A stretch of 64,000 nt of DNA from Opitutaceae bacterium (GTDB lineage: Bacteria > Verrucomicrobiota > Verrucomicrobiia > Opitutales > Opitutaceae): assembly GCA_027482185.1 (NCBI GenBank), contig JAIXWF010000013.1, positions 434,001-498,000 on the forward strand. The letters run 5' to 3'. The notes beneath the pieces were generated by a model. The model ran no database searches, had not been told where the DNA came from, and saw only the letters and a list, made by a program, of their open reading frames with translations. A program made the translations under genes and the position numbers. Numbering within the stretch: the first letter of the stretch is position 1; each line of letters begins with the position of its first letter. Shown here piece by piece: positions 1 through 64,000 of the stretch.

Positions 1-153
1 GCGCCGGACGAGGCCGCGGGCTTCGAGTTCGTCGAGGGCGCGGCGGACGGTCGAGAGCGAGCCGCCGTAGCGGTCGGCGAGGGTGCGGAGGTCCGCGTAC
101 TTGTGGTCGCGGAGATGGCGCTCGATCAGGTCGGTGCGTTGCTTGTTGGTCAT
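1..153 (-). CDS. DeoR-type HTH transcriptional regulator, N-terminus only
   Basis: The gene begins with ATG at 153-151 and runs off the left edge, leaving 51 residues. The visible part reads as a winged helix-turn-helix of the DeoR type: residues 1-15 (MTNKQRTDLIERHLR) form the first helix, and a stretch around residues 20-50 has the typical pattern of helix, S-T-V-R-R recognition helix and E-L-E-A-R-G-L-V wing start. DeoR-family proteins usually carry a C-terminal sugar-phosphate sensing domain, which would lie outside the window. The start is only 13 bp downstream of the stop of the glycosyltransferase gene on the same strand, so the two may be cotranscribed. The family call rests on the HTH alone; GntR-like or other winged-helix regulators remain possible. 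Confidence 0.7.
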   Translation of the reverse strand, partial: MTNKQRTDLIERHLRDHKYADLRTLADRYGGSLSTVRRALDELEARGLVRR

Positions 154-166
154 GGCGCCGGGACGT

Positions 167-1276
167 TCAGCGGGCGGGCGCGGAGTCTCCGCGGAGCCGC
201 GCGAATAGTGCAAGATAGGCGTCGACCTGGCGGGCGGGGTCGAAGGTTTCGCGCGCGAAGCGCCGGGCGGCGGCCGCGAGGGCGGCGCGTTCGGCCGGGG
301 TGGCGGCGGCCAAGGCGCCGAGCCGGGCGCGGAACGCGGCGTGGTCGCCGCGCGCGATTTCCCAACCCGTCACGCCCGGGACAAAGCATTCGCCGATGCC
401 CTGCGCGGCGCAGGCGACTGCGGGCAAGCCGTGGGCCTGGGCCTCGATGAGAAAATTCGAGAGGGCCTCGCTCGACGACGCGTGCACGGCGACGTCGGCG
501 GAGCGGTAGAGCTCCGACGGATCGCGGAGGAAACCGGGAAACTTGATCCGCGCGCCGAGACCCTTGGCGGCGGCGAGGGCTTCGCAGGCGGGCCGGGCGG
601 GGCCGTCGCCGGCGAGCCAGAGCTGCCAGTCGGCGCCGGCGGGGAGCCCGGCGGCGATCTCGATCAGCTCGCGCTGGTTCTTCTCGGGCCGGAACATCGC
701 GACGCAGAGGAGGACCTGGGTGGCCGGCGTAGCCCCGAAACGGATACGCAGGGCCGCATCGGCGGCCCCGGTGCCGGCAGCGGGCGCGGCGGGGAAGACG
801 AGGGAGTTGTGGATGACCGTAATGCGGGCCGGAGCGACGCCGTAGACGCGCGCGAGGGTGGCGGCGGCGTCGCGGCTGTTGGCCACGAGGTGGCGGACGA
901 GGGCCAACGAACGGCGGAAGAGGAACGGCAGCGGTTTGCCGGTGCGCATGGTGCCGAGCACGGCGGCGCCGGGGAGGGCGGCCTGGAGTCCGCCGGCGTA
1001 GCAGTTGGCCATGCGGCCGAGGCAGAGGACGATGTCGGGCGCGAAACGCCGGGCCGCGGCGGCGAGCCCGGGGGCGAACCAGTCGAGGCCGAGGTCGAAA
1101 GGTTGGAGGACGATGCGGGCGACGCCGGGGGCGACGGTGCCGGCGAGGGGGCCGCCGGGGCGGAAAGTGAGAAGGGTGGCGGCGTGGCCGGCGGCGGCGA
1201 AGGCGTTGGCGAGGAGCACGGCCTGGCGTTCCGTGCCGCCGCTGCGCAGGCGATCCTGGACGAGCAGGATTTTCAT
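167..1276 (-). CDS. Glycosyltransferase family 4 protein
   Basis: A 369-residue GT-B glycosyltransferase expected to transfer a sugar from an activated donor to a lipid or polysaccharide acceptor at the inner face of the membrane. The N-terminus (MKILLVQDRLRSGGTERQ) is the usual first strand and glycine loop of GT4 enzymes. The C-terminal half contains the E-x7-E motif (SSSEALSNFLIEAQAHG), a donor-binding signature, preceded by a PEKN segment. I chose the ATG at 1276 because the protein then starts on the first beta strand; an in-frame start 14 codons upstream would add an unstructured Pro-rich tail. It is divergent from the holin-like gene, with 41 bp between start codons. Donor and acceptor cannot be predicted, and there is no surrounding polysaccharide cluster. 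Confidence 0.88.
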   Translation of the reverse strand: MKILLVQDRLRSGGTERQAVLLANAFAAAGHAATLLTFRPGGPLAGTVAPGVARIVLQPFDLGLDWFAPGLAAAARRFAPDIVLCLGRMANCYAGGLQAALPGAAVLGTMRTGKPLPFLFRRSLALVRHLVANSRDAAATLARVYGVAPARITVIHNSLVFPAAPAAGTGAADAALRIRFGATPATQVLLCVAMFRPEKNQRELIEIAAGLPAGADWQLWLAGDGPARPACEALAAAKGLGARIKFPGFLRDPSELYRSADVAVHASSSEALSNFLIEAQAHGLPAVACAAQGIGECFVPGVTGWEIARGDHAAFRARLGALAAATPAERAALAAAARRFARETFDPARQVDAYLALFARLRGDSAPAR

Positions 1277-1317
1277 TGCCCGAGCGGGAGCCGGGCCGAT
1301 GGTGGGCGACTCAGGCA

Positions 1318-1743
1318 ATGAAATCTCCGTTTTGGCAACTGCTGCTGCGTTGGACCGTGTTGGCGCTCGGCGTGACGATCGCGACGCGGGTTGTGCCGGG
1401 CATCCGGTGCGACGACGGGCAGACGCTGCTGGTGGTCGTGCTGCTGCTGAGTTTCTTCAACGCGATCCTCAAGCCGCTGCTGGTGCTCTTCACGCTGCCG
1501 TTCATTCTGGTCACCTTGGGCCTCGGTCTGGTGGTGATCAATGCCTTGTTGTTTCTGCTCGTGGGCAAGCTCGTCGACGGTTTCCACGTGGCGAGTTTCT
1601 GGTCCGCGGCGGGCGGCGCGTTGGTCGTGAGCGTGACGAGTTTCATTTTGAACGCGTTCTTCCGGCCGCAACGGCAGCCGCGGCCGCCGGCCGGACCGCG
1701 GCCGCGCGGGCCGGGCAAGGGCGACGACGTGATCGACATCTGA
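1318..1743 (+). CDS. Phage holin family 4 / DUF-type small membrane protein
   Basis: A 141-residue integral membrane protein with about four hydrophobic segments (roughly residues 8-25, 36-55, 60-80 and 92-115) and a short basic, Pro-rich cytoplasmic tail. The pattern of an SFFNAILKPLL segment followed by a GLVVINALLF helix matches the phage_holin_4_2 family, which is widespread in bacterial chromosomes. Despite its name the family is not tied to phage here: no lysis or phage genes are nearby. Its function is unknown. The ATG at 1318 puts the start just before the first transmembrane helix; an in-frame TTG/GTG region upstream overlaps the divergent glycosyltransferase start and is less likely. 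Confidence 0.8.
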   Translation: MKSPFWQLLLRWTVLALGVTIATRVVPGIRCDDGQTLLVVVLLLSFFNAILKPLLVLFTLPFILVTLGLGLVVINALLFLLVGKLVDGFHVASFWSAAGGALVVSVTSFILNAFFRPQRQPRPPAGPRPRGPGKGDDVIDI

Positions 1744-1772
1744 GGGCGCGCGGACGGGCTGGCGCGGCGCGC

Positions 1773-1806
1773 GTTGGAAGGAACGAAGTCGAAGGTTGGA
1801 GGTGCG
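1773..1806 (-). repeat. Heptanucleotide-period repeat, CCTTCAA-like family
   Basis: Four to five degenerate 7-bp units lie between the holin-like gene and the dihydrolipoyl dehydrogenase gene. Read on the minus strand, units such as CCTCCAA and CCTTCGA keep a 7-bp phase. The same family and phase appear at 3406-3440 and 28381-28415. Confidence 0.5.
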
Positions 1807-1876
1807 GCATTGGGCCGGCGGGGCCGGCGGCGAGAATGCGTTTGACGGTGCTTTCCGCCGTGGCGACGTTGGCGGA

Positions 1877-3283
1877 ATGGCAGAAAACACGGACTACGAT
1901 CTCATTGTCATCGGTGGCGGCCCGGCGGGTTATGCGGGCGCGATCCGGGCCGGCCAGCTCGGCAAGAAGGTGGCCTGCATCGAACTCGAGCGCGCGGGCG
2001 GCACGTGCCTGAACTGGGGCTGCATTCCGACCAAGGCGCTGCTGAAGAGCGCGGAGTTCTACCGTTCGCTGGCGAAGGCGGAGACGTTCGGCATTGCCGT
2101 GAAGGACGCCGGTTTCGATTTCGGCAAGGTGATGGATCGCTCCCGCGGCGTCGCGAGCCAGATGGCCAAGGGCGTCGAGTTTCTTTTCCGCAAGAACAAG
2201 GTCGATTACTTCGTCGGCCGCGCGCAGGTGACCGTGCCGGGCATGGTCGAGATCACGGAGGGCGAGCACAAAGGAAAGTTCTTCAAAACGAAGAACGTCC
2301 TCCTCGCCACCGGCTGCAAACCGCGCCGCCTGCCGGACATCCCGGTCGACGGCCAGCGCGTGATGACCTCGCGCGAAGCGCTGGAGCCCCGCAAGTCGCC
2401 GCCGAAATCCATCGTCATCATCGGCGCCGGCGCGATCGGCGTGGAGTTCGCCTATTTCTTCAACGCCTTCGGTTCCAAAGTCACGCTGGTCGAGATGCTC
2501 CCGCAGATCGTGCCGGTGGAGGACGAGGATGTCGCGAAGGCCCTGCAGCGGAATTTCGAGAAGCAGGGCATGACCGTGCACGTGAACACGAAGGTCGAGA
2601 ACGTCCGCGTCGGCAAAGACAAGGTCGAGCTCACGCTCGTGAAGGCCGGCGAGGCCAACTCGACCGAGGTCGAGGCCGAGTCGCTGCTGGTCGCGATCGG
2701 CGTGGTGCCGAATCTCGAGGGTGCGCTCTCCGCGAAGATCAAGCTCGAGCTCGAGCGCGGCTACGTGAAGGTGAACGACAACTACGAGAGCAGCGTCAAA
2801 GGCATCTTTGCGGCCGGCGACATCATCGGGCCGCCGTGGCTCGCGCACGTCGCGACCTACGAGGCGGTCAACGCCGTCAACGCCATGTTCGGCCACCACC
2901 ACGGCGGCCGCGTGAAAATTTTCCCCGGTGCGACGTACTGCCAGCCGCAGATCGCGAGCACGGGCCTGACCGAGAAGGCCGCGAAGGAAAAGGGCCTCAA
3001 TTACAAGGTCGGCAAATTCCCGTTCACCGCTTCCGGCAAGGCCGTCGCGGCGGGCGACAGCGAGGGTTTCGTCAAAGTCATCAGCGACGCGAAAACCGGC
3101 GAGATCTACGGCGCGCACATCCTCGGCAACGAGGCGCCCGAGCTCATTGCCGAGTACGTGCTCGCGATGAACATGGAAGGCAGCGTCGACGAAGTGCACC
3201 GCGCGATCCACGCGCACCCGACCTTGAGCGAAGCCCTGATGGAAGCGGCGGCCGCGACCTCGGGCGAAGCGATCCATATCTGA
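1877..3283 (+). CDS. lpdA: Dihydrolipoyl dehydrogenase (E3)
   Basis: A 468-residue flavoprotein that reoxidises dihydrolipoamide with NAD+ in 2-oxoacid dehydrogenase and glycine cleavage complexes. The N-terminal FAD-binding GGGPAGYAGA fold (about residues 10-22) is followed by the redox-active disulfide motif GGTCLNWGC. A second Rossmann loop (IVIIGAGAIGVEFA) binds NAD, and the C-terminal dimer-interface motif HAHPTLSE carries the catalytic histidine. Length is normal for the family. The ATG at 1877 was preferred to an in-frame upstream start because it gives the canonical MAENTDYDLIVIGGG opening. No E1 or E2 gene is adjacent, so this is an orphan E3 that may serve several complexes. A perfect palindrome overlaps the stop codon. 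Confidence 0.96.
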   Translation: MAENTDYDLIVIGGGPAGYAGAIRAGQLGKKVACIELERAGGTCLNWGCIPTKALLKSAEFYRSLAKAETFGIAVKDAGFDFGKVMDRSRGVASQMAKGVEFLFRKNKVDYFVGRAQVTVPGMVEITEGEHKGKFFKTKNVLLATGCKPRRLPDIPVDGQRVMTSREALEPRKSPPKSIVIIGAGAIGVEFAYFFNAFGSKVTLVEMLPQIVPVEDEDVAKALQRNFEKQGMTVHVNTKVENVRVGKDKVELTLVKAGEANSTEVEAESLLVAIGVVPNLEGALSAKIKLELERGYVKVNDNYESSVKGIFAAGDIIGPPWLAHVATYEAVNAVNAMFGHHHGGRVKIFPGATYCQPQIASTGLTEKAAKEKGLNYKVGKFPFTASGKAVAAGDSEGFVKVISDAKTGEIYGAHILGNEAPELIAEYVLAMNMEGSVDEVHRAIHAHPTLSEALMEAAAATSGEAIHI

Positions 3284-3311
3284 AATCCGGCGCGCCGGAT
3301 TTCAGATATGG
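3274..3311. terminator. Perfect 38-bp palindrome spanning the lpdA stop codon
   Basis: The left arm CCATATCTGAAATCCGGCG (3274-3292) is followed with no loop by its exact reverse complement, ending at 3311. The TGA stop of lpdA (3281-3283) lies inside the left arm. The gene upstream (+) and the pyrophosphatase gene downstream (-) converge here, so a two-way transcription terminator or a 3'-end stabilising hairpin is likely. There is no clean T-run on either side; the plus strand continues into G/T-rich repeats. Confidence 0.6.
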
Positions 3312-3346
3312 GGTTCTGGGTTTTGGGTTTGGGGTTTTGAGTTGGG
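3312..3346 (-). repeat. Heptanucleotide-period repeat, AACCCAA family
   Basis: Five units with an exact 7-bp period follow the palindrome. On the plus strand units such as GGTTCTG and GGTTTTG are seen; on the minus strand these read as AACCCAG and AACTCAA variants. The same family occurs in the opposite orientation at 39187-39235. Confidence 0.7.
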
Positions 3347-3405
3347 GCGCGGGAGCCTGCGTTGCTCCTGCGGCAATTCGCGCGCACGCGCGCCGATTGC
3401 TCCGG

Positions 3406-3440
3406 CTTTCAAGCTTCAACGTCCGGCTTTCAACTCGCGC
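3406..3440 (+). repeat. Heptanucleotide-period repeat, CTTTCAA family
   Basis: Five 7-bp units, including CTTTCAA twice and GCTTCAA once, run into and across the 3' end of the pyrophosphatase gene (stop codon at 3430-3432). The last codons of that gene are therefore made of repeat sequence. Related units are at 28381-28415. Confidence 0.6.
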
Positions 3441-5184
3441 CGCGGCGCGTGCGGAACGGCGTGCCGCTCTTGCCGGTGGGCAAGGTGCCGTCGGCGGCCA
3501 TTTCCTTGATCAACGTCGTGAGGTAGGGGATGAGCTGCTTCTTGCGGCTGACGACGCCGGGCATGTCGAAAATCTCGTCCTGCTCGACGTGAGGGTAGCT
3601 GATTTTGCCGATGAAGGCGGCGTCGCCCTTTACCACGAGCAGGGAGTTCTGCGTGTTGATGTCGGTGATGAGCAGCGCGGCGAAGGCGAGGCGCTCGGCG
3701 TCGCGCAGTTCCTGCACCGCGGCGGTGATCGGTTTGGCGTGCTGCCAGAAATTGCCGAAACCGAGTTCCTCGACCTGCGAGACGGCGAAGCGGATGCCTT
3801 CCTCCGTGTAGACCTTGAAGTCGGAGCGGACGACCTTCTCGGGCGGGTTCGCGAGGATGACGGAACCGGAATTGAAGATCTCGTCGGCGAGTTGCTTGGA
3901 GTTCACGCCGGCGATTTCGGAGAGCCAGGCGAGCAAGATGGCATCCTTGCGCGTCGTCGTCGGCCCGTTGAGGTGCAGCGTGTCGGAGATGAGGCCGGAC
4001 ATCATGATGCCGGCGATCTGGGGCGACGGCTGCAGGCCCTCGCGGCGGAACATGTCCGCGACGATGGTGCAGGTGGAACCGACGGGCTCGTTGATGAAGA
4101 GGATGGGCTGCGCGGTGTTGATCGCGCCGAGGCGGTGGTGGTCGATGATCTCCGTGACGGTGACTTCCTCGGCGCCGGGCACGGCCTGCGTGAGCTCGTT
4201 GTGGTCGACGAGCACGAGGCGCGTCTGCACCGGCTTGAAGATGTCGGTCTTCGTCATGATGCCGGTGAGGCAGCCCTGGTCGTTGGTGACGAGGACGGCG
4301 TGGTTGGTGACGGAGAATTTTTTCCGCACGTCGGCGATGCGGGTGTCCGGATCGACGATGACGATGCTCGGATCAATGACGCGCTCGATGTTCGAGGCGG
4401 TGCGCACGACCCACGACGTGGTGGCGGAGTCGAAGGGGCTGAGGATGAGGCTGACGCCCGCGGCCTGGGCCATCTCGACGGTTTCGTCGTCCGGCTCGAG
4501 GTTGCTCGTGATGACGAGGGCGCGGATGCCGAGCTCGATGGAGCGGCGCTGGATGTCGTGGCGGTCGCCGACGATGACAATGGATTCGTTGGCGGGGATG
4601 TTTTCGCGGACGGAGACGCTCCAGAAGGAGCTGAGGTCCATCGTACCTAGGCGCACGTAGAAGTCCTGGATCTCGTCGCCGCCGACGAGGTGGATGGGGC
4701 GCGCCTTGAGCGCGGTGCAGATGGCGGACAGCGAGGTGTGAACCTGGCGCATCATGCGCGGGGCCTTGATGCGCGGGACGAAGAAGCTGCCGAGCTGCGC
4801 GAGGGAAATGGTGCCGACGGGTTTCAGTTCCGCCGTCGTGACGGGCAGGAGGGTGACGTCGTGCTGGTCGAGCAACTCGAGGGCTTCGGCGCAGGTGGCG
4901 TTTTCGCGGACGGAGACGACGGGGGCGGTCATCAGGTCGCGGACGCGGGGCGCGACGTCGCTGAGATAGTGGGGCAGGGGCTGGTTGAAGCGGCTGAGAA
5001 TGGTGTCGATGCGGGCGTTGGAATTGCCGCAGCGGGCGGCGATGTAGCCGCGTTCGCCGCGGGCTTCCTTGAAGGCGGCGTAGGCGATGGCGGAGCAGAT
5101 CGCGTCGGCGTCGGGATTCTTGTGGCCGACGACGTAGGTGAGATTGGGGGCGGCGGTCGCGGTCGCGGAGGCGGGCGGCGTCAT
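3430..5184 (-). CDS. ppaC: Manganese-dependent inorganic pyrophosphatase with CBS and DRTGG inserts
   Basis: A 584-residue family II pyrophosphatase that hydrolyses PPi to phosphate in the cytoplasm. The DHH phosphoesterase fold opens with VVGHKNPDADAICSA (metal ligands H and D, around residues 19-32) and continues with IIDHHR in the second half. The C-terminal DHHA2 part contains the SRKKQ phosphate-binding segment. Between the two DHH blocks lies an insert of about 250 residues with two CBS halves (for example MTAPVVSVRENATCAEALELL) around a DRTGG-like region. In known relatives these inserts bind adenine nucleotides and regulate activity. The ATG at 5184 fits the family start. No Shine-Dalgarno sequence is visible. 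The C-terminus overlaps a 7-bp repeat. Confidence 0.93.
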   Translation of the reverse strand: MTPPASATATAAPNLTYVVGHKNPDADAICSAIAYAAFKEARGERGYIAARCGNSNARIDTILSRFNQPLPHYLSDVAPRVRDLMTAPVVSVRENATCAEALELLDQHDVTLLPVTTAELKPVGTISLAQLGSFFVPRIKAPRMMRQVHTSLSAICTALKARPIHLVGGDEIQDFYVRLGTMDLSSFWSVSVRENIPANESIVIVGDRHDIQRRSIELGIRALVITSNLEPDDETVEMAQAAGVSLILSPFDSATTSWVVRTASNIERVIDPSIVIVDPDTRIADVRKKFSVTNHAVLVTNDQGCLTGIMTKTDIFKPVQTRLVLVDHNELTQAVPGAEEVTVTEIIDHHRLGAINTAQPILFINEPVGSTCTIVADMFRREGLQPSPQIAGIMMSGLISDTLHLNGPTTTRKDAILLAWLSEIAGVNSKQLADEIFNSGSVILANPPEKVVRSDFKVYTEEGIRFAVSQVEELGFGNFWQHAKPITAAVQELRDAERLAFAALLITDINTQNSLLVVKGDAAFIGKISYPHVEQDEIFDMPGVVSRKKQLIPYLTTLIKEMAADGTLPTGKSGTPFRTRRGAS

Positions 5185-5232
5185 GGTGGTAATCCGGCAC
5201 CTTGGCGCGGCGTTGGGGCGGGGGAAAGCGGG

Positions 5233-5263
5233 AAAAGAAAAAGCCCGGCCGAAAGGGCCGGGC
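5233..5263 (-). terminator. Rho-independent terminator downstream of the pseudopilin gene
   Basis: An 8-bp GC stem (GCCCGGCC at 5243-5250 with GGCCGGGC at 5256-5263, loop GAAAG) is followed on the minus strand by a U-rich run (5242-5233). It lies 26 bp beyond the pseudopilin stop codon and before the pyrophosphatase start, separating those two transcription units. Confidence 0.85.
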
Positions 5264-5289
5264 CGGGAGGGACGAACTTTGGCGGACGG

Positions 5290-6120
5290 TCAGGGCCCGC
5301 GGGCGGCGAGGACGCCGCCGCCGGTGCCGATCATGCCGGCGGCACCCGAGGTCGGGGCGATGCCGTAGATGCGGGCGCTGTTGGCCGCGGCGGTGGCATT
5401 GAACGGGATCGCCTGGAGGATGTTCTGCGGGCGGATGGTCGACGTGCTGGTCGGGTTGTTGGAATAGAAGGGCGAGTTGTTTCCCTGCACGTTCGGGTAG
5501 AACGAGATGTTGCCGCCGAGGAAAGCGATGAAGCCGCCGGTATCCTTGTAGACGCCGCTGGTGGCGCTCCACGTGCCGGCCGTCGTGAGGCCGCGGGTGT
5601 AGATGACGGGGGTGGTGGCGGCATCGCTCATCTTCACGCCGCCGACGAACTCCCAGGACGGCGAGCGGCCGTTGGTGAAGGAGGCGTGCAGCGAATTGCG
5701 CGCGGTGCTGGGCTGGATGATGAACTGGAGGGGGACCGCTGCGTTGAAAGCGGGGTCGTTCTTGGCGAAATAGAACGACGGGTCGGTGAGAATGTTGTTC
5801 TTCGCGAGGATACCGGGCCATTTCCACGCGTTTTGCGGGGCGGCGAGGGTCGCATTGGGAATGTTGATCGGGTCCGGGAGGCGGTCCTGATTGTCACCCG
5901 CATAAATCTGCGCGGCCTTCAGGATTTCGCGCAGTTTGTTCGAATCGACGGCCTTTTCCGCCTTTTCGCGCACCGTTCCGACGGTCGGGATCACGATGGC
6001 GGCCAGAATGCCGATGATCGCGATGACGGTGAGAAGTTCAATGAGGGTGAAACCGCCGGACCGAAGGTCGCGGCGCACGGGCGCTCCGGCACGAGCGGAG
6101 CGACGGTTAGGGATAAGCAT
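5290..6120 (-). CDS. Prepilin-type N-terminal cleavage/methylation domain protein
   Basis: A 276-residue type II secretion or type IV pilus-like pseudopilin. A basic leader (residues 1-22, rich in Arg) ends at the prepilin peptidase site G-FTLIELLT (about residues 23-31), followed by one hydrophobic helix (VIAIIGILAAIVIP). The Gly/Glu pattern predicts PilD-type cleavage before F24 and methylation. The remaining 220 residues form a globular domain rich in Asn, Ser and Thr, as in the many large pseudopilins of Verrucomicrobiota and Planctomycetes. No pilus or secretion machinery genes are nearby, so this is a solitary copy. It is followed by a clear terminator and is divergent from ilvE. The leader before ATG is pyrimidine-rich (CCCCTTCTCTATC). 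Confidence 0.9.
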   Translation of the reverse strand: MLIPNRRSARAGAPVRRDLRSGGFTLIELLTVIAIIGILAAIVIPTVGTVREKAEKAVDSNKLREILKAAQIYAGDNQDRLPDPINIPNATLAAPQNAWKWPGILAKNNILTDPSFYFAKNDPAFNAAVPLQFIIQPSTARNSLHASFTNGRSPSWEFVGGVKMSDAATTPVIYTRGLTTAGTWSATSGVYKDTGGFIAFLGGNISFYPNVQGNNSPFYSNNPTSTSTIRPQNILQAIPFNATAAANSARIYGIAPTSGAAGMIGTGGGVLAARGP

Positions 6121-6258
6121 GATAGAGAAGGGGCTGACTGGTCGGCGCTAGACGGCGAAAACGGGGCGACAGTTTCGGCGAAAAATCGCGAGCACAAGCA
6201 GATTCTCCCCCGGCGCGGACTGGACAAAACTTTTCCGTCCCACCTACGCTGCGCGACG

Positions 6259-7125
6259 ATGAAGATCTATCTCGATGGCAAGTTCGTCGACAGCAGCGAA
6301 GCCAAAGTCTCCGTGTTCGACCACGGCCTCCTTTACGGCGACGGCGTCTTCGAGGGCATCCGCCTGTACGGCGGCAACATCTTCCGCCTCGACGAACACC
6401 TCGAGCGCCTCGAGTACTCGGCCAAGGCCATCATGCTGCAATTGCCGCTGACGCGCGCGGAGCTCAGCGAGGCGACCTGCGAGACCTGCCGGCAAAACGG
6501 CCTCACCGACGCCTACATCCGGCTCGTGGTCACCCGCGGCGTCGGCGATCTCGGCCTCGCGCCGTGGCTCTGCCCGAAGCCGTCCCTCTTCATCATCGCG
6601 AGCAAGATTTCCCTCTACCCGAAGGAGTTTTACGACAACGGCCTCGCCATCGTCACGGTGCCGACCCGCCGGATCAACGCCGCGGCGCTGCCGCCGACGA
6701 TCAAGTCGCTGAACTACCTCAACAACATCCTCGGCAAGATCGAGGCGAAGCAGTTCGGCGCCCTCGAGGCCATCATGCTCAACGACCAGGGCTACGTCGC
6801 GGAATGCACCGCCGACAACGTCTTCATCGTGCACAAGGGCGAGATCATCACGCCGTCGGCCTCGCAGGGCGCGCTCAAGGGCGTCACCCGTTCCACGATC
6901 ATCGACATCGCCAAGGACCTCGGCATCCCGCTGCGCGAGGCGAACATGACGCGCTACGACATCTGGTGCGCCGACGAGTGCTTCCTCACCGGTTCCGGCG
7001 CCGAGGTGATCCCGACGGTGAAGCTCGACGGCCGCGAGATCGGCAACGGCAAGCCCGGCCCGGTCACGCAGCGCGTGCTCGCGGAATTCCGCCGCCGCGT
7101 GCTCGTCGAGGGCACCCGGATCTGA
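6259..7125 (+). CDS. ilvE: Branched-chain amino acid aminotransferase (class IV)
   Basis: A 288-residue PLP enzyme of fold type IV that transaminates leucine, isoleucine and valine with 2-oxoglutarate, the last step of their synthesis. The N-terminal signature (FDHGLLYGDGVFEGIR), the Schiff-base lysine in TIKSLNYLNN (K149) and the phosphate-binding TRSTI segment are all present, as is the conserved E-C-F-L-T-G-S-G segment near residue 240. Length is typical. The ATG at 6259 is preferred, since the open frame upstream only runs antisense through the pseudopilin and pyrophosphatase genes. The gene is monocistronic, with a terminator-like hairpin 30 bp after the stop, and lies well away from leuCD, which serves the same pathway. 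D-amino-acid transaminase is a less likely alternative. Confidence 0.94.
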   Translation: MKIYLDGKFVDSSEAKVSVFDHGLLYGDGVFEGIRLYGGNIFRLDEHLERLEYSAKAIMLQLPLTRAELSEATCETCRQNGLTDAYIRLVVTRGVGDLGLAPWLCPKPSLFIIASKISLYPKEFYDNGLAIVTVPTRRINAAALPPTIKSLNYLNNILGKIEAKQFGALEAIMLNDQGYVAECTADNVFIVHKGEIITPSASQGALKGVTRSTIIDIAKDLGIPLREANMTRYDIWCADECFLTGSGAEVIPTVKLDGREIGNGKPGPVTQRVLAEFRRRVLVEGTRI

Positions 7126-7156
7126 GCCGGGGCGCGGCCGACGCCGGCCGCTTGCA

Positions 7157-7186
7157 CTTGGGCCGCCGCGTGCGGCCTCAAGTTTT
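7157..7186 (+). terminator. Terminator-like hairpin after ilvE
   Basis: CTTG-GGCCGC (7157-7166) pairs with GCGGCC-CAAG (7172-7182) with one bulged T at 7178 and a 5-nt loop, then TTTT at 7183-7186. The position 30 bp after the ilvE stop supports intrinsic termination. Confidence 0.6.
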
Positions 7187-7264
7187 CCGTCCGTGTCACG
7201 ATTGCACCCTTGGCGCATCATGCCGGGACGGTTCGGCGCTGGCTCGCGTGCCGCATGCCCGCAC

Positions 7265-7293
7265 TTGCCAGCGAAGATCACTCTGGCATGTTC
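7265..7293 (+). promoter_or_regulatory. Candidate promoter for mcsA-mcsB-clpC
   Basis: TTGCCA (7265-7270), a 17-bp spacer and ATGTTC (7288-7293) preceded by TGG resemble a sigma-70 promoter with an extended -10, 26 bp before the mcsA start. No CtsR-type operator (direct GGTCAAA repeats) is visible. The match is weak and based on inspection only. Confidence 0.3.
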
Positions 7294-7318
7294 CGTGCAG
7301 AAACCCTTCCGACATTCC

Positions 7319-7828
7319 ATGGCGAACCCGCTCAAATGTGATCTTTGCTCGAAGCCGGCGACGGTCCACCTGACCCAGATCGTGAACAACAAGGTTCACA
7401 AGGTGGACTTGTGCGAGGCCTGCGCGCAGGCCAAGGGCGTCACGGATCCCAGCGGTTTCTCCCTCGCCGACCTCCTGCTCAAGGCCTCCCTGAACCCGGA
7501 GCCCGAAGTACCCGCCGGCATGCGGTGCGAGAAATGCGGTTTCACCCAGGCCGACTTCAAGAAACACGGCCGCTTCGGTTGCCCGTCCTGCTACGAGGCG
7601 TTCCGCGGCATGGTTGAGCCGATGCTCGAGAACATGCACAACGGCACCGCCCACGCCGGCAAGATTCCCGTCCGCGCCCTCGAGCGCAAATCCCTCTACG
7701 ACCGCCTCACCAAACTCGAGCTCGACCTCACCGAGGCGATCAAATCCGAGCGCTACGAAGACGCCGCCCGCACCCGCGATGAAATCAACCAGGTCAAACA
7801 AGCGTTCTCCCAGCCGCCCGCACGCTAA
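7319..7828 (+). CDS. mcsA: McsA-like zinc-binding activator with UVR domain
   Basis: A 169-residue protein that in Firmicutes activates the arginine kinase McsB and couples it to ClpC. Four CxxC zinc-binding pairs are visible: CDLC and CEAC near the N-terminus (about residues 8-37), then CEKC and CPSC (about residues 65-87). The C-terminal third is a UvrB/UvrC-type helical hairpin (YDRLTKLELDLTEAIKSERY followed by EDAARTRDEI), the segment that contacts Clp ATPases or kinase partners. It starts the mcsA-mcsB-clpC operon, with only 4 bp before mcsB. The ATG at 7319 starts directly on the MANPLKCDLC motif; the longer in-frame extension has no family support. In this window no ctsR gene precedes it, unlike in Bacillus. 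Confidence 0.92.
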   Translation: MANPLKCDLCSKPATVHLTQIVNNKVHKVDLCEACAQAKGVTDPSGFSLADLLLKASLNPEPEVPAGMRCEKCGFTQADFKKHGRFGCPSCYEAFRGMVEPMLENMHNGTAHAGKIPVRALERKSLYDRLTKLELDLTEAIKSERYEDAARTRDEINQVKQAFSQPPAR

Positions 7829-7832
7829 GGCC

Positions 7833-8933
7833 ATGACGATTTCCTCGCTCATCGATACCCCTTCGGAGCTGACGGATTCGGCCAGCAACAAGACGGCGAT
7901 CGTGCTGATGACGCGCGTGCGTCTGGCGCGCAACCTCTCCGGCCAATCCTTCCCGGGCTGGGCCAAGCCGCTGCAGCGCGAACAGATCCTCGCCACCTGC
8001 CGCGCCGCCGTCGCCGCCACGCCGCAGATGAAGAAATCGCTCAACGTCGGCATCGGCGACCTCAGCGAGCTCGAGCGCCAGATCTTGGTCGAGCGCCACC
8101 TGATCAGCCGCGAACTCAGCGGCGCCAAGGGCGGCGCCGGCGTCGTCATCAGCCGCGACCAGGCGTTCTCCGTCATGGTCAACGAGGAGGACCACCTTCG
8201 TCTCCAGGTGCTGCGCGCGGGTTTCAATCTGAAGAAGGCCTGGCAGGCGATCAACGACCTCGATTCCTCCCTCGAGGAGAGCCTCGATTTCGCGTTCTCG
8301 CCGACGCTCGGCTACCTCACCGCCTGCCCGACCAATCTCGGCACCGGCATGCGCGCCTCGGCGATGATGCACCTCCCGGCGCTCGTGATCTCGAGCCAGA
8401 TGGAGAAGATCGTCCGCGCCGTTAACCAGCTCGGCATGGTCGTCCGCGGTCTCTTCGGCGAAGGCTCCGACGCCAGCGGCAGCATTTTCCAGATTTCCAA
8501 CCAGACGACGCTGGGCGAATCCGAGGCCGATATCATCAAGCGCCTCAGCTCCGTGCTGCAGTCGATCGTCGAGCACGAGCTCAACGCCCGCGGCAAATTG
8601 CTCGAAGCCGACGCCGGCAAGCTGCTCGACAAGATCGGCCGCGCCTACGGTATCCTGCAGAACAGCCACCTGCTCAGTTCGAGCGAGGCGATGAATCTCC
8701 TTTCGCTGATCCGGCTCGGCGTCGACCTCGGCGCCTTCCCGGCCGACAGCCGCTGCATCATCGACCGCCTCTTCATCGAGGCGCAGCCCGGCCACCTCCA
8801 GCACGCCCAGAAGGGCGAGTTCGAGCCCGGCCAGCGCGATGTCCTCCGCGCCGCGCGCCTGCGCGACGAATTTGCGAATTTCACCCGGCCGGACTTTGCT
8901 TTCGGGCATCGCGCCGACGCCGGCCAAAACTGA
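7833..8933 (+). CDS. mcsB: Protein arginine kinase
   Basis: A 366-residue phosphagen-kinase-fold enzyme that phosphorylates protein arginines, marking substrates for ClpC-ClpP. The conserved active-site segments are present: SxxR-like TRVRLARNL near residue 30, NEEDHLR (catalytic Glu) in the centre, TACPTNLGTGMRAS (the nucleotide/guanidino-binding loop), and the late RxxQxS-like region. Length is that of bacterial McsB (about 350-365). It lies 4 bp after mcsA and 25 bp before clpC, so the three genes form a tight operon. Phosphagen kinases that act on free arginine or creatine are ruled out by this context and by the absence of the N-terminal guanidino-kinase domain. Confidence 0.95.
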   Translation: MTISSLIDTPSELTDSASNKTAIVLMTRVRLARNLSGQSFPGWAKPLQREQILATCRAAVAATPQMKKSLNVGIGDLSELERQILVERHLISRELSGAKGGAGVVISRDQAFSVMVNEEDHLRLQVLRAGFNLKKAWQAINDLDSSLEESLDFAFSPTLGYLTACPTNLGTGMRASAMMHLPALVISSQMEKIVRAVNQLGMVVRGLFGEGSDASGSIFQISNQTTLGESEADIIKRLSSVLQSIVEHELNARGKLLEADAGKLLDKIGRAYGILQNSHLLSSSEAMNLLSLIRLGVDLGAFPADSRCIIDRLFIEAQPGHLQHAQKGEFEPGQRDVLRAARLRDEFANFTRPDFAFGHRADAGQN

Positions 8934-8958
8934 ACCGCGCCCGAACCCTTTAAACGCA

Positions 8959-11487
8959 ATGTCCCAAGAACCGATGAACAACTTCACGCCGCGCGCGCAG
9001 CAGGTGCTCGCGTTGGCCCGCAAGGAAGCCGATCGCTTCCACCACAACTACGTCGGCACCGAGCACATTCTGCTGGGACTGATCAAGCTGGGGCAGGGGG
9101 TCGCCGTCAGCGTCCTCCAGAAGATGGGCCTCGACCTCGAGACGGTCCGCAACGCCGTCGAGAAGCAGGTCGGCACCGGCCAGGAAACCAAGGCCCAGAG
9201 CAGCATTCCCTACACGCCGCGCGTGAAGAAGGTCCTCGCCCTCGCCGGCAAGGAAGCCAAGACGCTCAACCACTCCTACGTCGGCACCGAACACATTCTG
9301 CTCGGCCTGCTGCGCGAGGGCGAAGGCGTCGCCGCCCGCGTCCTCAAGTCGCTCGACATCGACATCGAGCGCACGCGCAACGAAATCCTCCGCGAGCTCG
9401 ACCCGCAGTTCTCCGGCTCCCAGCCGGGCGAAGGCGGCGGCGAGGAAGCCGCGGCCGGCACGCCGCCGCGCGCCGGAGCCGCCCCCGAGGACAAGAAAGA
9501 GGTCAAGACGCCCGCGCTCAAGGCCTTCGGCCGCGACCTCACCGAGCTCGCCAAGAAGGGCGAGATGGATCCCGTCGTCGGCCGCAAGAACGAGATCCGT
9601 CGCGTCATCCAGATCCTCTGCCGCCGCACCAAGAACAACCCGGTGCTCATCGGCGAGGCCGGCGTCGGCAAGACCGCCATCGTCGAGGGTCTCGCCCAGG
9701 AAATCTCCAGCGGCAACGTGCCCGAGATCCTCGCCGAGAAGAAGGTCATCACCCTCGATCTCGCCCTCATGGTCGCCGGCACCAAGTACCGCGGCCAGTT
9801 CGAGGAGCGCATCAAGGCCGTGATGGACGAGATCAAGCGCGCGAAGAACATCATCCTCTTCATCGACGAACTCCACACCATCGTCGGCGCCGGCGCCGCC
9901 GAGGGCGCGATGGACGCTTCCAATATCTTCAAGCCCGCGCTCTCCCGCGGCGAACTCCAGTGCGTCGGCGCGACCACCCTCAACGAGTACCGCAAGTACA
10001 TCGAGAAGGACTCCGCCCTCGATCGCCGCTTCCAGTCCGTCAAGGTCGAGGCCCCGTCCGTCGAGGATACCGTCCTCATCCTCAAGGGCATCCGCGGCAA
10101 GTACGAGGATCACCACAAGGCGATCTTCACCGACAAGTCCCTCGAGTCCGCCGCGAAGCTCTCCGACCGCTACATCACCGGCCGTTTCCTCCCGGACAAG
10201 GCGATCGACGTCATGGACGAGGCCGGCTCGCGTGCCCGCATCGGCGCCCTCAGCCGCCCGCCGGACATCGAGGCCCTGACCAAGGAAATCGAGACCGTCT
10301 GCGGCCAGAAGGAAAAGGCCATCAGCGAGCAGCACTTCGAGGAAGCGGCCAAGTTCCGCGACCAGGAAAAGCAGCTCCGCGCCAAGCAGGAACAGGTCAC
10401 GGAAGCGTGGAAGAAACAGCGCGACGAAAAGCGCATCACCATCGACGAAGACCTCATGATGCAGGTCGTCGCCGACTGGACCGGCATTCCGCTTTCCCGC
10501 ATGGAAAAGAAGGAGAGCGAGAAGCTGCTCTCCCTCGAAGGCGAACTGCAGAAGGCCGTCATCGGCCAGGATCCCGCCGCCGTCGCGATCGCGCGCGCCC
10601 TGCGCCGCTCCCGCGCCGACCTCAAGGATCCGCGCCGCCCGATCGGTTCCTTCATGTTCGTCGGCCCGACCGGCGTCGGCAAAACGATGCTGGCGAAGAC
10701 CCTCGCCGCCCAGATGTTCGGCAACCAGGACGCGATCATCCAGATCGACATGTCGGAATACATGGAGAAGTTCGCCGTTTCCCGCCTCGTCGGCTCGCCT
10801 CCGGGCTACGTCGGCTACGAGGAAGGCGGCCAGCTCACCGAGGCCGTGCGCCGCAAGCCCTACGCCGTCGTGCTCTTCGACGAAATCGAGAAGGCGCACC
10901 CCGACGTCATCCAGCTGCTGCTCCAGATCCTCGAGGACGGCCGCTTGACCGATTCCCTCGGCCGCACGGTCGATTTCCGGAACACGATCATCATCATGAC
11001 CTCGAATGTCGGCGCGCAGCTCCTGCAGCGCCAGACCTCGATGGGCTTCGCGGCCGCGACGTCGAATTTCAACGACGCCGAGAAGATGCGCGAGAAGGTG
11101 CTGGAAGAGGCGAAGCGGGTCTTCAAACCCGAGTTCCTCAACCGCATTTCCGACATCATCTTCTTCCGCCCGCTCGACAAGCTGGACCTCGTGAAGATCG
11201 TCGAGCTCGAGACGGTGAATTTCTCCAAGCGCCTCACGGAGCGGAAAATCACCCTCGAGTTCACGCAGGAAGCGAAGGACCTCCTCATCGAGAAGGGTTA
11301 CGACGAGAAGTACGGCGCCCGCCCGCTCCGGCGCGCGGTCGAGCACTACCTCGAGGACCCGCTGGCCGAGGCGCTGCTCCGCGGCGAAGTCAAGGACGGC
11401 GAGCCCGTGATCGTGTCCCGCGACGGCGACAAACTGATCTTCAAACAAAAGACGCCCCCCGCCGCTGCCAGCGGTGTGACGCCATAA
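8959..11487 (+). CDS. clpC: ATP-dependent Clp protease ATP-binding subunit ClpC
   Basis: An 842-residue Hsp100 unfoldase that feeds proteins, including arginine-phosphorylated ones, to ClpP. Domains in order: two Clp_N repeats (about residues 5-150, each with [10 protein letters not shown]), a first AAA+ module with Walker A GEAGVGKT and Walker B LFIDE, a UVR linker ([19 protein letters not shown]), and a second AAA+ module with Walker A GPTGVGKT and Walker [12 protein letters not shown]2-small domain follows. The UVR linker and duplicated N-domain separate ClpC from ClpB and ClpA. ATG at 8959 gives [10 protein letters not shown]; there is no Shine-Dalgarno sequence. It closes the mcsAB operon before a strong terminator. 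Confidence 0.97.
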
Positions 11488-11514
11488 AAAAACGACGACC
11501 ACCCGTCGTCTCCG

Positions 11515-11555
11515 AAACCCCGCGTCCCGAGATCAAGGGACGCGGGGTTTTTTTT
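11515..11555 (+). terminator. Strong Rho-independent terminator of the mcsAB-clpC operon
   Basis: A 14-bp perfect stem, AAACCCCGCGTCCC (11515-11528) with its reverse complement at 11537-11550, an 8-nt loop and eight T residues (11548-11555, the first three of which close the stem). It lies 28 bp after the clpC stop. A smaller hairpin (GACGAC...GTCGTC) precedes it. Confidence 0.93.
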
Positions 11556-11616
11556 GGTCCGTGCAGCCGCCGATTTGCACGTTGCCGACCGCGGTCCGGC
11601 GCGGCCAAGTTCGGGC

Positions 11617-13416
11617 GTGATTCCGTTCCGGCAATGGGCCGCCCCGATGGCGGCGCTGGCGTTGGCGACTTCGGTCGCAGCCCTTCCGATTCCCGAGGCC
11701 GAAGCGCTGCAGCCGCCGACTCCCGCGCGGCTCGCGGCCGTGGCCGCCGCGGCGAAGCAGGACGGCTGGGGGCCGCAGCAGGCGGACCTGCGCGCCGCCG
11801 CGCGGCTGGCGTACGAACGCGACAAACTCGCGGCCGCCGAGGCTTGGAACCACGTGCGGCGCTGGGCGGAATTGTTTGCGCAGACCGAGGCGGAGTTTGT
11901 CCCGAAGTGGATCGCCGCGGTGAACGCCGCGCAGGTCGGCCATCCGAACATGCCCTCGCGGTACGCGACGCGCCCGGTGCCGCTGGGCGACGCGCTTTCG
12001 CCCGAACTCAAGCTGTGGCTTCTCGGGCAATCGGAGCTCTCCGGCGAATTCCACGCCCTGCATGCGTCGGTCGATTATCTGCCGCGCAGTTTCGAGATTC
12101 TGCAGGAATTGTTCGCCCGCGATGCGGCGGCGTTCCGCAAGTACCCGGCCCTGGCCGTCGCGATCGCCCTCGTGTACGACGTGCCGCCGCCGCCGATTTG
12201 GCCTCATGCCCAGGTCACGGCCGACGCGCTGCCGCGCCGGTTTCCGGCTCCCGCGGCGGCGTTCGCGTGGTGGACGAAACAGGAACAGCTCGGCAAGACC
12301 TACCACCGGTTGACGCGGCTCGGGCCCGACGAACTGAAATTTCTCGTCGATGTCGCCGCGCCGTTTTCCGAACTCGAGTGGGCGCAACTGGTCTCCAACC
12401 ACCCGCTCGGCCAGTTGGCGGGCGCGTACACGATGGTGCGCTACCGCAACGACCGGCTGGCAAACCGCACGCCGATCTGGCCGGGTGCGAGTTACGCGTT
12501 GGCCGAGATCATGGCCGCGGGCGGCATCTGCGCCGACCAAGCCTACTTCGCGACCCAGGTGGGCAAGGCCCGCGGCGTGCCGACGCTGCTCTTCACCGGC
12601 GCCGGCAACGACGGGCGGCACGCGTGGTTCGGGTACCTCGGGGCCGACGGCAAATGGAAAATGGATGCGGGCCGCTACGCGGAGCAGCGTTTCGTCACCG
12701 GGTTTGCCCGCGATCCGCAGACGTGGCGGGAGATTTCGGATCACGAACTCTCCTTTCTCGGCGAACGGTTCCGCGATCTGCCGTCGTTCCGGCAGTCGCG
12801 CGTGCACGTCGCATTCGCGAACGATTTCCTCGCCACCGGCCAGGACCGGGCCGCCGGCGTCGCGGCGCGCAAGGCCGTGAATTTCGAGCGCCGCAACCAG
12901 GAAGGCTGGGAAATCCTGCTCGCCGCCGCGCGCCGCGAGGGCCGCGACGCCAAGGCGCTCGAGGGCCTGCTGCGCGAAGCCGCGACGGCGTTCGCGCGCT
13001 ATCCCGACCTCGAGGCGCACTACGGGAAACGGCTGGCGGAGAGTCTGCGCGCACGCGGCGAAACCAGCCTGGCCGACGCCGAACTGCAGCGTTTGGCGGC
13101 CAAGAACCGTTCCGCCCGCAGCGACCTCAACGTCGAGCAGGCGCGCGACGCCGTCCGCCGCGCGATCGCCACGCAGCCGCTGGCGCAGCAAATCCAGGTG
13201 TATAACCAGACCCTGGATACGCTCGGCCGCGGCGCGGGCGTGGCGTTTTTCGACCAAGTCGTGGCCGGCTTCGTGGAGCACCTCGTGCGGCTGGGGCGGC
13301 GGCCCGAGGCGCAGCAGGCGCTGGACCGGGCGCGGCGCACGCTGCGGGTGGAGGCGAAAAGCCAGCTCGCTTCCGATTTCGAGCTCCTCGGCAAAACGGT
13401 CCGCGACGCGAAATAG
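11617..13416 (+). CDS. Secreted transglutaminase-like protein with helical repeat tail
   Basis: A 599-residue protein starting at GTG 11617, which gives a signal peptide (basic n-region with one Arg, hydrophobic AALALATSVAALP, cut near residue 25). The middle contains a transglutaminase-like catalytic triad: Cys305 in GGICADQAYF, His335 in RHAWFGY and Asp350 in WKMDAG, spaced as in papain-fold transglutaminase domains. The C-terminal 200 residues are Ala/Arg/Leu-rich and look like TPR-type helical hairpins. Such proteins may cross-link, hydrolyse or simply bind peptides in the periplasm; the reaction cannot be predicted. It follows the clpC terminator, so it has its own promoter, and converges with the response regulator gene. 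ATG 11647 is an alternative start that would lose part of the signal peptide. Confidence 0.75.
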   Translation: MIPFRQWAAPMAALALATSVAALPIPEAEALQPPTPARLAAVAAAAKQDGWGPQQADLRAAARLAYERDKLAAAEAWNHVRRWAELFAQTEAEFVPKWIAAVNAAQVGHPNMPSRYATRPVPLGDALSPELKLWLLGQSELSGEFHALHASVDYLPRSFEILQELFARDAAAFRKYPALAVAIALVYDVPPPPIWPHAQVTADALPRRFPAPAAAFAWWTKQEQLGKTYHRLTRLGPDELKFLVDVAAPFSELEWAQLVSNHPLGQLAGAYTMVRYRNDRLANRTPIWPGASYALAEIMAAGGICADQAYFATQVGKARGVPTLLFTGAGNDGRHAWFGYLGADGKWKMDAGRYAEQRFVTGFARDPQTWREISDHELSFLGERFRDLPSFRQSRVHVAFANDFLATGQDRAAGVAARKAVNFERRNQEGWEILLAAARREGRDAKALEGLLREAATAFARYPDLEAHYGKRLAESLRARGETSLADAELQRLAAKNRSARSDLNVEQARDAVRRAIATQPLAQQIQVYNQTLDTLGRGAGVAFFDQVVAGFVEHLVRLGRRPEAQQALDRARRTLRVEAKSQLASDFELLGKTVRDAK

Positions 13417-13432
13417 GCGGGGAGTTCCCCGC
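13417..13432. terminator. Small hairpin between convergent genes
   Basis: GCGGGG and CCCCGC (6-bp stem, AGTT loop) sit between the transglutaminase-like gene (stop at 13414-13416) and the converging response regulator. There is no T-run, so terminator function is uncertain. Confidence 0.35.
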
Positions 13433-13438
13433 GGTCGT

Positions 13439-14320
13439 TCATTTGGCCGGGCGGAGAATCTCGAGGGCGGCGAGCATGGCGGCGTTGCGCGTCTCGAGGC
13501 CGAGTTTCTGGAAAATGTGCTCCACGTGCTTGTGCACGGTGCGGACGTTGGCGCCGATGATCAGGGCGATGTCCGGGTTGCTCTTGCCTTGGGCGATCCA
13601 GTACAGGACCTCGGCTTCGCGGGCCGTGAGGCCGAGGGCAAGCAGTGCGGAGGGGCCCGGCGGCGAGCCGCGTTCCTCGAGGACCAGCATCTGCAGGTCG
13701 GCGCGATCGCGTTCCGCGAACCGGCGGACGACGAGAGCCGCTCCTTCGGCCCCGATGGCCTCCGGCAAGCGGTCCGCCGCGCACTCCGGATGGTGCTTGT
13801 AGAGGAGGTCGGCCGCGAGGCGGGTCTGGAACACGATGCGGCCCTGCGGATCGGCGAGGACCACGGCCCGGTCGAGCGACTGGCTCAGCTGGCTTTCCGC
13901 CTCGATGCGCAGCGCGAGTTCGTCCGCGAGCGATTTCTGCAGCAGCCGGATCTGGAGGTGCGCGGCCACGCGGGCGAGCACCTCCGGCGGATAGACGGGC
14001 TTGGTGATGTAGTCGACCGCGCCGGCTTCGAAAGCGCGGAGTTTTTGCGCGGGCTCGTCGACCGCCGTCATGAAGATGACGGGCACGTCGCGGCATTCGG
14101 GGCGCTCCTTGAGCATCCGGCAGGTCGCCACGCCGTCGAGGCCCGGCATGATCAGGTCCATCAGCACGAGATCGGGCGTCGTGTGCTCCAGCAGGCTGAG
14201 CGCGCTGCGCCCGCCTTCGGCGACCAGGATCTCGTGTTTCGCCTCGGTGAGGGCGTCGAGGAGCAGCGACAGGTTCGCCGGCGTGTCGTCGACGACCAAA
14301 ATGCGGCCGGCGGGGTTCAT
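13439..14320 (-). CDS. Response regulator, REC plus LuxR-type HTH
   Basis: A 293-residue DNA-binding response regulator. The receiver domain occupies residues 5-120 with acidic D11/D12, phosphoacceptor D55 in LVLMDLIMPG and K in YITKPV. A coiled segment and a PAS-like piece (SLDRAVVLADPQGRIVFQ) follow, then a C-terminal LuxR HTH (LTAREAEVLYWIAQGKSNPD, then TVHKHVEHIFQKL). Its ATG overlaps the stop of the upstream hybrid kinase gene (ATGA, 4-bp overlap), so it is cotranscribed with and probably phosphorylated by that kinase. It is clearly paralogous to the regulator at 47475-48416, which has the same domain order. No operator site could be identified. Confidence 0.9.
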   Translation of the reverse strand: MNPAGRILVVDDTPANLSLLLDALTEAKHEILVAEGGRSALSLLEHTTPDLVLMDLIMPGLDGVATCRMLKERPECRDVPVIFMTAVDEPAQKLRAFEAGAVDYITKPVYPPEVLARVAAHLQIRLLQKSLADELALRIEAESQLSQSLDRAVVLADPQGRIVFQTRLAADLLYKHHPECAADRLPEAIGAEGAALVVRRFAERDRADLQMLVLEERGSPPGPSALLALGLTAREAEVLYWIAQGKSNPDIALIIGANVRTVHKHVEHIFQKLGLETRNAAMLAALEILRPAK

Positions 14321-17300
14321 GCGCGGTCGGACCGTCGGCCGGCCTGGGTCTCGAGGAGGGTGCGGATGTTTTCCATGCGGTAAGTCTTCGCGAGCGGCTC
14401 CAGCGCATCCGCCAACGGGTCCCCGCGCAAGTCCGCGAGGCGCCGGCGCAGCGGGGAAATCTCGCCGCGGCGGGCGAAGCCGAGCAATTCGTCGATCACC
14501 GCCGCGTCCAGCGCGGTGACGGCGCGGGCCGGGACCGCGGCGGTCTCGGCCGCTTCCCCGGTCCATTCGACCTGCAGCGCCATCCCGAGGCGGGCCAGCA
14601 GTTCGTCCTCGCGGAAGGGTTTCGGCAGGAAGTCGTCGCAACCGGCCGCGAAGGCGTCGTCGCGGCCGAAGGTCAGCACCGAGGCCGACATCGCGACGAG
14701 TTTCAGGCCCGGTCCATGGGCGGCCCGGAGCTGGCGGGCAAGGGCGAAGCCGTCCATGCCGCCCATGCGCAAATCGAGCAAAACGAGATCCGGGCGCTCG
14801 CGCGCCGCGAGGTCGAGGGCGGTCGGGCCGTCGACCGCCTCGCGGATTTCGAAGCCGAGCGGGGCGAGCAGTTCCCGCAGCACACTGCGGTTGATGGCGA
14901 CGTCGTCGACCACGAGCAGGCGCCGGCGCGGACCGCGGTAGCCGGTGATCTCCCCGGCGTGGCGGCGCTCCGTTGCGGCATCCGCGGCGAGCACGGGCAA
15001 GCGGACGGCAAAGCGGAACGTCGAGCCCGCGCCGGGCGCGCTGTCCAATTCCAGGGCGCCGCCCATCAATTCGACCAAGCGGCGGCTGATCGCGAGGCCG
15101 AGGCCGGTACCGGGTTCGGGCGGGCGGCCGTCGGTCGCCTGTTGGAACGGCTGGAACAGCCGTTCGCGGTCGGCGGGCGCGATGCCGACGCCGGTGTCAC
15201 GGACGGCGAAGGCGATGGTTTCCGTGGCGGCGTCGCGGACCGCGACTTCGAACGTCACGCCGCCGCGCGGCGTGAACTTGAGGGCGTTGCCGAGGAGATT
15301 GTCGAGGACCTGCCGGAGCTTGATCGCGTCGCCGATGACGAGGTCGGGCAGGTCCGGCGCCGGGGTGAAGGCGAAGGCGAGGCCCTTCTTCTCGAAGCGG
15401 TCGCTCAGCGCCGCGGCGATGTCGCGCAGCAACTGCGGCAGATGAAAGGGCGCCGGCGCGAGCTCCATGCGGCCTGCCTCGATCTTCGAAAAATCGAGCA
15501 CCTCGTTGATCATGCGGAGCAGGTGCTCGCCCGCGGACTGCACGATTTGCACGCGTTCGCGGTTCCGCGGCGACAGGTCGCGGTCTTTGTTCAGCACCTG
15601 CGCATAGCCGATCACGCCGTTGAGCGGCGTGCGCAGTTCGTGGCTCATGTTCGCGAGGAACAGACTCTTCGCGCGGTTGGCGGAGTCGGCGGCGTCCTTC
15701 GCAACCTTGAGTTCGGCCGTGCGCTGGGCGACGAGCTGTTCGAGGCGGGTGCGTTCGCTTTCCGCGTGGCGCAGGCGCCAGCGGATGAAGCCCGCGATGG
15801 CGGCGAGTGCGGCGACCGCGTACCCGGCCAAGGCGCCGGGGCTGCGATGCCAGGGCGGGGCGACCCGAAAGGTGAGCCGCGCCGGCTCGCTGACGATGCC
15901 GTCGGCGTCGACCGCGCGCACCTCGAAGACGAAGGGGCCGCCGATGAGGTTGGTGAATACGGTCTCGTTGCCCGGCGCCGGTGCGGACCATTCCTCGCGG
16001 AAGCCGAGCAGCCGGGTTTGGTACCGCAGGGCCGCGCCGGAACGGTAGCGCGGGGCGGCAAAGCGGAGCGTAGTCGGAAGATTGGAAAACGGCAGGTGCA
16101 GTTCGCCGCCCTCGCGGATCGGCCAGGACCTTTCGCCGGTCATGAAGCGCCGGATCACCGGTCGCCAGCTTGCGCCGGCCGGCGGTGCATCGAGCGAGTC
16201 GAGCTCGAGGCGCGCGATGGCGGTGGGACTCTTGGTCCAGATAACGGGACGGTCGCCGTCGGCTTCGACCGCGATGAGCCCGGCGCCGAACCGGCCGACG
16301 CCGGCCTGCCAGACGGCCGGGGCGTCGTGCCATTTGAACGCTGCGGGCGAGTCGGCGCGGAAGTAACCGAAGGTCCGCGCCGCCGCGACCGTGCCGGCCC
16401 ACGCCGTGGTCCACGCCCGTCCGGTGGGATCGGCGATGATCGGCATGAACCGCAGGGGCTCCACGCCCTCGATCCGGTAGCGGTCGTCGGGCGAGAAGGT
16501 GCGCGTGGCCGGATGCCAGCGGTACATGCCCGTCTCGGTCAGGAAGTGCAGCTCGTTGAAAAGGGTGTAGACGCCCGTCCAGCTTTTCCCGTCCGGCAAA
16601 CCGTCTTTGCCGAGCGGGTGGGATTCCAGCGTCACCCGGTTCCAGTCGCCCTCGGCCGAAGCGATCCGCCAGAACCCGCTGGCGGCCGTGCCGACCCAGA
16701 GCGAGCCGTCGGTGTCTTCGGTGCCGTTCCATAGGAGGACCCCGGGGGGCAACGTCAGCAGGCGGCGCGCGGTGCCCGCCTTCAGGTCGAGCAGGTGCAC
16801 GCCGCCGTCCGCCGCTGCGACAAAGAAACGCCCCGGCGCCGCGGTGCTCGTCTTGATCATGGTAATCTTCGCCTGGGGATCGAAGACGCGGCGGCGGCCG
16901 GACGGCGCGAGCAATTCCACGGTGTCGTCGCTGCCGAAGAGCAGGCCGGCGGGCGTACTGCGGAGATTGTCGCAGCTTTCCGGCACGCGCGGATCGGGGA
17001 CGAAACGGGCGGGTATTCCGGCGGCGGGCCGGCCCGGTTCGAGGCGCATGAGGCCGTGGGTGGAGCCCGCGTAGAGCACGCCGTCGTGGCGCACCAGCGA
17101 GCCGGAGGAGCCGATGGGAAACGCGTTGCGCTCGTCGAAGACGGTCACGCCGGGAGCGAGGTCGAGGCGGATCAGGCCGTTGGCCGTGCCGAGCCAGAGT
17201 CCGCGGTCGGTATCCACCGCGGCCCCGAGGATCGCCGGGTTCGCGAGGCCGGACTTGGCGTCGAGCAACTGGGCGCCGCGGAGCGCGGCGTCGGCGATCA

Positions 17301-18162
17301 CGATGCCGCGGCTGTTGGCCCGGACGAAAATCGTGCGGCCGTCCGGCAGCGGCAGGGCGCACAGCAGCGGCACGGCGACGAGCGGATCGAGCGGGGAGGG
17401 GAGACGTTCGAGGCGGCCGGATACGGCGTCGAAGGTGTGCAGTCCGTCGCCTTCCAGCACCGCCAGCGCGGCGCCGTCCCGGCGCTCCGCCAGGTGCAAT
17501 TCCCGGCCGACGGTCGCCGCGCCGCCGGCGACGGCGCGGAAACCGCCGCGTTCGAATACGTGCAGGCCGCGTTGCTGGTCCTGCAGGAAAATGCGGCCGC
17601 CGAGGGAGAAAAGCTGCGGTCGGCTGTCCGGCGGCAGCGGGAAAAAATCGGCCCGGTCGGCCGAGAAATGGAGCAGGCCGTTGCTGGTCGCGGCAAAGAC
17701 GCCGTCGGCGCCGGCGACGAGGGCGCGCATCCGGCCGAACATGCCGGCGGCCGCGGGCAACCGGGACGTGCGCGAGACGTAGCGCAGCCGGCCGTCGTCG
17801 GGATCGGGCGCGATGACGCCGATCTCGTTGTCGCCGCCGGCCCAGAGGGTGCCGTCGCCATCCCGGCAAAGCGCCGTCACATACGTGGCCGGCACGGGGA
17901 TTTTCTCGTGGGTCGAGCCGTCGAAGAGGATCGCGGCGTGGTAGGTGCCGAAGACCGTGAATCCTTCGGCGGTATGCGCCACCGCCGTGACGCGGCTGAA
18001 GCCGTCGTAGTCCTCCGACGAGAAATACCGCTGCAGTGGCAGCCCCAGTTCCGGCGGGAGGCTGCCGGCGGAGGCTGCGGCCGGGGCGCCGAAGGCCGGG
18101 GTCGCGACCGCAACCGCGAAGAGGGCGGCGAAGAGCGGGGGGCGGACGCGCGGGCGGACCAC
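14317..18162 (-). CDS. Hybrid sensor histidine kinase with two-component propeller sensor
   Basis: A 1281-residue membrane kinase. Order: signal peptide (1-25), about 650 residues of WD-like two-component propeller repeats (motifs such as DGTLWAGGDNEIG and RGLWLGTANGLIRL) forming a periplasmic sensor, a Y_Y_Y domain (LLGFREEWSAPAPGNETVFT), and one transmembrane helix (GYAVAALAAIAGFIRW). A HisKA domain follows with H841 in ANMSHELRTPLNG, then HATPase_c (NLLGNALKFT, GTGLGLAISRR), a receiver domain (VLLDLRMGGMDG) and a 60-residue helical tail. The start is GTG. It lies downstream of the lysR gene on the same strand with an 81-bp gap. BvgS/Reg_prop kinases of this layout often sense polysaccharide breakdown products, but no such genes are adjacent. 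Confidence 0.92.
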   Translation of the reverse strand: MVRPRVRPPLFAALFAVAVATPAFGAPAAASAGSLPPELGLPLQRYFSSEDYDGFSRVTAVAHTAEGFTVFGTYHAAILFDGSTHEKIPVPATYVTALCRDGDGTLWAGGDNEIGVIAPDPDDGRLRYVSRTSRLPAAAGMFGRMRALVAGADGVFAATSNGLLHFSADRADFFPLPPDSRPQLFSLGGRIFLQDQQRGLHVFERGGFRAVAGGAATVGRELHLAERRDGAALAVLEGDGLHTFDAVSGRLERLPSPLDPLVAVPLLCALPLPDGRTIFVRANSRGIVIADAALRGAQLLDAKSGLANPAILGAAVDTDRGLWLGTANGLIRLDLAPGVTVFDERNAFPIGSSGSLVRHDGVLYAGSTHGLMRLEPGRPAAGIPARFVPDPRVPESCDNLRSTPAGLLFGSDDTVELLAPSGRRRVFDPQAKITMIKTSTAAPGRFFVAAADGGVHLLDLKAGTARRLLTLPPGVLLWNGTEDTDGSLWVGTAASGFWRIASAEGDWNRVTLESHPLGKDGLPDGKSWTGVYTLFNELHFLTETGMYRWHPATRTFSPDDRYRIEGVEPLRFMPIIADPTGRAWTTAWAGTVAAARTFGYFRADSPAAFKWHDAPAVWQAGVGRFGAGLIAVEADGDRPVIWTKSPTAIARLELDSLDAPPAGASWRPVIRRFMTGERSWPIREGGELHLPFSNLPTTLRFAAPRYRSGAALRYQTRLLGFREEWSAPAPGNETVFTNLIGGPFVFEVRAVDADGIVSEPARLTFRVAPPWHRSPGALAGYAVAALAAIAGFIRWRLRHAESERTRLEQLVAQRTAELKVAKDAADSANRAKSLFLANMSHELRTPLNGVIGYAQVLNKDRDLSPRNRERVQIVQSAGEHLLRMINEVLDFSKIEAGRMELAPAPFHLPQLLRDIAAALSDRFEKKGLAFAFTPAPDLPDLVIGDAIKLRQVLDNLLGNALKFTPRGGVTFEVAVRDAATETIAFAVRDTGVGIAPADRERLFQPFQQATDGRPPEPGTGLGLAISRRLVELMGGALELDSAPGAGSTFRFAVRLPVLAADAATERRHAGEITGYRGPRRRLLVVDDVAINRSVLRELLAPLGFEIREAVDGPTALDLAARERPDLVLLDLRMGGMDGFALARQLRAAHGPGLKLVAMSASVLTFGRDDAFAAGCDDFLPKPFREDELLARLGMALQVEWTGEAAETAAVPARAVTALDAAVIDELLGFARRGEISPLRRRLADLRGDPLADALEPLAKTYRMENIRTLLETQAGRRSDRA

Positions 18163-18243
18163 GCGCGGATTCAGGCGGGCCGCCCGGGGCCGGTCAACCC
18201 GCGGCGACTGCGCAGTGTGTGCACCCGGCGTACGAACTTCGCC

Positions 18244-19164
18244 CTAGGGTTTGCGTGGCGGATGCGTGGCCGTCGCCACGGCCAAAAACGCGGCCAGCGC
18301 CGGCGCAGGTTCGGTCTCGGCGCTCCAGCCGAGCACGAGGCGGCTCTCCGGCGCGGGGCCCTGCAAGGCACGGAACGCCACCTCGGGGGGCAGATGCTGG
18401 GCTTCGGACGGCGTCATGAACGTGACCCCGAGGCCGGCGCGAACGAGGCCGACGCCGTTGGCACGGGGCCAGATTTCCTCGGCGATCCGCGGGGTCACGC
18501 CGGCGGCGGCGAACGCGGCGAGGATGCGGTCGTAGAACCCGGGATTGTGCGAACGCGGGAAGAGCACGAAGGGCGTCGCGGCGAGTTCGCGCAGCCGGAG
18601 CGAAGGTCGCGCGGCGAGCGGGTGTGCCGCGGGCAGCAGCACGCCGTTGCGCTCGCGCAGCAGCACGTGGGTGCGCAGGGCGGGGGTGGGGGCGTCGGGA
18701 TGAAAGAAACCGCAGGCGATGTCGCCGGCCTGAAGGGCGGCCAGCTGGGCCGAGGTCGGCGATTCGGAAAGTTCGAGGCGGATGCGCGGGTGGCGGCGGT
18801 GGAATTCGCCGAGGATACCGGGCAGGACGGTCGCCATCGCGAGGCCGGTGAACGCGACGCGCACGTGGCCGGTCTCGCCCGCCGCGAGGGCCTGCAGGTC
18901 GGCCGGGATCTCGGCCAGGCCGCGGAGGAGCGGCTCGAGGGTTTCCAAGAGCTGGCGGCCGGCCGGCGTGATCGCGACCCCGCGGCGGGTGCGGTCGAGC
19001 AGGTTGGCGCCAAGGGCGGTCTCGAGCTGGGCGACGGCGCGGCTCAGGGCCGGCTGGGCGATGGCGAGCGTCTCGGCGGCCTTGCGGAAATGGAGGTGGC
19101 GGGCGACCTCGCGGAAGTAGACGAGGTGGCGGAGTTCAAACGGGTACTGATACTCGCGCGGCAT
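18244..19164 (-). CDS. LysR-family transcriptional regulator
   Basis: A 306-residue LysR-type regulator. The N-terminal winged HTH (FELRHLVYFREVARHLHFRK, then ALSRAVAQLETALGANLLDR) spans residues 9-67 and is followed by a periplasmic-binding-protein-like co-inducer domain (about residues 95-295). Length is normal. It is divergent from leuC with 175 bp between them, the classic arrangement for a LysR regulator of the neighbouring operon and for autorepression; control of leuCD is therefore likely but inferred. The sequence begins GTG-ATG; the ATG at 19164 is taken as start, and the GTG directly before it would add one residue. A GGTT-N5-AACC inverted repeat lies in the shared promoter region. 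Confidence 0.92.
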   Translation of the reverse strand: MPREYQYPFELRHLVYFREVARHLHFRKAAETLAIAQPALSRAVAQLETALGANLLDRTRRGVAITPAGRQLLETLEPLLRGLAEIPADLQALAAGETGHVRVAFTGLAMATVLPGILGEFHRRHPRIRLELSESPTSAQLAALQAGDIACGFFHPDAPTPALRTHVLLRERNGVLLPAAHPLAARPSLRLRELAATPFVLFPRSHNPGFYDRILAAFAAAGVTPRIAEEIWPRANGVGLVRAGLGVTFMTPSEAQHLPPEVAFRALQGPAPESRLVLGWSAETEPAPALAAFLAVATATHPPRKP

Positions 19165-19190
19165 CACCGACCGCTAAAGAAGTATTTCCC

Positions 19191-19203
19191 GGTTATGGCA
19201 ACC
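19191..19203. promoter_or_regulatory. Candidate LysR operator in the lysR-leuC intergenic region
   Basis: GGTT (19191-19194), 5 bp, AACC (19200-19203) is a short inverted repeat 27 bp upstream of the lysR start and 137 bp upstream of leuC. It is compatible with a dyad bound by a LysR dimer but is too short to be convincing by itself. Confidence 0.3.
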
Positions 19204-19339
19204 TTCTGGTATGTTTTCATCGGTCCGGATCGGAAAAGTGGGTGACAGCCTCGTCCGCTTGCTCTGGTTTCGGACCTCCGCGTTTCGCCGAATTCCGCTC
19301 CTTCGTCCCATTCCGCCCACCTCTTCATCCTTCTCCGCC

Positions 19340-20752
19340 ATGCCCAAATCGCTCTTCGAAAAAGTCTGGGAAGCCCACTCCGTCCGCAAATTGGCCAACG
19401 GCCAGACCCAGTTGCTCATCGGCACGCACCTGATCCACGAGGTCACCAGCCCGCAGGCCTTCGGCATGCTGCGCGACCTGGGCCTCAAGGTGCTGATGCC
19501 GCACCGGACGTTCGCGACGGTCGACCACATCGTGCCGACCAACGAACTCGTCGAGCCGTACCAGGATCCGTTGGCGCAGGCCATGATGGACGAGCTGCGG
19601 AAAAACTGCGCCCAGTTCGGCGTCACTTTCTTCGACCGCGCCACCGGCAAGCAGGGTATCGTCCACATTGTCGGGCCGGAGCAGGGCATCACGCAGCCGG
19701 GCACGACGATCGCCTGCGGCGATTCGCACACGAGCACGCACGGCGCGTTCGGCGCGATCGCGTTCGGCATCGGCACGAGCCAGGTGCGCGACGTGCTCGC
19801 CACGCAGACGATGGCGCTCGGCGCCCTCAAGGTCCGCCGCATCGAGGTGAACGGCAAACTCCGCGCCGGCGTGTATGCCAAGGATGTCATTCTCCACATC
19901 ATCCGCGTGCTCGGCGTCAACGGCGGCACCGGCTTCGCCTACGAATACGCCGGCTCCGTCTTCGACGGCTTCTCGATGGAAGAGCGCATGACCGTGTGCA
20001 ACATGTCCATCGAGGGCGGCGCGCGCGTCGGCTACGTCAATCCCGACGAGACCACCTTCGCCTACCTCAAGGGCCGCCCGTATTCGCCGCAGGGCGCGGC
20101 CTGGGACGCCGCGGTCGCGCGCTGGAAGAGTTTCGCCAGCGATCCGGGTTGCCGGTACGACGACGTCGTCAAGATCGACGCCGCCGATATCGCTCCGACC
20201 GTCACCTGGGGCATCAATCCCGGCCAAGGCATCTCGATCACCGAGAACATCCCAGATCCCGCCAAGGCCACGTCGGACGACGACAAGGCCGGCATCATCG
20301 AGGCGCTCGCCTACATGAAGTTGCCCGCCGGCGCGCCGATCAAGGGGACAAAGATCAACGTCGCCTTCCTCGGCTCCTGCACCAACGGCCGCCTCTCCGA
20401 TTTCCAGGAAGTCGCCAAGTACATCAAGGGCCGCAAGGTCGCGCCCGGCGTCCGCGCCATCGCGGTCCCCGGCTCGCAGATCGTCGCGCTCCAATGCGAG
20501 AAACTTGGCCTCGACAAGATTCTGTCCGAGGCAGGCTTCGAGTGGCGCGCCGCGGGTTGCTCGATGTGCCTCGCGATGAATCCCGACAAACTGATCGGCG
20601 ACGAGCTCTGCGCTTCGTCTTCCAACCGCAACTTCAAGGGCCGCCAGGGTTCCATCACGGGGCGCACCGTGCTGATGAGCCCGGTCATGGTCGCCGCCGC
20701 CGCCGTCACCGGCCACGTCGCCGATGCCCGCGAAGTCTTCGCCGTGAACTGA
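19340..20752 (+). CDS. leuC: 3-isopropylmalate dehydratase large subunit
   Basis: A 470-residue aconitase-family subunit that, with LeuD, isomerises 2-isopropylmalate to 3-isopropylmalate in leucine synthesis. The 4Fe-4S ligands are visible as C in FLGSCTNGR and the CSMC pair in [13 protein letters not shown]. The substrate loop [12 protein letters not shown] and the tail [11 protein letters not shown] are conserved. I chose ATG 19340 because LeuC proteins begin [10 protein letters not shown]; the open frame continues 43 codons further up without similarity. The leader is pyrimidine-rich (CTTCTCCGCC). leuD follows after 42 bp, and the divergent lysR gene probably controls both. Confidence 0.97.
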
Positions 20753-20794
20753 GTCCGGTCCCGCAACTCCGCCACCCGCAGCACCTCCCTTCCC

Positions 20795-21397
20795 ATGGCT
20801 CTCGACAAAATCACCCAGGTTTCCGGCCGCGGCGTCTATGTCCCCGGCAACGACATCGACACCGACCGCATCATCCCGGCGCGCTTCATGAAGTGCGTCA
20901 CGTTCGACGGACTCGGCGAGTTCCTCTTCTTCGACGTGCGCCACACGCCCGAAGGCAAGCCCACCGGCCATCCGATCGACCGGCCCGAGCACAAGGGCGC
21001 GAAGATCCTTCTCTCCGGCGCCAACTTCGGCTGCGGCTCCTCCCGCGAGCATGCGCCGCAGGCGATCCACAAGGCCGGCTTCCGCGCCATGATCGCGGAA
21101 AATTTCGCCGAGATCTTCTTCGGCAACAGCACCACGCTCGGCATTCCCTGCGTGAACGCGTCCCGCGAGGATATCGCCAAGGTTGCGGCCGCCATCGCCG
21201 CCAACCCGGCCCTCGAAGTCACGGTCGACGTCGCCGCCCTCGAGGTGCGCTTCGGCGCCGACAAGATCAAGGTCACGCAGCGCGAGACGGCCCGCGACGC
21301 CCTCGTCAACGGCCGCTGGGACGCCATCGGCGAGCTGCTCGACGGCGTGCCGGCGGTGAAAGCCACCGCGGCGAAGCTGCCGTATCTCGCGGCCTGA
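20795..21397 (+). CDS. leuD: 3-isopropylmalate dehydratase small subunit
   Basis: A 200-residue swivel-domain subunit that completes the LeuCD isomerase. Conserved pieces are GNDIDTDRIIPARFMK (residues 15-30) and the loop GANFGCGSSREHAPQA (about residues 70-85), which packs on the LeuC active site. The length matches bacterial LeuD. The start at ATG 20795 is preceded by CCTCCCTTCCC, a pyrimidine-rich leader with no Shine-Dalgarno match. It forms an operon with leuC. A CCGGCCGG inverted repeat around an A-run (21406-21436) follows the gene and may mark the operon end before exbB. Confidence 0.96.
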   Translation: MALDKITQVSGRGVYVPGNDIDTDRIIPARFMKCVTFDGLGEFLFFDVRHTPEGKPTGHPIDRPEHKGAKILLSGANFGCGSSREHAPQAIHKAGFRAMIAENFAEIFFGNSTTLGIPCVNASREDIAKVAAAIAANPALEVTVDVAALEVRFGADKIKVTQRETARDALVNGRWDAIGELLDGVPAVKATAAKLPYLAA

Positions 21398-21516
21398 GCG
21401 GCCGGGCCGGCCGGCGTTCAAAAAAATTCCGGCCGGTTCCCCAACTTTCGCGGCCGATCGCCGCGAACTTTTCCCTCGCCCCGCCGTCCCACCGCGGCAC
21501 GTTCTCATTTTCCGCT

Positions 21517-22086
21517 ATGTTCTTCGCGATGATCGAAGTTTTCAAAGGTGCCGGTATCCTCATCTATCCGTTGGGGATCTGCTCGGCCGCCGCCGTCTTC
21601 ATCGTGTGCGAACGCGCCTACGCGCTGCGTCGCGCCGCCATCATGCCGCAGGACCTGGTCGATGCGGTGGTCAACGGTCGGCCGCTGATGGGCGGGAAGC
21701 ACACCGTGCTCGCGCGCATCGTCGAGTTCGCCGAGCAGCACAAGAACGACGAGGGCGCCGTGAAGGCGTTCGCCCGCCTCGAGCTCAACCGCATGGAGCG
21801 CGGCATCCCTTACCTCGACGTCATCTACGCCGCCGCCCCGCTGATCGGCCTCACCGGCACGGTGACGGGTCTGTTGCAGGTCTTTTCCCAGATTTCGCCG
21901 GACACGGGCCTGCCCGATCCGGTGGCGTTCACCAAGGGCGTCGCGCTCGCGCTCTCCGCCACGGTCATCGGCCTCTGCATCGCGATCCCTTCGCTCGTCG
22001 GCAGCGGCTATCTCCAGCGCAAGATCGAGAACTACGCGGCGCAGCTCGACGTGCTGCTCGAGCGGATTCTGCAACGCACGCGCTGA
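21517..22086 (+). CDS. exbB: MotA/TolQ/ExbB proton channel family protein
   Basis: A 189-residue inner-membrane protein with three transmembrane helices: one near the N-terminus (residues 10-30), then two after a cytoplasmic loop (YLDVIYAAAPLIGLTGTVTG, and the LALSATVIGLCIAIPSL helix). The glycine-rich APLIGLTGTVTGLL and the T in LSATVIG are the family signature for the proton path. It pairs with the ExbD gene by a TGATG overlap. These two energise an outer-membrane process, such as TonB-dependent uptake or Tol function. No TonB, TolA or receptor gene is adjacent, so the partner is encoded elsewhere. ATG 21517 (MFFAMIEVFKGAG) was chosen; the longer open frame upstream is antisense noise through leuD. 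Confidence 0.88.
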   Translation: MFFAMIEVFKGAGILIYPLGICSAAAVFIVCERAYALRRAAIMPQDLVDAVVNGRPLMGGKHTVLARIVEFAEQHKNDEGAVKAFARLELNRMERGIPYLDVIYAAAPLIGLTGTVTGLLQVFSQISPDTGLPDPVAFTKGVALALSATVIGLCIAIPSLVGSGYLQRKIENYAAQLDVLLERILQRTR

Positions 22087-22484
22087 TGAGCCTGCTGGCC
22101 AACAAACGCCGCCGGCGCCCCGAGATGAACCTCGTGGCCCTGATCGACGTGCTCGTGATGCTGATCTTTTTCGCGTTCGTCACGATGCAGTTCAAGTCGG
22201 CCGCGACGCTGAACATCACGCTGCCCAAGGTCGAAACCGCCGGCAAAAACGAGTTCCGCGGCAACGTCACCATCTCGATCGACAAGGACGGCGGCCTCAC
22301 ATTCAACGGCAAGGCCGTCACCGACGCCGAGCTGCCGGGCCTGCTCCAGCAGGTGAAGAACGTCGACAAGGACATCCCGGTGCTCATTCGCTCCGACGAA
22401 AAGGCGACGCTCGACCGCCTGACCTTTGTCTGGGACGCCTGCCGCAAGGCCGGCCTCAACAAGCACAGCTTGCAGAGCCGCTAG
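22086..22484 (+). CDS. exbD: ExbD/TolR biopolymer transport protein
   Basis: A 132-residue single-pass inner-membrane protein with a basic cytoplasmic start (SLLANKRRRRPEM), one transmembrane helix containing the essential Asp of ExbD/TolR proteins (NLVALIDVLVMLIFF, D20), and a periplasmic domain of about 90 residues that can bind peptidoglycan or TonB. Start and stop overlap with exbB as TGATG, indicating translational coupling. ExbD rather than TolR is a convention here; the sequence alone does not separate them. It is the last gene of its unit; a structured intergenic region follows. Confidence 0.88.
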   Translation: MSLLANKRRRRPEMNLVALIDVLVMLIFFAFVTMQFKSAATLNITLPKVETAGKNEFRGNVTISIDKDGGLTFNGKAVTDAELPGLLQQVKNVDKDIPVLIRSDEKATLDRLTFVWDACRKAGLNKHSLQSR

Positions 22485-22488
22485 GCAG

Positions 22489-22552
22489 CTTGGTGCGCCG
22501 AGAGCGCGAAGCGGCACGGGGTCAGCGGTCGCTGCCCGGACTGCACCAAGGC
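22489..22552. other. Nested-hairpin element after exbD
   Basis: CTTGGTGC (22489-22496) pairs with GCACCAAG (22543-22550). Inside it are a GCCG/CGGC hairpin and a GGG-CAGCG / CGCTG-CCC hairpin, giving a three-way-junction-like fold. The outer stem begins 5 bp after the exbD stop. It could be a terminator without a T-run, a 3'-end structure or a structured RNA. Confidence 0.45.
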
Positions 22553-22837
22553 AGGGGACAGGAGGGACAGGAACCGATCCGAGGATGAGACAGGACGAAG
22601 TCGGTCGGAGATGCGAATGGAGGAATTGAGATTGGTCCTGTTCCTTCCGTGGCCGCGGTCCGGTGCATCCTGTCCTCGGATCGGGGATCGTGAATTCGCA
22701 TCTTCGATGAATCTGCGGACAGATTTGAAGCGCGTCATCGGCAGGTTCGCAGTCGATCGCCTTTGCACGGCCCGATTCGGGCGCCGCGGCATTTTTCCGC
22801 TCGCAAGGCGGGGCGTCCGGGCGGCTAGCTTGGGCGC
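22553..22837. repeat. Gene-free stretch with interleaved inverted repeats
   Basis: No coding signal is convincing in this stretch before the SDR gene. It contains repeated GGACAGG-type words and two interleaved inverted repeats. CCGATCCGAGGA (22574-22585) matches the reverse complement of a TCCTCGGATCGG segment near 22674-22685, and AGATGCGAAT (22609-22618) matches ATTCGCATCT (22694-22703). The promoter of the SDR gene should lie in its right half. Confidence 0.4.
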
Positions 22838-23524
22838 ATGAAGATTCTGCTCACCGGAGTCACGCGCGGCTTGGGTCGCGCCCTGACGGACGAGTTCATC
22901 CGCGCCGGCCACACGGTCATCGGCTGCGGCCGCAGCGGCGACGCGATCTTCGATTTGCGGATGACCTACCAGGCGCCGCACGACTTCTCCGTGGTCGATG
23001 TCGCCCTGGACAACAAGGTCGCGCTCTGGGCGGCGAAGGTCCTCGAAAACGACAGCCCGCCGGATCTGCTGATCAACAACGCCGCGATCATGAACCCGCT
23101 CGGCCCGGTGTGGACGCAGAGCGACCGCGATTTCACGAAGCTCACCGACGTGAACATCCGCGGCGTGCAGAACGTGATCCGCCACTTTGTGCCCGCGATG
23201 GTCGCGCGGAAAAAAGGCGTGATCGTGAATCTGAGTTCGGGCTGGGGCCGCTCCGTTTCCCCGGACGTCGGGCCTTACTGCATGTCGAAGTGGGCGATCG
23301 AGGGACTGACCAAGGCCCTCGCGGAGGAATTGCCGCGCGGCATGGCGGCGGTGCCGCTGAATCCCGGCATCATCGACACCGAGATGCTGCGGTCTTGCTG
23401 GGCCGACGGCGCCGGCTCCTACCCGAAGGCCGAGAGCTGGGCCAAGACCGCGGCGCCCTTCATTCTCGGGCTGGGGCCCAAGGACAACGGCCGTTCGCTG
23501 ACGGTCGGCCCCGAGGAAAATTGA
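22838..23524 (+). CDS. SDR-family NAD(P)-dependent oxidoreductase
   Basis: A 228-residue classical short-chain dehydrogenase/reductase. The Rossmann glycine motif TGVTRGLGRA is at residues 6-15, the NNAA motif (LLINNAAIMN) near residue 78, the catalytic Ser in NLSSGWG near residue 130 and Tyr/Lys in YCMSK near residue 146. At 228 residues it is slightly short for the family (about 250). The segment around GCGRSGDAIFDL replaces the usual cofactor-specificity loop, so NAD versus NADP preference is unclear. The substrate is unknown; close relatives are annotated only as SDR oxidoreductase. It stands alone, flanked by repeat-rich gaps, and a GC-rich hairpin overlaps its stop codon. Confidence 0.88.
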   Translation: MKILLTGVTRGLGRALTDEFIRAGHTVIGCGRSGDAIFDLRMTYQAPHDFSVVDVALDNKVALWAAKVLENDSPPDLLINNAAIMNPLGPVWTQSDRDFTKLTDVNIRGVQNVIRHFVPAMVARKKGVIVNLSSGWGRSVSPDVGPYCMSKWAIEGLTKALAEELPRGMAAVPLNPGIIDTEMLRSCWADGAGSYPKAESWAKTAAPFILGLGPKDNGRSLTVGPEEN

Positions 23525-23547
23525 ACCGGCGGGCGAACCCGCCGGGT
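23524..23547 (+). terminator. Hairpin at the SDR stop codon
   Basis: AACC-GGCGGG (23524-23533) pairs with CCCGCC-GGGTT (23538-23547) with one bulged base and a short loop, overlapping the final A of TGA. There is no T-run. It lies between convergent genes and may stop transcription in both directions. Confidence 0.45.
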
Positions 23548-23554
23548 TGATGCC

Positions 23555-23755
23555 TTACGGCCGAACCGAATCGGTGGCCGACAAAGAGGACTCCGAGGCA
23601 ACGGAAGCGTTAACCGGGAGCACGACGGGGAGCTCCGGGGTGATGCGCCACGAGTGGCGATCAAACGCTTCCAGAAACTCCCGCATCCGCTGCCGGCGCC
23701 GTTCCAAGCTGAAGAGCGTGGAAGGGTCGGTGTGGTGAGGGAATGGGGTCTGCAT
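23555..23755 (-). CDS. Small hypothetical protein (66 residues)
   Basis: An unrecognised short ORF starting at ATG 23755 (MQTPFPHHTDPSTLFSLERR). It has a basic amphipathic helix (SLERRRQRMREFLEAFDRHS) followed by a Ser/Val-rich tail, with no signal peptide or membrane segment. About three quarters of codons end in G or C, which fits coding DNA in this genome. Upstream lies an unusually AT-rich stretch (about 23790-23860) that could hold its promoter. An in-frame extension to 23953 would read through that AT-rich segment and is unlikely. No function can be proposed. Confidence 0.42.
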   Translation of the reverse strand: MQTPFPHHTDPSTLFSLERRRQRMREFLEAFDRHSWRITPELPVVLPVNASVASESSLSATDSVRP

Positions 23756-24005
23756 GGTGCCACAGGAAATGCATGCCTTGTGCCAGTCGAAATTCGATTT
23801 TATAAACGCATAAAGGAAATAGATATAACGCATAAAATGCGTCCATCTTGCCATTGCGGGAAGTGGGTAAATATCCCCAGATGGTAATTCGTTCCGGGGG
23901 GAATACCCCGGGTGAAGGCGCGGCGTCGGCTCGGTGGCGCGGCGAAGCGGCAAATTTCTCCTGAGGTGGCGGGCGGGCGCTAGGCGGGGCGCACTTCAGC
24001 GCGAG
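23756..24005. other. AT-rich gap, possible promoter island
   Basis: The stretch 23790-23870 is much richer in A/T than anything around it and contains the word ACGCATAAA twice (around 23807 and 23830) plus TATAAA-like hexamers on the minus strand. This is consistent with a strong promoter for the 66-residue ORF or with a remnant of foreign DNA. Nothing else is recognisable. Confidence 0.35.
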
Positions 24006-24908
24006 TTACCGGCCGAGTTTGGCGACGGCGTCCGCGGGCAAGTCGACCTTGGTCGTGCCGATATCGCGGATCTGGGTGGTGGAGTTTTGCGTGACCGAAA
24101 CGTGGGCGCGGCCGCGCGGCGTAACGACGGAAAGGGTCCCCTCAAGTTGCAATTGGTAGCGCGTGACGAAGCCGCCGCGGAGCCAGAGTTTGAAGCGGCC
24201 GGTGGCGCGGATCGGGGTGATTTCGGGCTGTCCGTCCCGGACGAGCAACAACTGGGCGCCGACGTCCGTGAGCTGGCCGCTGGCCGTCTCGCCTTCGACG
24301 ACGAGGTCGCGGTGGCTCGTGACGATCACGCCGAGTTCCTCGTGCGGCGGGGAGATGGCGAGTTGCAGGTTGCTGTAGGGGCGGGCGGCTTCTTCCGCGT
24401 CGCGGTTCGGGCGGGTGCGCCGGATGGGGGTGCCTTTCACGACCCCGCCGCTGATCGACTTCGAACCGGGTACGCCGATGGGGCCGGTCGGGCTGACGAC
24501 GCGCTCGAATTCCTGGTCATCCTCCACGGGCTCGGGCAATTCGGCGGGCGTTTTCCAGCCGGCCGCGGTGTGGAGTACGCAGGCGACGTTGCCGCGGAAG
24601 ACGGCGTCGACGCGGTTGTCCATGAGATCGCGGCCGAGTTTGCGCCGCAGGGCATTGACGACGGGCATTTTCACGCGGCTGTAGCCGGTGCGGCTGTGGA
24701 CGCCGTCGACGTCGTAGGTGCGGGCGTCGTCGGCCACGGACGTGGTCCACGTGTAGTTCGGCTGCTCGGAAAGCCGCATGGCGGCGACAATCGTGTCCTC
24801 GACGGGGCCGGCGGCGAGACGGCCTGCGGCGAGCGCGAAGAGACCGGCCAAGTTCCGGACGTTCGGCAGCACGCCCGCTTCAAAGGCGACGACGCGCAGC
24901 GGAGACAA
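24006..24908 (-). CDS. Conserved-looking hypothetical protein, probably exported
   Basis: An unrecognised protein of up to 300 residues. The N-terminal region has a hydrophobic Ala/Leu stretch (NLAGLFALAAGRLAAG) that could be a signal peptide, followed by a domain with many short beta-prone segments (NYTWTTSVADDARTYDVDG, RFKLWLRGGFVTRYQLQLEG). The C-terminal part has a pattern of alternating strands typical of lipoprotein-like or periplasmic carrier folds. The start is uncertain: TTG at 24908 gives the longest form, while GTG at 24872 places the hydrophobic stretch nearer the N-terminus. It lies 84 bp downstream of dacA on the same strand, separated by 7-bp-period repeat sequence, and may be cotranscribed. 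No enzyme motif is visible. Confidence 0.65.
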   Translation of the reverse strand: MSPLRVVAFEAGVLPNVRNLAGLFALAAGRLAAGPVEDTIVAAMRLSEQPNYTWTTSVADDARTYDVDGVHSRTGYSRVKMPVVNALRRKLGRDLMDNRVDAVFRGNVACVLHTAAGWKTPAELPEPVEDDQEFERVVSPTGPIGVPGSKSISGGVVKGTPIRRTRPNRDAEEAARPYSNLQLAISPPHEELGVIVTSHRDLVVEGETASGQLTDVGAQLLLVRDGQPEITPIRATGRFKLWLRGGFVTRYQLQLEGTLSVVTPRGRAHVSVTQNSTTQIRDIGTTKVDLPADAVAKLGR

Positions 24909-24963
24909 GGAGAAAGCCGAGAGTCCGGATCCGAAAACGGCGGATCACCTGGCCGACTGCGGA

Positions 24964-24991
24964 GGCCGGAGGTTCAATCCGGAGCCGCGAG
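24964..24991 (-). repeat. Heptanucleotide-period repeat, CCGGA family
   Basis: Units such as GGCCGGA and GGTTCAA in 7-bp phase lie between dacA and the downstream hypothetical gene, with weaker continuation to about 24905. The words match the array at 28218-28281 (GGTTCCA, GACCGGA). Confidence 0.4.
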
Positions 24992-24992
24992 C

Positions 24993-26030
24993 TCAAGGTT
25001 TGCCGGTTTTCGGCAGGGCGAACTTGATCACGGGCTCGCCGGCGGCGGGGGCCGGGGCGCCCGCGGGGGCCGGCGCGGGTCCGGGGGCGTTCGGCGCCGC
25101 GGCGGCCGGCGTGAGCAGCGGGGCGCGGCGGACATCCTGAGAGACCGGCAGAGTCGGCGCGGAGGTCGGCAGGGCGCGGAAGCCGCGCTCGATCAATTCG
25201 GTGACGTGGAGATCGCGTTCCTTCGACTGCGCGCTGCCCATCGTGACCACGATGACGCGGCGGCCGTTGCGCTGGGCGGTGGCGGCGAGGCAAAAACCGG
25301 CGCCGTTGGTGAAGCCGGTCTTGAGGCCGTCGACGCCGGCCATTTTGCCGACGAGTTTGTTGTGGTTCACCATGTCGATCGGCTGGGCGCGGACGCCTTC
25401 GCCGAATTTGCGCGCGCGCACCGCGGTGTACTTCAGGGCGTCGGTCCGCTGCACGAGGTAGCGGCTGAGGAGGGCGAAGTCGCGCGGCGTGGTGAGATCG
25501 CCTTCGGCGAGCTTGCGGTTGGCGGGCGGCAGGCCGTGCGGGGTCCGAAACGTGGTCTGCGCCATCCCGAGCTGGCGGGCCTTCGCGTTCATGAGCTCGA
25601 CGAAGGCGGGGACGGAGCCGGCGGCGGCGCGCGCGAGAGCGTGGGCGGCGTCGTTGGCGGACTGGATCATCATCGCGTAGATCAGTTCCTCGACGGGAAA
25701 CGTTTCCCGCGGGTCGAGGTAGACCTGCGTGCCGCCGATCTTCGAATCTTCGTTGGTGATCCGCACCGGGGTCGCCAGCGTGAGCCGGCCGGCGAGGAGT
25801 TCGTCGTGCAGGACGGCGAAGGTCATCAGTTTCGTCATGCTCGCGGGCGGACTGAGCGTGTCGGCGCGATCCTCGAAGAGCACGGCCCCGGTGGCGGCGT
25901 CCATCACGATCGCGCCTTTGTAGGTGGCGGGCGTGGCGGTTTCGGCCGCGGGCCGCGTCGGGCGCGACCGGGTGTCGGCGGCGGAAGCGCCGGCGGCGAA
26001 CGCGAGCGCGAACAGAAGGCGGAAAATCAT
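24993..26030 (-). CDS. dacA: D-alanyl-D-alanine carboxypeptidase (PBP5 family, S11)
   Basis: A 345-residue penicillin-binding protein that trims the terminal D-Ala of peptidoglycan pentapeptides in the periplasm. A signal peptide (MIFRLLFALAFAAGASA) is followed by the three active-site motifs in order: SMTK (the SxxK serine, about residue 65), SAN (SxN, about residue 125) and KTG in GLKTGFTNGAG (about residue 229). The usual PBP5 C-terminal beta domain and membrane-anchoring amphipathic helix appear to be replaced by a Pro/Ala-rich tail of about 60 residues ending in FALPKTGKP. That makes this a short, possibly soluble variant. ATG 26030 is chosen for the signal peptide; upstream in-frame sequence is not supported. 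Confidence 0.92.
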   Translation of the reverse strand: MIFRLLFALAFAAGASAADTRSRPTRPAAETATPATYKGAIVMDAATGAVLFEDRADTLSPPASMTKLMTFAVLHDELLAGRLTLATPVRITNEDSKIGGTQVYLDPRETFPVEELIYAMMIQSANDAAHALARAAAGSVPAFVELMNAKARQLGMAQTTFRTPHGLPPANRKLAEGDLTTPRDFALLSRYLVQRTDALKYTAVRARKFGEGVRAQPIDMVNHNKLVGKMAGVDGLKTGFTNGAGFCLAATAQRNGRRVIVVTMGSAQSKERDLHVTELIERGFRALPTSAPTLPVSQDVRRAPLLTPAAAAPNAPGPAPAPAGAPAPAAGEPVIKFALPKTGKP

Positions 26031-26241
26031 GCGGGCGAGGAAGACGGAATTTTTCGGCCGGGCGAGGGGAAAGACGGCTTCGCGATGCGGGTGCCGAAGC
26101 CGCCGGTCCGCCAGCCTTGCGCCGGGTTTGGCAAAATCCGCGCAGTGGTCGCCCGGCGATTCCGCTAGCGTGAAGGCCCGCCTTTGATGCCCACCTGCGG
26201 CCCCGGTCCCGGCCGCGCCCACTTCCTTTCCTGCCCAGCCC

Positions 26242-26664
26242 ATGTCCCACTGGAACGCGCATTTTGAGACCGGGCACCTGTCGATCGATGCGGAGCATCG
26301 GGAATTCCTGCGCCAGTTGGACGCTTTGAAGGAGGCGATCGACGCCGGCGCCGGCCGCGAAAAAGTCGTGGAACTGATCGTCGTGCTCCAGCGGTACGTG
26401 CTGGGGCATTTTGCCCGCGAGGAGGCGCACATGCGGCGCGTCGGCTGTCCGGCGCACGACGCAAACTGCGCGGCCCACCGCGAGTTTGCACTGAAGTTCG
26501 ACCGCTGGCTGGAGTTGCTTACCTACGGCGGTACGCCGGTGTCTTTGCTGCTGGAGGTTCACCGCGAATCATTGGCCTGGATCAACCACCACATCCTGAA
26601 GGTGGATTGCGCGCTGCGGAGCTGTCCGACCCACGGGCCAGATAAGTCGTCCCCGGCGCCGTAG
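26242..26664 (+). CDS. Bacteriohemerythrin
   Basis: A 140-residue four-helix-bundle protein binding a non-heme diiron centre and O2. The expected ligands are present: His in GHLSIDAEHREFL, HF-x2-EE (GHFAREEAHM) in helix 3, paired His in CPAHDANCAAHREF, and a final H/D pair in HHILKVDC. Bacteriohemerythrins store or sense oxygen, or deliver it to enzymes; the cytosolic location follows from the lack of a signal peptide. Length is typical (about 130-140). Gene neighbours (dacA, divergent; an M28 peptidase, downstream) give no hint of the role. The Cys-rich C-terminus (DCALRSCPTH) is unusual for the family. Confidence 0.9.
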   Translation: MSHWNAHFETGHLSIDAEHREFLRQLDALKEAIDAGAGREKVVELIVVLQRYVLGHFAREEAHMRRVGCPAHDANCAAHREFALKFDRWLELLTYGGTPVSLLLEVHRESLAWINHHILKVDCALRSCPTHGPDKSSPAP

Positions 26665-26733
26665 CCCTCCGCGTCGGCGGGGCTGCGGCGAAGAACGCGT
26701 TGCCTCGGCCGAGGCGGACGATTGCCTGCGGGC

Positions 26734-28212
26734 ATGAGCGAAATCGCCTTTTTCCGCCGGGTTGCCGTGACCGTGATCGCCTGGGCTTCCGGCAATTCCC
26801 TGTTCGCCGGTCCGGGCTTGGCGGAGATCCGCGAAGCGGACCTGAAGCGGGACGTCTACGCGCTGGCCGATCCGCATTTCAACGGTCGCTCGGCCGGGAC
26901 GATCGACGAACTTAAGGCCGCGGCGTGGCTCGCCGAGCGCTACCGCGCCATCGGCCTCGTGCCCGCGGGCGACGACGGCACGTACTTCCAGTACTTCACC
27001 CTTTGGCGCAACCAACTCAGCGAACGCGCGACCGTGTCGCTCGACGGCGCGCCGTTGGAAATGTGGCGCGACGTCGCGGTGGCCCAGCTCGCCCACGCGA
27101 CGATCGACGCGCCGGTGGTGTACCTCGGACCCGCCGCGGCGGTCGATCTGGCCGCCGCCGAGGTCGCCGGGCGGGTCGTCGCGCTGGAGGCCAATCCCGC
27201 GGAATTCAATCCGGCGATGTCGCTGCCGACCTGGCGGTACGCCCGCAGCCAATACACGAAGTACGGCCTGCCACTGCTCCGGCGCGGTGCCGCCGCGATC
27301 ATCTTTGTCAACGACGAGGTCGGCGAGAAGTGCTGGGACGATTCGGTCGAGAACTTCAAACGCGGCACCTATGCGCTCGAGGGCGACCCCAACGCCGCCG
27401 TCACCGCCGTCGCGCCCGTGCTGTGGGTGCGCGCCGCGGCGAAGGCCCGCCTGCAGGGCGGCAAAGCCGTGCTCAAGGCGACGCTCGGCGTCGACCGTTA
27501 CCCGTACCCGTCCGTCAACGTCGTCGGCAAAGTCGCGGGCACCGACGCGAAGCTGGCGGCGGAGCACGTGCTGTACAGCGGCCACACGGATGCGCACGGC
27601 ATCCGCAATCCGATCAAGGGCGACCGCATTTACCACGGGGCCGACGACAATTGCAGCGCCGATGCAGCGCTGCTGGCCTGCGCCCGCGCGTTCGTGCGGC
27701 ACCCGGGCAAACGCTCCGTCCTCTTCGTGATCCACGGCGCGGAGGAACGCGGCCTGTTCGGCTCGCGGTACTATGCGGCCAATCCCACCGTGCCGGCCGC
27801 CAGCATCGTGGCCGTGTTGAACGGCGAAATGATCGGGCGCAACGATCCGAAAACCGCGACCCTGCTCGGCGCGACGGCCCCGCACAAAAATTCCGACGCA
27901 CTGGTGACGATGGCGCTGGCGGCCAACGCCGAGGGGCCGGGTTTCACGGTGGAAACAGCGTGGGATTCGCCGAGCCACCCCGAGGGCTGGTACTTCCGCA
28001 GCGACCACCTGCCGTACGCGCGGCTCAACATTCCCGCGGTCATGTTCACCACCTTGCTCCACCCGGACTACCACACGCCGCAGGACAACGCGCAGAACAT
28101 CGACTACGCGAAGCTCACCCGGATGACCGAGTGGATGTACCGCACCGGCTGGAAGGTCGCCGACGCGGCCGAGCGGCCCGCGGTGAATCCGGACTTCAAG
28201 TTGGAGCGGTGA
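26734..28212 (+). CDS. M28-family metallopeptidase, exported
   Basis: A 492-residue zinc aminopeptidase-like protein. A hydrophobic N-terminus (FFRRVAVTVIAWASGNSLFA) suggests a signal peptide or anchor. A PA-like insert spans about residues 110-250. The M28 metal ligands are visible: H/D in YSGHTDAHG, D in GADDN, the catalytic Glu pair in HGAEERGLFGS, D/E in the following strand and the last His in HPDYHTPQDN. Such enzymes remove N-terminal residues from peptides outside the cytoplasm. ATG 26734 was taken; a TTG four codons earlier is possible. The second M28 gene (56012-57640) has the same plan but is only distantly similar. The array after the stop is a 7-bp repeat. Confidence 0.88.
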   Translation: MSEIAFFRRVAVTVIAWASGNSLFAGPGLAEIREADLKRDVYALADPHFNGRSAGTIDELKAAAWLAERYRAIGLVPAGDDGTYFQYFTLWRNQLSERATVSLDGAPLEMWRDVAVAQLAHATIDAPVVYLGPAAAVDLAAAEVAGRVVALEANPAEFNPAMSLPTWRYARSQYTKYGLPLLRRGAAAIIFVNDEVGEKCWDDSVENFKRGTYALEGDPNAAVTAVAPVLWVRAAAKARLQGGKAVLKATLGVDRYPYPSVNVVGKVAGTDAKLAAEHVLYSGHTDAHGIRNPIKGDRIYHGADDNCSADAALLACARAFVRHPGKRSVLFVIHGAEERGLFGSRYYAANPTVPAASIVAVLNGEMIGRNDPKTATLLGATAPHKNSDALVTMALAANAEGPGFTVETAWDSPSHPEGWYFRSDHLPYARLNIPAVMFTTLLHPDYHTPQDNAQNIDYAKLTRMTEWMYRTGWKVADAAERPAVNPDFKLER

Positions 28213-28217
28213 TTCAA

Positions 28218-28281
28218 AGCCGGAGTTCGGAAACCGGAGACCGGAGGTTCCAAAACCGGAATGCGGAAACCGGAGACCGGA
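28218..28281 (+). repeat. Heptanucleotide-period repeat, CCGGA family
   Basis: Nine 7-bp units with one single-base slip (at 28253), including AACCGGA three times and GACCGGA twice. An 18-bp word starting CGGAAACCGGAG occurs at 28228 and again 36 bp later at 28264. It begins 6 bp after the M28 gene stop. Confidence 0.75.
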
Positions 28282-28380
28282 AAAACTCCGCGGTTTGGGG
28301 AGCCGCTTGGGGAAATGGAAATCGCAGTTGAGGAAACGCGGGGCGGCCTGCGCCCGAGTTGGTCGGCCCGGCGGCTCGGT

Positions 28381-28415
28381 CTTTCATCGTTCAACCTTCA
28401 ACTCCCAACTCCGCC
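28381..28415 (+). repeat. Heptanucleotide-period repeat, CCTTCAA family
   Basis: Five units in strict 7-bp phase, for example CGTTCAA, CCTTCAA, between the M28 gene and the converging YdeI-like gene. This is the same family as 3406-3440 and, on the other strand, 1773-1806. Confidence 0.65.
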
Positions 28416-28430
28416 TCGCTTGGGTTCCAC

Positions 28431-29000
28431 TCAGACGAGGTGGGCAAGGCGGCGGCCGGCGGATGAATCCGCGAGCAATTGCGCGAAACGCCGGGTCCGG
28501 GTTTCCGGTTTCTTCGCCGCAACGATCCAATGCAGGGCGTTGCGCCGGTAACCGGGCGGTTGGGCCGAGAAGAATTTCCAGGCGGGGGCGTCGGCGCGGA
28601 AACGCTTCGTTTCCGCCGGCGCGAGCCGGGGAGCCGTCTTGGTTTCGAACGAATACACGCCGGTTTTGCGCGGATCGCGCGCGGCGAAAGCGGCGAGGCC
28701 GGCGGGATGCATGCGGCCCGCCGCGGTGAGGCGCGCGACGTGGGCCACGTTCACGTTGCTCCAGATGCTGCCGGGTTTGCGCGGCGTGAAGCGGTGCTGG
28801 TAGCGCTCGGCGTCGAGCGACTTCATGACGCCGTCGATCCATCCGAAGCAGAGGGCTTCGTCCACGGCTTCCTGATACGTGATCCCGCGCCGGGCGGACG
28901 ATTTCTTGTAGAAGCCGACGTAGCACTCCTGCGCGGCGGCGTGGTGCCGTTCCAGCCAACGGCGGAAAGCGGCGGCGTCGGGATGGAAAATCGGTTCCAC
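28431..29000 (-). CDS. YdeI/OmpD-associated family protein
   Basis: A 189-residue protein of the YdeI / bacteriocin-protection (OmdA) family. Typical landmarks are the N-terminal FHPDAAAFRRWLERHH segment, YVGFYKK, the EAVDEALCFGWIDG motif (about residues 44-57), and the RFTPRKPGSIWSNVN motif (about residues 70-84). A helical C-terminal region ends in the YRRNALHWIVAAKKPETRTR segment, which is the second conserved block. The family is common and cytosolic, but its biochemical role is unknown. It lies 30 bp downstream of prfC on the same strand and may be cotranscribed. There are no signs of transfer: codon use resembles its neighbours. Confidence 0.88.
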   Translation of the reverse strand: MEPIFHPDAAAFRRWLERHHAAAQECYVGFYKKSSARRGITYQEAVDEALCFGWIDGVMKSLDAERYQHRFTPRKPGSIWSNVNVAHVARLTAAGRMHPAGLAAFAARDPRKTGVYSFETKTAPRLAPAETKRFRADAPAWKFFSAQPPGYRRNALHWIVAAKKPETRTRRFAQLLADSSAGRRLAHLV

Positions 29001-29030
29001 GGGAATCGGCGCCGCGATCCGGGCCGCGGC

Positions 29031-30704
29031 TCAGGCTTTGGCGACCCGGGTCTGCTCGAGCGGGAGGTCGTGCAGTTTCAATTCGGGATTCTTTTCCGTG
29101 AAGTAGCGCAGCGTCCACTCGTTGGGGAAGAGGGCGACGGGCTGGTCGAATTTGTCGGCGCCGAAACTGACGCCGCTGGCGACGACGATGGCGTGGGGAT
29201 TGGCGAGGGCCGGGTGCGGCTCGAGCCATTTCAGGAGGGTCCACGGCGTGGGCGTGAGGCGCGACTCGGCGCCGTATTCGGCCTGGAGGCGCCATTGCAC
29301 GACTTCGAATTGCAGCGGGCCGACGGCGGCGAGCAGGGTGGAGCCGGGCGGGGCGTTGCGGGCGGTGAAGGCCTGGACGACGCCTTCCTGCAGCAACTGC
29401 TCGAGGCCGGCGCGGTAGCGCTTGGCGTCGCCGGTGTTCGGATTGGAAATGTAGGTGAAGACCTCGGGCGGGAAGCGCGGGATCTCGTCGTAGGCGATCT
29501 CCTTGTCGGCGGTGAGCGTGTCGCCGATGCCGAATTCGCTGTGGCCGACGAGGCCGATGACGTCGCCGGGCCAGGCTTCGTCGACCGTCTCGCGTTCCTG
29601 GCCGAAGAGCTTGTGCGAGGAGGAGAGGCGCATCGTTTTGCCGGTGCGCTGGTGCGTGACCATCATGTCGCGCTCGAATTTGCCGGAGCAGATGCGGAGA
29701 AACGCGATGCGGTCGCGGTGCTTCGGATCCATGTTGGCCTGGATCTTGAAGACGAAGCCGGAGAACTTGTCGTGGGCGACGGGGATCTCGCGTTTCGGCG
29801 TATCCGCGGCGGCAGGACCGGCGGCGGGATCGGGCTTCGCGGCGGAGGCGACCGTGACGACGGACCGGCGCGGGGCGGGCGGGACGGAGTCGTGGAGGAA
29901 ACCGTCGAGCAGGAGCTGGATGCCGAAATTGTTCACGGCGCTGCCGAAGTAGACGGGGGTCTGCTTGCCGGCGCGGATTGCTTCTAGGTCGAAGGGATGG
30001 CCGGCGCCGTCGAGCATCGCGAGCTGCTCCTTCACCTCGTTGAAGGTGTAGTCGTCGAGTTTCTCGCGGACGATCGGGTCGTCGAGGTCGGCGACGCTGA
30101 CGGGCGCGTGGTACTTGCCGCCAGGGACGCGTTCGAAGAGGTGGACCTCGCGCGTGCGGCGGTCGAAGACCCCGCGGAAGCCGGGGCCGTTGCCCAGGGG
30201 CCAGATCACGGGCGAGGACTGGAGGCCGAGGACGGTTTCGAGTTCGTCGAGCAGCTCGAGCGCATTGCGCGTCGGCCGGTCGCACTTGTTCATGAACGTG
30301 AAGATGGGCACGCCGCGGCGGCGGCAGACCTCGAAGAGCTTGCGGGTCTGGGCTTCGACGCCCTTGGCGGCGTCGATCACCATCAAGGCGGCGTCGACGG
30401 CGGTGAGGACGCGGTAGGTGTCCTCGGAGAAGTCCTTGTGGCCGGGCGTGTCGAGCAGGTTGACCGCGTAGCCGCTGTAGTCGAATTGGAGGACGGTCGA
30501 GCTGATCGAGATGCCGCGCTGTTTCTCGAGTTCCATCCAGTCCGAGGCGGTGGCGCGCTGGTTTTTGCGCGCGGTGACGGAGCCGGCGAGGTGGATGGCG
30601 TTGCCGTAGAGGAGGAATTTCTCGGTCAGCGTCGTCTTGCCCGCGTCGGGGTGGGAGATGATCGCGAAGGTGCGACGGCGGGCGATTTCGGCGGCGGGAG
30701 ACAT
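29031..30704 (-). CDS. prfC: Peptide chain release factor 3
   Basis: A 557-residue translational GTPase that recycles RF1/RF2 from terminated ribosomes. The G-domain motifs are all present: G1 HPDAGKTTLTE (about residues 18-28), G2/switch I SDWMELEKQRGISI, G3 LDTPGHKDF and G4 NKCD. Domain II follows, with the RF3-specific C-terminal region after it. A Pro/Ala-rich insertion of about 30 residues around DSVPPAPRRSVVTVASAAKP is longer than in Escherichia coli RF3 (529 residues). ATG 30704 gives the family start MSPAAEIARRRTFA; upstream frame is open but non-homologous. The gene is divergent from the diheme cytochrome gene. Confidence 0.95.
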   Translation of the reverse strand: MSPAAEIARRRTFAIISHPDAGKTTLTEKFLLYGNAIHLAGSVTARKNQRATASDWMELEKQRGISISSTVLQFDYSGYAVNLLDTPGHKDFSEDTYRVLTAVDAALMVIDAAKGVEAQTRKLFEVCRRRGVPIFTFMNKCDRPTRNALELLDELETVLGLQSSPVIWPLGNGPGFRGVFDRRTREVHLFERVPGGKYHAPVSVADLDDPIVREKLDDYTFNEVKEQLAMLDGAGHPFDLEAIRAGKQTPVYFGSAVNNFGIQLLLDGFLHDSVPPAPRRSVVTVASAAKPDPAAGPAAADTPKREIPVAHDKFSGFVFKIQANMDPKHRDRIAFLRICSGKFERDMMVTHQRTGKTMRLSSSHKLFGQERETVDEAWPGDVIGLVGHSEFGIGDTLTADKEIAYDEIPRFPPEVFTYISNPNTGDAKRYRAGLEQLLQEGVVQAFTARNAPPGSTLLAAVGPLQFEVVQWRLQAEYGAESRLTPTPWTLLKWLEPHPALANPHAIVVASGVSFGADKFDQPVALFPNEWTLRYFTEKNPELKLHDLPLEQTRVAKA

Positions 30705-30818
30705 GGACAAAGGGACCCGAGGGAAACGGGAATCGCGGGGCGAGGGAAGAGCGAACTCGCGGGCGGGCGGGCGAAACGCTTGCCCCGGGTGCGTCCGCGG
30801 GCCAACAACGGGGACCCC

Positions 30819-31718
30819 ATGAACCGCACGGCGAAGATCTTCGTGTACGGCTTCGCCTTGCTGGTCGCCGCCAGCCTGGCCTTCGGAGCCTGGATCCAAT
30901 GGCAAAGCCACCGCCGCCTGAAGCGCGTGTACGCGATCACGGTCGCGCCCGTGCCGGTGCCGGTCGGGGCGGAGGCCGTGGCCCGCGGCAAGCACCTGGC
31001 GATGACGCGCGGGTGCGTCGACTGCCACGGTGCCAATTTGGCCGGCCTGACGGTGATCGACGACGGGGCGATGGGCCGCATCGACGGGCCGAATTTGACC
31101 CGCGGCGCCGGCGGCCTGCCCGCCGACTATTCGGACGACGATTACATCCGCGCCATCCGCCACGGCGTGAACCGCGAGGGCCGGGGACTGTTCCTGATGC
31201 CTTCGACGGATTATGCGACGCTTTCGGATGCCGACATGGGCGCGTTGATCGCGTACCTGCGCTCCGTGCCGGCCGTGGACAAGCCGCGGGGTCCGGTGGC
31301 GCCGGGGCCGGTGGCGAAGGCGTTGCTGGCGACGGGCCGGTTGCGGTTGGCCGCGCAGGAAATCGAACACGCGCGCATCAAGCCTTCGCAGGTGGCGCCG
31401 GCGGCGAACGCGGAGTACGGCCGCTATGTGGCCGCGAGCTGCACGGGATGCCACGGGCCCAATTTGTCCGGGGGCAAAATTGCGGCGGGACCGCCGACCT
31501 TGCCACCGGCCGCGAACCTGACGCCGCACCCCGACGGTCGGTTGGCGCAGTGGACGGAGGCGGACTTCGTGCGCGCGCTGCGCACGCAGCGGCGGCCGGA
31601 CGGCAGCGAGATCAGTCCGGTGATGCCGAAAGCCTTCGGCGGGCTCGACGACCTCGAGCTCAAGGCGCTATGGGCCTACCTGCGGACCTTGCCGCCGAAG
31701 CCGCTGGGCAAACGCTGA
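30819..31718 (+). CDS. Diheme cytochrome c, membrane-anchored
   Basis: A 299-residue c-type cytochrome with an N-terminal signal anchor (IFVYGFALLVAASLAFGAWI) and two heme c sites, CVDCH (about residues 67-71) and CTGCH (about residues 208-212). Each is the start of a cytochrome-c fold with a distal Met (LFLMPSTDY and SPVMPKAFGG). The layout resembles the cytochrome subunits of alcohol or sorbose dehydrogenases and other periplasmic electron carriers, but no dehydrogenase gene is next to it. The rlmI-like gene follows after 56 bp. ATG 30819 is the only start that gives a sensible anchor; the open frame continues upstream antisense to prfC and is not coding. Confidence 0.9.
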   Translation: MNRTAKIFVYGFALLVAASLAFGAWIQWQSHRRLKRVYAITVAPVPVPVGAEAVARGKHLAMTRGCVDCHGANLAGLTVIDDGAMGRIDGPNLTRGAGGLPADYSDDDYIRAIRHGVNREGRGLFLMPSTDYATLSDADMGALIAYLRSVPAVDKPRGPVAPGPVAKALLATGRLRLAAQEIEHARIKPSQVAPAANAEYGRYVAASCTGCHGPNLSGGKIAAGPPTLPPAANLTPHPDGRLAQWTEADFVRALRTQRRPDGSEISPVMPKAFGGLDDLELKALWAYLRTLPPKPLGKR

Positions 31719-31774
31719 CGGCGGCCGCCGCACAATTTTGTGGCGGTGGCGCGCATTCGGGCAAACGTGGGCGC

Positions 31775-32959
31775 GTGGCTGTCCCGACCTCGCTCAAACT
31801 CCGACCGAACGCGCGTTCCCGCGCCCTCAACGGGCACCCGTGGGTGTTTGCCAACGAGGTCGAGGCGCTGTTGCCGGAGAGCCACGACGGCGAAGTCGTG
31901 GAATGCCGCGACCGCACCGGTCGCCTGATCGGGACGGGCATCTGCAATTCGAAGTCGCAGATCGTGTGGCGGCGCCTGAGCCGGGACCGCGTGTCGCTGG
32001 ATGCCGGATACATCCGCGGAGCCCTGGAACGGGCGCTGGCGCGGCGTCCCGCGGTGCGGCCCGGGCAGCCGGCGCCTTGCCGGCGGCTCGTCTGGAGCGA
32101 ATCGGACGACCTGCCCGGCGTGGTGGTCGACCAGTTCGGCGAGGCGCTGGTGGTGCAGATCCAGACCCTCGCGATGGAAAAACGCTCGGCGCTGATCGGC
32201 GACCTGCTGGCCGAGCTGGTGCAGCCGGCGGAGATCATTTTCCGGAACGACGCGCCGATCCGGCGGCTGGAAGGGTTGCCCTTCGAGGTGCACACGCGTT
32301 CGGGCAAGGCGTGGGAGCCGCGCTGGGTGACGATCGACGGCTTCGATTATTGGTTGGACCTGCAGCAGGGCCAGAAAACGGGATTCTACCTCGACCAGCG
32401 GGCGCAGCATGCGGCCGTGGCGAAGTACTGCGGCGGCGCGCGGGTGCTGGATGCGTTCTGCAACCAGGGCGCTTTCGCCCTGCACGCGGCGCGCGCGGGT
32501 GCGGCCGAAGTGCTGGGCTTGGACAGCGCGGAAGACGCGATCGCGGCGGCGCGCCGGAACGCGGAACGCAACGGCGTGAAGGCGGATTTCCAGGTCGCGA
32601 ACGTGTTCGATTGGTTCAACGCGCCGGACCGCGGGGTGGAGCCGCTGTGGGACGTGATCGTGCTGGATCCGCCGCCCTTCGCGAAATCGAAGAGCGCGCT
32701 CGAGGGCGCGTTGCGCGGTTACAAGGAGATCAATCTCCGGGCGCTGCAGCGGCTGGCGCCGGGCGGAGTGTTGGCGACGTACACGTGCTCGCACCACATG
32801 CAGGATGCGGAGTTGCGCCAAGTGCTGGCCGACGCCGCGACGGATGCGAAACGCAAACTCCGCGTGCTCGAGTGGGCCCACCAGCCGTCGGATCATCCGG
32901 TGCTGGCGACGATGGCCGAGAGTGAGTACCTCCGCGGGTACATTCTGCGCGTGAATTGA
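31775..32959 (+). CDS. rlmI: Class I SAM-dependent rRNA methyltransferase, RlmI-like
   Basis: A 394-residue methyltransferase close in length to Escherichia coli RlmI (396), which makes m5C1962 in 23S rRNA. It begins with a PUA domain (LNGHPWVFANEVEALLPES, then the strand GTGICNSKSQIVWRRLS), followed by the central EEHUD-like domain and a Rossmann methyltransferase. The SAM motif is VLDAFCNQGAFALHAARAGA and the catalytic motif is VLDPPPFAKSK, as in the family. The start is a GTG at 31775; no ATG fits before the PUA domain. RlmI-family members can also modify other positions, so the target is inferred. The divergent prfC and the preceding cytochrome give no functional link. Confidence 0.88.
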   Translation: MAVPTSLKLRPNARSRALNGHPWVFANEVEALLPESHDGEVVECRDRTGRLIGTGICNSKSQIVWRRLSRDRVSLDAGYIRGALERALARRPAVRPGQPAPCRRLVWSESDDLPGVVVDQFGEALVVQIQTLAMEKRSALIGDLLAELVQPAEIIFRNDAPIRRLEGLPFEVHTRSGKAWEPRWVTIDGFDYWLDLQQGQKTGFYLDQRAQHAAVAKYCGGARVLDAFCNQGAFALHAARAGAAEVLGLDSAEDAIAAARRNAERNGVKADFQVANVFDWFNAPDRGVEPLWDVIVLDPPPFAKSKSALEGALRGYKEINLRALQRLAPGGVLATYTCSHHMQDAELRQVLADAATDAKRKLRVLEWAHQPSDHPVLATMAESEYLRGYILRVN

Positions 32960-33054
32960 CGCGGCGAGCCGGCGATGTTTCGGCCGCCGGAGTGTCCGGC
33001 CGGCGAGTTGATCCTTGAGTGCCCGGGCCGATTCCGGCCTAGTTCATTTCTCCG

Positions 33055-33438
33055 ATGGCACGGCCGACCAATGCGTTGATTGTGGACGATGAACCGCACG
33101 TGCGGATGTTCGCGCGGATGTTGCTGCGCGAAATCGGCATCACGGAAGTTTGGGAAGCGGCCGACGGCGTGAAGGCGGTGGAGTTCCTGAACCAGTACGA
33201 ACCCCAGCTGATGCTCCTCGATATCAATATGCCGAACATGAACGGCATGGAATTGCTGCAGGAGTTGCACGGTGCCGGCTGGGAGGTGCCGGTGATCGTC
33301 CTGAGTTCCGAGAGCGCGATGAAGACCGTGCAAGATGCGGCGGCGCTCGGCGCCTGCGGGTATATCCTCAAGCACAGCCCGAAGCAGGAGGCGCTGAAGA
33401 ATCTGCGGGAGTTGGTCGACGGCTTGGCCGAGGAATAG
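33055..33438 (+). CDS. CheY-like single-domain response regulator
   Basis: A 127-residue stand-alone receiver. D11 and D12 (IVDDEP) bind Mg, D56 in LLDINMP is the phosphoacceptor, a Ser in VLSSES takes the Thr/Ser position and K in YILKHS is the conserved lysine. No output domain is present, so it acts by protein contact. No chemotaxis or kinase gene is adjacent; partners could be any hybrid kinase in the genome. It starts at ATG 33055 after a pyrimidine-rich leader (TTTCTCCG). A 9-bp-period tandem array begins 64 bp after its stop. Confidence 0.92.
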   Translation: MARPTNALIVDDEPHVRMFARMLLREIGITEVWEAADGVKAVEFLNQYEPQLMLLDINMPNMNGMELLQELHGAGWEVPVIVLSSESAMKTVQDAAALGACGYILKHSPKQEALKNLRELVDGLAEE

Positions 33439-33502
33439 GACGAGTGGGTGCGGAAGCTTGCGGGGGGGCGGGATGCCCAAGGTGCTTCGCACGCCGGGAT
33501 GG

Positions 33503-33592
33503 GACCTATGCGACCTATAGGACGTATAGGACCCATATGACTTATAGGACTTATGGGTCCTCTGGGTCCCATGAGTCCCATGGGCGCATGCG
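33503..33592 (+). repeat. Tandem array of ten degenerate 9-bp units
   Basis: Ten consecutive 9-bp units run without slippage. Early units resemble GACCTATAG or GACTTATAG and late units resemble GTCCCATGG. Because the period is a multiple of three, every frame is open across it (Thr-Tyr-Arg on the plus strand, Gly-Pro-Ile-like on the minus), which produces false ORFs. The first and last units are close to inverse copies of one another, so the array can fold on itself. Confidence 0.85.
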
Positions 33593-33645
33593 GCAGATAG
33601 GATCTGCGGCCGGCCGCGGTGCGCCGCTCGCACCGCTCGCGCCGC

Positions 33646-33864
33646 TCAGCCGGAGAGGCCGGGCTGGCGCAGCAAGCCGGTGCAGCGCTGCAGGAGCGTC
33701 GGGCGGCGGAAGACGTTGATCACGCGGAACGCGACCAGATCGCGCAGCACCGCGGGCCGCGGCGGCTGGATCGCCAGCGGGGAACGCGGGCTCTCGGGCA
33801 AGGGCAGCCAGGAGTCGCGGGAGATTTCGGTGCCGGCGGGGAAGAAGGAGGGAGACAGTTTCAT
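33646..33864 (-). CDS. Small hypothetical protein downstream of lexA (72 residues)
   Basis: An unrecognised short ORF from ATG 33864 (MKLSPSFFPAGTEISRD). Nearly every codon ends in G or C, as in the confident genes here, which argues for real coding. It is Pro-rich in the centre (PLPESPRSPLAIQPPRPA), followed by a basic helix (LRDLVAFRVINVFRRPTLLQ) with no signal peptide. It lies 150 bp downstream of lexA on the same strand. SOS regulators are often followed by repair genes, but nothing in this sequence resembles ImuA, SulA or a polymerase. An upstream in-frame TTG at 33897 would add 11 residues. Confidence 0.5.
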   Translation of the reverse strand: MKLSPSFFPAGTEISRDSWLPLPESPRSPLAIQPPRPAVLRDLVAFRVINVFRRPTLLQRCTGLLRQPGLSG

Positions 33865-34014
33865 GGCGAGGAGGTGGGTGGTTTGGAAAAGGGACAAGGA
33901 GTACCTGACGAGTGCAGAAGCATCGTCCGGGATCCGGATACCGGATCGAGGGGAGGAGCGGGGACGCGGCGTTGGGCCGGGTCGGGGCAGCCGGCGGCGG
34001 CTGCGGCGGGCGGA

Positions 34015-34635
34015 TCAGTTTACCTGGGTGCGGATCAGACCGATCATCACGCCCTGGATGATCAGTTCCTGGACGGGCAGGAGATCGGGGTAGCGCGGGT
34101 TCTCGGCGCGGAGAAACGGGCGGCCGCGCTGGACGAGGTAGCGTTTGAGGGTGGATTCGCCGTCGATGAGGGCGGCGACGATGTCGAGCGGACGCGGCTC
34201 GCGCGGCGTCACGAAGACCGTGTCGCCGTCGAGGATGCTGGCGTCGATCATCGAGTCGCCGCGCACGCGCAGGGCGAAGACCTTGGTGTCCGGGCGGACG
34301 CCGAGGGTGGCGGTATCGACGGAAATGTAGCTGTCGGCCTCCTGCTGTTCCGCGGCGATGGGCAGACCGGCGGGGATCGTGCCGAAGAGCGGAATCTCGA
34401 TCAGGCAGCCGCGGCGCGGATGCGAGGCCGGCAGAAGGCCGCGGGCCTTGCCGTCGAGGCGGCGCAGGGCGCCTTTTTCGGTCAGCGCGTCGACGTGGCG
34501 CTTGATGCCGAAGGGACTGGCGAGGCCGAAGTGGGCCTGGATCTCACGGAGCGAAGGCGCGACGCCGTGGTCGCGGTGGTGGGCGTTGATGAAATCGAGG
34601 ACCTGCTGCTGTCGATCGGTGAGGGGCTCGCTCAT
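34015..34635 (-). CDS. lexA: SOS-response repressor LexA
   Basis: A 206-residue repressor-protease. The N-terminal winged HTH (residues 1-65; PSLREIQAHFGLASPFGIKR contains the recognition helix) is joined to an S24 peptidase domain. The self-cleavage bond Ala89-Gly90 (TIPAGLP), nucleophile Ser128 (RGDSM) and Lys164 (STLKRY) are all present, so it should be inactivated by RecA-stimulated autocleavage. The start ATG at 34635 is immediately next to a perfect palindrome of the TGTTC-N4-GAACA type, implying autoregulation. No Shine-Dalgarno sequence can be placed, since the operator occupies that position. The gene is separated from the YbaL-type antiporter by 86 bp. Confidence 0.96.
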   Translation of the reverse strand: MSEPLTDRQQQVLDFINAHHRDHGVAPSLREIQAHFGLASPFGIKRHVDALTEKGALRRLDGKARGLLPASHPRRGCLIEIPLFGTIPAGLPIAAEQQEADSYISVDTATLGVRPDTKVFALRVRGDSMIDASILDGDTVFVTPREPRPLDIVAALIDGESTLKRYLVQRGRPFLRAENPRYPDLLPVQELIIQGVMIGLIRTQVN

Positions 34636-34636
34636 A

Positions 34637-34652
34637 GTGTTCAGGCGAACAC
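34637..34652. promoter_or_regulatory. lexA: LexA-binding site (SOS box) before lexA
   Basis: GTGTTC-AGGC-GAACAC is a perfect 6-bp inverted repeat with a 4-bp spacer, ending one base before the lexA start codon. The TGTTC-N4-GAACA form agrees with the LexA motif I recall being reported for Verrucomicrobia and differs from the CTGT-N8-ACAG and GAAC-N4-GTTC boxes of other phyla. Confidence 0.85.
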
Positions 34653-34721
34653 ATGCCGGCCGGTTTGGAAAGCAGGAAATGTAGATGGGGCGATTTTTTC
34701 GCGGAAATCGATGGCGTCGGG

Positions 34722-36431
34722 TCAGGCCGATGCCGGGGGCGAGGCGAGCGTGGCGCCGCCGGCTTTGAGGTGGGCGCGAAGGACCACGGCGAGGGCGGTG
34801 GCGGCTTCGGCTTCGTCGTAGCACACGGCGGCGGCGCCGGCTTCCTCGAGGGCGCCGCCGCTGGCGAGGTAGCGGGCGCGGGCGAGGACGGTGAGGCCGG
34901 GATTGAGCGTGAGGGCCTGGCGGACGGCGCCGAGGTTGGCGGCGGCGTCGGGCAGGGAGGTCACGAGGTAGCGGCAGCGCTCGACGCCGGCCTCGCGCAG
35001 GATGGCGGCGCGGGTGGCGTCGCCGTAGAGGGCGAGTTTGCCCTCGGCCTGCAGGGCAAGGACGGTGTCGATGTTGATGTCGATCACGAGCGGCTGCAGA
35101 CCGTATTCCTCGACGCGGCGGGCGACGGTGCGGCCGACCGGGCCGTAGCCGACGATGAGCACGCGTTCGGGGGCCGGGGCGGCGACCGCTTCGGCGGCGC
35201 GGGCGTTCACGGTCGCGCCGAGGGTTTCGACGCGGCGATTGAGAAACGCGTGCAGGCGGGGACGTCCCTTGGTCCAACCTTCGAGCGCGAGCAGGCGTTT
35301 GAAGAGCCAAGGATTGAGGCTGATCGAGACGATGGCGGTGGCGACGAGGGTGTGGTGGCCGGCTTCCGGAAGCAGATCGATCATCCGGGCGGTTTCCGCG
35401 ACGATGAAGGAGAACTCCCCGATTTGCGCGAGGCCGCCGGCGACGGTGAGTCCGGTGCGGAGCGAGTGCCCGCTGATGAGGACGATGAGCAACGCGACCA
35501 CCGGCTTCACCACCAGCACCACGGCGATCAGCCCGAGCACGAGCCCCGGGGTTTGGAGCACGGCAAGTGGGTCGAAGAGCATGCCGACGGACACGAAGAA
35601 CAGCACGGCGAACGCGTCGCGCATCGGCAGCGCGTCGGCCGCGGCCTGGTGGCTGACTTTGGACTGGCCGACGACCATGCCGGCCAAAAAGGCGCCGAGG
35701 GCCATCGAGGCGCCGAAGGCGAGATAGCCGACGGTGGCGACGGCCATCGCGATCACGAGGACCGTGAGCGTGAAGAGCTCGCCGGATTTCAACGCGGCGA
35801 CGCGGAGGAGCAGCCAAGGCACGAAGCGCGCGCCGACAAACGCCATCACGGCGCCGAGCGCGGCGAGTTTCAGGACGGCAATCCCGGCGGTGCCCCAGAT
35901 GTTTTCGCCGCCGCGCGGCGCGAGGGCGGGCAGCACGACGAGGACGAGCACGGTGAGAATGTCTTCGACGACGAGCCAGCCGACGGCGACGCGGCCCTCC
36001 GGCGTCTCGACGAGGGCGTGGTCCATCAGCACCCGCAGGAGCACGACGGTGCTGGCGACCGAGACCGCGATGCCGAGGACGGTGCCGGCGGCGACGCTCC
36101 AGCCGAGGCCGACCGCGACGGCCAGGGCGCAGGCGGTGGCGGCGGCGCTTTGGCCGAGGGCGCCGGGAATCGCGATGGCCTTCACCTTGAGCAAATCGCT
36201 GAGGTGAAAATGCAGGCCGACGCCGAACATGAGCAAAATCACGCCGATCTCGGCGAGTTGCTTGGCGAGGGCGACGTCGCCGACGAAGCCCGGGGTGTTG
36301 GGCCCGATGGCGAGTCCGGCGACGAGGTAGCCGACGATCGGGGACAGCCCGATGCGTTTGGCGAGCAGGCCGAAGACGAGAGCCGCGGTCAGCCCGAAGG
36401 CGATCGTGGTGATCAGGTTGATCTCGTGCAT
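34722..36431 (-). CDS. ybaL: YbaL/Kef-type monovalent cation:proton antiporter
   Basis: A 569-residue CPA2 transporter. About twelve transmembrane helices occupy residues 1-390, including the FGVGLHFHLSDLL segment and the conserved GFLAG-like MALGAFLAGMVVGQS segment. A cytosolic Rossmann domain (TrkA-N; VLIVGYGPVGRTVARRVEEYG) lies at about residues 418-530 and binds NAD(H) to control the channel. The length and domain order fit YbaL (558 in Escherichia coli) better than KefB/KefC, whose C-terminal regions differ. It probably exchanges K+ or Na+ for H+ in pH or osmotic adaptation. It shares a strand with the lexA gene downstream and the SYLF gene upstream, but intergenic gaps of about 90 bp suggest separate promoters. 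Confidence 0.92.
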   Translation of the reverse strand: MHEINLITTIAFGLTAALVFGLLAKRIGLSPIVGYLVAGLAIGPNTPGFVGDVALAKQLAEIGVILLMFGVGLHFHLSDLLKVKAIAIPGALGQSAAATACALAVAVGLGWSVAAGTVLGIAVSVASTVVLLRVLMDHALVETPEGRVAVGWLVVEDILTVLVLVVLPALAPRGGENIWGTAGIAVLKLAALGAVMAFVGARFVPWLLLRVAALKSGELFTLTVLVIAMAVATVGYLAFGASMALGAFLAGMVVGQSKVSHQAAADALPMRDAFAVLFFVSVGMLFDPLAVLQTPGLVLGLIAVVLVVKPVVALLIVLISGHSLRTGLTVAGGLAQIGEFSFIVAETARMIDLLPEAGHHTLVATAIVSISLNPWLFKRLLALEGWTKGRPRLHAFLNRRVETLGATVNARAAEAVAAPAPERVLIVGYGPVGRTVARRVEEYGLQPLVIDINIDTVLALQAEGKLALYGDATRAAILREAGVERCRYLVTSLPDAAANLGAVRQALTLNPGLTVLARARYLASGGALEEAGAAAVCYDEAEAATALAVVLRAHLKAGGATLASPPASA

Positions 36432-36528
36432 GCGCCGGACTTGGCGGCGCGGCGGTCGCGAGGCAAGTCGCGCGGACGAATTGCCGGAAGATAGTTCGCG
36501 GGCGCGCCGGTCCCGCGCCCGCCCCGGC

Positions 36529-37101
36529 TCAATTCAGGTCCGAATCTTTCCAGTACTTCGTGCCCTGCAGCGTGGCCTGGAGGGCGACGCCGTTTTTCGT
36601 CAATTGGTAGACTTCGACGCCGGGGACGGCGGTGACGGCGCCGGCGGCCGCGGCGCCCTTGTCGTCGGACTTGGCGGCGGCGTCGGCCTGGGCGCTGAAG
36701 TCCCAGCCCTTGGCGACGAAGGCCTCGAGCTTCGCCTTGTCATGGAAAACGAATACGGCGCGGAAATCCTTCACGCCGAGGCCGAGCCCGATGCCGGCGG
36801 AGCCCATCTTCATGAAGGTCTCGGTGTCGCGGAACATTCCGTTTTCCACCACGACGCCGCTGCCGCCGGCGAAGCTCGCGAAAATGAGATTCACGCCGAC
36901 GTTGGAAAACACGGCGTAGCCGGCGGCCTTCTTGATTTTGGTTTTCAGCTCGGGCTTTTCCTTGGCGATCTCGGCGACGACGGTGTCGCGCATCTTGAGG
37001 ATGGCGGCGCGTTTTTCGGCGGGCGTGTCCTTCGCGACGAGGGCGGGACCAGCGAGGGCAAAGACCAGAAGAACGGCGAGGCGAAGGGTGAGCGATTTCA
37101 T
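36529..37101 (-). CDS. SYLF (YSC84-like) lipid-binding domain protein, exported
   Basis: A 190-residue protein with a signal peptide (LTLRLAVLLVFALAGPALVA) and one SYLF/YSC84 domain. The typical phrases are AAGYAVFSNVGVNLIFASFAG (first half), GSGVVVENG and MGSAGIGLGLGVKDFRAVFVF (second half). Domains of this family bind phosphoinositide-like lipids in eukaryotes; in bacteria they are periplasmic, with unclear function. Length is normal for bacterial single-domain members. It sits 20 bp downstream of the TIM-barrel gene on the same strand, so those two are probably one operon. The leader is C/T-rich (CCTTCCCCGC). Confidence 0.9.
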   Translation of the reverse strand: MKSLTLRLAVLLVFALAGPALVAKDTPAEKRAAILKMRDTVVAEIAKEKPELKTKIKKAAGYAVFSNVGVNLIFASFAGGSGVVVENGMFRDTETFMKMGSAGIGLGLGVKDFRAVFVFHDKAKLEAFVAKGWDFSAQADAAAKSDDKGAAAAGAVTAVPGVEVYQLTKNGVALQATLQGTKYWKDSDLN

Positions 37102-37121
37102 GCGGGGAAGGCGGGGACGTT

Positions 37122-38069
37122 TCAGGCTTGGCCGAGCCAGCCGCGGAGGACGGCGGCGTCGGCGCGGAAAGCGGCGACGGTCGCGGCGCGCTGGTCGAAC
37201 GGAATCGGCTGCAGCTTGAGGTGTTCGACGTGGAGGCAGACGGGGAGGGTGGCGTGGCCGGCGACGATGCGGTCGACCATGGTCTTGGTCACGATGCCGT
37301 CGGCGAGCGGGGTCTCGATCGTGCGGTCGCGGTCCCACTTGAAACTCTTCACGAACAGCGAGCCGACGCGCGGGGAGATCATGGAAACGGCGCTGGGCCA
37401 GGCGCGGCCCTGCTCGACGAGGAGGTGGCGCGTGTCGAGGGCGAGGGCGAAATCCTGCGGGGCGATGTCTTCGAGGACATGGTCGATGTCCCAGATGGCG
37501 GCGCCGACGTAGTCCGCGCCGGCGTGGTTCTGGTAGAGGCCGGTGATGCCGACGCTGCGGTGGATCGCGGCGAGCTCGCGGGCCATGCTGCGGAAGTTTG
37601 CGAGCTGCGGCTTGATCGGTTTCTTGAGGTCGTACTTGAAACCGCGGTGGCGGTAGTGGCGGATGCCGAGGGCGCGCGTGGCGCGGAGGACTTTTTCGAA
37701 GTGCGGTTCGTCGGGGCGGATGAAGGAGGCGGCGACGACGAGGATGCGGCGGTTCTTCTTCGCGAGGGCCTCGACGTAGCGGGGGAGTTCGTCGGCGGCG
37801 GCCTCGGGCTTGATGTGGCCGTCGGGGCGCACGGTCAGCTCGATGTGCAGGTCCATCTCGTCGGCAGTCTGCGCGAGTTGGTCGGGCGTGTACTTTTCGA
37901 AGAAGTGTTTTTCGAAGCCGGCGATCTCGAATTTCTTCGCCGCGGCGGGAGCGGCCGGGGTGGCGGCGAAGGCGCCGGGAGCAAGCGCGAGAGCGGCGGC
38001 GCCGAGGCCGGCCTGGGCAAGGAAGTCGCGGCGGGTGAGGGAAGCGGGGGCGGGGAGCGCGGGGGGCAT
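37122..38069 (-). CDS. Tat-exported sugar phosphate isomerase/epimerase-like protein
   Basis: A 315-residue protein. It begins with a twin-arginine signal (SLTRRDFLAQAGLGAAALALA, Arg pair at about residues 13-14) and continues as a xylose-isomerase-like TIM barrel (MDLHIELTVRPDGHIKPEAA, then LYQNHAG and IWDIDHVLE). Potential metal ligands E, D and H are in YQNHAGAD and LALDTRHLL. Such Tat-exported AP_endonuc_2-fold proteins are frequent in Verrucomicrobiota and Planctomycetes, usually beside sugar oxidoreductases; no such partner is here. The substrate is unknown. ATG 38069 gives a correct Tat leader. The SYLF gene follows after 20 bp. Confidence 0.85.
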   Translation of the reverse strand: MPPALPAPASLTRRDFLAQAGLGAAALALAPGAFAATPAAPAAAKKFEIAGFEKHFFEKYTPDQLAQTADEMDLHIELTVRPDGHIKPEAAADELPRYVEALAKKNRRILVVAASFIRPDEPHFEKVLRATRALGIRHYRHRGFKYDLKKPIKPQLANFRSMARELAAIHRSVGITGLYQNHAGADYVGAAIWDIDHVLEDIAPQDFALALDTRHLLVEQGRAWPSAVSMISPRVGSLFVKSFKWDRDRTIETPLADGIVTKTMVDRIVAGHATLPVCLHVEHLKLQPIPFDQRAATVAAFRADAAVLRGWLGQA

Positions 38070-38216
38070 GGGAAAGCGGAGTGCGGCAGGGAAGGGAATT
38101 GAAGGCGGGAAACCGGGGCAGGGCCGGCCGATGCGACGGGCCGGCCGGGGGCGGGGTGCGGATACCAAAACCCGCCGGCGGCGCGGTGCAATCCTGCGGG
38201 CGGAAAAAGCGGCCGA

Positions 38217-38942
38217 TCAGGCGGCGGGCTGCGGTTTGCCCGCGAGGCGCGGATACACCGCTCCGGCCAGGGCGGCGCCGAGCAGCGGCGCTACCCAGAA
38301 GAGCCAGAGTTGCTGGAGGGCCCAGCCGCCGACGAAGAGCGCCGGGCCGGTGCTGCGGGCCGGATTGACGGAGAGGTTGGTCACCGGAATGCCGATCAGG
38401 TGGATCAGCGTCAGGCCGAGACCGATCGCAATGGGCGCAAAGCCCTGGGGCGCGCGCCGGTCGGTGGCGCCGAGGATGATCAGAAGAAAGAAAAACGTGA
38501 GCACGGTTTCCGCCACCAAGGCGGACAACAGGGAGAAGCCGCCCGGGGAGTGGGCGCCGAAGCCGTTGGCCGCAAAGCCGCCGGCGAGGGAGAAGCCGGG
38601 TTGGCCGCTGGCAATCACGTAGAGCACGCCCGCGCCGGCGGCGGCCCCGAGGACCTGGGCGACGATGTAACCCGGCAATTCGGCGCCGGGGAAACGGCCG
38701 CCAACGAAAAGGCCGAGCGACACGGCGGGGTTGAGGTGGCAACCGGAGATGTGGCCGATGGCATAGGCCATGGTGAGAACCGTGAGACCGAAGGCGAGCG
38801 AGACGCCGACGAGACCGATGCCGAGGTTGAGAGGCGTGGTGCCTTCGGTGGCGAGGAATTTGGCGGCGAGGACCGCGCTGCCGCAACCGCCGAACGTGAG
38901 CCAGAACGTGCCGAGAAATTCGGCGAGGAGTTTGTTTTTCAT
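38217..38942 (-). CDS. aqpZ: Aquaporin Z-like water channel
   Basis: A 241-residue MIP-family protein with six transmembrane helices and two half-helices. Both NPA motifs are visible, [11 protein letters not shown] (about residues 66-76) and [11 protein letters not shown] (about residues 188-198). The length and the R after the second NPA (ar/R filter) fit a water-selective AqpZ rather than the longer glycerol facilitators. It stands alone with a pyrimidine-rich leader (GGTTCCCGCT) and a repeat-rich upstream region. ATG 38942 is the family start ([15 protein letters not shown]). Water transport is inferred from family, not from context. Confidence 0.95.
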
Positions 38943-39152
38943 AGCGGGAACCGGGGACGAACGAGGGACTCCGCGCCGGTCTTGGTGGGGGTAAATGCCG
39001 GCGGCGGCGGAGCCGAGCTGGACCGGTCCCGGTCCGGCGGGCAAGCGGGGAGTTGGGCCGGAGCCGAAACGTCACGGGCGACGTTGGGGCGGGGCGGGGA
39101 TCGCGGGGAGGGAATTGCGCGCGGGCGAGCGGAGGGGGAGCGCGGAATATGA

Positions 39153-39171
39153 CCCGGGCTGAAGGCCCGGG
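39153..39171. repeat. CCCGGGC hairpin
   Basis: CCCGGGC (39153-39159) and GCCCGGG (39165-39171) form a 7-bp stem with a TGAAG loop in the gap between speA (3' end) and aqpZ (5' end). A related word, with the sequence GGCCCGGG, occurs at 52147-52154. The rest of this 320-bp gap (38943-39262) holds the array below and presumably the aqpZ promoter; I see no gene. Confidence 0.55.
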
Positions 39172-39186
39172 CTACGGCGGCGTCGG

Positions 39187-39235
39187 AGCCCAGAGCCCAG
39201 AACCCAGAACTCAAAACCCAAAACTCAGAACCGCG
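39187..39235 (+). repeat. Heptanucleotide-period repeat, AACCCAA family
   Basis: Seven units in perfect 7-bp phase, for example AACCCAG, AACTCAA. The same family in inverse orientation is at 3312-3346, 36 kb away. The array lies 27 bp from the speA stop codon (39263-39265). Confidence 0.75.
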
Positions 39236-39262
39236 CGCGGCGAGGGTGCGCGGCGCGCCGCG

Positions 39263-41209
39263 TCAGCGCTGCTTCTTTTTCCGCGCGCTCTTCGGCTCGA
39301 TGTTCAGGTAGGTCTTGTTGAGCATCTGGCTTTCGTAGAGCTCGAGGAGACGCACGCCTTCGCGCGGCTTGACCTGGTCCTTCTTCGTCGCGGCGTCGAT
39401 CTGCGCCTTCATTTTCCGGCACAGGTCTTCCTGCTGGTACTGCACGCCCTCGATGACGTCGGCGATGCGGCTGCCGCTGAGGGCCTCTTCAATATAGAAG
39501 CCGTTGGGTTCGTCGTCCTCGAGGAAGACGTGGACCTCGTTGACGCGGCCGAAGAGGTTGTGGAGGTCGCCCATGATGTCCTGGTAGGCGCCGGTGAGGA
39601 ACACGCCGAGGTAGTACGGCTTGTTGTTCAGCGGGTGGAGCGTGATGTAGTCCTTCACGTCCTGCAGATCGATGAACGAGGAAATCTTGCCGTCGGAGTC
39701 GCAGGTGATGTCGACGAGGATCGCGTTGACGGAGGGCTTTTCGTTGAGCCGGTGGAGCGGCGCGACGGGGAAGAGTTGCTTCAGGGCCCAGTGGTCGAGG
39801 AGCGATTGGAAAACGGAGAAATTGCAGACGTATTGGTCGGCGAGGAGCTTGTCCAAGTCGTGCAGTTCCTCGGGCTGGTAGCCGGTCTTGCGCCCCTCTT
39901 TGGCGATCTGTTCGCAGATCTGCCAGAAGATCGATTCGGCGGCGGCGCGGTTTTCGAGATCGAGGTAGCCGAGGTTGAAGAGCGAGAAGGCCTCTTCCTT
40001 CTTCTGCAGGGCGTCGTGGAAACGTTCGAGGCGGCCGAGCTTGCCTTTGTTCTTCAGCATTTGCTCGAGGTCCTCGACGACCTTGTGCTTCTGCTTCGGC
40101 TGGTGCTGGTGGCCGAGGGATTCGCGCTTGTTGATGCGTTCGAAGACCTCGACGACGAGGAGCGAGTGGGGGGCGACGATGGCGCGGCCGGATTCGCTGA
40201 CGATGTCGGGCACGGGGATGCCGGAGGCGGTGCAGATCTCGCGGACGTTGGCGACGACGTCGCGGGCGTACTCCTCCATCGAGTAGTTCATCGACGACTC
40301 GAAGTTGGTGCGGGAGCCGTCGTAATCGACGCCGAGGCCGCCGCCGACATCGAGGTAGCCCATCGGGAAACCCATCTTGGCGAGCTGGCAGTAGAACCGG
40401 GAGGCCTCGACGACGGCGTTCTTGATCGTGAGGATATTCGGGACCTGCGAGCCGATGTGGAAGTGGACGAGCTTGAGGGCGGAGGTGAGTTTCGCGTTCT
40501 TCAGCTTTTCGCAGGCGAAGAGGATCTCGGCGGTGTTGAGGCCGAACTTGGCATTGTCGCCGGTGGACATGGCCCACTTGCCCTCGCCGCGGGTCTGGAG
40601 TTTGGCGCGGAAACCGATGAGCGGTTTGACGCCGGTCTCCTGGGAAATGTGGATGATGTCGTCGAGCTCGGCGAGTTGCTCGACCACGATGATGATCTTC
40701 TTGCCGAGTTTGCGGCCGAGAAGGGCGAGGCGGATGTAGTCGTGGTCCTTGTAGCCGTTGCAGACGATGAGGCGCTGGGCGCCCTCGTGCATGGCGAGGG
40801 CGATCATGAGCTCGGGCTTGGAGCCGGCCTCGAGGCCGTAGTTGTAATCCTTGCCGGCGGCGACGATCTCGTCGACGACCTCGCGGAGCTGGTTGACCTT
40901 GATCGGGAAGACGCCGCGGTAGGAGCCCTTGTAGCCCTCTTCCTTGATCGCCTTGGCGAAGCACTCGTTCAGCTGGGTGACGCGGTGGCGGAGGAGATCC
41001 TGGAAACGGATGACCATCGGCGCCTTGAGTCCCATCCCGAGGGCCTCCTGCACGACGTCGAGGACGCGGATGCCGCGGCCGTCGACCAGGGGCTGCACGT
41101 TGACGAATCCGCCGTCATCGACCGAGATGTGCCCGGAGCCCCAGCGTTTGAAACCGTAATGTTCTTCGGACTTGGCGGCCGACCAGGCGGAGGAGGATTT
41201 GCTTTTCAA
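39263..41209 (-). CDS. speA: Biosynthetic arginine decarboxylase
   Basis: A 648-residue PLP enzyme that converts arginine to agmatine in polyamine synthesis. The Schiff-base lysine is in YRGVFPIKVNQ (about residue 82), followed by GLEAGSKPEL and a PLP-phosphate region (LDVGGGLGVDYDGS). The C-terminal regulatory half contains the usual GVFLTGAYQDIMGDLHNLFG segment with dimer-interface Cys in LVDITCDSDG. Length is close to E. coli SpeA (658). The start is unclear: no ATG precedes the conserved region. TTG at 41209 (LKSKSSSAWSAA) is taken because it is nearest the family start; GTG at 41293 would add 28 residues made partly of 7-bp repeat sequence. It is divergent from yajC. Confidence 0.95.
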   Translation of the reverse strand: MKSKSSSAWSAAKSEEHYGFKRWGSGHISVDDGGFVNVQPLVDGRGIRVLDVVQEALGMGLKAPMVIRFQDLLRHRVTQLNECFAKAIKEEGYKGSYRGVFPIKVNQLREVVDEIVAAGKDYNYGLEAGSKPELMIALAMHEGAQRLIVCNGYKDHDYIRLALLGRKLGKKIIIVVEQLAELDDIIHISQETGVKPLIGFRAKLQTRGEGKWAMSTGDNAKFGLNTAEILFACEKLKNAKLTSALKLVHFHIGSQVPNILTIKNAVVEASRFYCQLAKMGFPMGYLDVGGGLGVDYDGSRTNFESSMNYSMEEYARDVVANVREICTASGIPVPDIVSESGRAIVAPHSLLVVEVFERINKRESLGHQHQPKQKHKVVEDLEQMLKNKGKLGRLERFHDALQKKEEAFSLFNLGYLDLENRAAAESIFWQICEQIAKEGRKTGYQPEELHDLDKLLADQYVCNFSVFQSLLDHWALKQLFPVAPLHRLNEKPSVNAILVDITCDSDGKISSFIDLQDVKDYITLHPLNNKPYYLGVFLTGAYQDIMGDLHNLFGRVNEVHVFLEDDEPNGFYIEEALSGSRIADVIEGVQYQQEDLCRKMKAQIDAATKKDQVKPREGVRLLELYESQMLNKTYLNIEPKSARKKKQR

Positions 41210-41225
41210 CGCGGTGCGATGGGAA

Positions 41226-41266
41226 GTTGAGGAGGACTGGGAGAGTTGAGAGCGAACGAGAGCGAA
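41226..41266 (-). repeat. Heptanucleotide-period repeat before speA
   Basis: C/T-rich units on the minus strand such as CTCTCAA and CTCTCCC show a weak 7-bp phase next to the uncertain speA start and would become coding if the upstream GTG were used. It resembles the CCTTCAA family but is more degraded. Confidence 0.4.
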
Positions 41267-41406
41267 TGCAAGCGGCGAGCCGCGGTTGCGCACCCGGGGC
41301 CGCGCGACGATCGCGCGACGGCGCCGCGGCGCGGGTTATGGCTTGCTTTTGCCGGAGGCGAATCCGTTAGATGCGTGTTTTCTTTTTTCAAATCACCCGC
41401 CACGCA

Positions 41407-41772
41407 ATGTCGAAAATGTCCTCGTTGATCTCCCTTCCCGAATTCCTCGCGCAGACCACCGCGCCGGCCGGCCAGCCGCAGGGCGGGATGCCGGCGGTGA
41501 TGATCATCGGCTACCTGCTCCTCTTCGCCGCGATGTATTTCTTCATGATCGCGCCGCAGCGGAAGAAGCAGAAGGAACACGAGAAGATGCTGAAGTCCCT
41601 CGAGTCGGGCGACGAGATCGTCACCAGCGGCGGCATCTTCGGCACCATCACCAACGTGAAGGAAGACCGCTTCGTGGTGCGCATCGCCGACAACACCAAG
41701 ATCGAGATCGGCAAGGCCTTCGTGACGCAGGTGCTGAACAAGCAGGCCGCGCCCGCCGCCGACAAGAAGTAA
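41407..41772 (+). CDS. yajC: Preprotein translocase subunit YajC
   Basis: A 121-residue single-span inner-membrane protein that forms a complex with SecD-SecF. One transmembrane helix (MIIGYLLLFAAMYFFMI) is followed by the family motif APQRKKQKEHEKMLKSLESGDEIVTSGGIFG (split here into its first 14 residues APQRKKQKEHEKML and the GDEIVTSGG turn) and a small cytosolic beta domain. The tail is Ala/Lys-rich. The ATG at 41407 is preferred; ATG 41371 would add 12 residues of poor similarity. It starts the yajC-secDF unit, 98 bp ahead of secDF. Confidence 0.95.
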   Translation: MSKMSSLISLPEFLAQTTAPAGQPQGGMPAVMIIGYLLLFAAMYFFMIAPQRKKQKEHEKMLKSLESGDEIVTSGGIFGTITNVKEDRFVVRIADNTKIEIGKAFVTQVLNKQAAPAADKK

Positions 41773-41869
41773 GGCCGTCGCCGCCGGGCCCCGTCGCCCG
41801 GCGCCGCCTTGCCGGTCCGGCCCCGCGGGCCGTCCCGCTCCCGCTCCTTTCAATCAACCCAAACGACCC

Positions 41870-44419
41870 ATGCTCAAACGCAACCTCTGGAAACTCGTGC
41901 TCTGCCTCGCCATTCTGGCGTGGTCGGTCGCGCAGCTGATTCCGATCCAAGACGAGCCCTTCGTCGGCTACGTGCGCACGCACGCCTCGGCGAAACAGGC
42001 GGACTTCGCCAAACTCCTCGACGAAGCCGCGGCCCGCAAAAAGGACCTGAAGGCCCCGAGCGAATTCGTCGCCCTGAAACAGATCGGCAAGGAGCGGAAG
42101 CTCGATCTCTCGCAGTACTTCCCGCACATCCGTCTCGAGGACTCGCTGAAGAACGTCGAGAAGCGCAACGACATCCTCCTCGGCGAACTGCTCCGTCTTT
42201 CCAAGGGCCGGCTCCAGCTCGGCCTCGACCTCAAGGGCGGCGTCGCCTTCACCCTCGAGGCCGTCGAGACGCCGAACGAGAAACTCGGCGAAGCCGAGCA
42301 GAAGGAGAAACTCCAGAAGGCGATCGAGATCATCGGCGCCCGCGTCAACGGCCTCGGCGTCGCCGAACCCGTGATCCGCCCGGTCGGCACCAACCGCATC
42401 GAGATCCAGCTCCCCGGCGTCAGCACCAAGGACAATCCCGACGTCGTCGAGAACGTGAAGGCGCCCGCGCGCCTCGATTTCCGCATGGTCCACCCGACCG
42501 CGGTCCCCGGCCCCGGCGTCGAAACGCCCCCCGGCTACGAGATCAAGTTCCTCGAGCAGGAAGGCCGCCGCGGCGAGACCTTCTCCGAGGAAGTCTTCGT
42601 CAAACGCATCCCCGAGATGACCGGCGAGATGGTCGCGAATTCCTTCGCGCGCCCCGACATGTACGGCAAGCCCGAGGTCATCCTCGAGTTCACCAAGGAG
42701 GGCAAAGCCCGCTTCGCCGACGTCACCCGCGCCATCGCCGAGATCGGCCAGCGCGGCGGCCCGCTCGGCCGCCTCGCCATCGTGCTCGACGGCAAGCTCT
42801 ACTCCGCCCCGACCGTCCGCGAGGAGATCAACAGCGACTCCGCGCAGATCACCGGCAGCTTTTCCGACCGCGAGGCGATCAACCTCGCCAACGTCCTCAA
42901 CAACCCGCTCGACGTCGAACTCCGCATCATGGAGCAGTACGAAGTCGGGCCGACGCTCGCCGCCGACTCCATCGTCACGGCCAAGAACGCGTTCATCGTC
43001 AGCACCGCGCTCACCGTGCTCTTCATGGTGGTGTTCTACACCATCGGCGGTTTCGTCGCCGCGATCGGCATGGGCGTCAACGTCCTCATCACCCTCGGCG
43101 TGATGGCCAGCCTCGGCGCCACGCTGACGATGCCCGGCATCGCCGGCATCGTGCTGACGCTCGCGATGTCCGTCGACTCGAACATCCTGATCTTCGAGCG
43201 TATGCGCGAGGAATTGAAACTTGGCAAATCGCTCGGCAGCGCCCTCGAGTCCGGTTTCGACAAGGCCTGGTCCGCGATTCTCGACTCCAACGTCACCACG
43301 CTGCTCGTCGCCGCGATCATGATCGTGCTCGGCACCGGCCCCGTGAAAGGCTTCGGCGTCACCCTGACGATCGGTATCTTCACCACGATGTTCGCCGCGG
43401 TGGTCGTGAGCAAGCTGCTCCTCGAGTACCTCATCCACGGCGAGGTCATCAAATCGATGAAGATGTTCTCGGTCCTCCAGAACACCAACATCGACTTCCT
43501 CAAGTACACGAAGGCCGCCGTCATCGGCACCGTGGTCGTCCTCGTCGTCGGCATCGGCGCCGTGGTCTACAAGGGCAAGGAAATCTACGGCATCGACTTC
43601 GTCGGCGGCGACATGGTCACCCTCAACTTCGCCAAGAAGCTCGAGACTTCCCAGCTCAATGCCGCCGCGCAGAAGGCCGGGCTCAAGGATGTGAGCTTCT
43701 CCTACCAGCAGCCCCTCGGTTCCAATCTCGAGGTCCTCAAGGTCACGGCGCCGTTCGACCAGGGCGCGGCGAGCGTTGCCAAGCTCCAGCAGGCGCTGCC
43801 GGACGCCAAGTTCGAAGTCGTCGGCACGACGCGCATCGGCGCCTCGGTCGGCGAGGAAATCCAGTGGAACGCCGCCAAGTCCATCTTCTGGGCGCTCGTG
43901 CTGATCCTCATCTACGTGGCCTTCCGCTTCGAGATCGGCTACGGCGTCGGCGCCGTCGTCGCGACTTTGCACGACTTGATCCTGACGGTCGGGGTCTTCG
44001 TCCTCTTCGACCGGCAGTTCAACGCCTCGATGGTCGCGGCCATTCTGCTCATCGCCGGTTACTCGATCAACGACACCATCGTCGTGTTCGACCGCATCCG
44101 CGAAGAGCTGAAGCTCAACCCGACGGGCACGCTGCGCGACATCATCAACCGCGCGCTCAACCTCACGCTCTCCCGCACGATCATCACCGGCGGCACGACC
44201 TTCCTGACCGCCATCACTTTGATCGTCACCACGACGGGCGACGTGAACGACATCTCGTTCACCCTGCTCATCGGCGTGATCACGGGCACGTTTTCCTCGC
44301 TCTTCATCGCCACGCCGGTGTTCTTCTGGTGGCACAAGGGCGACCGCAAGCACGTCGAGGCGCACCACGACGTCGCCCCGACGTACGAGTGGCAGGGTTC
44401 CAGCAAGGCGTCGGAATAA
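41870..44419 (+). CDS. secDF: Fused protein translocase subunit SecDF
   Basis: An 849-residue fusion of SecD and SecF that uses the proton motive force to pull exported proteins through SecYEG. The N-terminal helix (LVLCLAILAWSVAQLIP) is followed by a large periplasmic P1 domain (residues 60-330, with LQLGLDLKGGVAF and the second half SGSFSDREAINLAN-like region) and six transmembrane helices carrying GIVLTLAMSVDSNILIFERMRE (proton-path Asp). The SecF part repeats the pattern (YSINDTIVVFDRIREE). Fusion is usual in several phyla including Verrucomicrobiota. No separate secD/secF genes are present in the window. A stem-loop follows the stop codon. Confidence 0.97.
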   Translation: MLKRNLWKLVLCLAILAWSVAQLIPIQDEPFVGYVRTHASAKQADFAKLLDEAAARKKDLKAPSEFVALKQIGKERKLDLSQYFPHIRLEDSLKNVEKRNDILLGELLRLSKGRLQLGLDLKGGVAFTLEAVETPNEKLGEAEQKEKLQKAIEIIGARVNGLGVAEPVIRPVGTNRIEIQLPGVSTKDNPDVVENVKAPARLDFRMVHPTAVPGPGVETPPGYEIKFLEQEGRRGETFSEEVFVKRIPEMTGEMVANSFARPDMYGKPEVILEFTKEGKARFADVTRAIAEIGQRGGPLGRLAIVLDGKLYSAPTVREEINSDSAQITGSFSDREAINLANVLNNPLDVELRIMEQYEVGPTLAADSIVTAKNAFIVSTALTVLFMVVFYTIGGFVAAIGMGVNVLITLGVMASLGATLTMPGIAGIVLTLAMSVDSNILIFERMREELKLGKSLGSALESGFDKAWSAILDSNVTTLLVAAIMIVLGTGPVKGFGVTLTIGIFTTMFAAVVVSKLLLEYLIHGEVIKSMKMFSVLQNTNIDFLKYTKAAVIGTVVVLVVGIGAVVYKGKEIYGIDFVGGDMVTLNFAKKLETSQLNAAAQKAGLKDVSFSYQQPLGSNLEVLKVTAPFDQGAASVAKLQQALPDAKFEVVGTTRIGASVGEEIQWNAAKSIFWALVLILIYVAFRFEIGYGVGAVVATLHDLILTVGVFVLFDRQFNASMVAAILLIAGYSINDTIVVFDRIREELKLNPTGTLRDIINRALNLTLSRTIITGGTTFLTAITLIVTTTGDVNDISFTLLIGVITGTFSSLFIATPVFFWWHKGDRKHVEAHHDVAPTYEWQGSSKASE

Positions 44420-44427
44420 CCGGTTCG

Positions 44428-44449
44428 GGCGGCTTGTTCCCAAGCCGCC
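44428..44449 (+). terminator. Hairpin between secDF and recJ
   Basis: GGCGGCTTG (44428-44436) pairs perfectly with CAAGCCGCC (44441-44449) around a TTCC loop, 8 bp after the secDF stop. There is no T-run, so it may reduce rather than end transcription into recJ. Confidence 0.5.
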
Positions 44450-44520
44450 GCCCTGCCGGCTGCAATTGATCCGGCCGGGGCGGCGCGCGGGGACGGGTCC
44501 GTCCGATCCCTCTCCAAGCC

Positions 44521-46245
44521 ATGCGCTGGACCCACACGCCGCTTCCCGACGGGGAAGTCGAGGCGCTGAGCAAGCGCGCCGGCATCAGCCGCGTGCTGGC
44601 CGAACTGCTCCTGCGCGCCGGCCTCGGCGAAGGGGAGGCGGCCAACGCCTTCCTCCAGCCCGCGCTCGCCGGCCTCCAGGATCCGTTCTTGCTCCGCAAT
44701 CTCGAGGCCGCCGCCGACCGGCTGCGCCGCGCCATCGCGCAGCGCGAATCCGTCGTCGTGCTGGGCGACTACGACGTCGACGGCGTCAGCAGCACCGCCC
44801 TGCTCGTGATGGTGCTGCGCCGCTTCGGCCTCAACCCGCGCTTCGTCGTGCCGCGGCGCAGCGAGGACGGCTACGGTCTTTCCCGCAGCGCCATCGACCG
44901 CGCCCTCGAGGCGGGCAAACCCGATCTGTTCATCGTGCTCGATTGCGGGACCAATTCGCACACCGAGACCGCGTTTCTCCGGGCCCAGGGCATCGACGTG
45001 ATCGTCATCGACCACCATCGATCCAAGGAACCCGCCCTCGACCACGGCCTGCTGATCAACCCGCACGTGCACGCGTGCGAGCGGAACAGCGACAGCGCGT
45101 GGCGTAATCTCTGCACCGTCGGACTCGTTTTCAAATTGTGCCACGGCTTGCTCAAGCAGCTGCGCGCGGAAAACCACCCCGTCGCCTTCCGCATCAAGCT
45201 GCGCGACCACCTTGATCTCGTGGCCCTCGGCACCGTCGCCGATCTCGTGCCGCTGATCGGCGAGAACCGGATCCTCGCGCGGCACGGGCTGCGCATCTTG
45301 CAGGAAACGCAGCGCCCCGGTTTGCGCGCGCTGATGAACGTCGCCGGCGTGAAGCCGGCCCAGGGCATCACGCCGACCGACATCTCGTTCCGCCTCGGGC
45401 CGCGCATCAACGCCAGCGGCCGGCTCGCCGACGCGGCTTTGTCCGTCGATTTGTTGCTCAGCGACGACGCCGCGTTCTGCGAGGAGACCGCGCAGCAACT
45501 CGACGCCTTCAACCGCGAGCGCCAGGAGATCGAGCGCGCGATCACCGATGAGGCCGAGCGCCTGATTGAAACGCAGTACCTCCGCGACGCGGGCGTCGTG
45601 CTCTTCGCGGAGAATTGGCACCCCGGCGTCGTCGGCATCGTCGCCGGCCGCGTGACCCGGAAGTACAACCGCCCCTGCGTCGTCCTCGGCAACGAAGGCG
45701 ATCAGGCCAAGGGCTCGGGCCGCAGTGTCGACGGCGTCAACTTGGTCGAGGTGCTCGCCACCTGCTGCGAGCACCTGACGAGCTGGGGCGGCCACCCGAT
45801 GGCCGTCGGCGTGGCGTTGCCCAAGGTGCATCTCGAGACGTTCCGCGGCCGCTTCGACGCCGCGGTGCGGGCGCATGCGGGCGGCGACATCGCGGAGGCG
45901 CGGCTCGAGTTGGCCGCGTGGCTCGCGCCCGAACAGATCAACGAGCGCCTGCTCGACGAATTGGAAACGCTGCATCCGTTCGGCCAAGGCAATCCGGAGC
46001 CGGTCTTCGGCGTGCGCGGCGTGGTGCTGCGGCATGCGCCCGAGGTCTTCAAAGAACAGCATTTCCGTTTTCATTTCGAGGACGGCCGCGGCCGCCGCCT
46101 GCACGGCGTGGCTTGGAAAATGGCGAACCGCCTGCCGCCGCTGCACCGGCCCGTCGATTTCGCGGTGGAGCTGAAGTGGAACCATTTCAACGGCCGCAAG
46201 CTGCTCCAGGTCGGGTTGATCGACTGGCGAGAGCCGGCGGCGTGA
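44521..46245 (+). CDS. recJ: Single-stranded-DNA-specific exonuclease RecJ
   Basis: A 574-residue 5'-3' ssDNA exonuclease used in recombination and mismatch repair. DHH-family metal motifs appear in order: VLGDYDVDGVSSTALL (motif I, about residues 80-95), LDCGTNSHTE, and VIDHHRSK (motif III, about residues 160-168). The C-terminal DHHA1 block contains SGRSVDGVNLVEV and SWGGHPMAVGVAL, followed by the OB-like nucleic-acid-binding domain (LHPFGQGNPEPVF). Length is typical. It follows secDF by 101 bp with an intervening hairpin, so cotranscription is possible. ATG 44521 (MRWTHTPLPDGE) matches the family start. The leader is CCCTCTCCAAGCC, without Shine-Dalgarno sequence. Confidence 0.96.
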   Translation: MRWTHTPLPDGEVEALSKRAGISRVLAELLLRAGLGEGEAANAFLQPALAGLQDPFLLRNLEAAADRLRRAIAQRESVVVLGDYDVDGVSSTALLVMVLRRFGLNPRFVVPRRSEDGYGLSRSAIDRALEAGKPDLFIVLDCGTNSHTETAFLRAQGIDVIVIDHHRSKEPALDHGLLINPHVHACERNSDSAWRNLCTVGLVFKLCHGLLKQLRAENHPVAFRIKLRDHLDLVALGTVADLVPLIGENRILARHGLRILQETQRPGLRALMNVAGVKPAQGITPTDISFRLGPRINASGRLADAALSVDLLLSDDAAFCEETAQQLDAFNRERQEIERAITDEAERLIETQYLRDAGVVLFAENWHPGVVGIVAGRVTRKYNRPCVVLGNEGDQAKGSGRSVDGVNLVEVLATCCEHLTSWGGHPMAVGVALPKVHLETFRGRFDAAVRAHAGGDIAEARLELAAWLAPEQINERLLDELETLHPFGQGNPEPVFGVRGVVLRHAPEVFKEQHFRFHFEDGRGRRLHGVAWKMANRLPPLHRPVDFAVELKWNHFNGRKLLQVGLIDWREPAA

Positions 46246-46291
46246 GGAGGGGAGTGCGGCGCAGCGCGCCGGGATTCGGAAGGCGGTAAGC

Positions 46292-46491
46292 TTTAAGGAG
46301 CCTCTGAAAACGCGCGCCTGAGTTTCCTGCCCCGGTCCTGGAAGACAGATTGCCGCCAAGAGGCGCAAAGAGCGCAAAAATCAGCCGCCTCGGCCGCAGC
46401 TTTTGCGGATTTTGAGTGTCTTTGCGGCAATCCCAAGGGCCGAACTTCGGAGACCGCCAAAGCACCCGAAGGTTTTTCAGAGGCTCCTTAA
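46292..46491. mobile_element. 200-bp inverted-repeat element (MITE-like or large stem-loop)
   Basis: An 18-bp perfect terminal inverted repeat (46292-46309 with 46474-46491; one arm contains TAAGGAGCCTCTGAAAA) bounds a 200-bp element without any coding capacity. Inside, a second imperfect inverted repeat starts GATTGCCGC on the left (about 46348) and ends GCGGCAATC on the right (about 46435). The word TAAGC is present at both outer ends (46286-46290 and 46489-46493), possibly a target-site duplication, though it overlaps the right arm. The GCGCAAAGAGCGCAAAA-like core is a word I have seen in intergenic DNA of several phyla. Confidence 0.6.
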
Positions 46492-46545
46492 GCGATAAGC
46501 TGGAAGCTGATTGCTGACGGCTGATCGCTGATAGCCGAAAGCTCC
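46490..46545 (+). repeat. Heptanucleotide-period repeat, GCTGA family
   Basis: Eight 7-bp units in strict phase, for example AAGCTGA, TTGCTGA, directly abutting the inverted-repeat element and ending 80 bp before the FkbM gene. The remaining gap sequence (46546-46625) is GC-rich and shows no gene. Confidence 0.75.
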
Positions 46546-46625
46546 GCATCCCGGCCGGGCCCGGGGGCGCGGCGCGGGAGAATTGGGTTTGAAGCGGGCG
46601 CGCGGGCCCGGATGCTTCTCGCCGC

Positions 46626-47444
46626 ATGCGGACCTACGCGCTCCGATTTCCCCGGGACCTCTGGCGGATCTGGCAAAACCGGGAAAGCCCGCCGGGCCGG
46701 CTCGCGTTGCTGCGTTGCTGGTACGCCATTCGGCTGGCGCGCGCCCCGTCTCCGCCGGCCGTCCGCCTCGGGCCGCTGCGGCTGTTTGCCGGGAGCCACA
46801 ACGACCTCGCGTTCGGCTTCATGGAGATGTTCGTGAAAGAGGAATACGGCGTGGCGTTGCCGACGGCGACGCCGTCGATCATCGATTGCGGCGCGAACAT
46901 CGGGCTCGCGATGCTCTACTTCAAAGCGCGCTACCCCGGGGCCAAGGTGCTGTGCTTCGAACCGAATCCCGCCGGGGCCGACTTGGTGGAACGGCATGTG
47001 CGGGAAAACGGCCTGCGCGACGTCACGGTGCAGCGCGCGGCGTGCGGGGCGGCCCCGGGCGAGGCGAGTTTCTTCGTCAATGCCACGGATTCGATTTTGA
47101 GCAGTTTCGATCGCGAACGCGCGAAGGCGGACCGCGAGATCAAGGTGCCGGTCGTGCGGCTTTCCGATTTTATCAACGCGCCGGTCGATCTGCTGAAGAT
47201 CGATGTCGAGGGCGCGGAGTGGGCGGTCTTCGAGGATTTGATCGCGGCGGGAAAACTCCCGTTGGTCCGCTCGATGATCGTCGAGTACCACCACCAGATC
47301 GGCGGGCGGCCGGCGGAGCTGAGCCGTTTCCTCGCGCAGCTCGAGCAGGCGGGATTCCGCTACGAACTCACGGCGGAAGTTTCGAAACGCCTTCGTTTCA
47401 AGGGCGCGTTCCAGGACGTGATGATCTACGCGTCGCGCAAGTAG
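46626..47444 (+). CDS. FkbM-family SAM-dependent methyltransferase
   Basis: A 272-residue Rossmann methyltransferase. The SAM-binding motif is IIDCGANIGLAMLYFKARYP (about residues 86-105), then the acidic loop CFEPNPAG, and the FkbM signature LLKIDVEGAEWAVFEDL (about residues 187-203). An N-terminal basic segment (RFPRDLWRIWQNRES) resembles those of methyltransferases acting on lipopolysaccharide or exopolysaccharide sugars, for which the FkbM family is also known. The acceptor cannot be deduced; a GT4 glycosyltransferase at the other end of the window is not linked. It converges with the response regulator at 47475. Confidence 0.88.
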   Translation: MRTYALRFPRDLWRIWQNRESPPGRLALLRCWYAIRLARAPSPPAVRLGPLRLFAGSHNDLAFGFMEMFVKEEYGVALPTATPSIIDCGANIGLAMLYFKARYPGAKVLCFEPNPAGADLVERHVRENGLRDVTVQRAACGAAPGEASFFVNATDSILSSFDRERAKADREIKVPVVRLSDFINAPVDLLKIDVEGAEWAVFEDLIAAGKLPLVRSMIVEYHHQIGGRPAELSRFLAQLEQAGFRYELTAEVSKRLRFKGAFQDVMIYASRK

Positions 47445-47474
47445 GTGCCGGTCGCGGCGGCGGCGGCGGGGACG

Positions 47475-48416
47475 TCAGATGCCGTTCACCCCGAGGATTT
47501 CCATCGCGCGCAAGGCGGCGGCGAGGCGCGTCTCGAGACCGAGCTTGGGCAGGAGATTGTAGACGTGTTTTTTGACGGTGTTCGGCGCGAGATCGAGGAT
47601 CGTGCCGATCTCGGCGTTGCTCTTGCCGTGCGCGATCCAGAAGAGGATTTCGGCTTCGCGCGGCGTGAGCCCGAGGGGTTCGAGCATGGCCGGGGTCGCG
47701 GTGGGCGGCGCCTCCTCGAGGAGCCAGAGCACGGCGTCGCTGTCCGGCCGGAGGGAGTGCGCCGCGCGGAGGCCCGGCACGGCCTGCCCTTTCAGCAACT
47801 CGTCGGGCAACCGGTCCGGCGGCCGGTCCGGGAAGTGGCGATCCAGCAGCCGCGCGGCGCGATCGCTGCAGAACCGGACCGCGCCGGCGGGCGACGCGAC
47901 GACCACCGCGCGGTCGAGCGCGCGCTGCATGGCGCGCTCCGTCGCGATGCGGCGCTGCATCTCGAGTTCGAGCACGTCGTTCTGCCGCTGCAGTTCGGCG
48001 GCGTGGGCCGCGAGTTCCCGTTGCAGCTGGCGGATGCGCAGGTGCGCGGCGGCGCGCGCCATGACTTCCTCGGCCTGGAACGGTTTCGTCACGTAGTCGA
48101 CCCCGCCCGCGGAGAAACCGGCGACCTTGTCGGCCATTTCCCCGAGCGCGGTGATGAAGAGCACGGGGATGGCCGCGGCGGCCGGGTCGGCCTTGAGCCT
48201 GCGGCAAACATCGAGTCCGCCGAGCCCGGGCATGTTGACGTCGAGCAAGATCAGATCCGGCTGCACCGCGGGGAGCCGGGCGAGCGCGGCCTCGCCGCTT
48301 TGCGCGATGAAAATCTTCGCGCCGGCGGAAACGAGGAACTCGCCGAGCGCCCCGAGGTTGGCGGGCACGTCGTCGACGAGCAGAATGCGGGCATCCTGGA
48401 GCGGGGAGTCAGGCAT
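47475..48416 (-). CDS. Response regulator, REC plus LuxR-type HTH (second copy)
   Basis: A 313-residue DNA-binding response regulator paralogous to that at 13439. Receiver: D15/D16 (LLVDDVP), phosphoacceptor D59 (LILLDVNMPG), K in YVTKPF. A coiled linker follows (LQRELAAHAAELQRQNDVLE), a PAS-like fragment (ALDRAVVVASPAGAVRFC) and a LuxR HTH (LTPREAEILFWIAHGKSNAE, then TVKKHVYNLLPKL). Its start codon overlaps the 3' end of the hybrid kinase gene by 8 bp, so the pair is cotranscribed and translationally coupled. Targets are unknown; the divergent genes at 52240 and 55319 are plausible. Confidence 0.9.
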   Translation of the reverse strand: MPDSPLQDARILLVDDVPANLGALGEFLVSAGAKIFIAQSGEAALARLPAVQPDLILLDVNMPGLGGLDVCRRLKADPAAAAIPVLFITALGEMADKVAGFSAGGVDYVTKPFQAEEVMARAAAHLRIRQLQRELAAHAAELQRQNDVLELEMQRRIATERAMQRALDRAVVVASPAGAVRFCSDRAARLLDRHFPDRPPDRLPDELLKGQAVPGLRAAHSLRPDSDAVLWLLEEAPPTATPAMLEPLGLTPREAEILFWIAHGKSNAEIGTILDLAPNTVKKHVYNLLPKLGLETRLAAALRAMEILGVNGI

Positions 48417-51400
48417 GGGGCGAAGGTTCCGGCGGGCCCGCGGCGCGCAGCAGGGCGACGACCGCTTCGAGTTCGTAGGTGGCTGTGAGTTCCTCGAGCC
48501 GCCCGATCCACGCCGCCGGCGCGGGGTACTCGGCCCGGCACCGCGCGAGGGCGGCGCGCAGGGCCCCGATGTCCCCGTTCTCCGCGTGGACGAGCAGTTC
48601 CCGCGCCGCGGCCGGCGGCGGCGCGGCGCCTTCCCCGCGCAGGGCGGCGGCGGGGCGGTTGGTCTGCCAGGTGAGGTTCAAGACCCGCCCGAGCACCGAC
48701 CAGAGTTGGGATTCGGCGAACGGTTTCGCGACGAAGTCGTCGCAGCCCGCGGCCGTCGCTTCGTGCCGGTCCGACGGAAACACGTGCGCGGAGACGGCGA
48801 CGATCTTCACGGCCGCCCCGGCGCGGGCGCGCAGTTCGCGCGCGACGGCGTAACCGTCGGGGCCCTGGCCGAGCCGCAGGTCGAGCAGCACGAGATCCGA
48901 GGCGCGCGCGGCGAAGGCGTCGCGGGCCTGCGCCGCGTCCGCCGCCGTCGCCACTTCGAAACCCACCTGGCGCAGCAGCTCGGCGAGGGCGGTGCGGCCG
49001 GCTTCGTCGTCGTCGACCACCAGCGCGTGCAGCCGGCGGCCGGCGTAGCCGACGACCGTGCCGACGGTGTGGTCCGGTCCGCCTCCGGCCGGCGCGAGCG
49101 GCAGCGTGAGATCGAACCAGAAATGGCTGCCGCGGCCGGGTTCGCTGCCGACGCACAGTTCGCTGCCGAGCAGGGCGACCAGCCGCTGGCTCAACGCGAG
49201 GCCGAGGCCCGTGCCCTGTTGCGAACCGTCGCCGGCCGCGCCGAAGGGCTGGAAGATGAGCGGCAGACGGTCCGCCGCGATGCCGGGGCCGGTGTCATGG
49301 ACGGAAAACCTGACGGCGCTGGTGCCGAACGGCATCCGCGAGCCGAACGGCGGCCGGCTGGCGCCGCCGGCAGGGGCGGGACCGACGGTGAAGACAACGC
49401 CGCCGCGGACCGTGTACTGCACGGCGTTGCCGAGCAAATTGAGCAGCACCTGGCGCAGCTTCTGTTCGTCGGTGCGCACCGCGGCGGGCAGGGCCGGATC
49501 GATTTCCACGTTGAAGCCGAGGCCCTTGGTCTCGGCGCGCACGCGCGTGAGTTCGGCCACGCTGCGGATGACGCCGCGCAGGTCGCAATCGCGTTCGTCC
49601 AGGGAGAGCCGGCCCGATTCGACCTTGGCCAGGTCGAGCACCTCGTTGATGAGCGCGAGCAGATGTTCGCCGCTGCGGGTGATCACGGCGGCGCGGGCGC
49701 GTTGCGCCTCCGGCAGGCTCGATTCGCGGCGCAGCAACTGGGCGTAGCCGAGAATGCCGTTGAGGGGCGTTCGCAGCTCGTGGCTCATCGTCGCGAGGAA
49801 GGTGCTCTTGGCGCGGTTGGCGGCGTCGGCGGCATCCCGCGCGGCCCGCAACTCGGCCGTTTGTTCGGCGATGGCGGCGAGAAGTTGTTCGTTGCGCCGC
49901 CGCAGGGCCCGGCCGCGCCAGCGCACGAAACCCGCGAGCGCGAGGCCGGTCGCGGCCACCGCCGCGCCACGCGCCCACCACGTCGACCACCACGGCGGCG
50001 GGATCACGAAAGCGAGAGTGGCTTCCGGTCCCCAGACGCCGCTGCCGTCGCGGGCCCGCACCGCGAACGTGAACCGCCCGGGCGGCAGGTTGGTGTAGAC
50101 GCGGGTGCGGGTCGCGCCGGGCTCGCTCCAGTCGGCGTCGAAGCCGCGCAGCTGCGTTTGCCAACTCGGCGCGTGCAGCGTCGGCAGGGCGGCAAACTCG
50201 AACGTCAGGTCCTGCCGGCCGGCCGGGAGGCGTCCGTCCGCGGGCCACGTTCCGCCGCGGGCCGAGACGCCGCGGAGCAGGGCGACGGCCGCCGGCGGGG
50301 TCGTCGACTTGGCGGTGTCGAACCGTTCGAACGCTTCCTGGGCGGCCAGCCACCGGATGGTTCCCTCCCGCCGGGTCGATGGGGCGTCGGGCCAGACTCC
50401 TTCCATGGCCGCCGTCCAGTCGGGATCGATCTCGGGCGCAGCGGCCGGCAGCGGGACGGGGCGGCCGAGCTTGCGGTCGAAGCCCCAGCGCTCCGTGCCG
50501 ATCCCGAAACGCGGTTCTCCGTCGTGCAACGCCACGGTCACCGGTCCGAGCGGCGAGGGCAGGGGGGCGCCGGCGGTGAACGGCGTGACCCGCACGACCG
50601 GTCGCGGCGCGCCGGGGGCCGGCGCCGGGCCGAACTCCACGCGCCAGAGGCCGCGGAGGTTGGACGCCAGCCAGAGGTCCCCGTGCCGATCCTCGGCGAC
50701 GCCGTGAAAGTTTCCCGCCAGCCCGGCGTAGGGTCGTTCGGCCGCCCAGCGGTCGCCTTGGCGGCTGAACCGCGACAAACCGGCCCCGCTGCCCGAGGCG
50801 CCCCACACGACGCCGGGTTCGGCGGTCGAAACGGCCAACTTCAGCACGGTCGGCGGGCCGAGCACCGGCACGGGATCCGTCCGGCCGGACGCGACCGCGA
50901 CGACCCGGTCGTTTTCCGCCAGGAGCAATCCGAACGGCGTGGACGCCAGCGAAAAGACCGGCTGCGCGCCGATGCCCGGCAGCGGTTCGAAGCGGGCGTT
51001 GGCCAACGTCGCGGTGTCGCGGCGGATGAGCCGGAAGGCGCCCGCGGTGGTCGCGAGGTGGAGATCGTTTTCGTGGCGGGCGACGTCGTTGACCGAGGCG
51101 CCGGCGAGGCCGTGCGCCGTCCCGAAGGAGGAACGCGGGGTGTCGAGCCAGATGCGGACCGCGCCGCGGTTGGTGCCGGCCCACAGCGTGCCGACGCGGT
51201 CGATTGCGCCGAGGCGCACGAGGGGATTCGGCAAACCTTCCGCGGGTCCGATGCGGCGCACGAAGCGGCCGCGGGCGTCGAGTTGGATCAGGCCGTGCCG
51301 GGTCGTGCCGAGCAGCAGGTCGCCGGACGCGAGGCGCAGGGCGGAAAGGAGCGCGTTGTTGTCGCGGAGCAGCGCATCGGCGTCGGTCGGAAGCGGCGTC

Positions 51401-52134
51401 GCGGCGCCCCCGGGGGCGATGCGCCAAAGCCCGTGGGCGGCGGTCGCGTAGAGGAGTTCGCCGCCCGGGCCGGTCACCCACGCGGCCACGAGGGCGGTCG
51501 GCAAAATCCGGGGATCGGCGGACACCTCGCTGCGGCGATCGCCGTCCAGGCGGTCGAGGGGCCGGCCGGCGACTTTGACGAAGATGTCGGCGCCTTCGCC
51601 GCCGAGCCGCTGGAAAATCTGCGGGTTCGGGTCGCGCCAGACGGTGAACCGCCCGTCGTGCCAGCGGAACACGCGCGACCCCGCGCCGAAGTAAACGCTG
51701 TCGGTGCCCGCGCGCACGTTCCAGACGGCCCCCATCTCGCGGTCGCCCTCGGGCAGGCGGTCGCGCAGCGAGACGAACCGCTTCCGGCCGAACGGGCCCG
51801 GTTCCAGATAGCCGAGTTCGTCGACGCCGCCGACATAGATGCGGCCGTCGGGCCCGGTGCCGAGCGCGCGGACATACAGCGTAGTACCAATCGGGATACG
51901 CGACCACGCGGTGCCGTCCGTCTCGAGCACGCAACCTTCGTTGCCGAGGTAGACCAGACCGGCGCGGTCGACGGCCGAGGCCCAGACCTGGTGGCTGGCG
52001 CCGTAGTCGCGGGCCGCGAAGGCCCGGACCGGCGGCTGGCCTTCCTCCGCCTCCGGCGCGGCGCCCGCGGGGACGGCGAGCAGGCAGGCCCAGACCGCGG
52101 CCAGCCGGACGAGAGTTGGAAAGGAAGAGGCGAT
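48409..52134 (-). CDS. Hybrid sensor histidine kinase with propeller sensor; start codon not canonical
   Basis: About 1241 residues with the same layout as the kinase at 14317. It has a hydrophobic leader (LVRLAAVWACLLAVPAGA), two-component propeller repeats (for example GTLWAGTNRGAVRIW and HGDLWLASNLRGLWRV), a Y_Y_Y domain (QLRGFDADWSEPGATRTRVY), and a transmembrane helix (ARGAAVAATGLALAGFV). HisKA follows with the phospho-acceptor His in ATMSHELRTPLNG (H785 from the start used here), then HATPase_c (GTGLGLALSQR), a receiver domain (VLLDLRLGQGPDG) and a helical tail. No ATG, GTG or TTG lies in frame between the divergent gene at 52240 and the signal peptide. ATC at 52134 is used as a provisional start. 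A non-standard start or an upstream frameshift must be involved. Confidence 0.85.
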   Translation of the reverse strand: MASSFPTLVRLAAVWACLLAVPAGAAPEAEEGQPPVRAFAARDYGASHQVWASAVDRAGLVYLGNEGCVLETDGTAWSRIPIGTTLYVRALGTGPDGRIYVGGVDELGYLEPGPFGRKRFVSLRDRLPEGDREMGAVWNVRAGTDSVYFGAGSRVFRWHDGRFTVWRDPNPQIFQRLGGEGADIFVKVAGRPLDRLDGDRRSEVSADPRILPTALVAAWVTGPGGELLYATAAHGLWRIAPGGAATPLPTDADALLRDNNALLSALRLASGDLLLGTTRHGLIQLDARGRFVRRIGPAEGLPNPLVRLGAIDRVGTLWAGTNRGAVRIWLDTPRSSFGTAHGLAGASVNDVARHENDLHLATTAGAFRLIRRDTATLANARFEPLPGIGAQPVFSLASTPFGLLLAENDRVVAVASGRTDPVPVLGPPTVLKLAVSTAEPGVVWGASGSGAGLSRFSRQGDRWAAERPYAGLAGNFHGVAEDRHGDLWLASNLRGLWRVEFGPAPAPGAPRPVVRVTPFTAGAPLPSPLGPVTVALHDGEPRFGIGTERWGFDRKLGRPVPLPAAAPEIDPDWTAAMEGVWPDAPSTRREGTIRWLAAQEAFERFDTAKSTTPPAAVALLRGVSARGGTWPADGRLPAGRQDLTFEFAALPTLHAPSWQTQLRGFDADWSEPGATRTRVYTNLPPGRFTFAVRARDGSGVWGPEATLAFVIPPPWWSTWWARGAAVAATGLALAGFVRWRGRALRRRNEQLLAAIAEQTAELRAARDAADAANRAKSTFLATMSHELRTPLNGILGYAQLLRRESSLPEAQRARAAVITRSGEHLLALINEVLDLAKVESGRLSLDERDCDLRGVIRSVAELTRVRAETKGLGFNVEIDPALPAAVRTDEQKLRQVLLNLLGNAVQYTVRGGVVFTVGPAPAGGASRPPFGSRMPFGTSAVRFSVHDTGPGIAADRLPLIFQPFGAAGDGSQQGTGLGLALSQRLVALLGSELCVGSEPGRGSHFWFDLTLPLAPAGGGPDHTVGTVVGYAGRRLHALVVDDDEAGRTALAELLRQVGFEVATAADAAQARDAFAARASDLVLLDLRLGQGPDGYAVARELRARAGAAVKIVAVSAHVFPSDRHEATAAGCDDFVAKPFAESQLWSVLGRVLNLTWQTNRPAAALRGEGAAPPPAAARELLVHAENGDIGALRAALARCRAEYPAPAAWIGRLEELTATYELEAVVALLRAAGPPEPSPHA

Positions 52135-52146
52135 GGCGAATCGGAA

Positions 52147-52192
52147 GGCCCGGGATGCTCTCCGGGCAACGCCGAAGTCCGGGCCTACTACT
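52147..52192. repeat. CCCGGG-type hairpin at the kinase 5' end
   Basis: GCCCGG (52148-52153) and CCGGGC (52162-52167) form a hairpin with an 8-nt loop, and a further CCGGGCC follows at 52179-52185. It lies exactly where the start of the kinase gene should be, in the 105-bp space between that gene and the divergent gene at 52240. It resembles the hairpin at 39153. Confidence 0.4.
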
Positions 52193-52239
52193 GAGGTGGT
52201 ATGGCCGGTTTCGCGCGGATCCGATAGACTGCAATCCGC

Positions 52240-55200
52240 ATGCAACATTTGCCCCCGCTTCCCGCCTTTGCCCGTGCGTCCCGGTTTGGCCGGACGCTCT
52301 TCGTTGCCAGTTTGCTGACGGTGCCGGCCTGGTCGGCGCAGGATCTCTACCTCTTGGCTGGCGCGAAACCGGCGGCGCCGGCACCGCTCGCCGCGAGTCC
52401 CGGTACCGCTGCGGCGACGGACGCCGTGCCTTCGGCCGGCGGCAAGAAATACGACGGGGTACCGAATGCCCCGTTGGTCTACACGATCGGCGGACTGCAC
52501 GGCGCGTACGAAGCCGGCGGCAAGACCCGCTTCGCGCTTTACGCCGACGCCTACGCGCGTGCCGGCACGGCGGTGCAGGCCCGGGTCGTCTACGATTTCG
52601 ACGGCAACGGCACGGCCGACCGGGTCGAGACCTACCGCTACTTCGCCGTCAACAACGTCGCCAACTGGGAACTGTACACCGAGGTGATCCGCAGCGGGCT
52701 GCTGTCCGCCACCGGGGCGTTCGCCGATTTCCGGGGCGGCAGCATCTGCTTCGAAGTCTGGAGCGCGTTGGGCAACGACCCGATCTACGTCCGCACGGGC
52801 GTGCCGGCCGGCGGTACGGCGCAGTCGAAACTTTCGGTGCCGTTCGTGTTTGCGGCGGCCCCCGCCCCGGTGCCGACACCTCCGCCGGCTCCCGCTCCCG
52901 CTCCGGCGCCGACGCCCGCGCCGACGCCGGTTCCGGTCGTCACCCCGTTGCCGACGGTGAGTCCCACGCCGATCTCCGTGACCGGGCCGGCCGTGAAGCC
53001 GGAGATCGCGGGACCGTTGCTGTACTTGCGCTCCGGTGCGACCGAGACGACGGCGGCGGCGCTGAGTCCGACTCCGGGCGCGGGCGCGGCGGCGGATGCG
53101 GTCCCCGCGGCCGGCGGCCAGAAATTCGACCTGCAGCCGAATCGGCCGCTCGTCTACCGCGCGACCGGACTCCACGCCGCTTACGTCGCCGGCGGAATCA
53201 CGCAGTTCAAACTCTACGTCGACGCCGGGGCCGCGCCGCAGAATGCCGTGCAGGTGCGCGTCTCGTACGATTTCCGCGGCGACGGCACCTGGGACCGCGT
53301 CGACCAATACGCGTACTACGCCGTCAACGACGTGCCTAACTGGGAGGAGTACGCGCACAATTCGCGGGACGGCCTCGCGTTTGCCGCGGGCAACTTCGCC
53401 GATCTGGCCAACGGCACGGTGCAGCTCGAAATCTGGAGTGCGCTCGGCACGGTTGCGCCGCAGGTCCGCACGGGCGCGACGCTCGCCGAGGGCAACGTGT
53501 CCCAGGTGACGATCCCGTTCCGATTCGGCGTTGAGCCGGTGGCGGTTTCGCCCGGCGGGCTCACGCCGGTAGGCGGCGGGACGACCGGCGGCGAGACGCC
53601 GACCGTGGTGCCCGGCGAACTTCCGGAGCGTTTTCGCCAAGTGATCGGCAATCTGGCCGAAGGCTCGGGCGCGAGCAGCCATCCCGGGACGATTGCGTTT
53701 CCCGAGAGCATTCTGACGCCGGCGGATCACCCGGAATTTGCCCCGGCGGCCGCGGCGACGGCCGCGTGGTCGACGGAGACTTTGACGACGGTGCTGGCCG
53801 AAGGTCTGACCGCGTGGCGCCGGCCCGGCAATCACGGCAGCTGCGTCGGTTGCCACACACCCGATGCCATCGATCTCGCGTTGATCGGTTACTCCGATGC
53901 CACGGTGAAGCGGCGCGCGCTGGATCACGTCGACGAGACGGACGCGGACCGCATCGTGGCGTTGGTAAAGGCGCAGCGCCGGTTGAACGGCATCGTGCGG
54001 CCCCTCGATCCGTTGAAATTCCGGCCGCTGCAGCCGGCGCTGGAGGTGCTGCCGGGCGCGACGCCGCAGGCCCGCGACGAGGCCTTCGGCCGCCTGCTGA
54101 AGGACGAAGTGAAACTCATCTGGGCCGCGCGGCGCATCGAGACGCGGGCCGACGCGCTGGCCGCGCAGGCGCAGCTGCGCGACCTCGACCTGCGCAAACT
54201 GCCGGTCGGCATTCCCTTCGACCGTTGGTCGGAGGACCACACGCTGGGCGACAGCCACCGCAGCGTCGCGGAATGGCTGCCGGGCATGGGCCTGCAGCCC
54301 AAGGCCGGCCGGGCCGCCGAGTGGTACGCGTTGCACGACGCGTACATCGTCGAACCCTCGGACGCGAAATTCTGGGCCTACTTCTCCCGCATCGACGAGT
54401 TGCTCGAGAGCGTGGAGCCGGCGGGCTACGCGCTCGGCTTCGAGTGGAGCGTGCAGAAGTACAAGTCCGTGCAGATCGCGCAGCACATGCTGCGGCACCG
54501 TTCGCTCGCGTTCCCGAATCCGCTCGTCGGCCGCACGGGCACCGCGGTGGCCAACCGCGAGACCATCCTCGACCGCAATCCGATCTTCCGCACCGGCGAC
54601 CACCTGCGGCGCTTCCCGCTCTTCGCCGACGAAGCCAAACCGGCGACGACGTTCCCGGCGTTCCTGGCGCCGACCTTGCCGGCCACGGAAGCCGCGCGGC
54701 GCGAGCAGACGGAGCAGTTCTTCCGTTCGTGGTTCTGGATGGGCTGGACCTTCGACCCGGCGTTGCTGCGGTCGGACCGCATCTTCCAGACCGTCGAGGG
54801 CGATTACCTCTACGCCAGCCTGCTCGCGGACTACAAACTGCACCACGCGTTCGTGGTGGCGAAGACCTCGGTGGCCAAGGCCGGGGCGACGGAGTGGTTC
54901 AACGCGCCCGGCGCCGGCGTGGCGGGCCACGGCAAGTGGGCGAGCTTCACGCCGTTCATGGTGCTGCACCACATCGAGCGGAACCGGAACGAACCCGGTG
55001 CCGCCGACCCGCGCCGCGCCGCGCACGATCTGATGTTCAGCAACACGGCGCGCCTTTGGATCCATCTGGTGGACGAAGATCTCGAGCGCACCGGCACGGT
55101 CTACGACCGCTACCTCGTGCGGAACTCGATCCGGTTTGCGCGCCAGTGGCTGAATGCCACCGAGCCGGGCGTCGACCGCACGGCCCTCGACGCCGTCATC

Positions 55201-55287
55201 GTGCAACTCGAGCAACGCCTCGATGCGGCGCGCGAACTGCGCACCGACTTCACGACCGAAGATCTGTCCAACGCACTGCCCTTCTGA
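52240..55287 (+). CDS. Secreted monoheme protein with duplicated beta module; family not recognised
   Basis: A 1015-residue exported protein (signal peptide with RFGRTLFVASLLTVPAWSA). Residues about 36-205 and 263-430 are two clear copies of one module: both have DAVP-AGG-K, then LVY...GLH-AY-AGG, then a YDF-G-GT-DRV turn resembling a calcium-binding loop, and end in EVWSALG...VRTG. A long Pro/Ala linker with repeated PAPAP and PTPAPTP joins them. The next 585 residues contain one heme c site, CVGCH (535-539), followed by an all-new domain with several His-rich segments (KLHHAFVV, VLHHIERN). No second CxxCH is present. I do not recognise the C-terminal domain. The gene is divergent from the hybrid kinase and is followed 31 bp later by the PEP-CTERM gene, which suggests one exported unit. 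Confidence 0.85.
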   Translation: MQHLPPLPAFARASRFGRTLFVASLLTVPAWSAQDLYLLAGAKPAAPAPLAASPGTAAATDAVPSAGGKKYDGVPNAPLVYTIGGLHGAYEAGGKTRFALYADAYARAGTAVQARVVYDFDGNGTADRVETYRYFAVNNVANWELYTEVIRSGLLSATGAFADFRGGSICFEVWSALGNDPIYVRTGVPAGGTAQSKLSVPFVFAAAPAPVPTPPPAPAPAPAPTPAPTPVPVVTPLPTVSPTPISVTGPAVKPEIAGPLLYLRSGATETTAAALSPTPGAGAAADAVPAAGGQKFDLQPNRPLVYRATGLHAAYVAGGITQFKLYVDAGAAPQNAVQVRVSYDFRGDGTWDRVDQYAYYAVNDVPNWEEYAHNSRDGLAFAAGNFADLANGTVQLEIWSALGTVAPQVRTGATLAEGNVSQVTIPFRFGVEPVAVSPGGLTPVGGGTTGGETPTVVPGELPERFRQVIGNLAEGSGASSHPGTIAFPESILTPADHPEFAPAAAATAAWSTETLTTVLAEGLTAWRRPGNHGSCVGCHTPDAIDLALIGYSDATVKRRALDHVDETDADRIVALVKAQRRLNGIVRPLDPLKFRPLQPALEVLPGATPQARDEAFGRLLKDEVKLIWAARRIETRADALAAQAQLRDLDLRKLPVGIPFDRWSEDHTLGDSHRSVAEWLPGMGLQPKAGRAAEWYALHDAYIVEPSDAKFWAYFSRIDELLESVEPAGYALGFEWSVQKYKSVQIAQHMLRHRSLAFPNPLVGRTGTAVANRETILDRNPIFRTGDHLRRFPLFADEAKPATTFPAFLAPTLPATEAARREQTEQFFRSWFWMGWTFDPALLRSDRIFQTVEGDYLYASLLADYKLHHAFVVAKTSVAKAGATEWFNAPGAGVAGHGKWASFTPFMVLHHIERNRNEPGAADPRRAAHDLMFSNTARLWIHLVDEDLERTGTVYDRYLVRNSIRFARQWLNATEPGVDRTALDAVIVQLEQRLDAARELRTDFTTEDLSNALPF

Positions 55288-55318
55288 ACCGGCTCCCGTC
55301 CAGCCTTACTCTGTATCC

Positions 55319-55984
55319 ATGCTCATCACACGCGGTCTTTTCCTCGCGGCCATGTTTCTCGCGGCAACCTCGGGTCTGTCGGCGCAGGCCGTCATCACCT
55401 GGGGCACGCCGACGGCCGTCGCGACGCCGGCCGACATCGTCACGACGGGCACTTTCCACGCCGCGGGCAGCGGTTTCAACGCGGACCGCACGGTCGGCGG
55501 CGTGACGTTCCAGACCGCACCGACGTTGATCACGTACGGCGGGAACAGGATCGGTTACACCCCCGGTACCTTCTCCTCGGGCACGGCCGCCTACAACGAC
55601 ATCATGAACCGCGGCTATTTCACCGCGGTCGGCGGCAGTGCGAACGTCACGCTCGGCGGGCTCACGATCGGCGACCAGTACCGCGTCCAGGTCTGGATCC
55701 CGGCCTGGGATGCCAACTTTGCGACGCGGCTGAGCGGCACGACGTCGGTGGACATGGGCAACACGATCACGTTTCCGACCTACGTGATCGGGACGTTCAC
55801 CGCCGCGGCGACGTCCGAGTTCTTCAGTTACCAAGGCTACGGCGGCGCCGCCCGCGGCCTGGTCGGCGCGGTGTCGGTCTACAACGTCAGCGCCATTCCC
55901 GAACCGTCGGTCTACGCCGCGCTGGCGGGGGCGGCGGTGCTGGCGGCCGCGCTGTGGCGGCGCCGGGGTCTGCGCGGCGTATAG
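55319..55984 (+). CDS. PEP-CTERM sorting-domain protein
   Basis: A 221-residue exported protein with a signal peptide (LITRGLFLAAMFLAATSGLSA) and a C-terminal PEP-CTERM signal: IPEPSVYAALAGAAVLAAAL followed by WRRR. That signal directs it to an exosortase/EpsH-type sorting system associated with exopolysaccharide. The mature part is rich in Gly, Thr and Asn and reads as a beta-sandwich (TLGGLTIGDQYRVQVWIPAW), a type often found in these proteins. It has no enzyme motif. Position right behind the monoheme gene suggests cotranscription. No exosortase gene is present in the window. Confidence 0.88.
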   Translation: MLITRGLFLAAMFLAATSGLSAQAVITWGTPTAVATPADIVTTGTFHAAGSGFNADRTVGGVTFQTAPTLITYGGNRIGYTPGTFSSGTAAYNDIMNRGYFTAVGGSANVTLGGLTIGDQYRVQVWIPAWDANFATRLSGTTSVDMGNTITFPTYVIGTFTAAATSEFFSYQGYGGAARGLVGAVSVYNVSAIPEPSVYAALAGAAVLAAALWRRRGLRGV

Positions 55985-56011
55985 GCGCGGCTTTTCTCAG
56001 CCCGGCTGCGT

Positions 56012-57640
56012 TCAGCGGTCGGGCGCGAATTGCTTCCGGAAGAAACTTCCGGGGCGCCAAGCCGGGGCCGCCGGGGCCTCGGCGACGGTGCGCACGAGGT
56101 CGTTGTAGAGGCGGACAAAGGCGCCGGCCGACGCCCAGTCTATGGGCTGGGCGAGATCGTCGGACGGCTTGTGGTAGCGGGTCTTGAGGAACGCGTTCTC
56201 TTCCTCGCCGAACAGCACCCCGAGGTAAAGCGCGGGCACGCCGTCGCGGATAAAGGGATATTGGTCGCTGCGCACGAAGAGCGTCTCGTCGGGCAACGGA
56301 TCCGGGTGGAGCCCGAAGCCGTGGCGCGCGGCCGCTCCCTTCAGCGCGTCGCCGAGCGTCGTGTGTTCGGCGCCCCAGCCGACGACGTCGCGGATCGGAC
56401 GAAGGAAGAGCGGCATGTCGACGTTGAGGTTGGCGGCGAAACGTTTTGCGCCGGTGGGCGGGCGGCGCGCGAGTTGGTAGGCGCCGAGCAGGCCCTTTTC
56501 CTCGCCGGTAAGCGCGGCGAACAGGATCGGCCGGCGCGGGGCCGGCCCGCGCGCGAAGAGCTCGGCGAGCGTGAGCAGAATCGAGGAGCCCATGGCGTTG
56601 TCCATGACGCCGTTGTAGATCGTGTCGCCGTCGACCGCGGGACCGATCCCGATGTGGTCGAGGTGCGAGGTAACCACGAGCGGTTCGCCGGCGAGGGCGG
56701 GATCGGTGCCGGGCAGGAGGGCGAGGACGTTGGCGGAGGAAGCCTTCTTTACCGTGGCGGCGGCGCCGAGGGTGAAGGTGCCCGGGAGCACGAAGCCGAC
56801 GCGCTCGCGGGCTTCGGCCTGGGCGACGGTGGTGTCGAAGTTCCGGCCGAGCGCGCTGAAGATCTTCTGCGCGGCGCCTTGGCTCACGCCGGCGGTGGCG
56901 CGGAGCTCGGGCAGGCCGCGGTAGATTTTTCCGTCGGCATCGATCAGCCGCATGGCGGGGAAGCGGGAACTGTTGATGCGGAAAGCCCAGGGATAGCGGG
57001 CGCCGTCGCGGGGCGTGGTGAGCGAAATGATGCCGACCGCGCCGGTCGTGGCGAGGACCTCGGCCTTGGTGGCGGCGTAATGCGCGCGCGGTTCCGACGG
57101 CAGCCACGGCGGCGCGCCGGAAAGGACGATCGCAAAGCGGCCCTTCAGGTCGACGCCGGCGAGATCGTCGTGGTTGAAGTCCGGCGCGCGGATGCCGTAG
57201 CCGACGAAGACGGCGGGGGCGGAGAGTTCGATCTCGGTTTCGCCGGGAGCGGGGCTGACGAGGACATCGGCGGGGGCGGCGAGGGCGAGGGCTTCGGTGG
57301 GCGCGCCCGGATCGAAACGGAAGCGGCCGCGGTCGAGCGTATGCGTGCTTTCGATGAAGTCGGCGTGCTGCAGGTAAGTGCCGGCGTCGCCGGCCGGCTT
57401 GAGCCCGAGGCGCTGGAACTGGGCGGCCGCGTAGAGGGCGGCGACCTGATGGCCGCGCTGGCCGGTGCCGCGGCCTTCGAGGAGATCGTCGCCGAGGAAA
57501 GCGACGTGGGCGCGGACGACGCGCGCCAAGGATTGATCCTCGGGACGCGAAGCGATCGGCGCGGCTGGTGCGACCGGTTCGGCGGCGCCGAGAGCTAGGG
57601 CGGCGCCGAGAAAAAGGCCGGCGAGGCGGGGTGAGTTCAC
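56012..57640 (-). CDS. M28-family metallopeptidase with PA insert, exported
   Basis: A 542-residue peptidase. A signal peptide (AGLFLGAALALGAAEPVA) is followed by a PA-type insert (residues about 110-290, GYGIRAPDFNHDDLAGVDLK) and an M28 domain. Metal and catalytic residues are seen in VTSHLDHIGIG (His/Asp), NGVMDNAMGS (Asp), LTGEEKGLLGA (Glu pair), NLNVDMPLF and RYHKPSDD (His). It probably acts as a periplasmic aminopeptidase. The start is a GTG at 57640; no ATG fits the signal peptide. It converges with the PEP-CTERM gene and follows the NYN-like gene on the same strand by 87 bp. The plan is shared with the peptidase at 26734, but the sequences differ strongly. Confidence 0.9.
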   Translation of the reverse strand: MNSPRLAGLFLGAALALGAAEPVAPAAPIASRPEDQSLARVVRAHVAFLGDDLLEGRGTGQRGHQVAALYAAAQFQRLGLKPAGDAGTYLQHADFIESTHTLDRGRFRFDPGAPTEALALAAPADVLVSPAPGETEIELSAPAVFVGYGIRAPDFNHDDLAGVDLKGRFAIVLSGAPPWLPSEPRAHYAATKAEVLATTGAVGIISLTTPRDGARYPWAFRINSSRFPAMRLIDADGKIYRGLPELRATAGVSQGAAQKIFSALGRNFDTTVAQAEARERVGFVLPGTFTLGAAATVKKASSANVLALLPGTDPALAGEPLVVTSHLDHIGIGPAVDGDTIYNGVMDNAMGSSILLTLAELFARGPAPRRPILFAALTGEEKGLLGAYQLARRPPTGAKRFAANLNVDMPLFLRPIRDVVGWGAEHTTLGDALKGAAARHGFGLHPDPLPDETLFVRSDQYPFIRDGVPALYLGVLFGEEENAFLKTRYHKPSDDLAQPIDWASAGAFVRLYNDLVRTVAEAPAAPAWRPGSFFRKQFAPDR

Positions 57641-57727
57641 GGAGGAGGGAGGGGCGCCCGCCCGGGAATTCGGCCGGTGGCCGAGGCGAATGCCGCAGGA
57701 ACAGCCGTTCGGGTCAAGCGAGGCGGG

Positions 57728-58336
57728 TCAGGCGTCGAGGGCGGAGTAGTCGACGGCGCCCTTCGCATCGATCGTGATGCGGGAAAGGCTGAGCAGGTTG
57801 CCGAGCAGGGCTTCCGGATCCTGCGCGGCGAATTCGGCGCCGAGGTGCGTGCGCAGAAAGGCGACGAGCGCGGCCCGGCGTTTCGGGCGGTTCGCGGCGT
57901 TTTTCCGGAGGCCCGCGACGATGCCCAGCAATTGGTCCGAAGGCACGATCGAAGCCGGGGGCGGGCGATTGACCGCGAGGAACGGCAACTGTTCGAACAC
58001 ATCCACGCGGGACACGCGCTTCTTCTGTTCGCGCAGGAGTTTCACGAGCGGATCGAAACCGTGATCCTTGGATACGATGTGGAAATAGCCCTCCGGGTCC
58101 GTGGCCAGAGCGTGGCCGAGGTGGTAGGCGAGGGTGAAATCGAGGGCGTTTTTCCCCTGCGCGGTCAGCCGGACGAGCCGCACCTGGCCGGCATGGGCGA
58201 ACAGGGTCGCGACGAGGTCGGTGCGGAGTTTCGCCTGCTTTTCGCCCACGAAAAGCACGAGCGAGAGCGCGATGTTCGGCGGGAAGACCGGGTTGAGGTC
58301 GGGGACGTTCTCGAAGTCGACAAAGACGTGGTTCAC
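57728..58336 (-). CDS. NYN/PIN-like nuclease-fold protein
   Basis: A 202-residue protein whose first 130 residues fit the NYN/LabA-like PIN fold. The first strand VFVDFENVPDLN supplies two acidic residues, NALDFTLAYHLG a third (D-F-x-L pattern) and SKDHGFDPLVKLL the last, which together would bind Mg2+ for RNA cleavage. The C-terminal 70 residues are helical and basic (RKNAANRPKRRAALVAFLR). The start is GTG at 58336. It is unaccompanied by an antitoxin-like ORF, so a solitary RNA-processing role is more likely than a toxin. Direct evidence of activity is lacking; the assignment rests on the acidic motif spacing. Confidence 0.75.
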   Translation of the reverse strand: MNHVFVDFENVPDLNPVFPPNIALSLVLFVGEKQAKLRTDLVATLFAHAGQVRLVRLTAQGKNALDFTLAYHLGHALATDPEGYFHIVSKDHGFDPLVKLLREQKKRVSRVDVFEQLPFLAVNRPPPASIVPSDQLLGIVAGLRKNAANRPKRRAALVAFLRTHLGAEFAAQDPEALLGNLLSLSRITIDAKGAVDYSALDA

Positions 58337-58365
58337 GGCGGAGGCGGGTGGGGCGGGGCGTCGGC

Positions 58366-61300
58366 TTACGGCACTTCGTAGATTTCGACGAGGGCGGAGC
58401 CGGTGGCGTTGTTCACGCCGCTGACTTGGGCGGTGTAGCTGCCGGGCGGCAGGCTCGCGAGGAGGACGGCGTCGCGGCTTTCGAGCGCGAGGGCGAAGGC
58501 GCCGACGCTGGCGGCGGCGACGGCTACTTGGGCGGCGTTGGAGGCGGCGCCCCAGTTGTCGTTGGCCGATATGGCGGTCGCGTTGCCGCTGGCGTAGAGC
58601 TCGAGCTTCGGGTCGTTGAGGGCGCCGGCGACGCCGAAGACGCCGAGGGTCGGGCCGATGGCGCGGATCATGACGGTCTTGGCGCTGGTGCCGCCGATGA
58701 CGAAGCCGGCGATGAGGATATTGCCGCCGGTGCCGACCTGGGTGCGGGCGGATACGTTGATCAGCCGCGGTGTCGTGGCGGCGAAGGCGGAGGCCGGCGT
58801 CGCGTCGTAGAGTTCGGCCAGCACGGTGCCGGCGGCGCCGGGGCCGGAGAACTGCGCCGTGTAGCTGCCGGCGGCGCGGGTGGAGATCACGGCGGCGTCC
58901 TTGCTCGCCGCGGAGGCGAGGGCGAAGGCGCCGACCTGCGGCGTGAGGGCGGCGACGGCGGTCTCGCCGGCCCAGTCGTCGTTTTCCTGCAGCAACGTGG
59001 GGCCGCTGTAGATCTGGAGTTTCGGGTCGGCAAGAGCGTCGCCCACGCCGAACGCGGCCAACGTGGGCCCGACGCCGCGGACCAGCAACGGTTTGCTTCC
59101 GCCGGTGCCGGCGCCGCCGACGGCGAAGCCCATGAAGAGGACGTTGTCGCCCGAACCGGCGGAGGTGCGGACGGCGAGGTTGACGAGGCGAGAGCTCGCG
59201 GTCGCGGCGGCGTTGACGCGGAGCACCGTGGCCGTGCTGATCACGGAACCGCCGCCGCCGGAGACCACGACGCGGTAGGAGCCGGCGTCGGCGCCCTGGG
59301 CAAAGGGCAGGTTGTAGGTGGCCGAGGTGGCGCCGGGGATGAGATTGTCGTTGAGGTACCACTGGTAGCGGAGCGCGCTGTTGTCGGCGACCGATGCCGT
59401 GACGCCGATGCTGGCCGGCCGGCCGGCATCCACCGCGGCCGGGGCCTGCGGTTGCGCGGAGATCACGGGAATGCCCGGCAGGGAAACGGCGCGGGCGAGG
59501 CGACGGGGGTTGTGGCCGGACATCGGCCAGGGCGACGCGGCGAGGTTGTTGCCGGTCTCGAAGGCGTAGAGTTTCGCGTCGGACGAAGCCACGTAGAGCC
59601 GGCCCGCCGAAAGCAGCGGACTGGCGTAAATCGTCGAGGCGGTGGCGAAAGTGCGGACGCCCCGGCCCGAGGAATCGACGGCGTGGACCAAGCCGTCGTC
59701 GCTGCCGACGTAGATGGTGCCGTCGTCCGCGATCACCGGGGTCGTGGAGCGGATGACGTCGCCCGTGGCGTAGTCCCAGCGCTTGGCCCCGGTGGCGCCG
59801 TTGAGCGCGTAGAGTTTCTTGTCGTAGCTGCCGAAGTAGACGGTGCCGTCGGTGCCGATCGCGGCGGACCCGGACAGCGGGCTGCCGGTGTCGAAGGTCC
59901 AGCGCACGGCGCCGTTCGGCCGGACGGCGAAGAAACGACCGTCGAAGTTGCCGAGGTAAAGGGTGCCGTCGGCGCCGATCGCCGGGGACGCGTAGACCGA
60001 GGCCCCGAGGTCCGTGCGCCAGATCCGGCTGCCGTCGGCGGGGTTGACCGCGTAGAGCGCCTCGTCGCCGCCGGAGGCGATGTAGACGGTGCCGTCCGCG
60101 CCGATCACCGGCGAGCTGTACGTGTCGCCGGGGACGGGCGCGCGCCATTTCTGGGTCCCGTCCGGATTGAGGGCGTAGAGCTGTCCGTCGTCGGACTTCA
60201 CGTAGATCGTGCCGTCGGCGGCGATCGCGGGGGCGGCCCAGATGAAATCCCCCGTCTCGAATTCCCATTTTTTGGCGCCGTTGGCGGGATTTATGGCGTA
60301 GACCCAGCCGTAGTCGTCGGCGCCGTAGATCGTGCCGTCGCCGCCGACCGCCACCGCGCCGGCGAGGATGTAGCCGTCGATGGCGGAGGAGCGCCACTTG
60401 CGGGTGCCGTCGGGGTTCACGGCGTGCACGTAGCCGAGGCTGTCGGGGAAGTAGACGGTGCCGTCGGGCGCCAGCGCGGGCGCCGCGTAGCCCGGGTAGT
60501 CGGCGGTGTACTGCCAGGCGGCGTCGGAGACGGTGAGGGTGACGCGGCCGGCGGGGTTGGAGGCGGAGTCGAGCTTGATCGAGTAGGTGACGCCGGCGAT
60601 GGCGTTGAGGCGGACGAGGCTGTCGAGGAACGGGCCGCTGTCGTCGTCGTAGGCGACTTCCGCGAGGTTGGCGAGGCCGGTGCCGGTGTAGACGGCGACG
60701 AGCGGGTCGGTGCCTTCCCCGTAAGCGGAAATCTGATACGCGTGCGAGGCGGGCGCGGTCCATTTGAACCAGAGCGAGCGCTCGCGGCCGAGGACGGTGC
60801 CGCGGGCGTTTTTGGGACTGGGTTCGCCGGGCTCGGCGGTGGTGTTGGCGTTGCTGGTGGCGACGGTGACGGCGGGCCCGGACAGGACCCGGGCGGCGGC
60901 GTAGAGGTCGTTGGCGGGGACGGAAACCAGATCGAGGACGACGAGGCCTTCGGCGGCGCCTTTGCCGGCGACGGCGATCGCGTAGGCCGTGCCGGGGCGG
61001 GCGTCGAAGCCGAGGCGGCTGGCGCCGTTGGCGGAGCCGGGGCCGTCGTCGTTGGCGGCGACGAGCGCGAGTCCGGCGGGGGACGAGGGAGCCGCGCCGG
61101 CGGGGAGCGCGTAGACGGCGAGGACGGTGTCGATGCCGCTGCCGGCGGTGTCGAGGGTCACGCGGCCGGCATCGGCCGGCGCGGTCCACGTCCACCAGAG
61201 CGAACCGCCGGAGCCGGCGACGCCGTGGTCGGGTTCCCCGGTTTCGCGCGTGGCGAACTGGTTGGAACCGCGGGCGGAGTTGGCGGTGCCGGTGAGCGTG

Positions 61301-62661
61301 GCGCGGCGGGCGAAAGCGTCGTTGAACGGGCGGGTGTCGGTCGACGCAAGGGCGCGCTGGAGGTTGAGGCGGCCGTTGGTGTGGACGCGGTTTTCGAGGG
61401 CGGGGATCGGGTCGACGGACGAGAGCAGCCGGTTGATGAGGGCGCGGTAGTTGTCGCCGGGGAATTTCTGTTTCAACAGCGCGAGGGCGCCGGCGACGTG
61501 CGGGGCGGCCATGGAGGTGCCGCTGTTGCTGAGGTACGGAGCGGAAACGGAAATGCCGAGGGAGACGATCGACGAACCGGGCGCGGCGAGTTCGACGAGG
61601 CCGGAGCCGTAGGTCGAATAGCTGGCGAGTTTGTCCTGCCTCGTCGTGGAGGCGACGGCGACGATGTTGTCGAGCGGGTAGGCGGCGGGGTACTCCGGGT
61701 AGTCGGTGATTTCCTGGCTGTCGTTGCCGGCGGCGGCGACGAAGATGATGCCGGCGTCGCGGGCGCGTTTGATGGCGTCGAACTCGGCTTGGGAGAAACC
61801 GAGGGAGCCGTAGCTGCCGTTGATGATGTGGACCTTGTTGGCGATGGCGTAGTCGATGCAGGCCACGCCAGCGGAGACGGCGCCGCCGCGCGGGCCGATG
61901 AACTTCAGGGCCATGAGCTGCACTTTCCAGGCGACGCCGGAGATGCCGACGCCGTTGTTGCCGACGGCGCCGATGATACCGGCGACGTGGGTGCCGTGGC
62001 CGTCGGCGTCGGAGGGATCGCCGGCGAGCAGGCTGCTCGGGGCAACGGTGGCGTTGAGGCCGTGGATGTCGTCGATGATGGTATTGCCGTCGTCGTCGAG
62101 CGCGGGCCGGGCGCCGAACTCGAAGGAGTTGCGCCAGAGGTTCGCGGCGATGTCCTCGTGGATCAGCCGGATGCCGGTGTCCATCACCGCGACGACGACA
62201 TCGGGCGCCTCGCGCTGGATATCCCACGCGGCGGCGGCGCGGATGTCGGCTCCGGCGGTGCCGCCGGCCTGGCCGGTGTTGGCGAGGGACCACTGGTCTT
62301 CGGCGAAGCGGGGGTCGTTGGGCACGGCCCGGATGGTGCGGATGTAGTCGGGTTCGACGTAGTCGTAGAGGCCGGTGGCGCGCAGGCGTTCGATGACGGC
62401 CTTCACGTCCTCGGTGCCGTCGGTCTCGAGCGCGCGGATTCCGCCGAGGCGGTCGAACGAGCGGACGAGGCGGAGGCCGGCGGCGGCCTCGGCGCGTTCG
62501 ACGGCGGAGAGGTTGGCGCGGGGCCGGGCGAGAACGGAGCGTTCGCGGTGGCCGCGGGCGGATTCCTCCGGGGAAATCGGGCGGAATTCCTGGGCGGAGG
62601 CCAGGGCCGCGGAGAAGGCGGCGAGGACGAGGGCGGCGTGCAGACGGGTGCGGCAGGGCAT
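58366..62661 (-). CDS. Giant S8 subtilase fused to PQQ-like propeller and duplicated C-terminal modules
   Basis: A 1431-residue exported protease. It has a signal peptide (1-23), a pro-domain (about 25-110) and a subtilisin domain with Asp161 (AVMDTGIR), His222 (DGHGTHVAG) and Ser383 (NSGTSMAAPHVAG). Two pre-peptidase-like beta domains follow (residues about 450-560 and 585-710), then seven or eight PQQ/YVTN-like propeller blades (residues about 720-1075; each has DGTIY or DGTVYxGS plus VNPDG and KW). Next come an Ig-like domain (YQWYLNDNLIPGATSATY) and two copies of a 130-residue C-terminal module (RLVNLAVRTSAGSGDNVLFM; RLINVSARTQVGTGGNILIA). The start is ATG with a CTCTCTTCGCC leader. It is divergent from the aminotransferase gene. 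Fusing a protease to a propeller in one chain is rare. Confidence 0.93.
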   Translation of the reverse strand: MPCRTRLHAALVLAAFSAALASAQEFRPISPEESARGHRERSVLARPRANLSAVERAEAAAGLRLVRSFDRLGGIRALETDGTEDVKAVIERLRATGLYDYVEPDYIRTIRAVPNDPRFAEDQWSLANTGQAGGTAGADIRAAAAWDIQREAPDVVVAVMDTGIRLIHEDIAANLWRNSFEFGARPALDDDGNTIIDDIHGLNATVAPSSLLAGDPSDADGHGTHVAGIIGAVGNNGVGISGVAWKVQLMALKFIGPRGGAVSAGVACIDYAIANKVHIINGSYGSLGFSQAEFDAIKRARDAGIIFVAAAGNDSQEITDYPEYPAAYPLDNIVAVASTTRQDKLASYSTYGSGLVELAAPGSSIVSLGISVSAPYLSNSGTSMAAPHVAGALALLKQKFPGDNYRALINRLLSSVDPIPALENRVHTNGRLNLQRALASTDTRPFNDAFARRATLTGTANSARGSNQFATRETGEPDHGVAGSGGSLWWTWTAPADAGRVTLDTAGSGIDTVLAVYALPAGAAPSSPAGLALVAANDDGPGSANGASRLGFDARPGTAYAIAVAGKGAAEGLVVLDLVSVPANDLYAAARVLSGPAVTVATSNANTTAEPGEPSPKNARGTVLGRERSLWFKWTAPASHAYQISAYGEGTDPLVAVYTGTGLANLAEVAYDDDSGPFLDSLVRLNAIAGVTYSIKLDSASNPAGRVTLTVSDAAWQYTADYPGYAAPALAPDGTVYFPDSLGYVHAVNPDGTRKWRSSAIDGYILAGAVAVGGDGTIYGADDYGWVYAINPANGAKKWEFETGDFIWAAPAIAADGTIYVKSDDGQLYALNPDGTQKWRAPVPGDTYSSPVIGADGTVYIASGGDEALYAVNPADGSRIWRTDLGASVYASPAIGADGTLYLGNFDGRFFAVRPNGAVRWTFDTGSPLSGSAAIGTDGTVYFGSYDKKLYALNGATGAKRWDYATGDVIRSTTPVIADDGTIYVGSDDGLVHAVDSSGRGVRTFATASTIYASPLLSAGRLYVASSDAKLYAFETGNNLAASPWPMSGHNPRRLARAVSLPGIPVISAQPQAPAAVDAGRPASIGVTASVADNSALRYQWYLNDNLIPGATSATYNLPFAQGADAGSYRVVVSGGGGSVISTATVLRVNAAATASSRLVNLAVRTSAGSGDNVLFMGFAVGGAGTGGSKPLLVRGVGPTLAAFGVGDALADPKLQIYSGPTLLQENDDWAGETAVAALTPQVGAFALASAASKDAAVISTRAAGSYTAQFSGPGAAGTVLAELYDATPASAFAATTPRLINVSARTQVGTGGNILIAGFVIGGTSAKTVMIRAIGPTLGVFGVAGALNDPKLELYASGNATAISANDNWGAASNAAQVAVAAASVGAFALALESRDAVLLASLPPGSYTAQVSGVNNATGSALVEIYEVP

Positions 62662-62932
62662 GGCGAAGAGAGTGCCGGCGGCGAGGCCGGTGCGGATGCG
62701 GAGGGAAACGGACGGGAACGCGGCGATCTTTCGGAAAAATCCGCGCGGCCCGAAATGGGGCTAAGAAACGGGCCCGGGCCCCGGGAAGGGCGGGCCGGCG
62801 CGACGCGGACGGCGCGCGGCTGAACGACCCGAGGCAACGGCCGGGACGCGGGCCGGTCAAGAACGCGGACGGCGCTTTGTGTCATCGCGGGCGCGCTTTT
62901 GACACCGGCCGGGCCCGCGGGTAGGCCGGAGC

Positions 62933-64000
62933 ATGAGCCAACCGGTTTTTCCCGGCCCGCGCAGCGCGGCCATGATCGAGGAACTGCGGAAGTACGTGAT
63001 CGCGGACCCGTATCCGTTCTGTGTGGACCTCGCGCGCTGCGAGGGCATGCGCCTGGCGACGGTCGACGGGGAGCGGATCTTCGACTGGGCGGGCTACTAC
63101 GCGTCGAAATGGATCGGGCACAACCATCCCGGCCTGCTCGAGCCCGACTACCTGCGGCGGCTGGGCTACGCGGCGAACAACAAGCTCGCGAATCCCGATT
63201 TCCTCACGCCGGAGTGCCTGGAGTACTACCGCACGCTCGCGGCGGTGGCCCCGCGCTGCATGCGGAACCCGAAACTGGAGATCTACGCCGTGAACTCGGG
63301 CGCGGAAGCGGTCGAGAACATGATGAAGTACTTCATCAATCTGCACGACCTTCGGCGGCCCAAGCAGGGTGGCGCGCGGCGTTTCCTCTATTTCGACCAG
63401 GCCTTCCACGGGCGCACGGTCTTTGCGCTGAACATCACGGAGCTCTCCCACGATCCGGTGATCACGAAAGATTTCCACGGCCTCGTCCGCGGCAACGTGC
63501 AGGTGCCGTTCCCGGCGGTCGATTCCGACGAACCCGCGGCGGAGAACCGCTTCCGGACCGAGGAGGCGCTGCGGCGCGTGGAACGCAGCCTGCAGGAACA
63601 CCGCGGCGAGATCGTCGCGATCATCACGGAGCCGATCCAAGGTGCCGGCGGGCACCGCGTGGCGGAAAAGGCATTTTTCCAGGGGCTGAGCCGGCTTGCG
63701 CACGACTACGGCGTGTTCCTCGGTTTCGACGAAGTGCAGACCGCGGGCGGGCAGACGGGGGATTTCTTCATGGCGGACCAGATGGACCTGCCGTATCCGC
63801 CGCAGGCGATCGCTTCGGCCAAGAAGCTTGGCAACGGCGTGCTGTACATGCTCGAGTCGATGGCGGACGAGGGCGTGCTCGATTCGACGTGGGGCGGCAG
63901 CCTCGCCGACATGGTGCGTTTTTGCCAGGAATGGCGCATCGTGCAGCGCGAGGGCCTGATCGCGCAGGTGCCGGAGAAGACCGGCCGCCTGGTCGGGCGG
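62933..64000 (+). CDS. lat: L-lysine 6-transaminase, 3'-truncated by the window
   Basis: The first 356 residues of a class III PLP aminotransferase of about 440; the frame is still open at the window end. The best match is L-lysine epsilon-aminotransferase: GLGFDEVQT-type FLGFDEVQTAGGQTG, Lys297/298 in SAKKLGNG (Schiff base), and STWGGSLADMVR near residue 325, which corresponds to the LAT-specific STWGG-(N)-LxDMVR segment. LAT converts lysine with 2-oxoglutarate to 2-aminoadipate semialdehyde in lysine breakdown or beta-lactam precursor formation. It begins with ATG at 62933 (MSQPVFPGP) and is divergent from the giant subtilase (271-bp gap). Ornithine or 4-aminobutyrate transaminases are less likely alternatives. 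Confidence 0.85.
   Translation, partial: MSQPVFPGPRSAAMIEELRKYVIADPYPFCVDLARCEGMRLATVDGERIFDWAGYYASKWIGHNHPGLLEPDYLRRLGYAANNKLANPDFLTPECLEYYRTLAAVAPRCMRNPKLEIYAVNSGAEAVENMMKYFINLHDLRRPKQGGARRFLYFDQAFHGRTVFALNITELSHDPVITKDFHGLVRGNVQVPFPAVDSDEPAAENRFRTEEALRRVERSLQEHRGEIVAIITEPIQGAGGHRVAEKAFFQGLSRLAHDYGVFLGFDEVQTAGGQTGDFFMADQMDLPYPPQAIASAKKLGNGVLYMLESMADEGVLDSTWGGSLADMVRFCQEWRIVQREGLIAQVPEKTGRLVGR

What the first reader, a model, noticed from the sequence alone, without database searches (positions are those of the whole stretch)
52240..55287. Undescribed 1015-residue monoheme protein with duplicated modules
The protein joins two copies of a ~170-residue beta module with calcium-loop-like turns, a Pro-rich hinge, a single CVGCH heme site and a 480-residue unknown His-rich domain. 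I know of no named family with this plan. The modules look like carbohydrate- or surface-binding parts (a recollection, not a search), so the heme domain might act on a surface polymer.
Basis: partly seen in the sequence, partly recalled or inferred. Interest (0 to 1): 0.75.

Follow-up and report, generated by a model that had tools for sequence, protein, structure and literature searches.

The report
Glycan-linked single-haem protein family
A bacterium carries a probably secreted single-haem protein whose front half resembles a part of known glucan-cutting enzymes, and it belongs to an unnamed haem family that may help bacteria oxidise or break down polysaccharides outside the cell.

Summary
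The 1015-aa ORF at 52240-55287 is real: two N-terminal modules (51% identical), a Pro-rich hinge, one CVGCH site and a ~480-residue core with no Pfam or NCBIfam match. 'His-rich' does not hold (15 of 481).

The modules are 39-41% identical to the C-terminal module of Streptomyces GH81 beta-1,3-glucanases. The core is an unnamed monohaem family: close relatives in Myxococcota, Opitutaceae and Gemmatimonadota, a distant branch also in other Verrucomicrobiota and Caballeronia. In 28 of 28 cores CXXCH, Q598, P599, W679 and W831 are invariant; H563, a likely distal haem ligand, in 25.

At least 4 of 29 proteins scanned carry glycan-binding-type modules, and 4 of 14 loci with scanned neighbours have polysaccharide enzymes close by (GH28; rhamnogalacturonase-like; four sulfatases plus GH26; 3-keto-disaccharide hydrolase).

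Best reading: a secreted, glycan-tethered c-type haem redox protein of polysaccharide breakdown. No AA10 LPMO was found in this genome, so the usual electron-donor idea is unlikely. It works like Cbp2D or PSCyt cytochromes but is not PSCyt/PSD; X132 could not be tested. Substrate, redox direction and catalysis are not shown.

The parts
52240..55287 (+). whole gene, 1015 aa, probably secreted monohaem protein (P0001)
   Evidence: relative with 93% identity in the best segment; modules of the same kind in one other genome of the genus, which by contig and position appears to be that same relative
52240..52335 (+). probable Sec signal peptide, residues 1-32 (inference from sequence)
   Evidence: hydrophobic stretch RTLFVASLLTVPAWSA read; no signal predictor was run
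52336..52866 (+). module 1, residues 33-209, GH81-associated module, canonical Ca-type loop DFDGNGTADRVE
52867..53007 (+). Pro-rich hinge, residues 210-256
53008..53541 (+). module 2, residues 257-434, 51% identical to module 1 and about 40% identical to the Streptomyces GH81 C-terminal modules
53773..53985 (+). mini c-type cytochrome, residues 512-582: N-terminal helix, CXXCH, two short helices, H563, C-terminal helix
   Evidence: AlphaFold2 model secondary structure, alignments
53842..53856 (+). CVGCH haem-attachment site, residues 535-539
   Evidence: CXXCH invariant in 28 of 28 cores
53926..53928 (+). H563, candidate distal haem ligand (inference)
   Evidence: 25 of 28 cores; sits just before the C-terminal helix of the mini cytochrome
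53986..55284 (+). mostly helical cap, residues 583-1015, with invariant Q598, P599, W679, W831 and close-family H749
55319..55984 (+). PEP-CTERM surface-protein gene 31 bp downstream, probable operon partner
   Evidence: PEP-CTERM motif 20.3 bits, just under the cut-off of 20.7; spacing; also follows the gene in L005, 91% identical
48409..52173 (-). divergent hybrid sensor kinase, Reg_prop/Y_Y_Y/HisKA/HATPase/receiver; exact start uncertain
   Evidence: 79% identical copy in the same place in L054
47475..48416 (-). response regulator, receiver + LuxR-type HTH

Best explanation
A secreted c-type haem redox protein that works on or at extracellular polysaccharide. The two N-terminal modules hold it on a glycan, perhaps a beta-1,3-glucan, given their use in GH81 enzymes. 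The mini cytochrome, with H539 and probably H563 as iron ligands, passes single electrons. The fused ~430-residue helical cap, with its invariant Trp and Gln and family-wide His, is the site where a sugar-oxidising reaction or a redox partner engages the haem. Shown: modules, haem motif, family, conservation, genomic company. Inferred: secretion, haem attachment, His/His ligation, glycan binding, redox role, direction of electron flow. In this organism the partner is not a known bacterial (AA10) LPMO.
For: The module is shared with two Streptomyces GH81 beta-1,3-glucanases. Relatives of the core carry glycan-binding-type modules: at least 4 of the 29 proteins (CBM6/CBM35 types in two, PA14 + F5/8C in one, Golvesin_C in one; the call counts by family, so the member with the ricin-type domain is not named), plus four F5/8C stretches in one of three later relatives. 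The 16 distant relatives checked all have a shared domain before the haem; 7 of the 16 touch the Pfam PL4 domain III 'CBM-like' model at E up to 1, best 2.9e-7 and over its cut-off when that domain is scanned alone, though the same protein scanned whole gave 26.6 bits against a cut-off of 27. Neighbours: two GH28 and a GDSL esterase in L010, a rhamnogalacturonase/epimerase-like gene in L060; four sulfatases and GH26 in L081, a 3-keto-disaccharide hydrolase and an alpha-amylase-like gene in L080. A Reg_prop/Y_Y_Y hybrid sensor, a type recalled from polysaccharide-utilisation loci, is divergent from the gene. Conserved haem site and candidate distal His.
Against: Most of the 29 proteins have no Pfam-recognised glycan module, and the Polyangium ones are plain lipoproteins by eye, with type VI secretion/phage-baseplate-type genes beside the one scanned, L006. 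Only 4 of 14 relatives' loci with scanned neighbours have polysaccharide enzymes close by, and I chose which neighbours to scan partly by looking at their sequence starts, so this is not an unbiased rate. No polysaccharide enzyme was recognised among the window's own neighbours that I scanned (kinase, regulator, PEP-CTERM protein, M28 peptidase). The module gave a poor model, so its fold is untested. Polyangium-type cores have Gln where H563 stands.
Confidence: 0.5

Rival explanations
1. The core is itself an oxidative enzyme: the haem c, under the conserved cap, activates peroxide or oxygen and attacks a polysaccharide directly.
For: The large conserved cap with invariant W679, W831, Q598, P599 and, in 16 of 16 close relatives, H749 is more than an electron carrier needs. 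Some relatives sit among hydrolytic enzymes as if adding a reaction. The authors of PMC12542752 hypothesise that Cbp2D/E cut cellulose by a novel mechanism (passages read).
Against: H563 in 25 of 28 cores would make the iron six-coordinate, which favours electron transfer; the only substrate evidence is by association.
Confidence: 0.2
2. It is an electron donor to a lytic polysaccharide monooxygenase, as shown in vitro for the X183 cytochrome domain of Cbp2D.
For: A c-type cytochrome joined to CBM-like modules; X183 reduced LPMOs in vitro (PMC8981238, abstract and passages). 8 of 30 core-bearing Polyangia genomes have an LPMO_10 match against 1 of 27 without the core, but the former tend to be larger and only 3 of the 8 have strong matches. 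One relative has an LPMO_10 gene (E 8.7e-8) 4.4 kb away.
Against: No LPMO_10 match in the window's genome (98% complete) nor in the two other Opitutaceae-type genomes with the core (0 of 3). T. turnerae X183 domains did not drive an LPMO (PMC10916295, conclusions).
Confidence: 0.06
3. It serves the cell's own surface or matrix (with the PEP-CTERM neighbour) or extracellular respiration, and the modules bind the cell's own exopolysaccharide, not food.
For: PEP-CTERM gene 31 bp downstream, also next to the gene in the sister genome; stand-alone lipoprotein relatives in Polyangium; one gene with FixO/cbb3-type cytochrome domains about 5 kb further on in L005.
Against: Some relatives sit beside degradative enzymes; the module's other known home is a degradative GH81 enzyme.
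Confidence: 0.16
4. The haem core is a redox or gas sensor feeding the divergent hybrid sensor kinase.
For: The kinase and a LuxR regulator lie next to the gene in both genomes of the genus found to carry it.
Against: The neighbourhood is shared by close kin, so it is not independent evidence; no hybrid histidine kinase was seen among the neighbours scanned elsewhere (L061 has a Ser/Thr-kinase gene with C-type lectin domains next to its core).
Confidence: 0.04

Closest known systems
Cbp2D of Cellvibrio japonicus and TERTU_2913/TERTU_3803 of Teredinibacter turnerae (X158, X183, X132 domains)
   Same: Large extracellular proteins with c-type cytochrome domains, in Cbp2D and TERTU_3803 joined to CBMs; role in polysaccharide use open (PMC8981238 abstract and passages; PMC12542752 and PMC10154616 passages; PMC10916295 passages and conclusions). 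A YceI gene (the X158 kind) stands two genes after the core in the sister genome L005.
   Different: No Pfam CBM2, FN3 or YceI domain in the window protein. Whether the core equals X132, which also has one CXXCH and no characterised homologue, could not be tested: no X132 sequence could be fetched.
Planctomycete-specific cytochromes (PSCyt1-3 with PSD1-5; DUF1587/DUF1592 names recalled)
   Same: Cytochrome proteins of unknown function, some with CBMs and with sulfatase neighbours, in Verrucomicrobia (PMC5615132, passages read).
   Different: The window core has no PSCyt or PSD match. A profile comparison with six of the genome's own PSD4 proteins gave probability about 5%. The window genome has 7 PSD4 matches besides.
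GH81 endo-beta-1,3-glucanases of Streptomyces
   Same: Their C-terminal module is homologous to the window modules.
   Different: The catalytic part is a glycoside hydrolase; no Pfam glycoside hydrolase is seen in the window protein.
Class I cytochrome c (for example cytochrome c4)
   Same: CXXCH plus helices in class-I-like order; profile match to cytochrome c4 over the haem motif region only, E 0.018.
   Different: Candidate distal ligand is His, only 24 residues after the proximal His; a ~430-residue cap is fused; no Pfam cytochrome match for P0001.

Membership tests
c-type cytochrome (any class) | CXXCH haem-attachment motif in an exported protein | tested here: met
   CVGCH at 535-539, CXXCH in 28 of 28 cores. 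The signal peptide is read by eye; haem itself is untested.
Class I cytochrome c (Pfam PF00034 / PF13442) | match to the class I cytochrome c models | tested here: not met
   No Pfam family for P0001 up to E 10. PF13442 matches 5 and PF00034 3 of 29 proteins; in the two displayed one by one (L021, L030) they cover an extra N-terminal haem domain, not the core. On the core CXXCH of relatives only sub-threshold touches: SoxA-TsdA E 0.0034 and DUF1924 E 0.18 in L030, DUF1924 E 0.074 in L036.
Class I cytochrome c (Pfam PF00034 / PF13442) | distal Met ligand before the C-terminal helix (recalled rule) | tested here: not met
   H563 stands there in 25 of 28 cores and Gln in the three Polyangium-type ones; ligation itself is inferred.
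PSCyt/PSD planctomycete cytochromes | PSCyt and PSD domains such as PSD4 (PF07631) | tested here: not met
   No Pfam match for P0001; none among the 13 families listed for 29 proteins. hhalign against 6 of the genome's 7 PSD4 proteins: probability 5.6% over 21 columns.
X132 domain (CAZy working name) | sequence homology to the C-terminal CXXCH domain of Cbp2D | not testable with these tools
   No X132 sequence was reachable; the passages read give no sequence.
X183 cytochrome domain | homology to CjX183 (solved structure) | tested here: inconclusive
   The core profile matched 4 PDB sequences up to E 10 and none is named as X183; sequence only.
MauG/RoxA-type di-haem enzymes | two CXXCH motifs in one chain (recalled) | tested here: not met
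   One CXXCH only.
GH81-associated C-terminal module | significant sequence homology over the module | tested here: met
   39-41% identity, E 8e-22 and 6e-21, 74-76% of the module covered; alignment.
Carbohydrate-binding module (CAZy CBM) | demonstrated carbohydrate binding | not testable with these tools
   No binding assay; no Pfam CBM match for either module.
LPMO electron-donor system | an LPMO in the same organism | tested here: not met
   PF03067 not found in G000 (98% complete), G117 or G501.

The most novel reading that the evidence does not exclude
The core is a new kind of extracellular oxidative enzyme for polysaccharides: a single haem c under a conserved helical cap that itself oxidises sugars in a polymer (for example to a keto-sugar that a 3-keto-disaccharide hydrolase, present beside one relative, could then process), without copper LPMOs. 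The family is modular, being fused to different glycan-binding-type domains in different phyla.
Probability: 0.15. Interest if true: 0.88.

Novelty: new variant of a known kind. Interest (0 to 1): 0.6.

Why it matters
What extracellular, CBM-linked c-type cytochromes do in bacteria is an open question, stated as such in PMC10154616 (passages) and PMC10916295 (conclusions). This family offers compact single-haem cases, some in organisms where no AA10 LPMO was found, so that the usual electron-donor explanation does not apply, and in loci that suggest substrates (pectin; sulfated glycans; beta-1,3-glucan). That makes the question testable. It also exposes a haem family and a GH81-associated module that no Pfam model covers.

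Tried and rejected
Searches that led nowhere. Pfam, NCBIfam and PDB by sequence for P0001: nothing in Pfam; NCBIfam matches only in the Pro-rich stretch, PDB matches mostly there and all weak. Module against the PDB: best matches were designed repeat proteins (single module E 4e-5; profile E 5e-4) with no single stretch passing, then weak others. Foldseek of the core model against the PDB: 178 rows up to E 10, none with E <= 0.001; VIA-align second look: best Z 7.5, among helical-repeat and designed proteins; neither gave a usable relative, and neither shows that the fold is new. Module model: mean pLDDT 40, so no fold search was made with it. Shared domain of the distant relatives against the PDB: one designed trefoil at E 0.027. 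Ten paper searches, judged from their listings, showed no description of this core family; the library holds open-licence papers only.

Considered and dropped. LPMO partner: no AA10 found in the genome. PSD/PSCyt membership: tested, not met; rows were taken in the wrong reading frame and row L068 still was, so, without L068, is the one to use. Di-haem MauG/RoxA: one haem motif only. 'His-rich': 15 of 481.

Limits of the counts. The 28 cores leave out near-duplicates (L007, L009), partial or edge copies (L005, L031) and L044, L045. The 27 core-negative genomes were picked by handle number out of 259. In the searches with an alignment at most 3, 4, 9 and 8 candidates per genome were scored in the rows shown, so the counts are lower bounds. 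Genomes G340 and G380, positive with a broad profile, were not among the matches with a two-row profile.
Full report
What is there. Window 52240-55287 (+) encodes 1015 residues: a probable signal peptide, two modules 51% identical over 173 residues without a gap, a Pro-rich hinge, a Gly/Thr linker, one CVGCH at 535-539 and a long, mostly helical remainder.

The modules. In the window genome they occur twice, both in this protein; the other two matches are chance-level (E 0.23 and 0.33). Of 57 relatives' genomes two have them, the window's and one more of the same genus; of 387 genomes across the phylum one, the window's own. Two Streptomyces plasmid proteins carry the same module at 39-41% identity, E 8e-22 and 6e-21. 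Both proteins are GH81 by Pfam (PF17652, E 1.8e-63 and 2.1e-62), with the module at their C-terminus and no Pfam model over it. This is a usual place for a carbohydrate-binding module, so glycan binding is the likely role, by inference.

The core. Residues 500-1015 gave an AlphaFold2 model with mean pLDDT 84 and pTM 0.86 from 18 sequences. The first ~80 residues form a very small cytochrome: helix 512-527, CXXCH, two short helices, H563, helix 566-582. H563 stands where a class I cytochrome has its distal Met (comparison recalled). Over 28 cores, G522, C535, C538, H539, Q598, P599, W679 and W831 are invariant and H563 is kept in 25; H749 is kept in 16 of 16 close relatives. The three Polyangium-type rows (L006, L008, L020) have Gln for H563. 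No coordinates were available, so no distance to the haem could be measured.

The family. Of 150 genomes of the same family, 2 have the core: the window's and an Opitutaceae MAG. One scan of the species-genome collection with a two-row alignment gave 6 loci of 83 pattern matches: a near-identical one in Opitutia bacterium Tous-C1TDCM, four Polyangium, and the Opitutaceae MAG again. A Gemmatimonadota plasmid has one. In the class of Polyangium 30 of 289 genomes match, 16 of them strongly (E 1.3e-36 or better) and 14 weakly. Weak and strong groups align as one family over the haem region and the following ~60 residues (hhalign probability 98.6, E 5.5e-16, 137 columns; joint alignment). A broader profile found 3 of 387 genomes of the phylum, and two Caballeronia plasmids carry a distant one. 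In a maximum-likelihood tree of 20 cores the window falls in a clade of 10 (99/98) whose other nine are Polyangium or come from the search of its class; the other Opitutaceae core, L003, lies outside. With the patchy presence this suggests horizontal transfer, though L003 is a long branch.

Company. Modules by Pfam among 29 proteins, the window's included: CBM_6 in 2, CBM_35 in 2, PA14 in 1, F5/8C in 1, Golvesin_C in 1, ricin-type in 1 (seen one by one in L033, L035 and L014). That is at least 4 proteins; most of the 29 show none. A 2230-residue relative has F5/8C four times plus fn3; two further relatives (L081, L075) gave no Pfam family. The sixteen distant relatives checked share a domain before the haem, found by its LPxEVLG-like start; 7 of 16 touch Pfam 'CBM-like', PL4 domain III, at E up to 1, best 2.9e-7, over the cut-off, while the same protein scanned whole stayed just under it (26.6 against 27). 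Neighbours: L010 GH28, GDSL, core, GH28; L060 a rhamnogalacturonase/epimerase-like gene just before the core; L081 core among four sulfatases and a GH26; L080 a 3-keto-disaccharide hydrolase and an alpha-amylase-like gene. Against this: L005, L006, L055, L058, L059, L061, L062, L063 and L064 show no polysaccharide enzyme among the neighbours scanned, though L061 and L062 have lectin-type genes (Lectin_C, Tachylectin), and L056 only an LPMO_10 gene at 4.4 kb. So 4 of 14 loci are clear. I scanned only some neighbours in each, picked partly by eye. L054, L057, L065, L066 and L075 are outside this count: their genes were called but not scanned, apart from the kinase of L054.

The window's own surroundings. 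A PEP-CTERM gene starts 31 bp after the stop and follows the gene in the sister genome too (91% identical). A divergent Reg_prop/Y_Y_Y hybrid histidine kinase and a LuxR-type regulator lie on the other side, 79% and 93% identical in the sister genome. There a YceI gene comes next after the PEP-CTERM gene; in the window an M28 peptidase gene is there. Since the two genomes are close kin, this synteny is weak evidence.

How it works. The best-supported reading is a secreted, glycan-tethered haem redox protein for polysaccharide use. The X183 cytochrome domain of Cbp2D can reduce LPMOs (PMC8981238, abstract and passages), but T. turnerae X183 domains did not drive one (PMC10916295, conclusions), and a review calls the role open (PMC10154616, passages). 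In the window's genome and the two other Opitutaceae-type genomes with the core no LPMO_10 was found (0 of 3). Of core-bearing Polyangia 8 of 30 have an LPMO_10 match, 3 of them strong, against 1 of 27 without the core, with genome size as an obvious confounder. So in the window's organism either the core is catalytic or it serves another oxidoreductase; I favour relay with the cap as docking or active site, and keep catalysis as the bold alternative.

Known kinds. It works like CBM-linked cytochromes (Cbp2D; PSCyt proteins with CBMs and sulfatase neighbours, PMC5615132, passages). It is not PSCyt/PSD by Pfam or profile. Identity with X132 is untested and is the main threat to novelty.

Noticed in passing
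L052:3411-3875 and L053:3417-3881: The C-terminal module of two Streptomyces GH81 beta-1,3-glucanases has no Pfam match and is shared with the window protein: a candidate unnamed carbohydrate-binding module.
   Followed up: partly
L080:4035-10724 (-): A 2230-residue Verrucomicrobiota protein with the haem core, a PL4-domain-III-like domain, four F5/8C stretches and fn3; next to a 3-keto-disaccharide hydrolase gene.
   Followed up: partly
L081:2945-15745 (-): A 1410-residue haem-core protein inside a cluster of four sulfatases and a GH26, which looks like a sulfated-polysaccharide locus.
   Followed up: partly
L005:1-1648 and L017: The near-identical copy in the Tous-C1TDCM MAG lies across a contig gap and its C-terminal part continues in another frame; assembly error or decay, left as it is.
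   Followed up: no
G000 (loci L068-L074): The window genome has seven PSD4 matches, so it holds other cytochrome-type proteins of unknown function as well.
   Followed up: partly
L032, L033, L035, L034, L036, L075, L081: The distant branch has a recognisable haem signature (by eye CxxCHxxDGxDLxYFxxSNxSIxxRxxFHxLTxxxGxxIAxYIRSL), wide enough to define a family model.
   Followed up: partly
L006:10111-16933: In Polyangium sp. 6x1 the stand-alone lipoprotein core lies upstream of genes matching phage-baseplate/type VI secretion, DUF2169 and pentapeptide-repeat families.
   Followed up: no
L005:2287-2844: A YceI-like gene (the family of the X158 domain of Cbp2D/E) directly follows the PEP-CTERM gene in the sister genome but not in the window.
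   Followed up: no
L061:4721-6754 (+): A Ser/Thr-kinase-like protein with C-type lectin domains is encoded just before the haem-core gene in this unnamed Polyangia-class genome.
   Followed up: no
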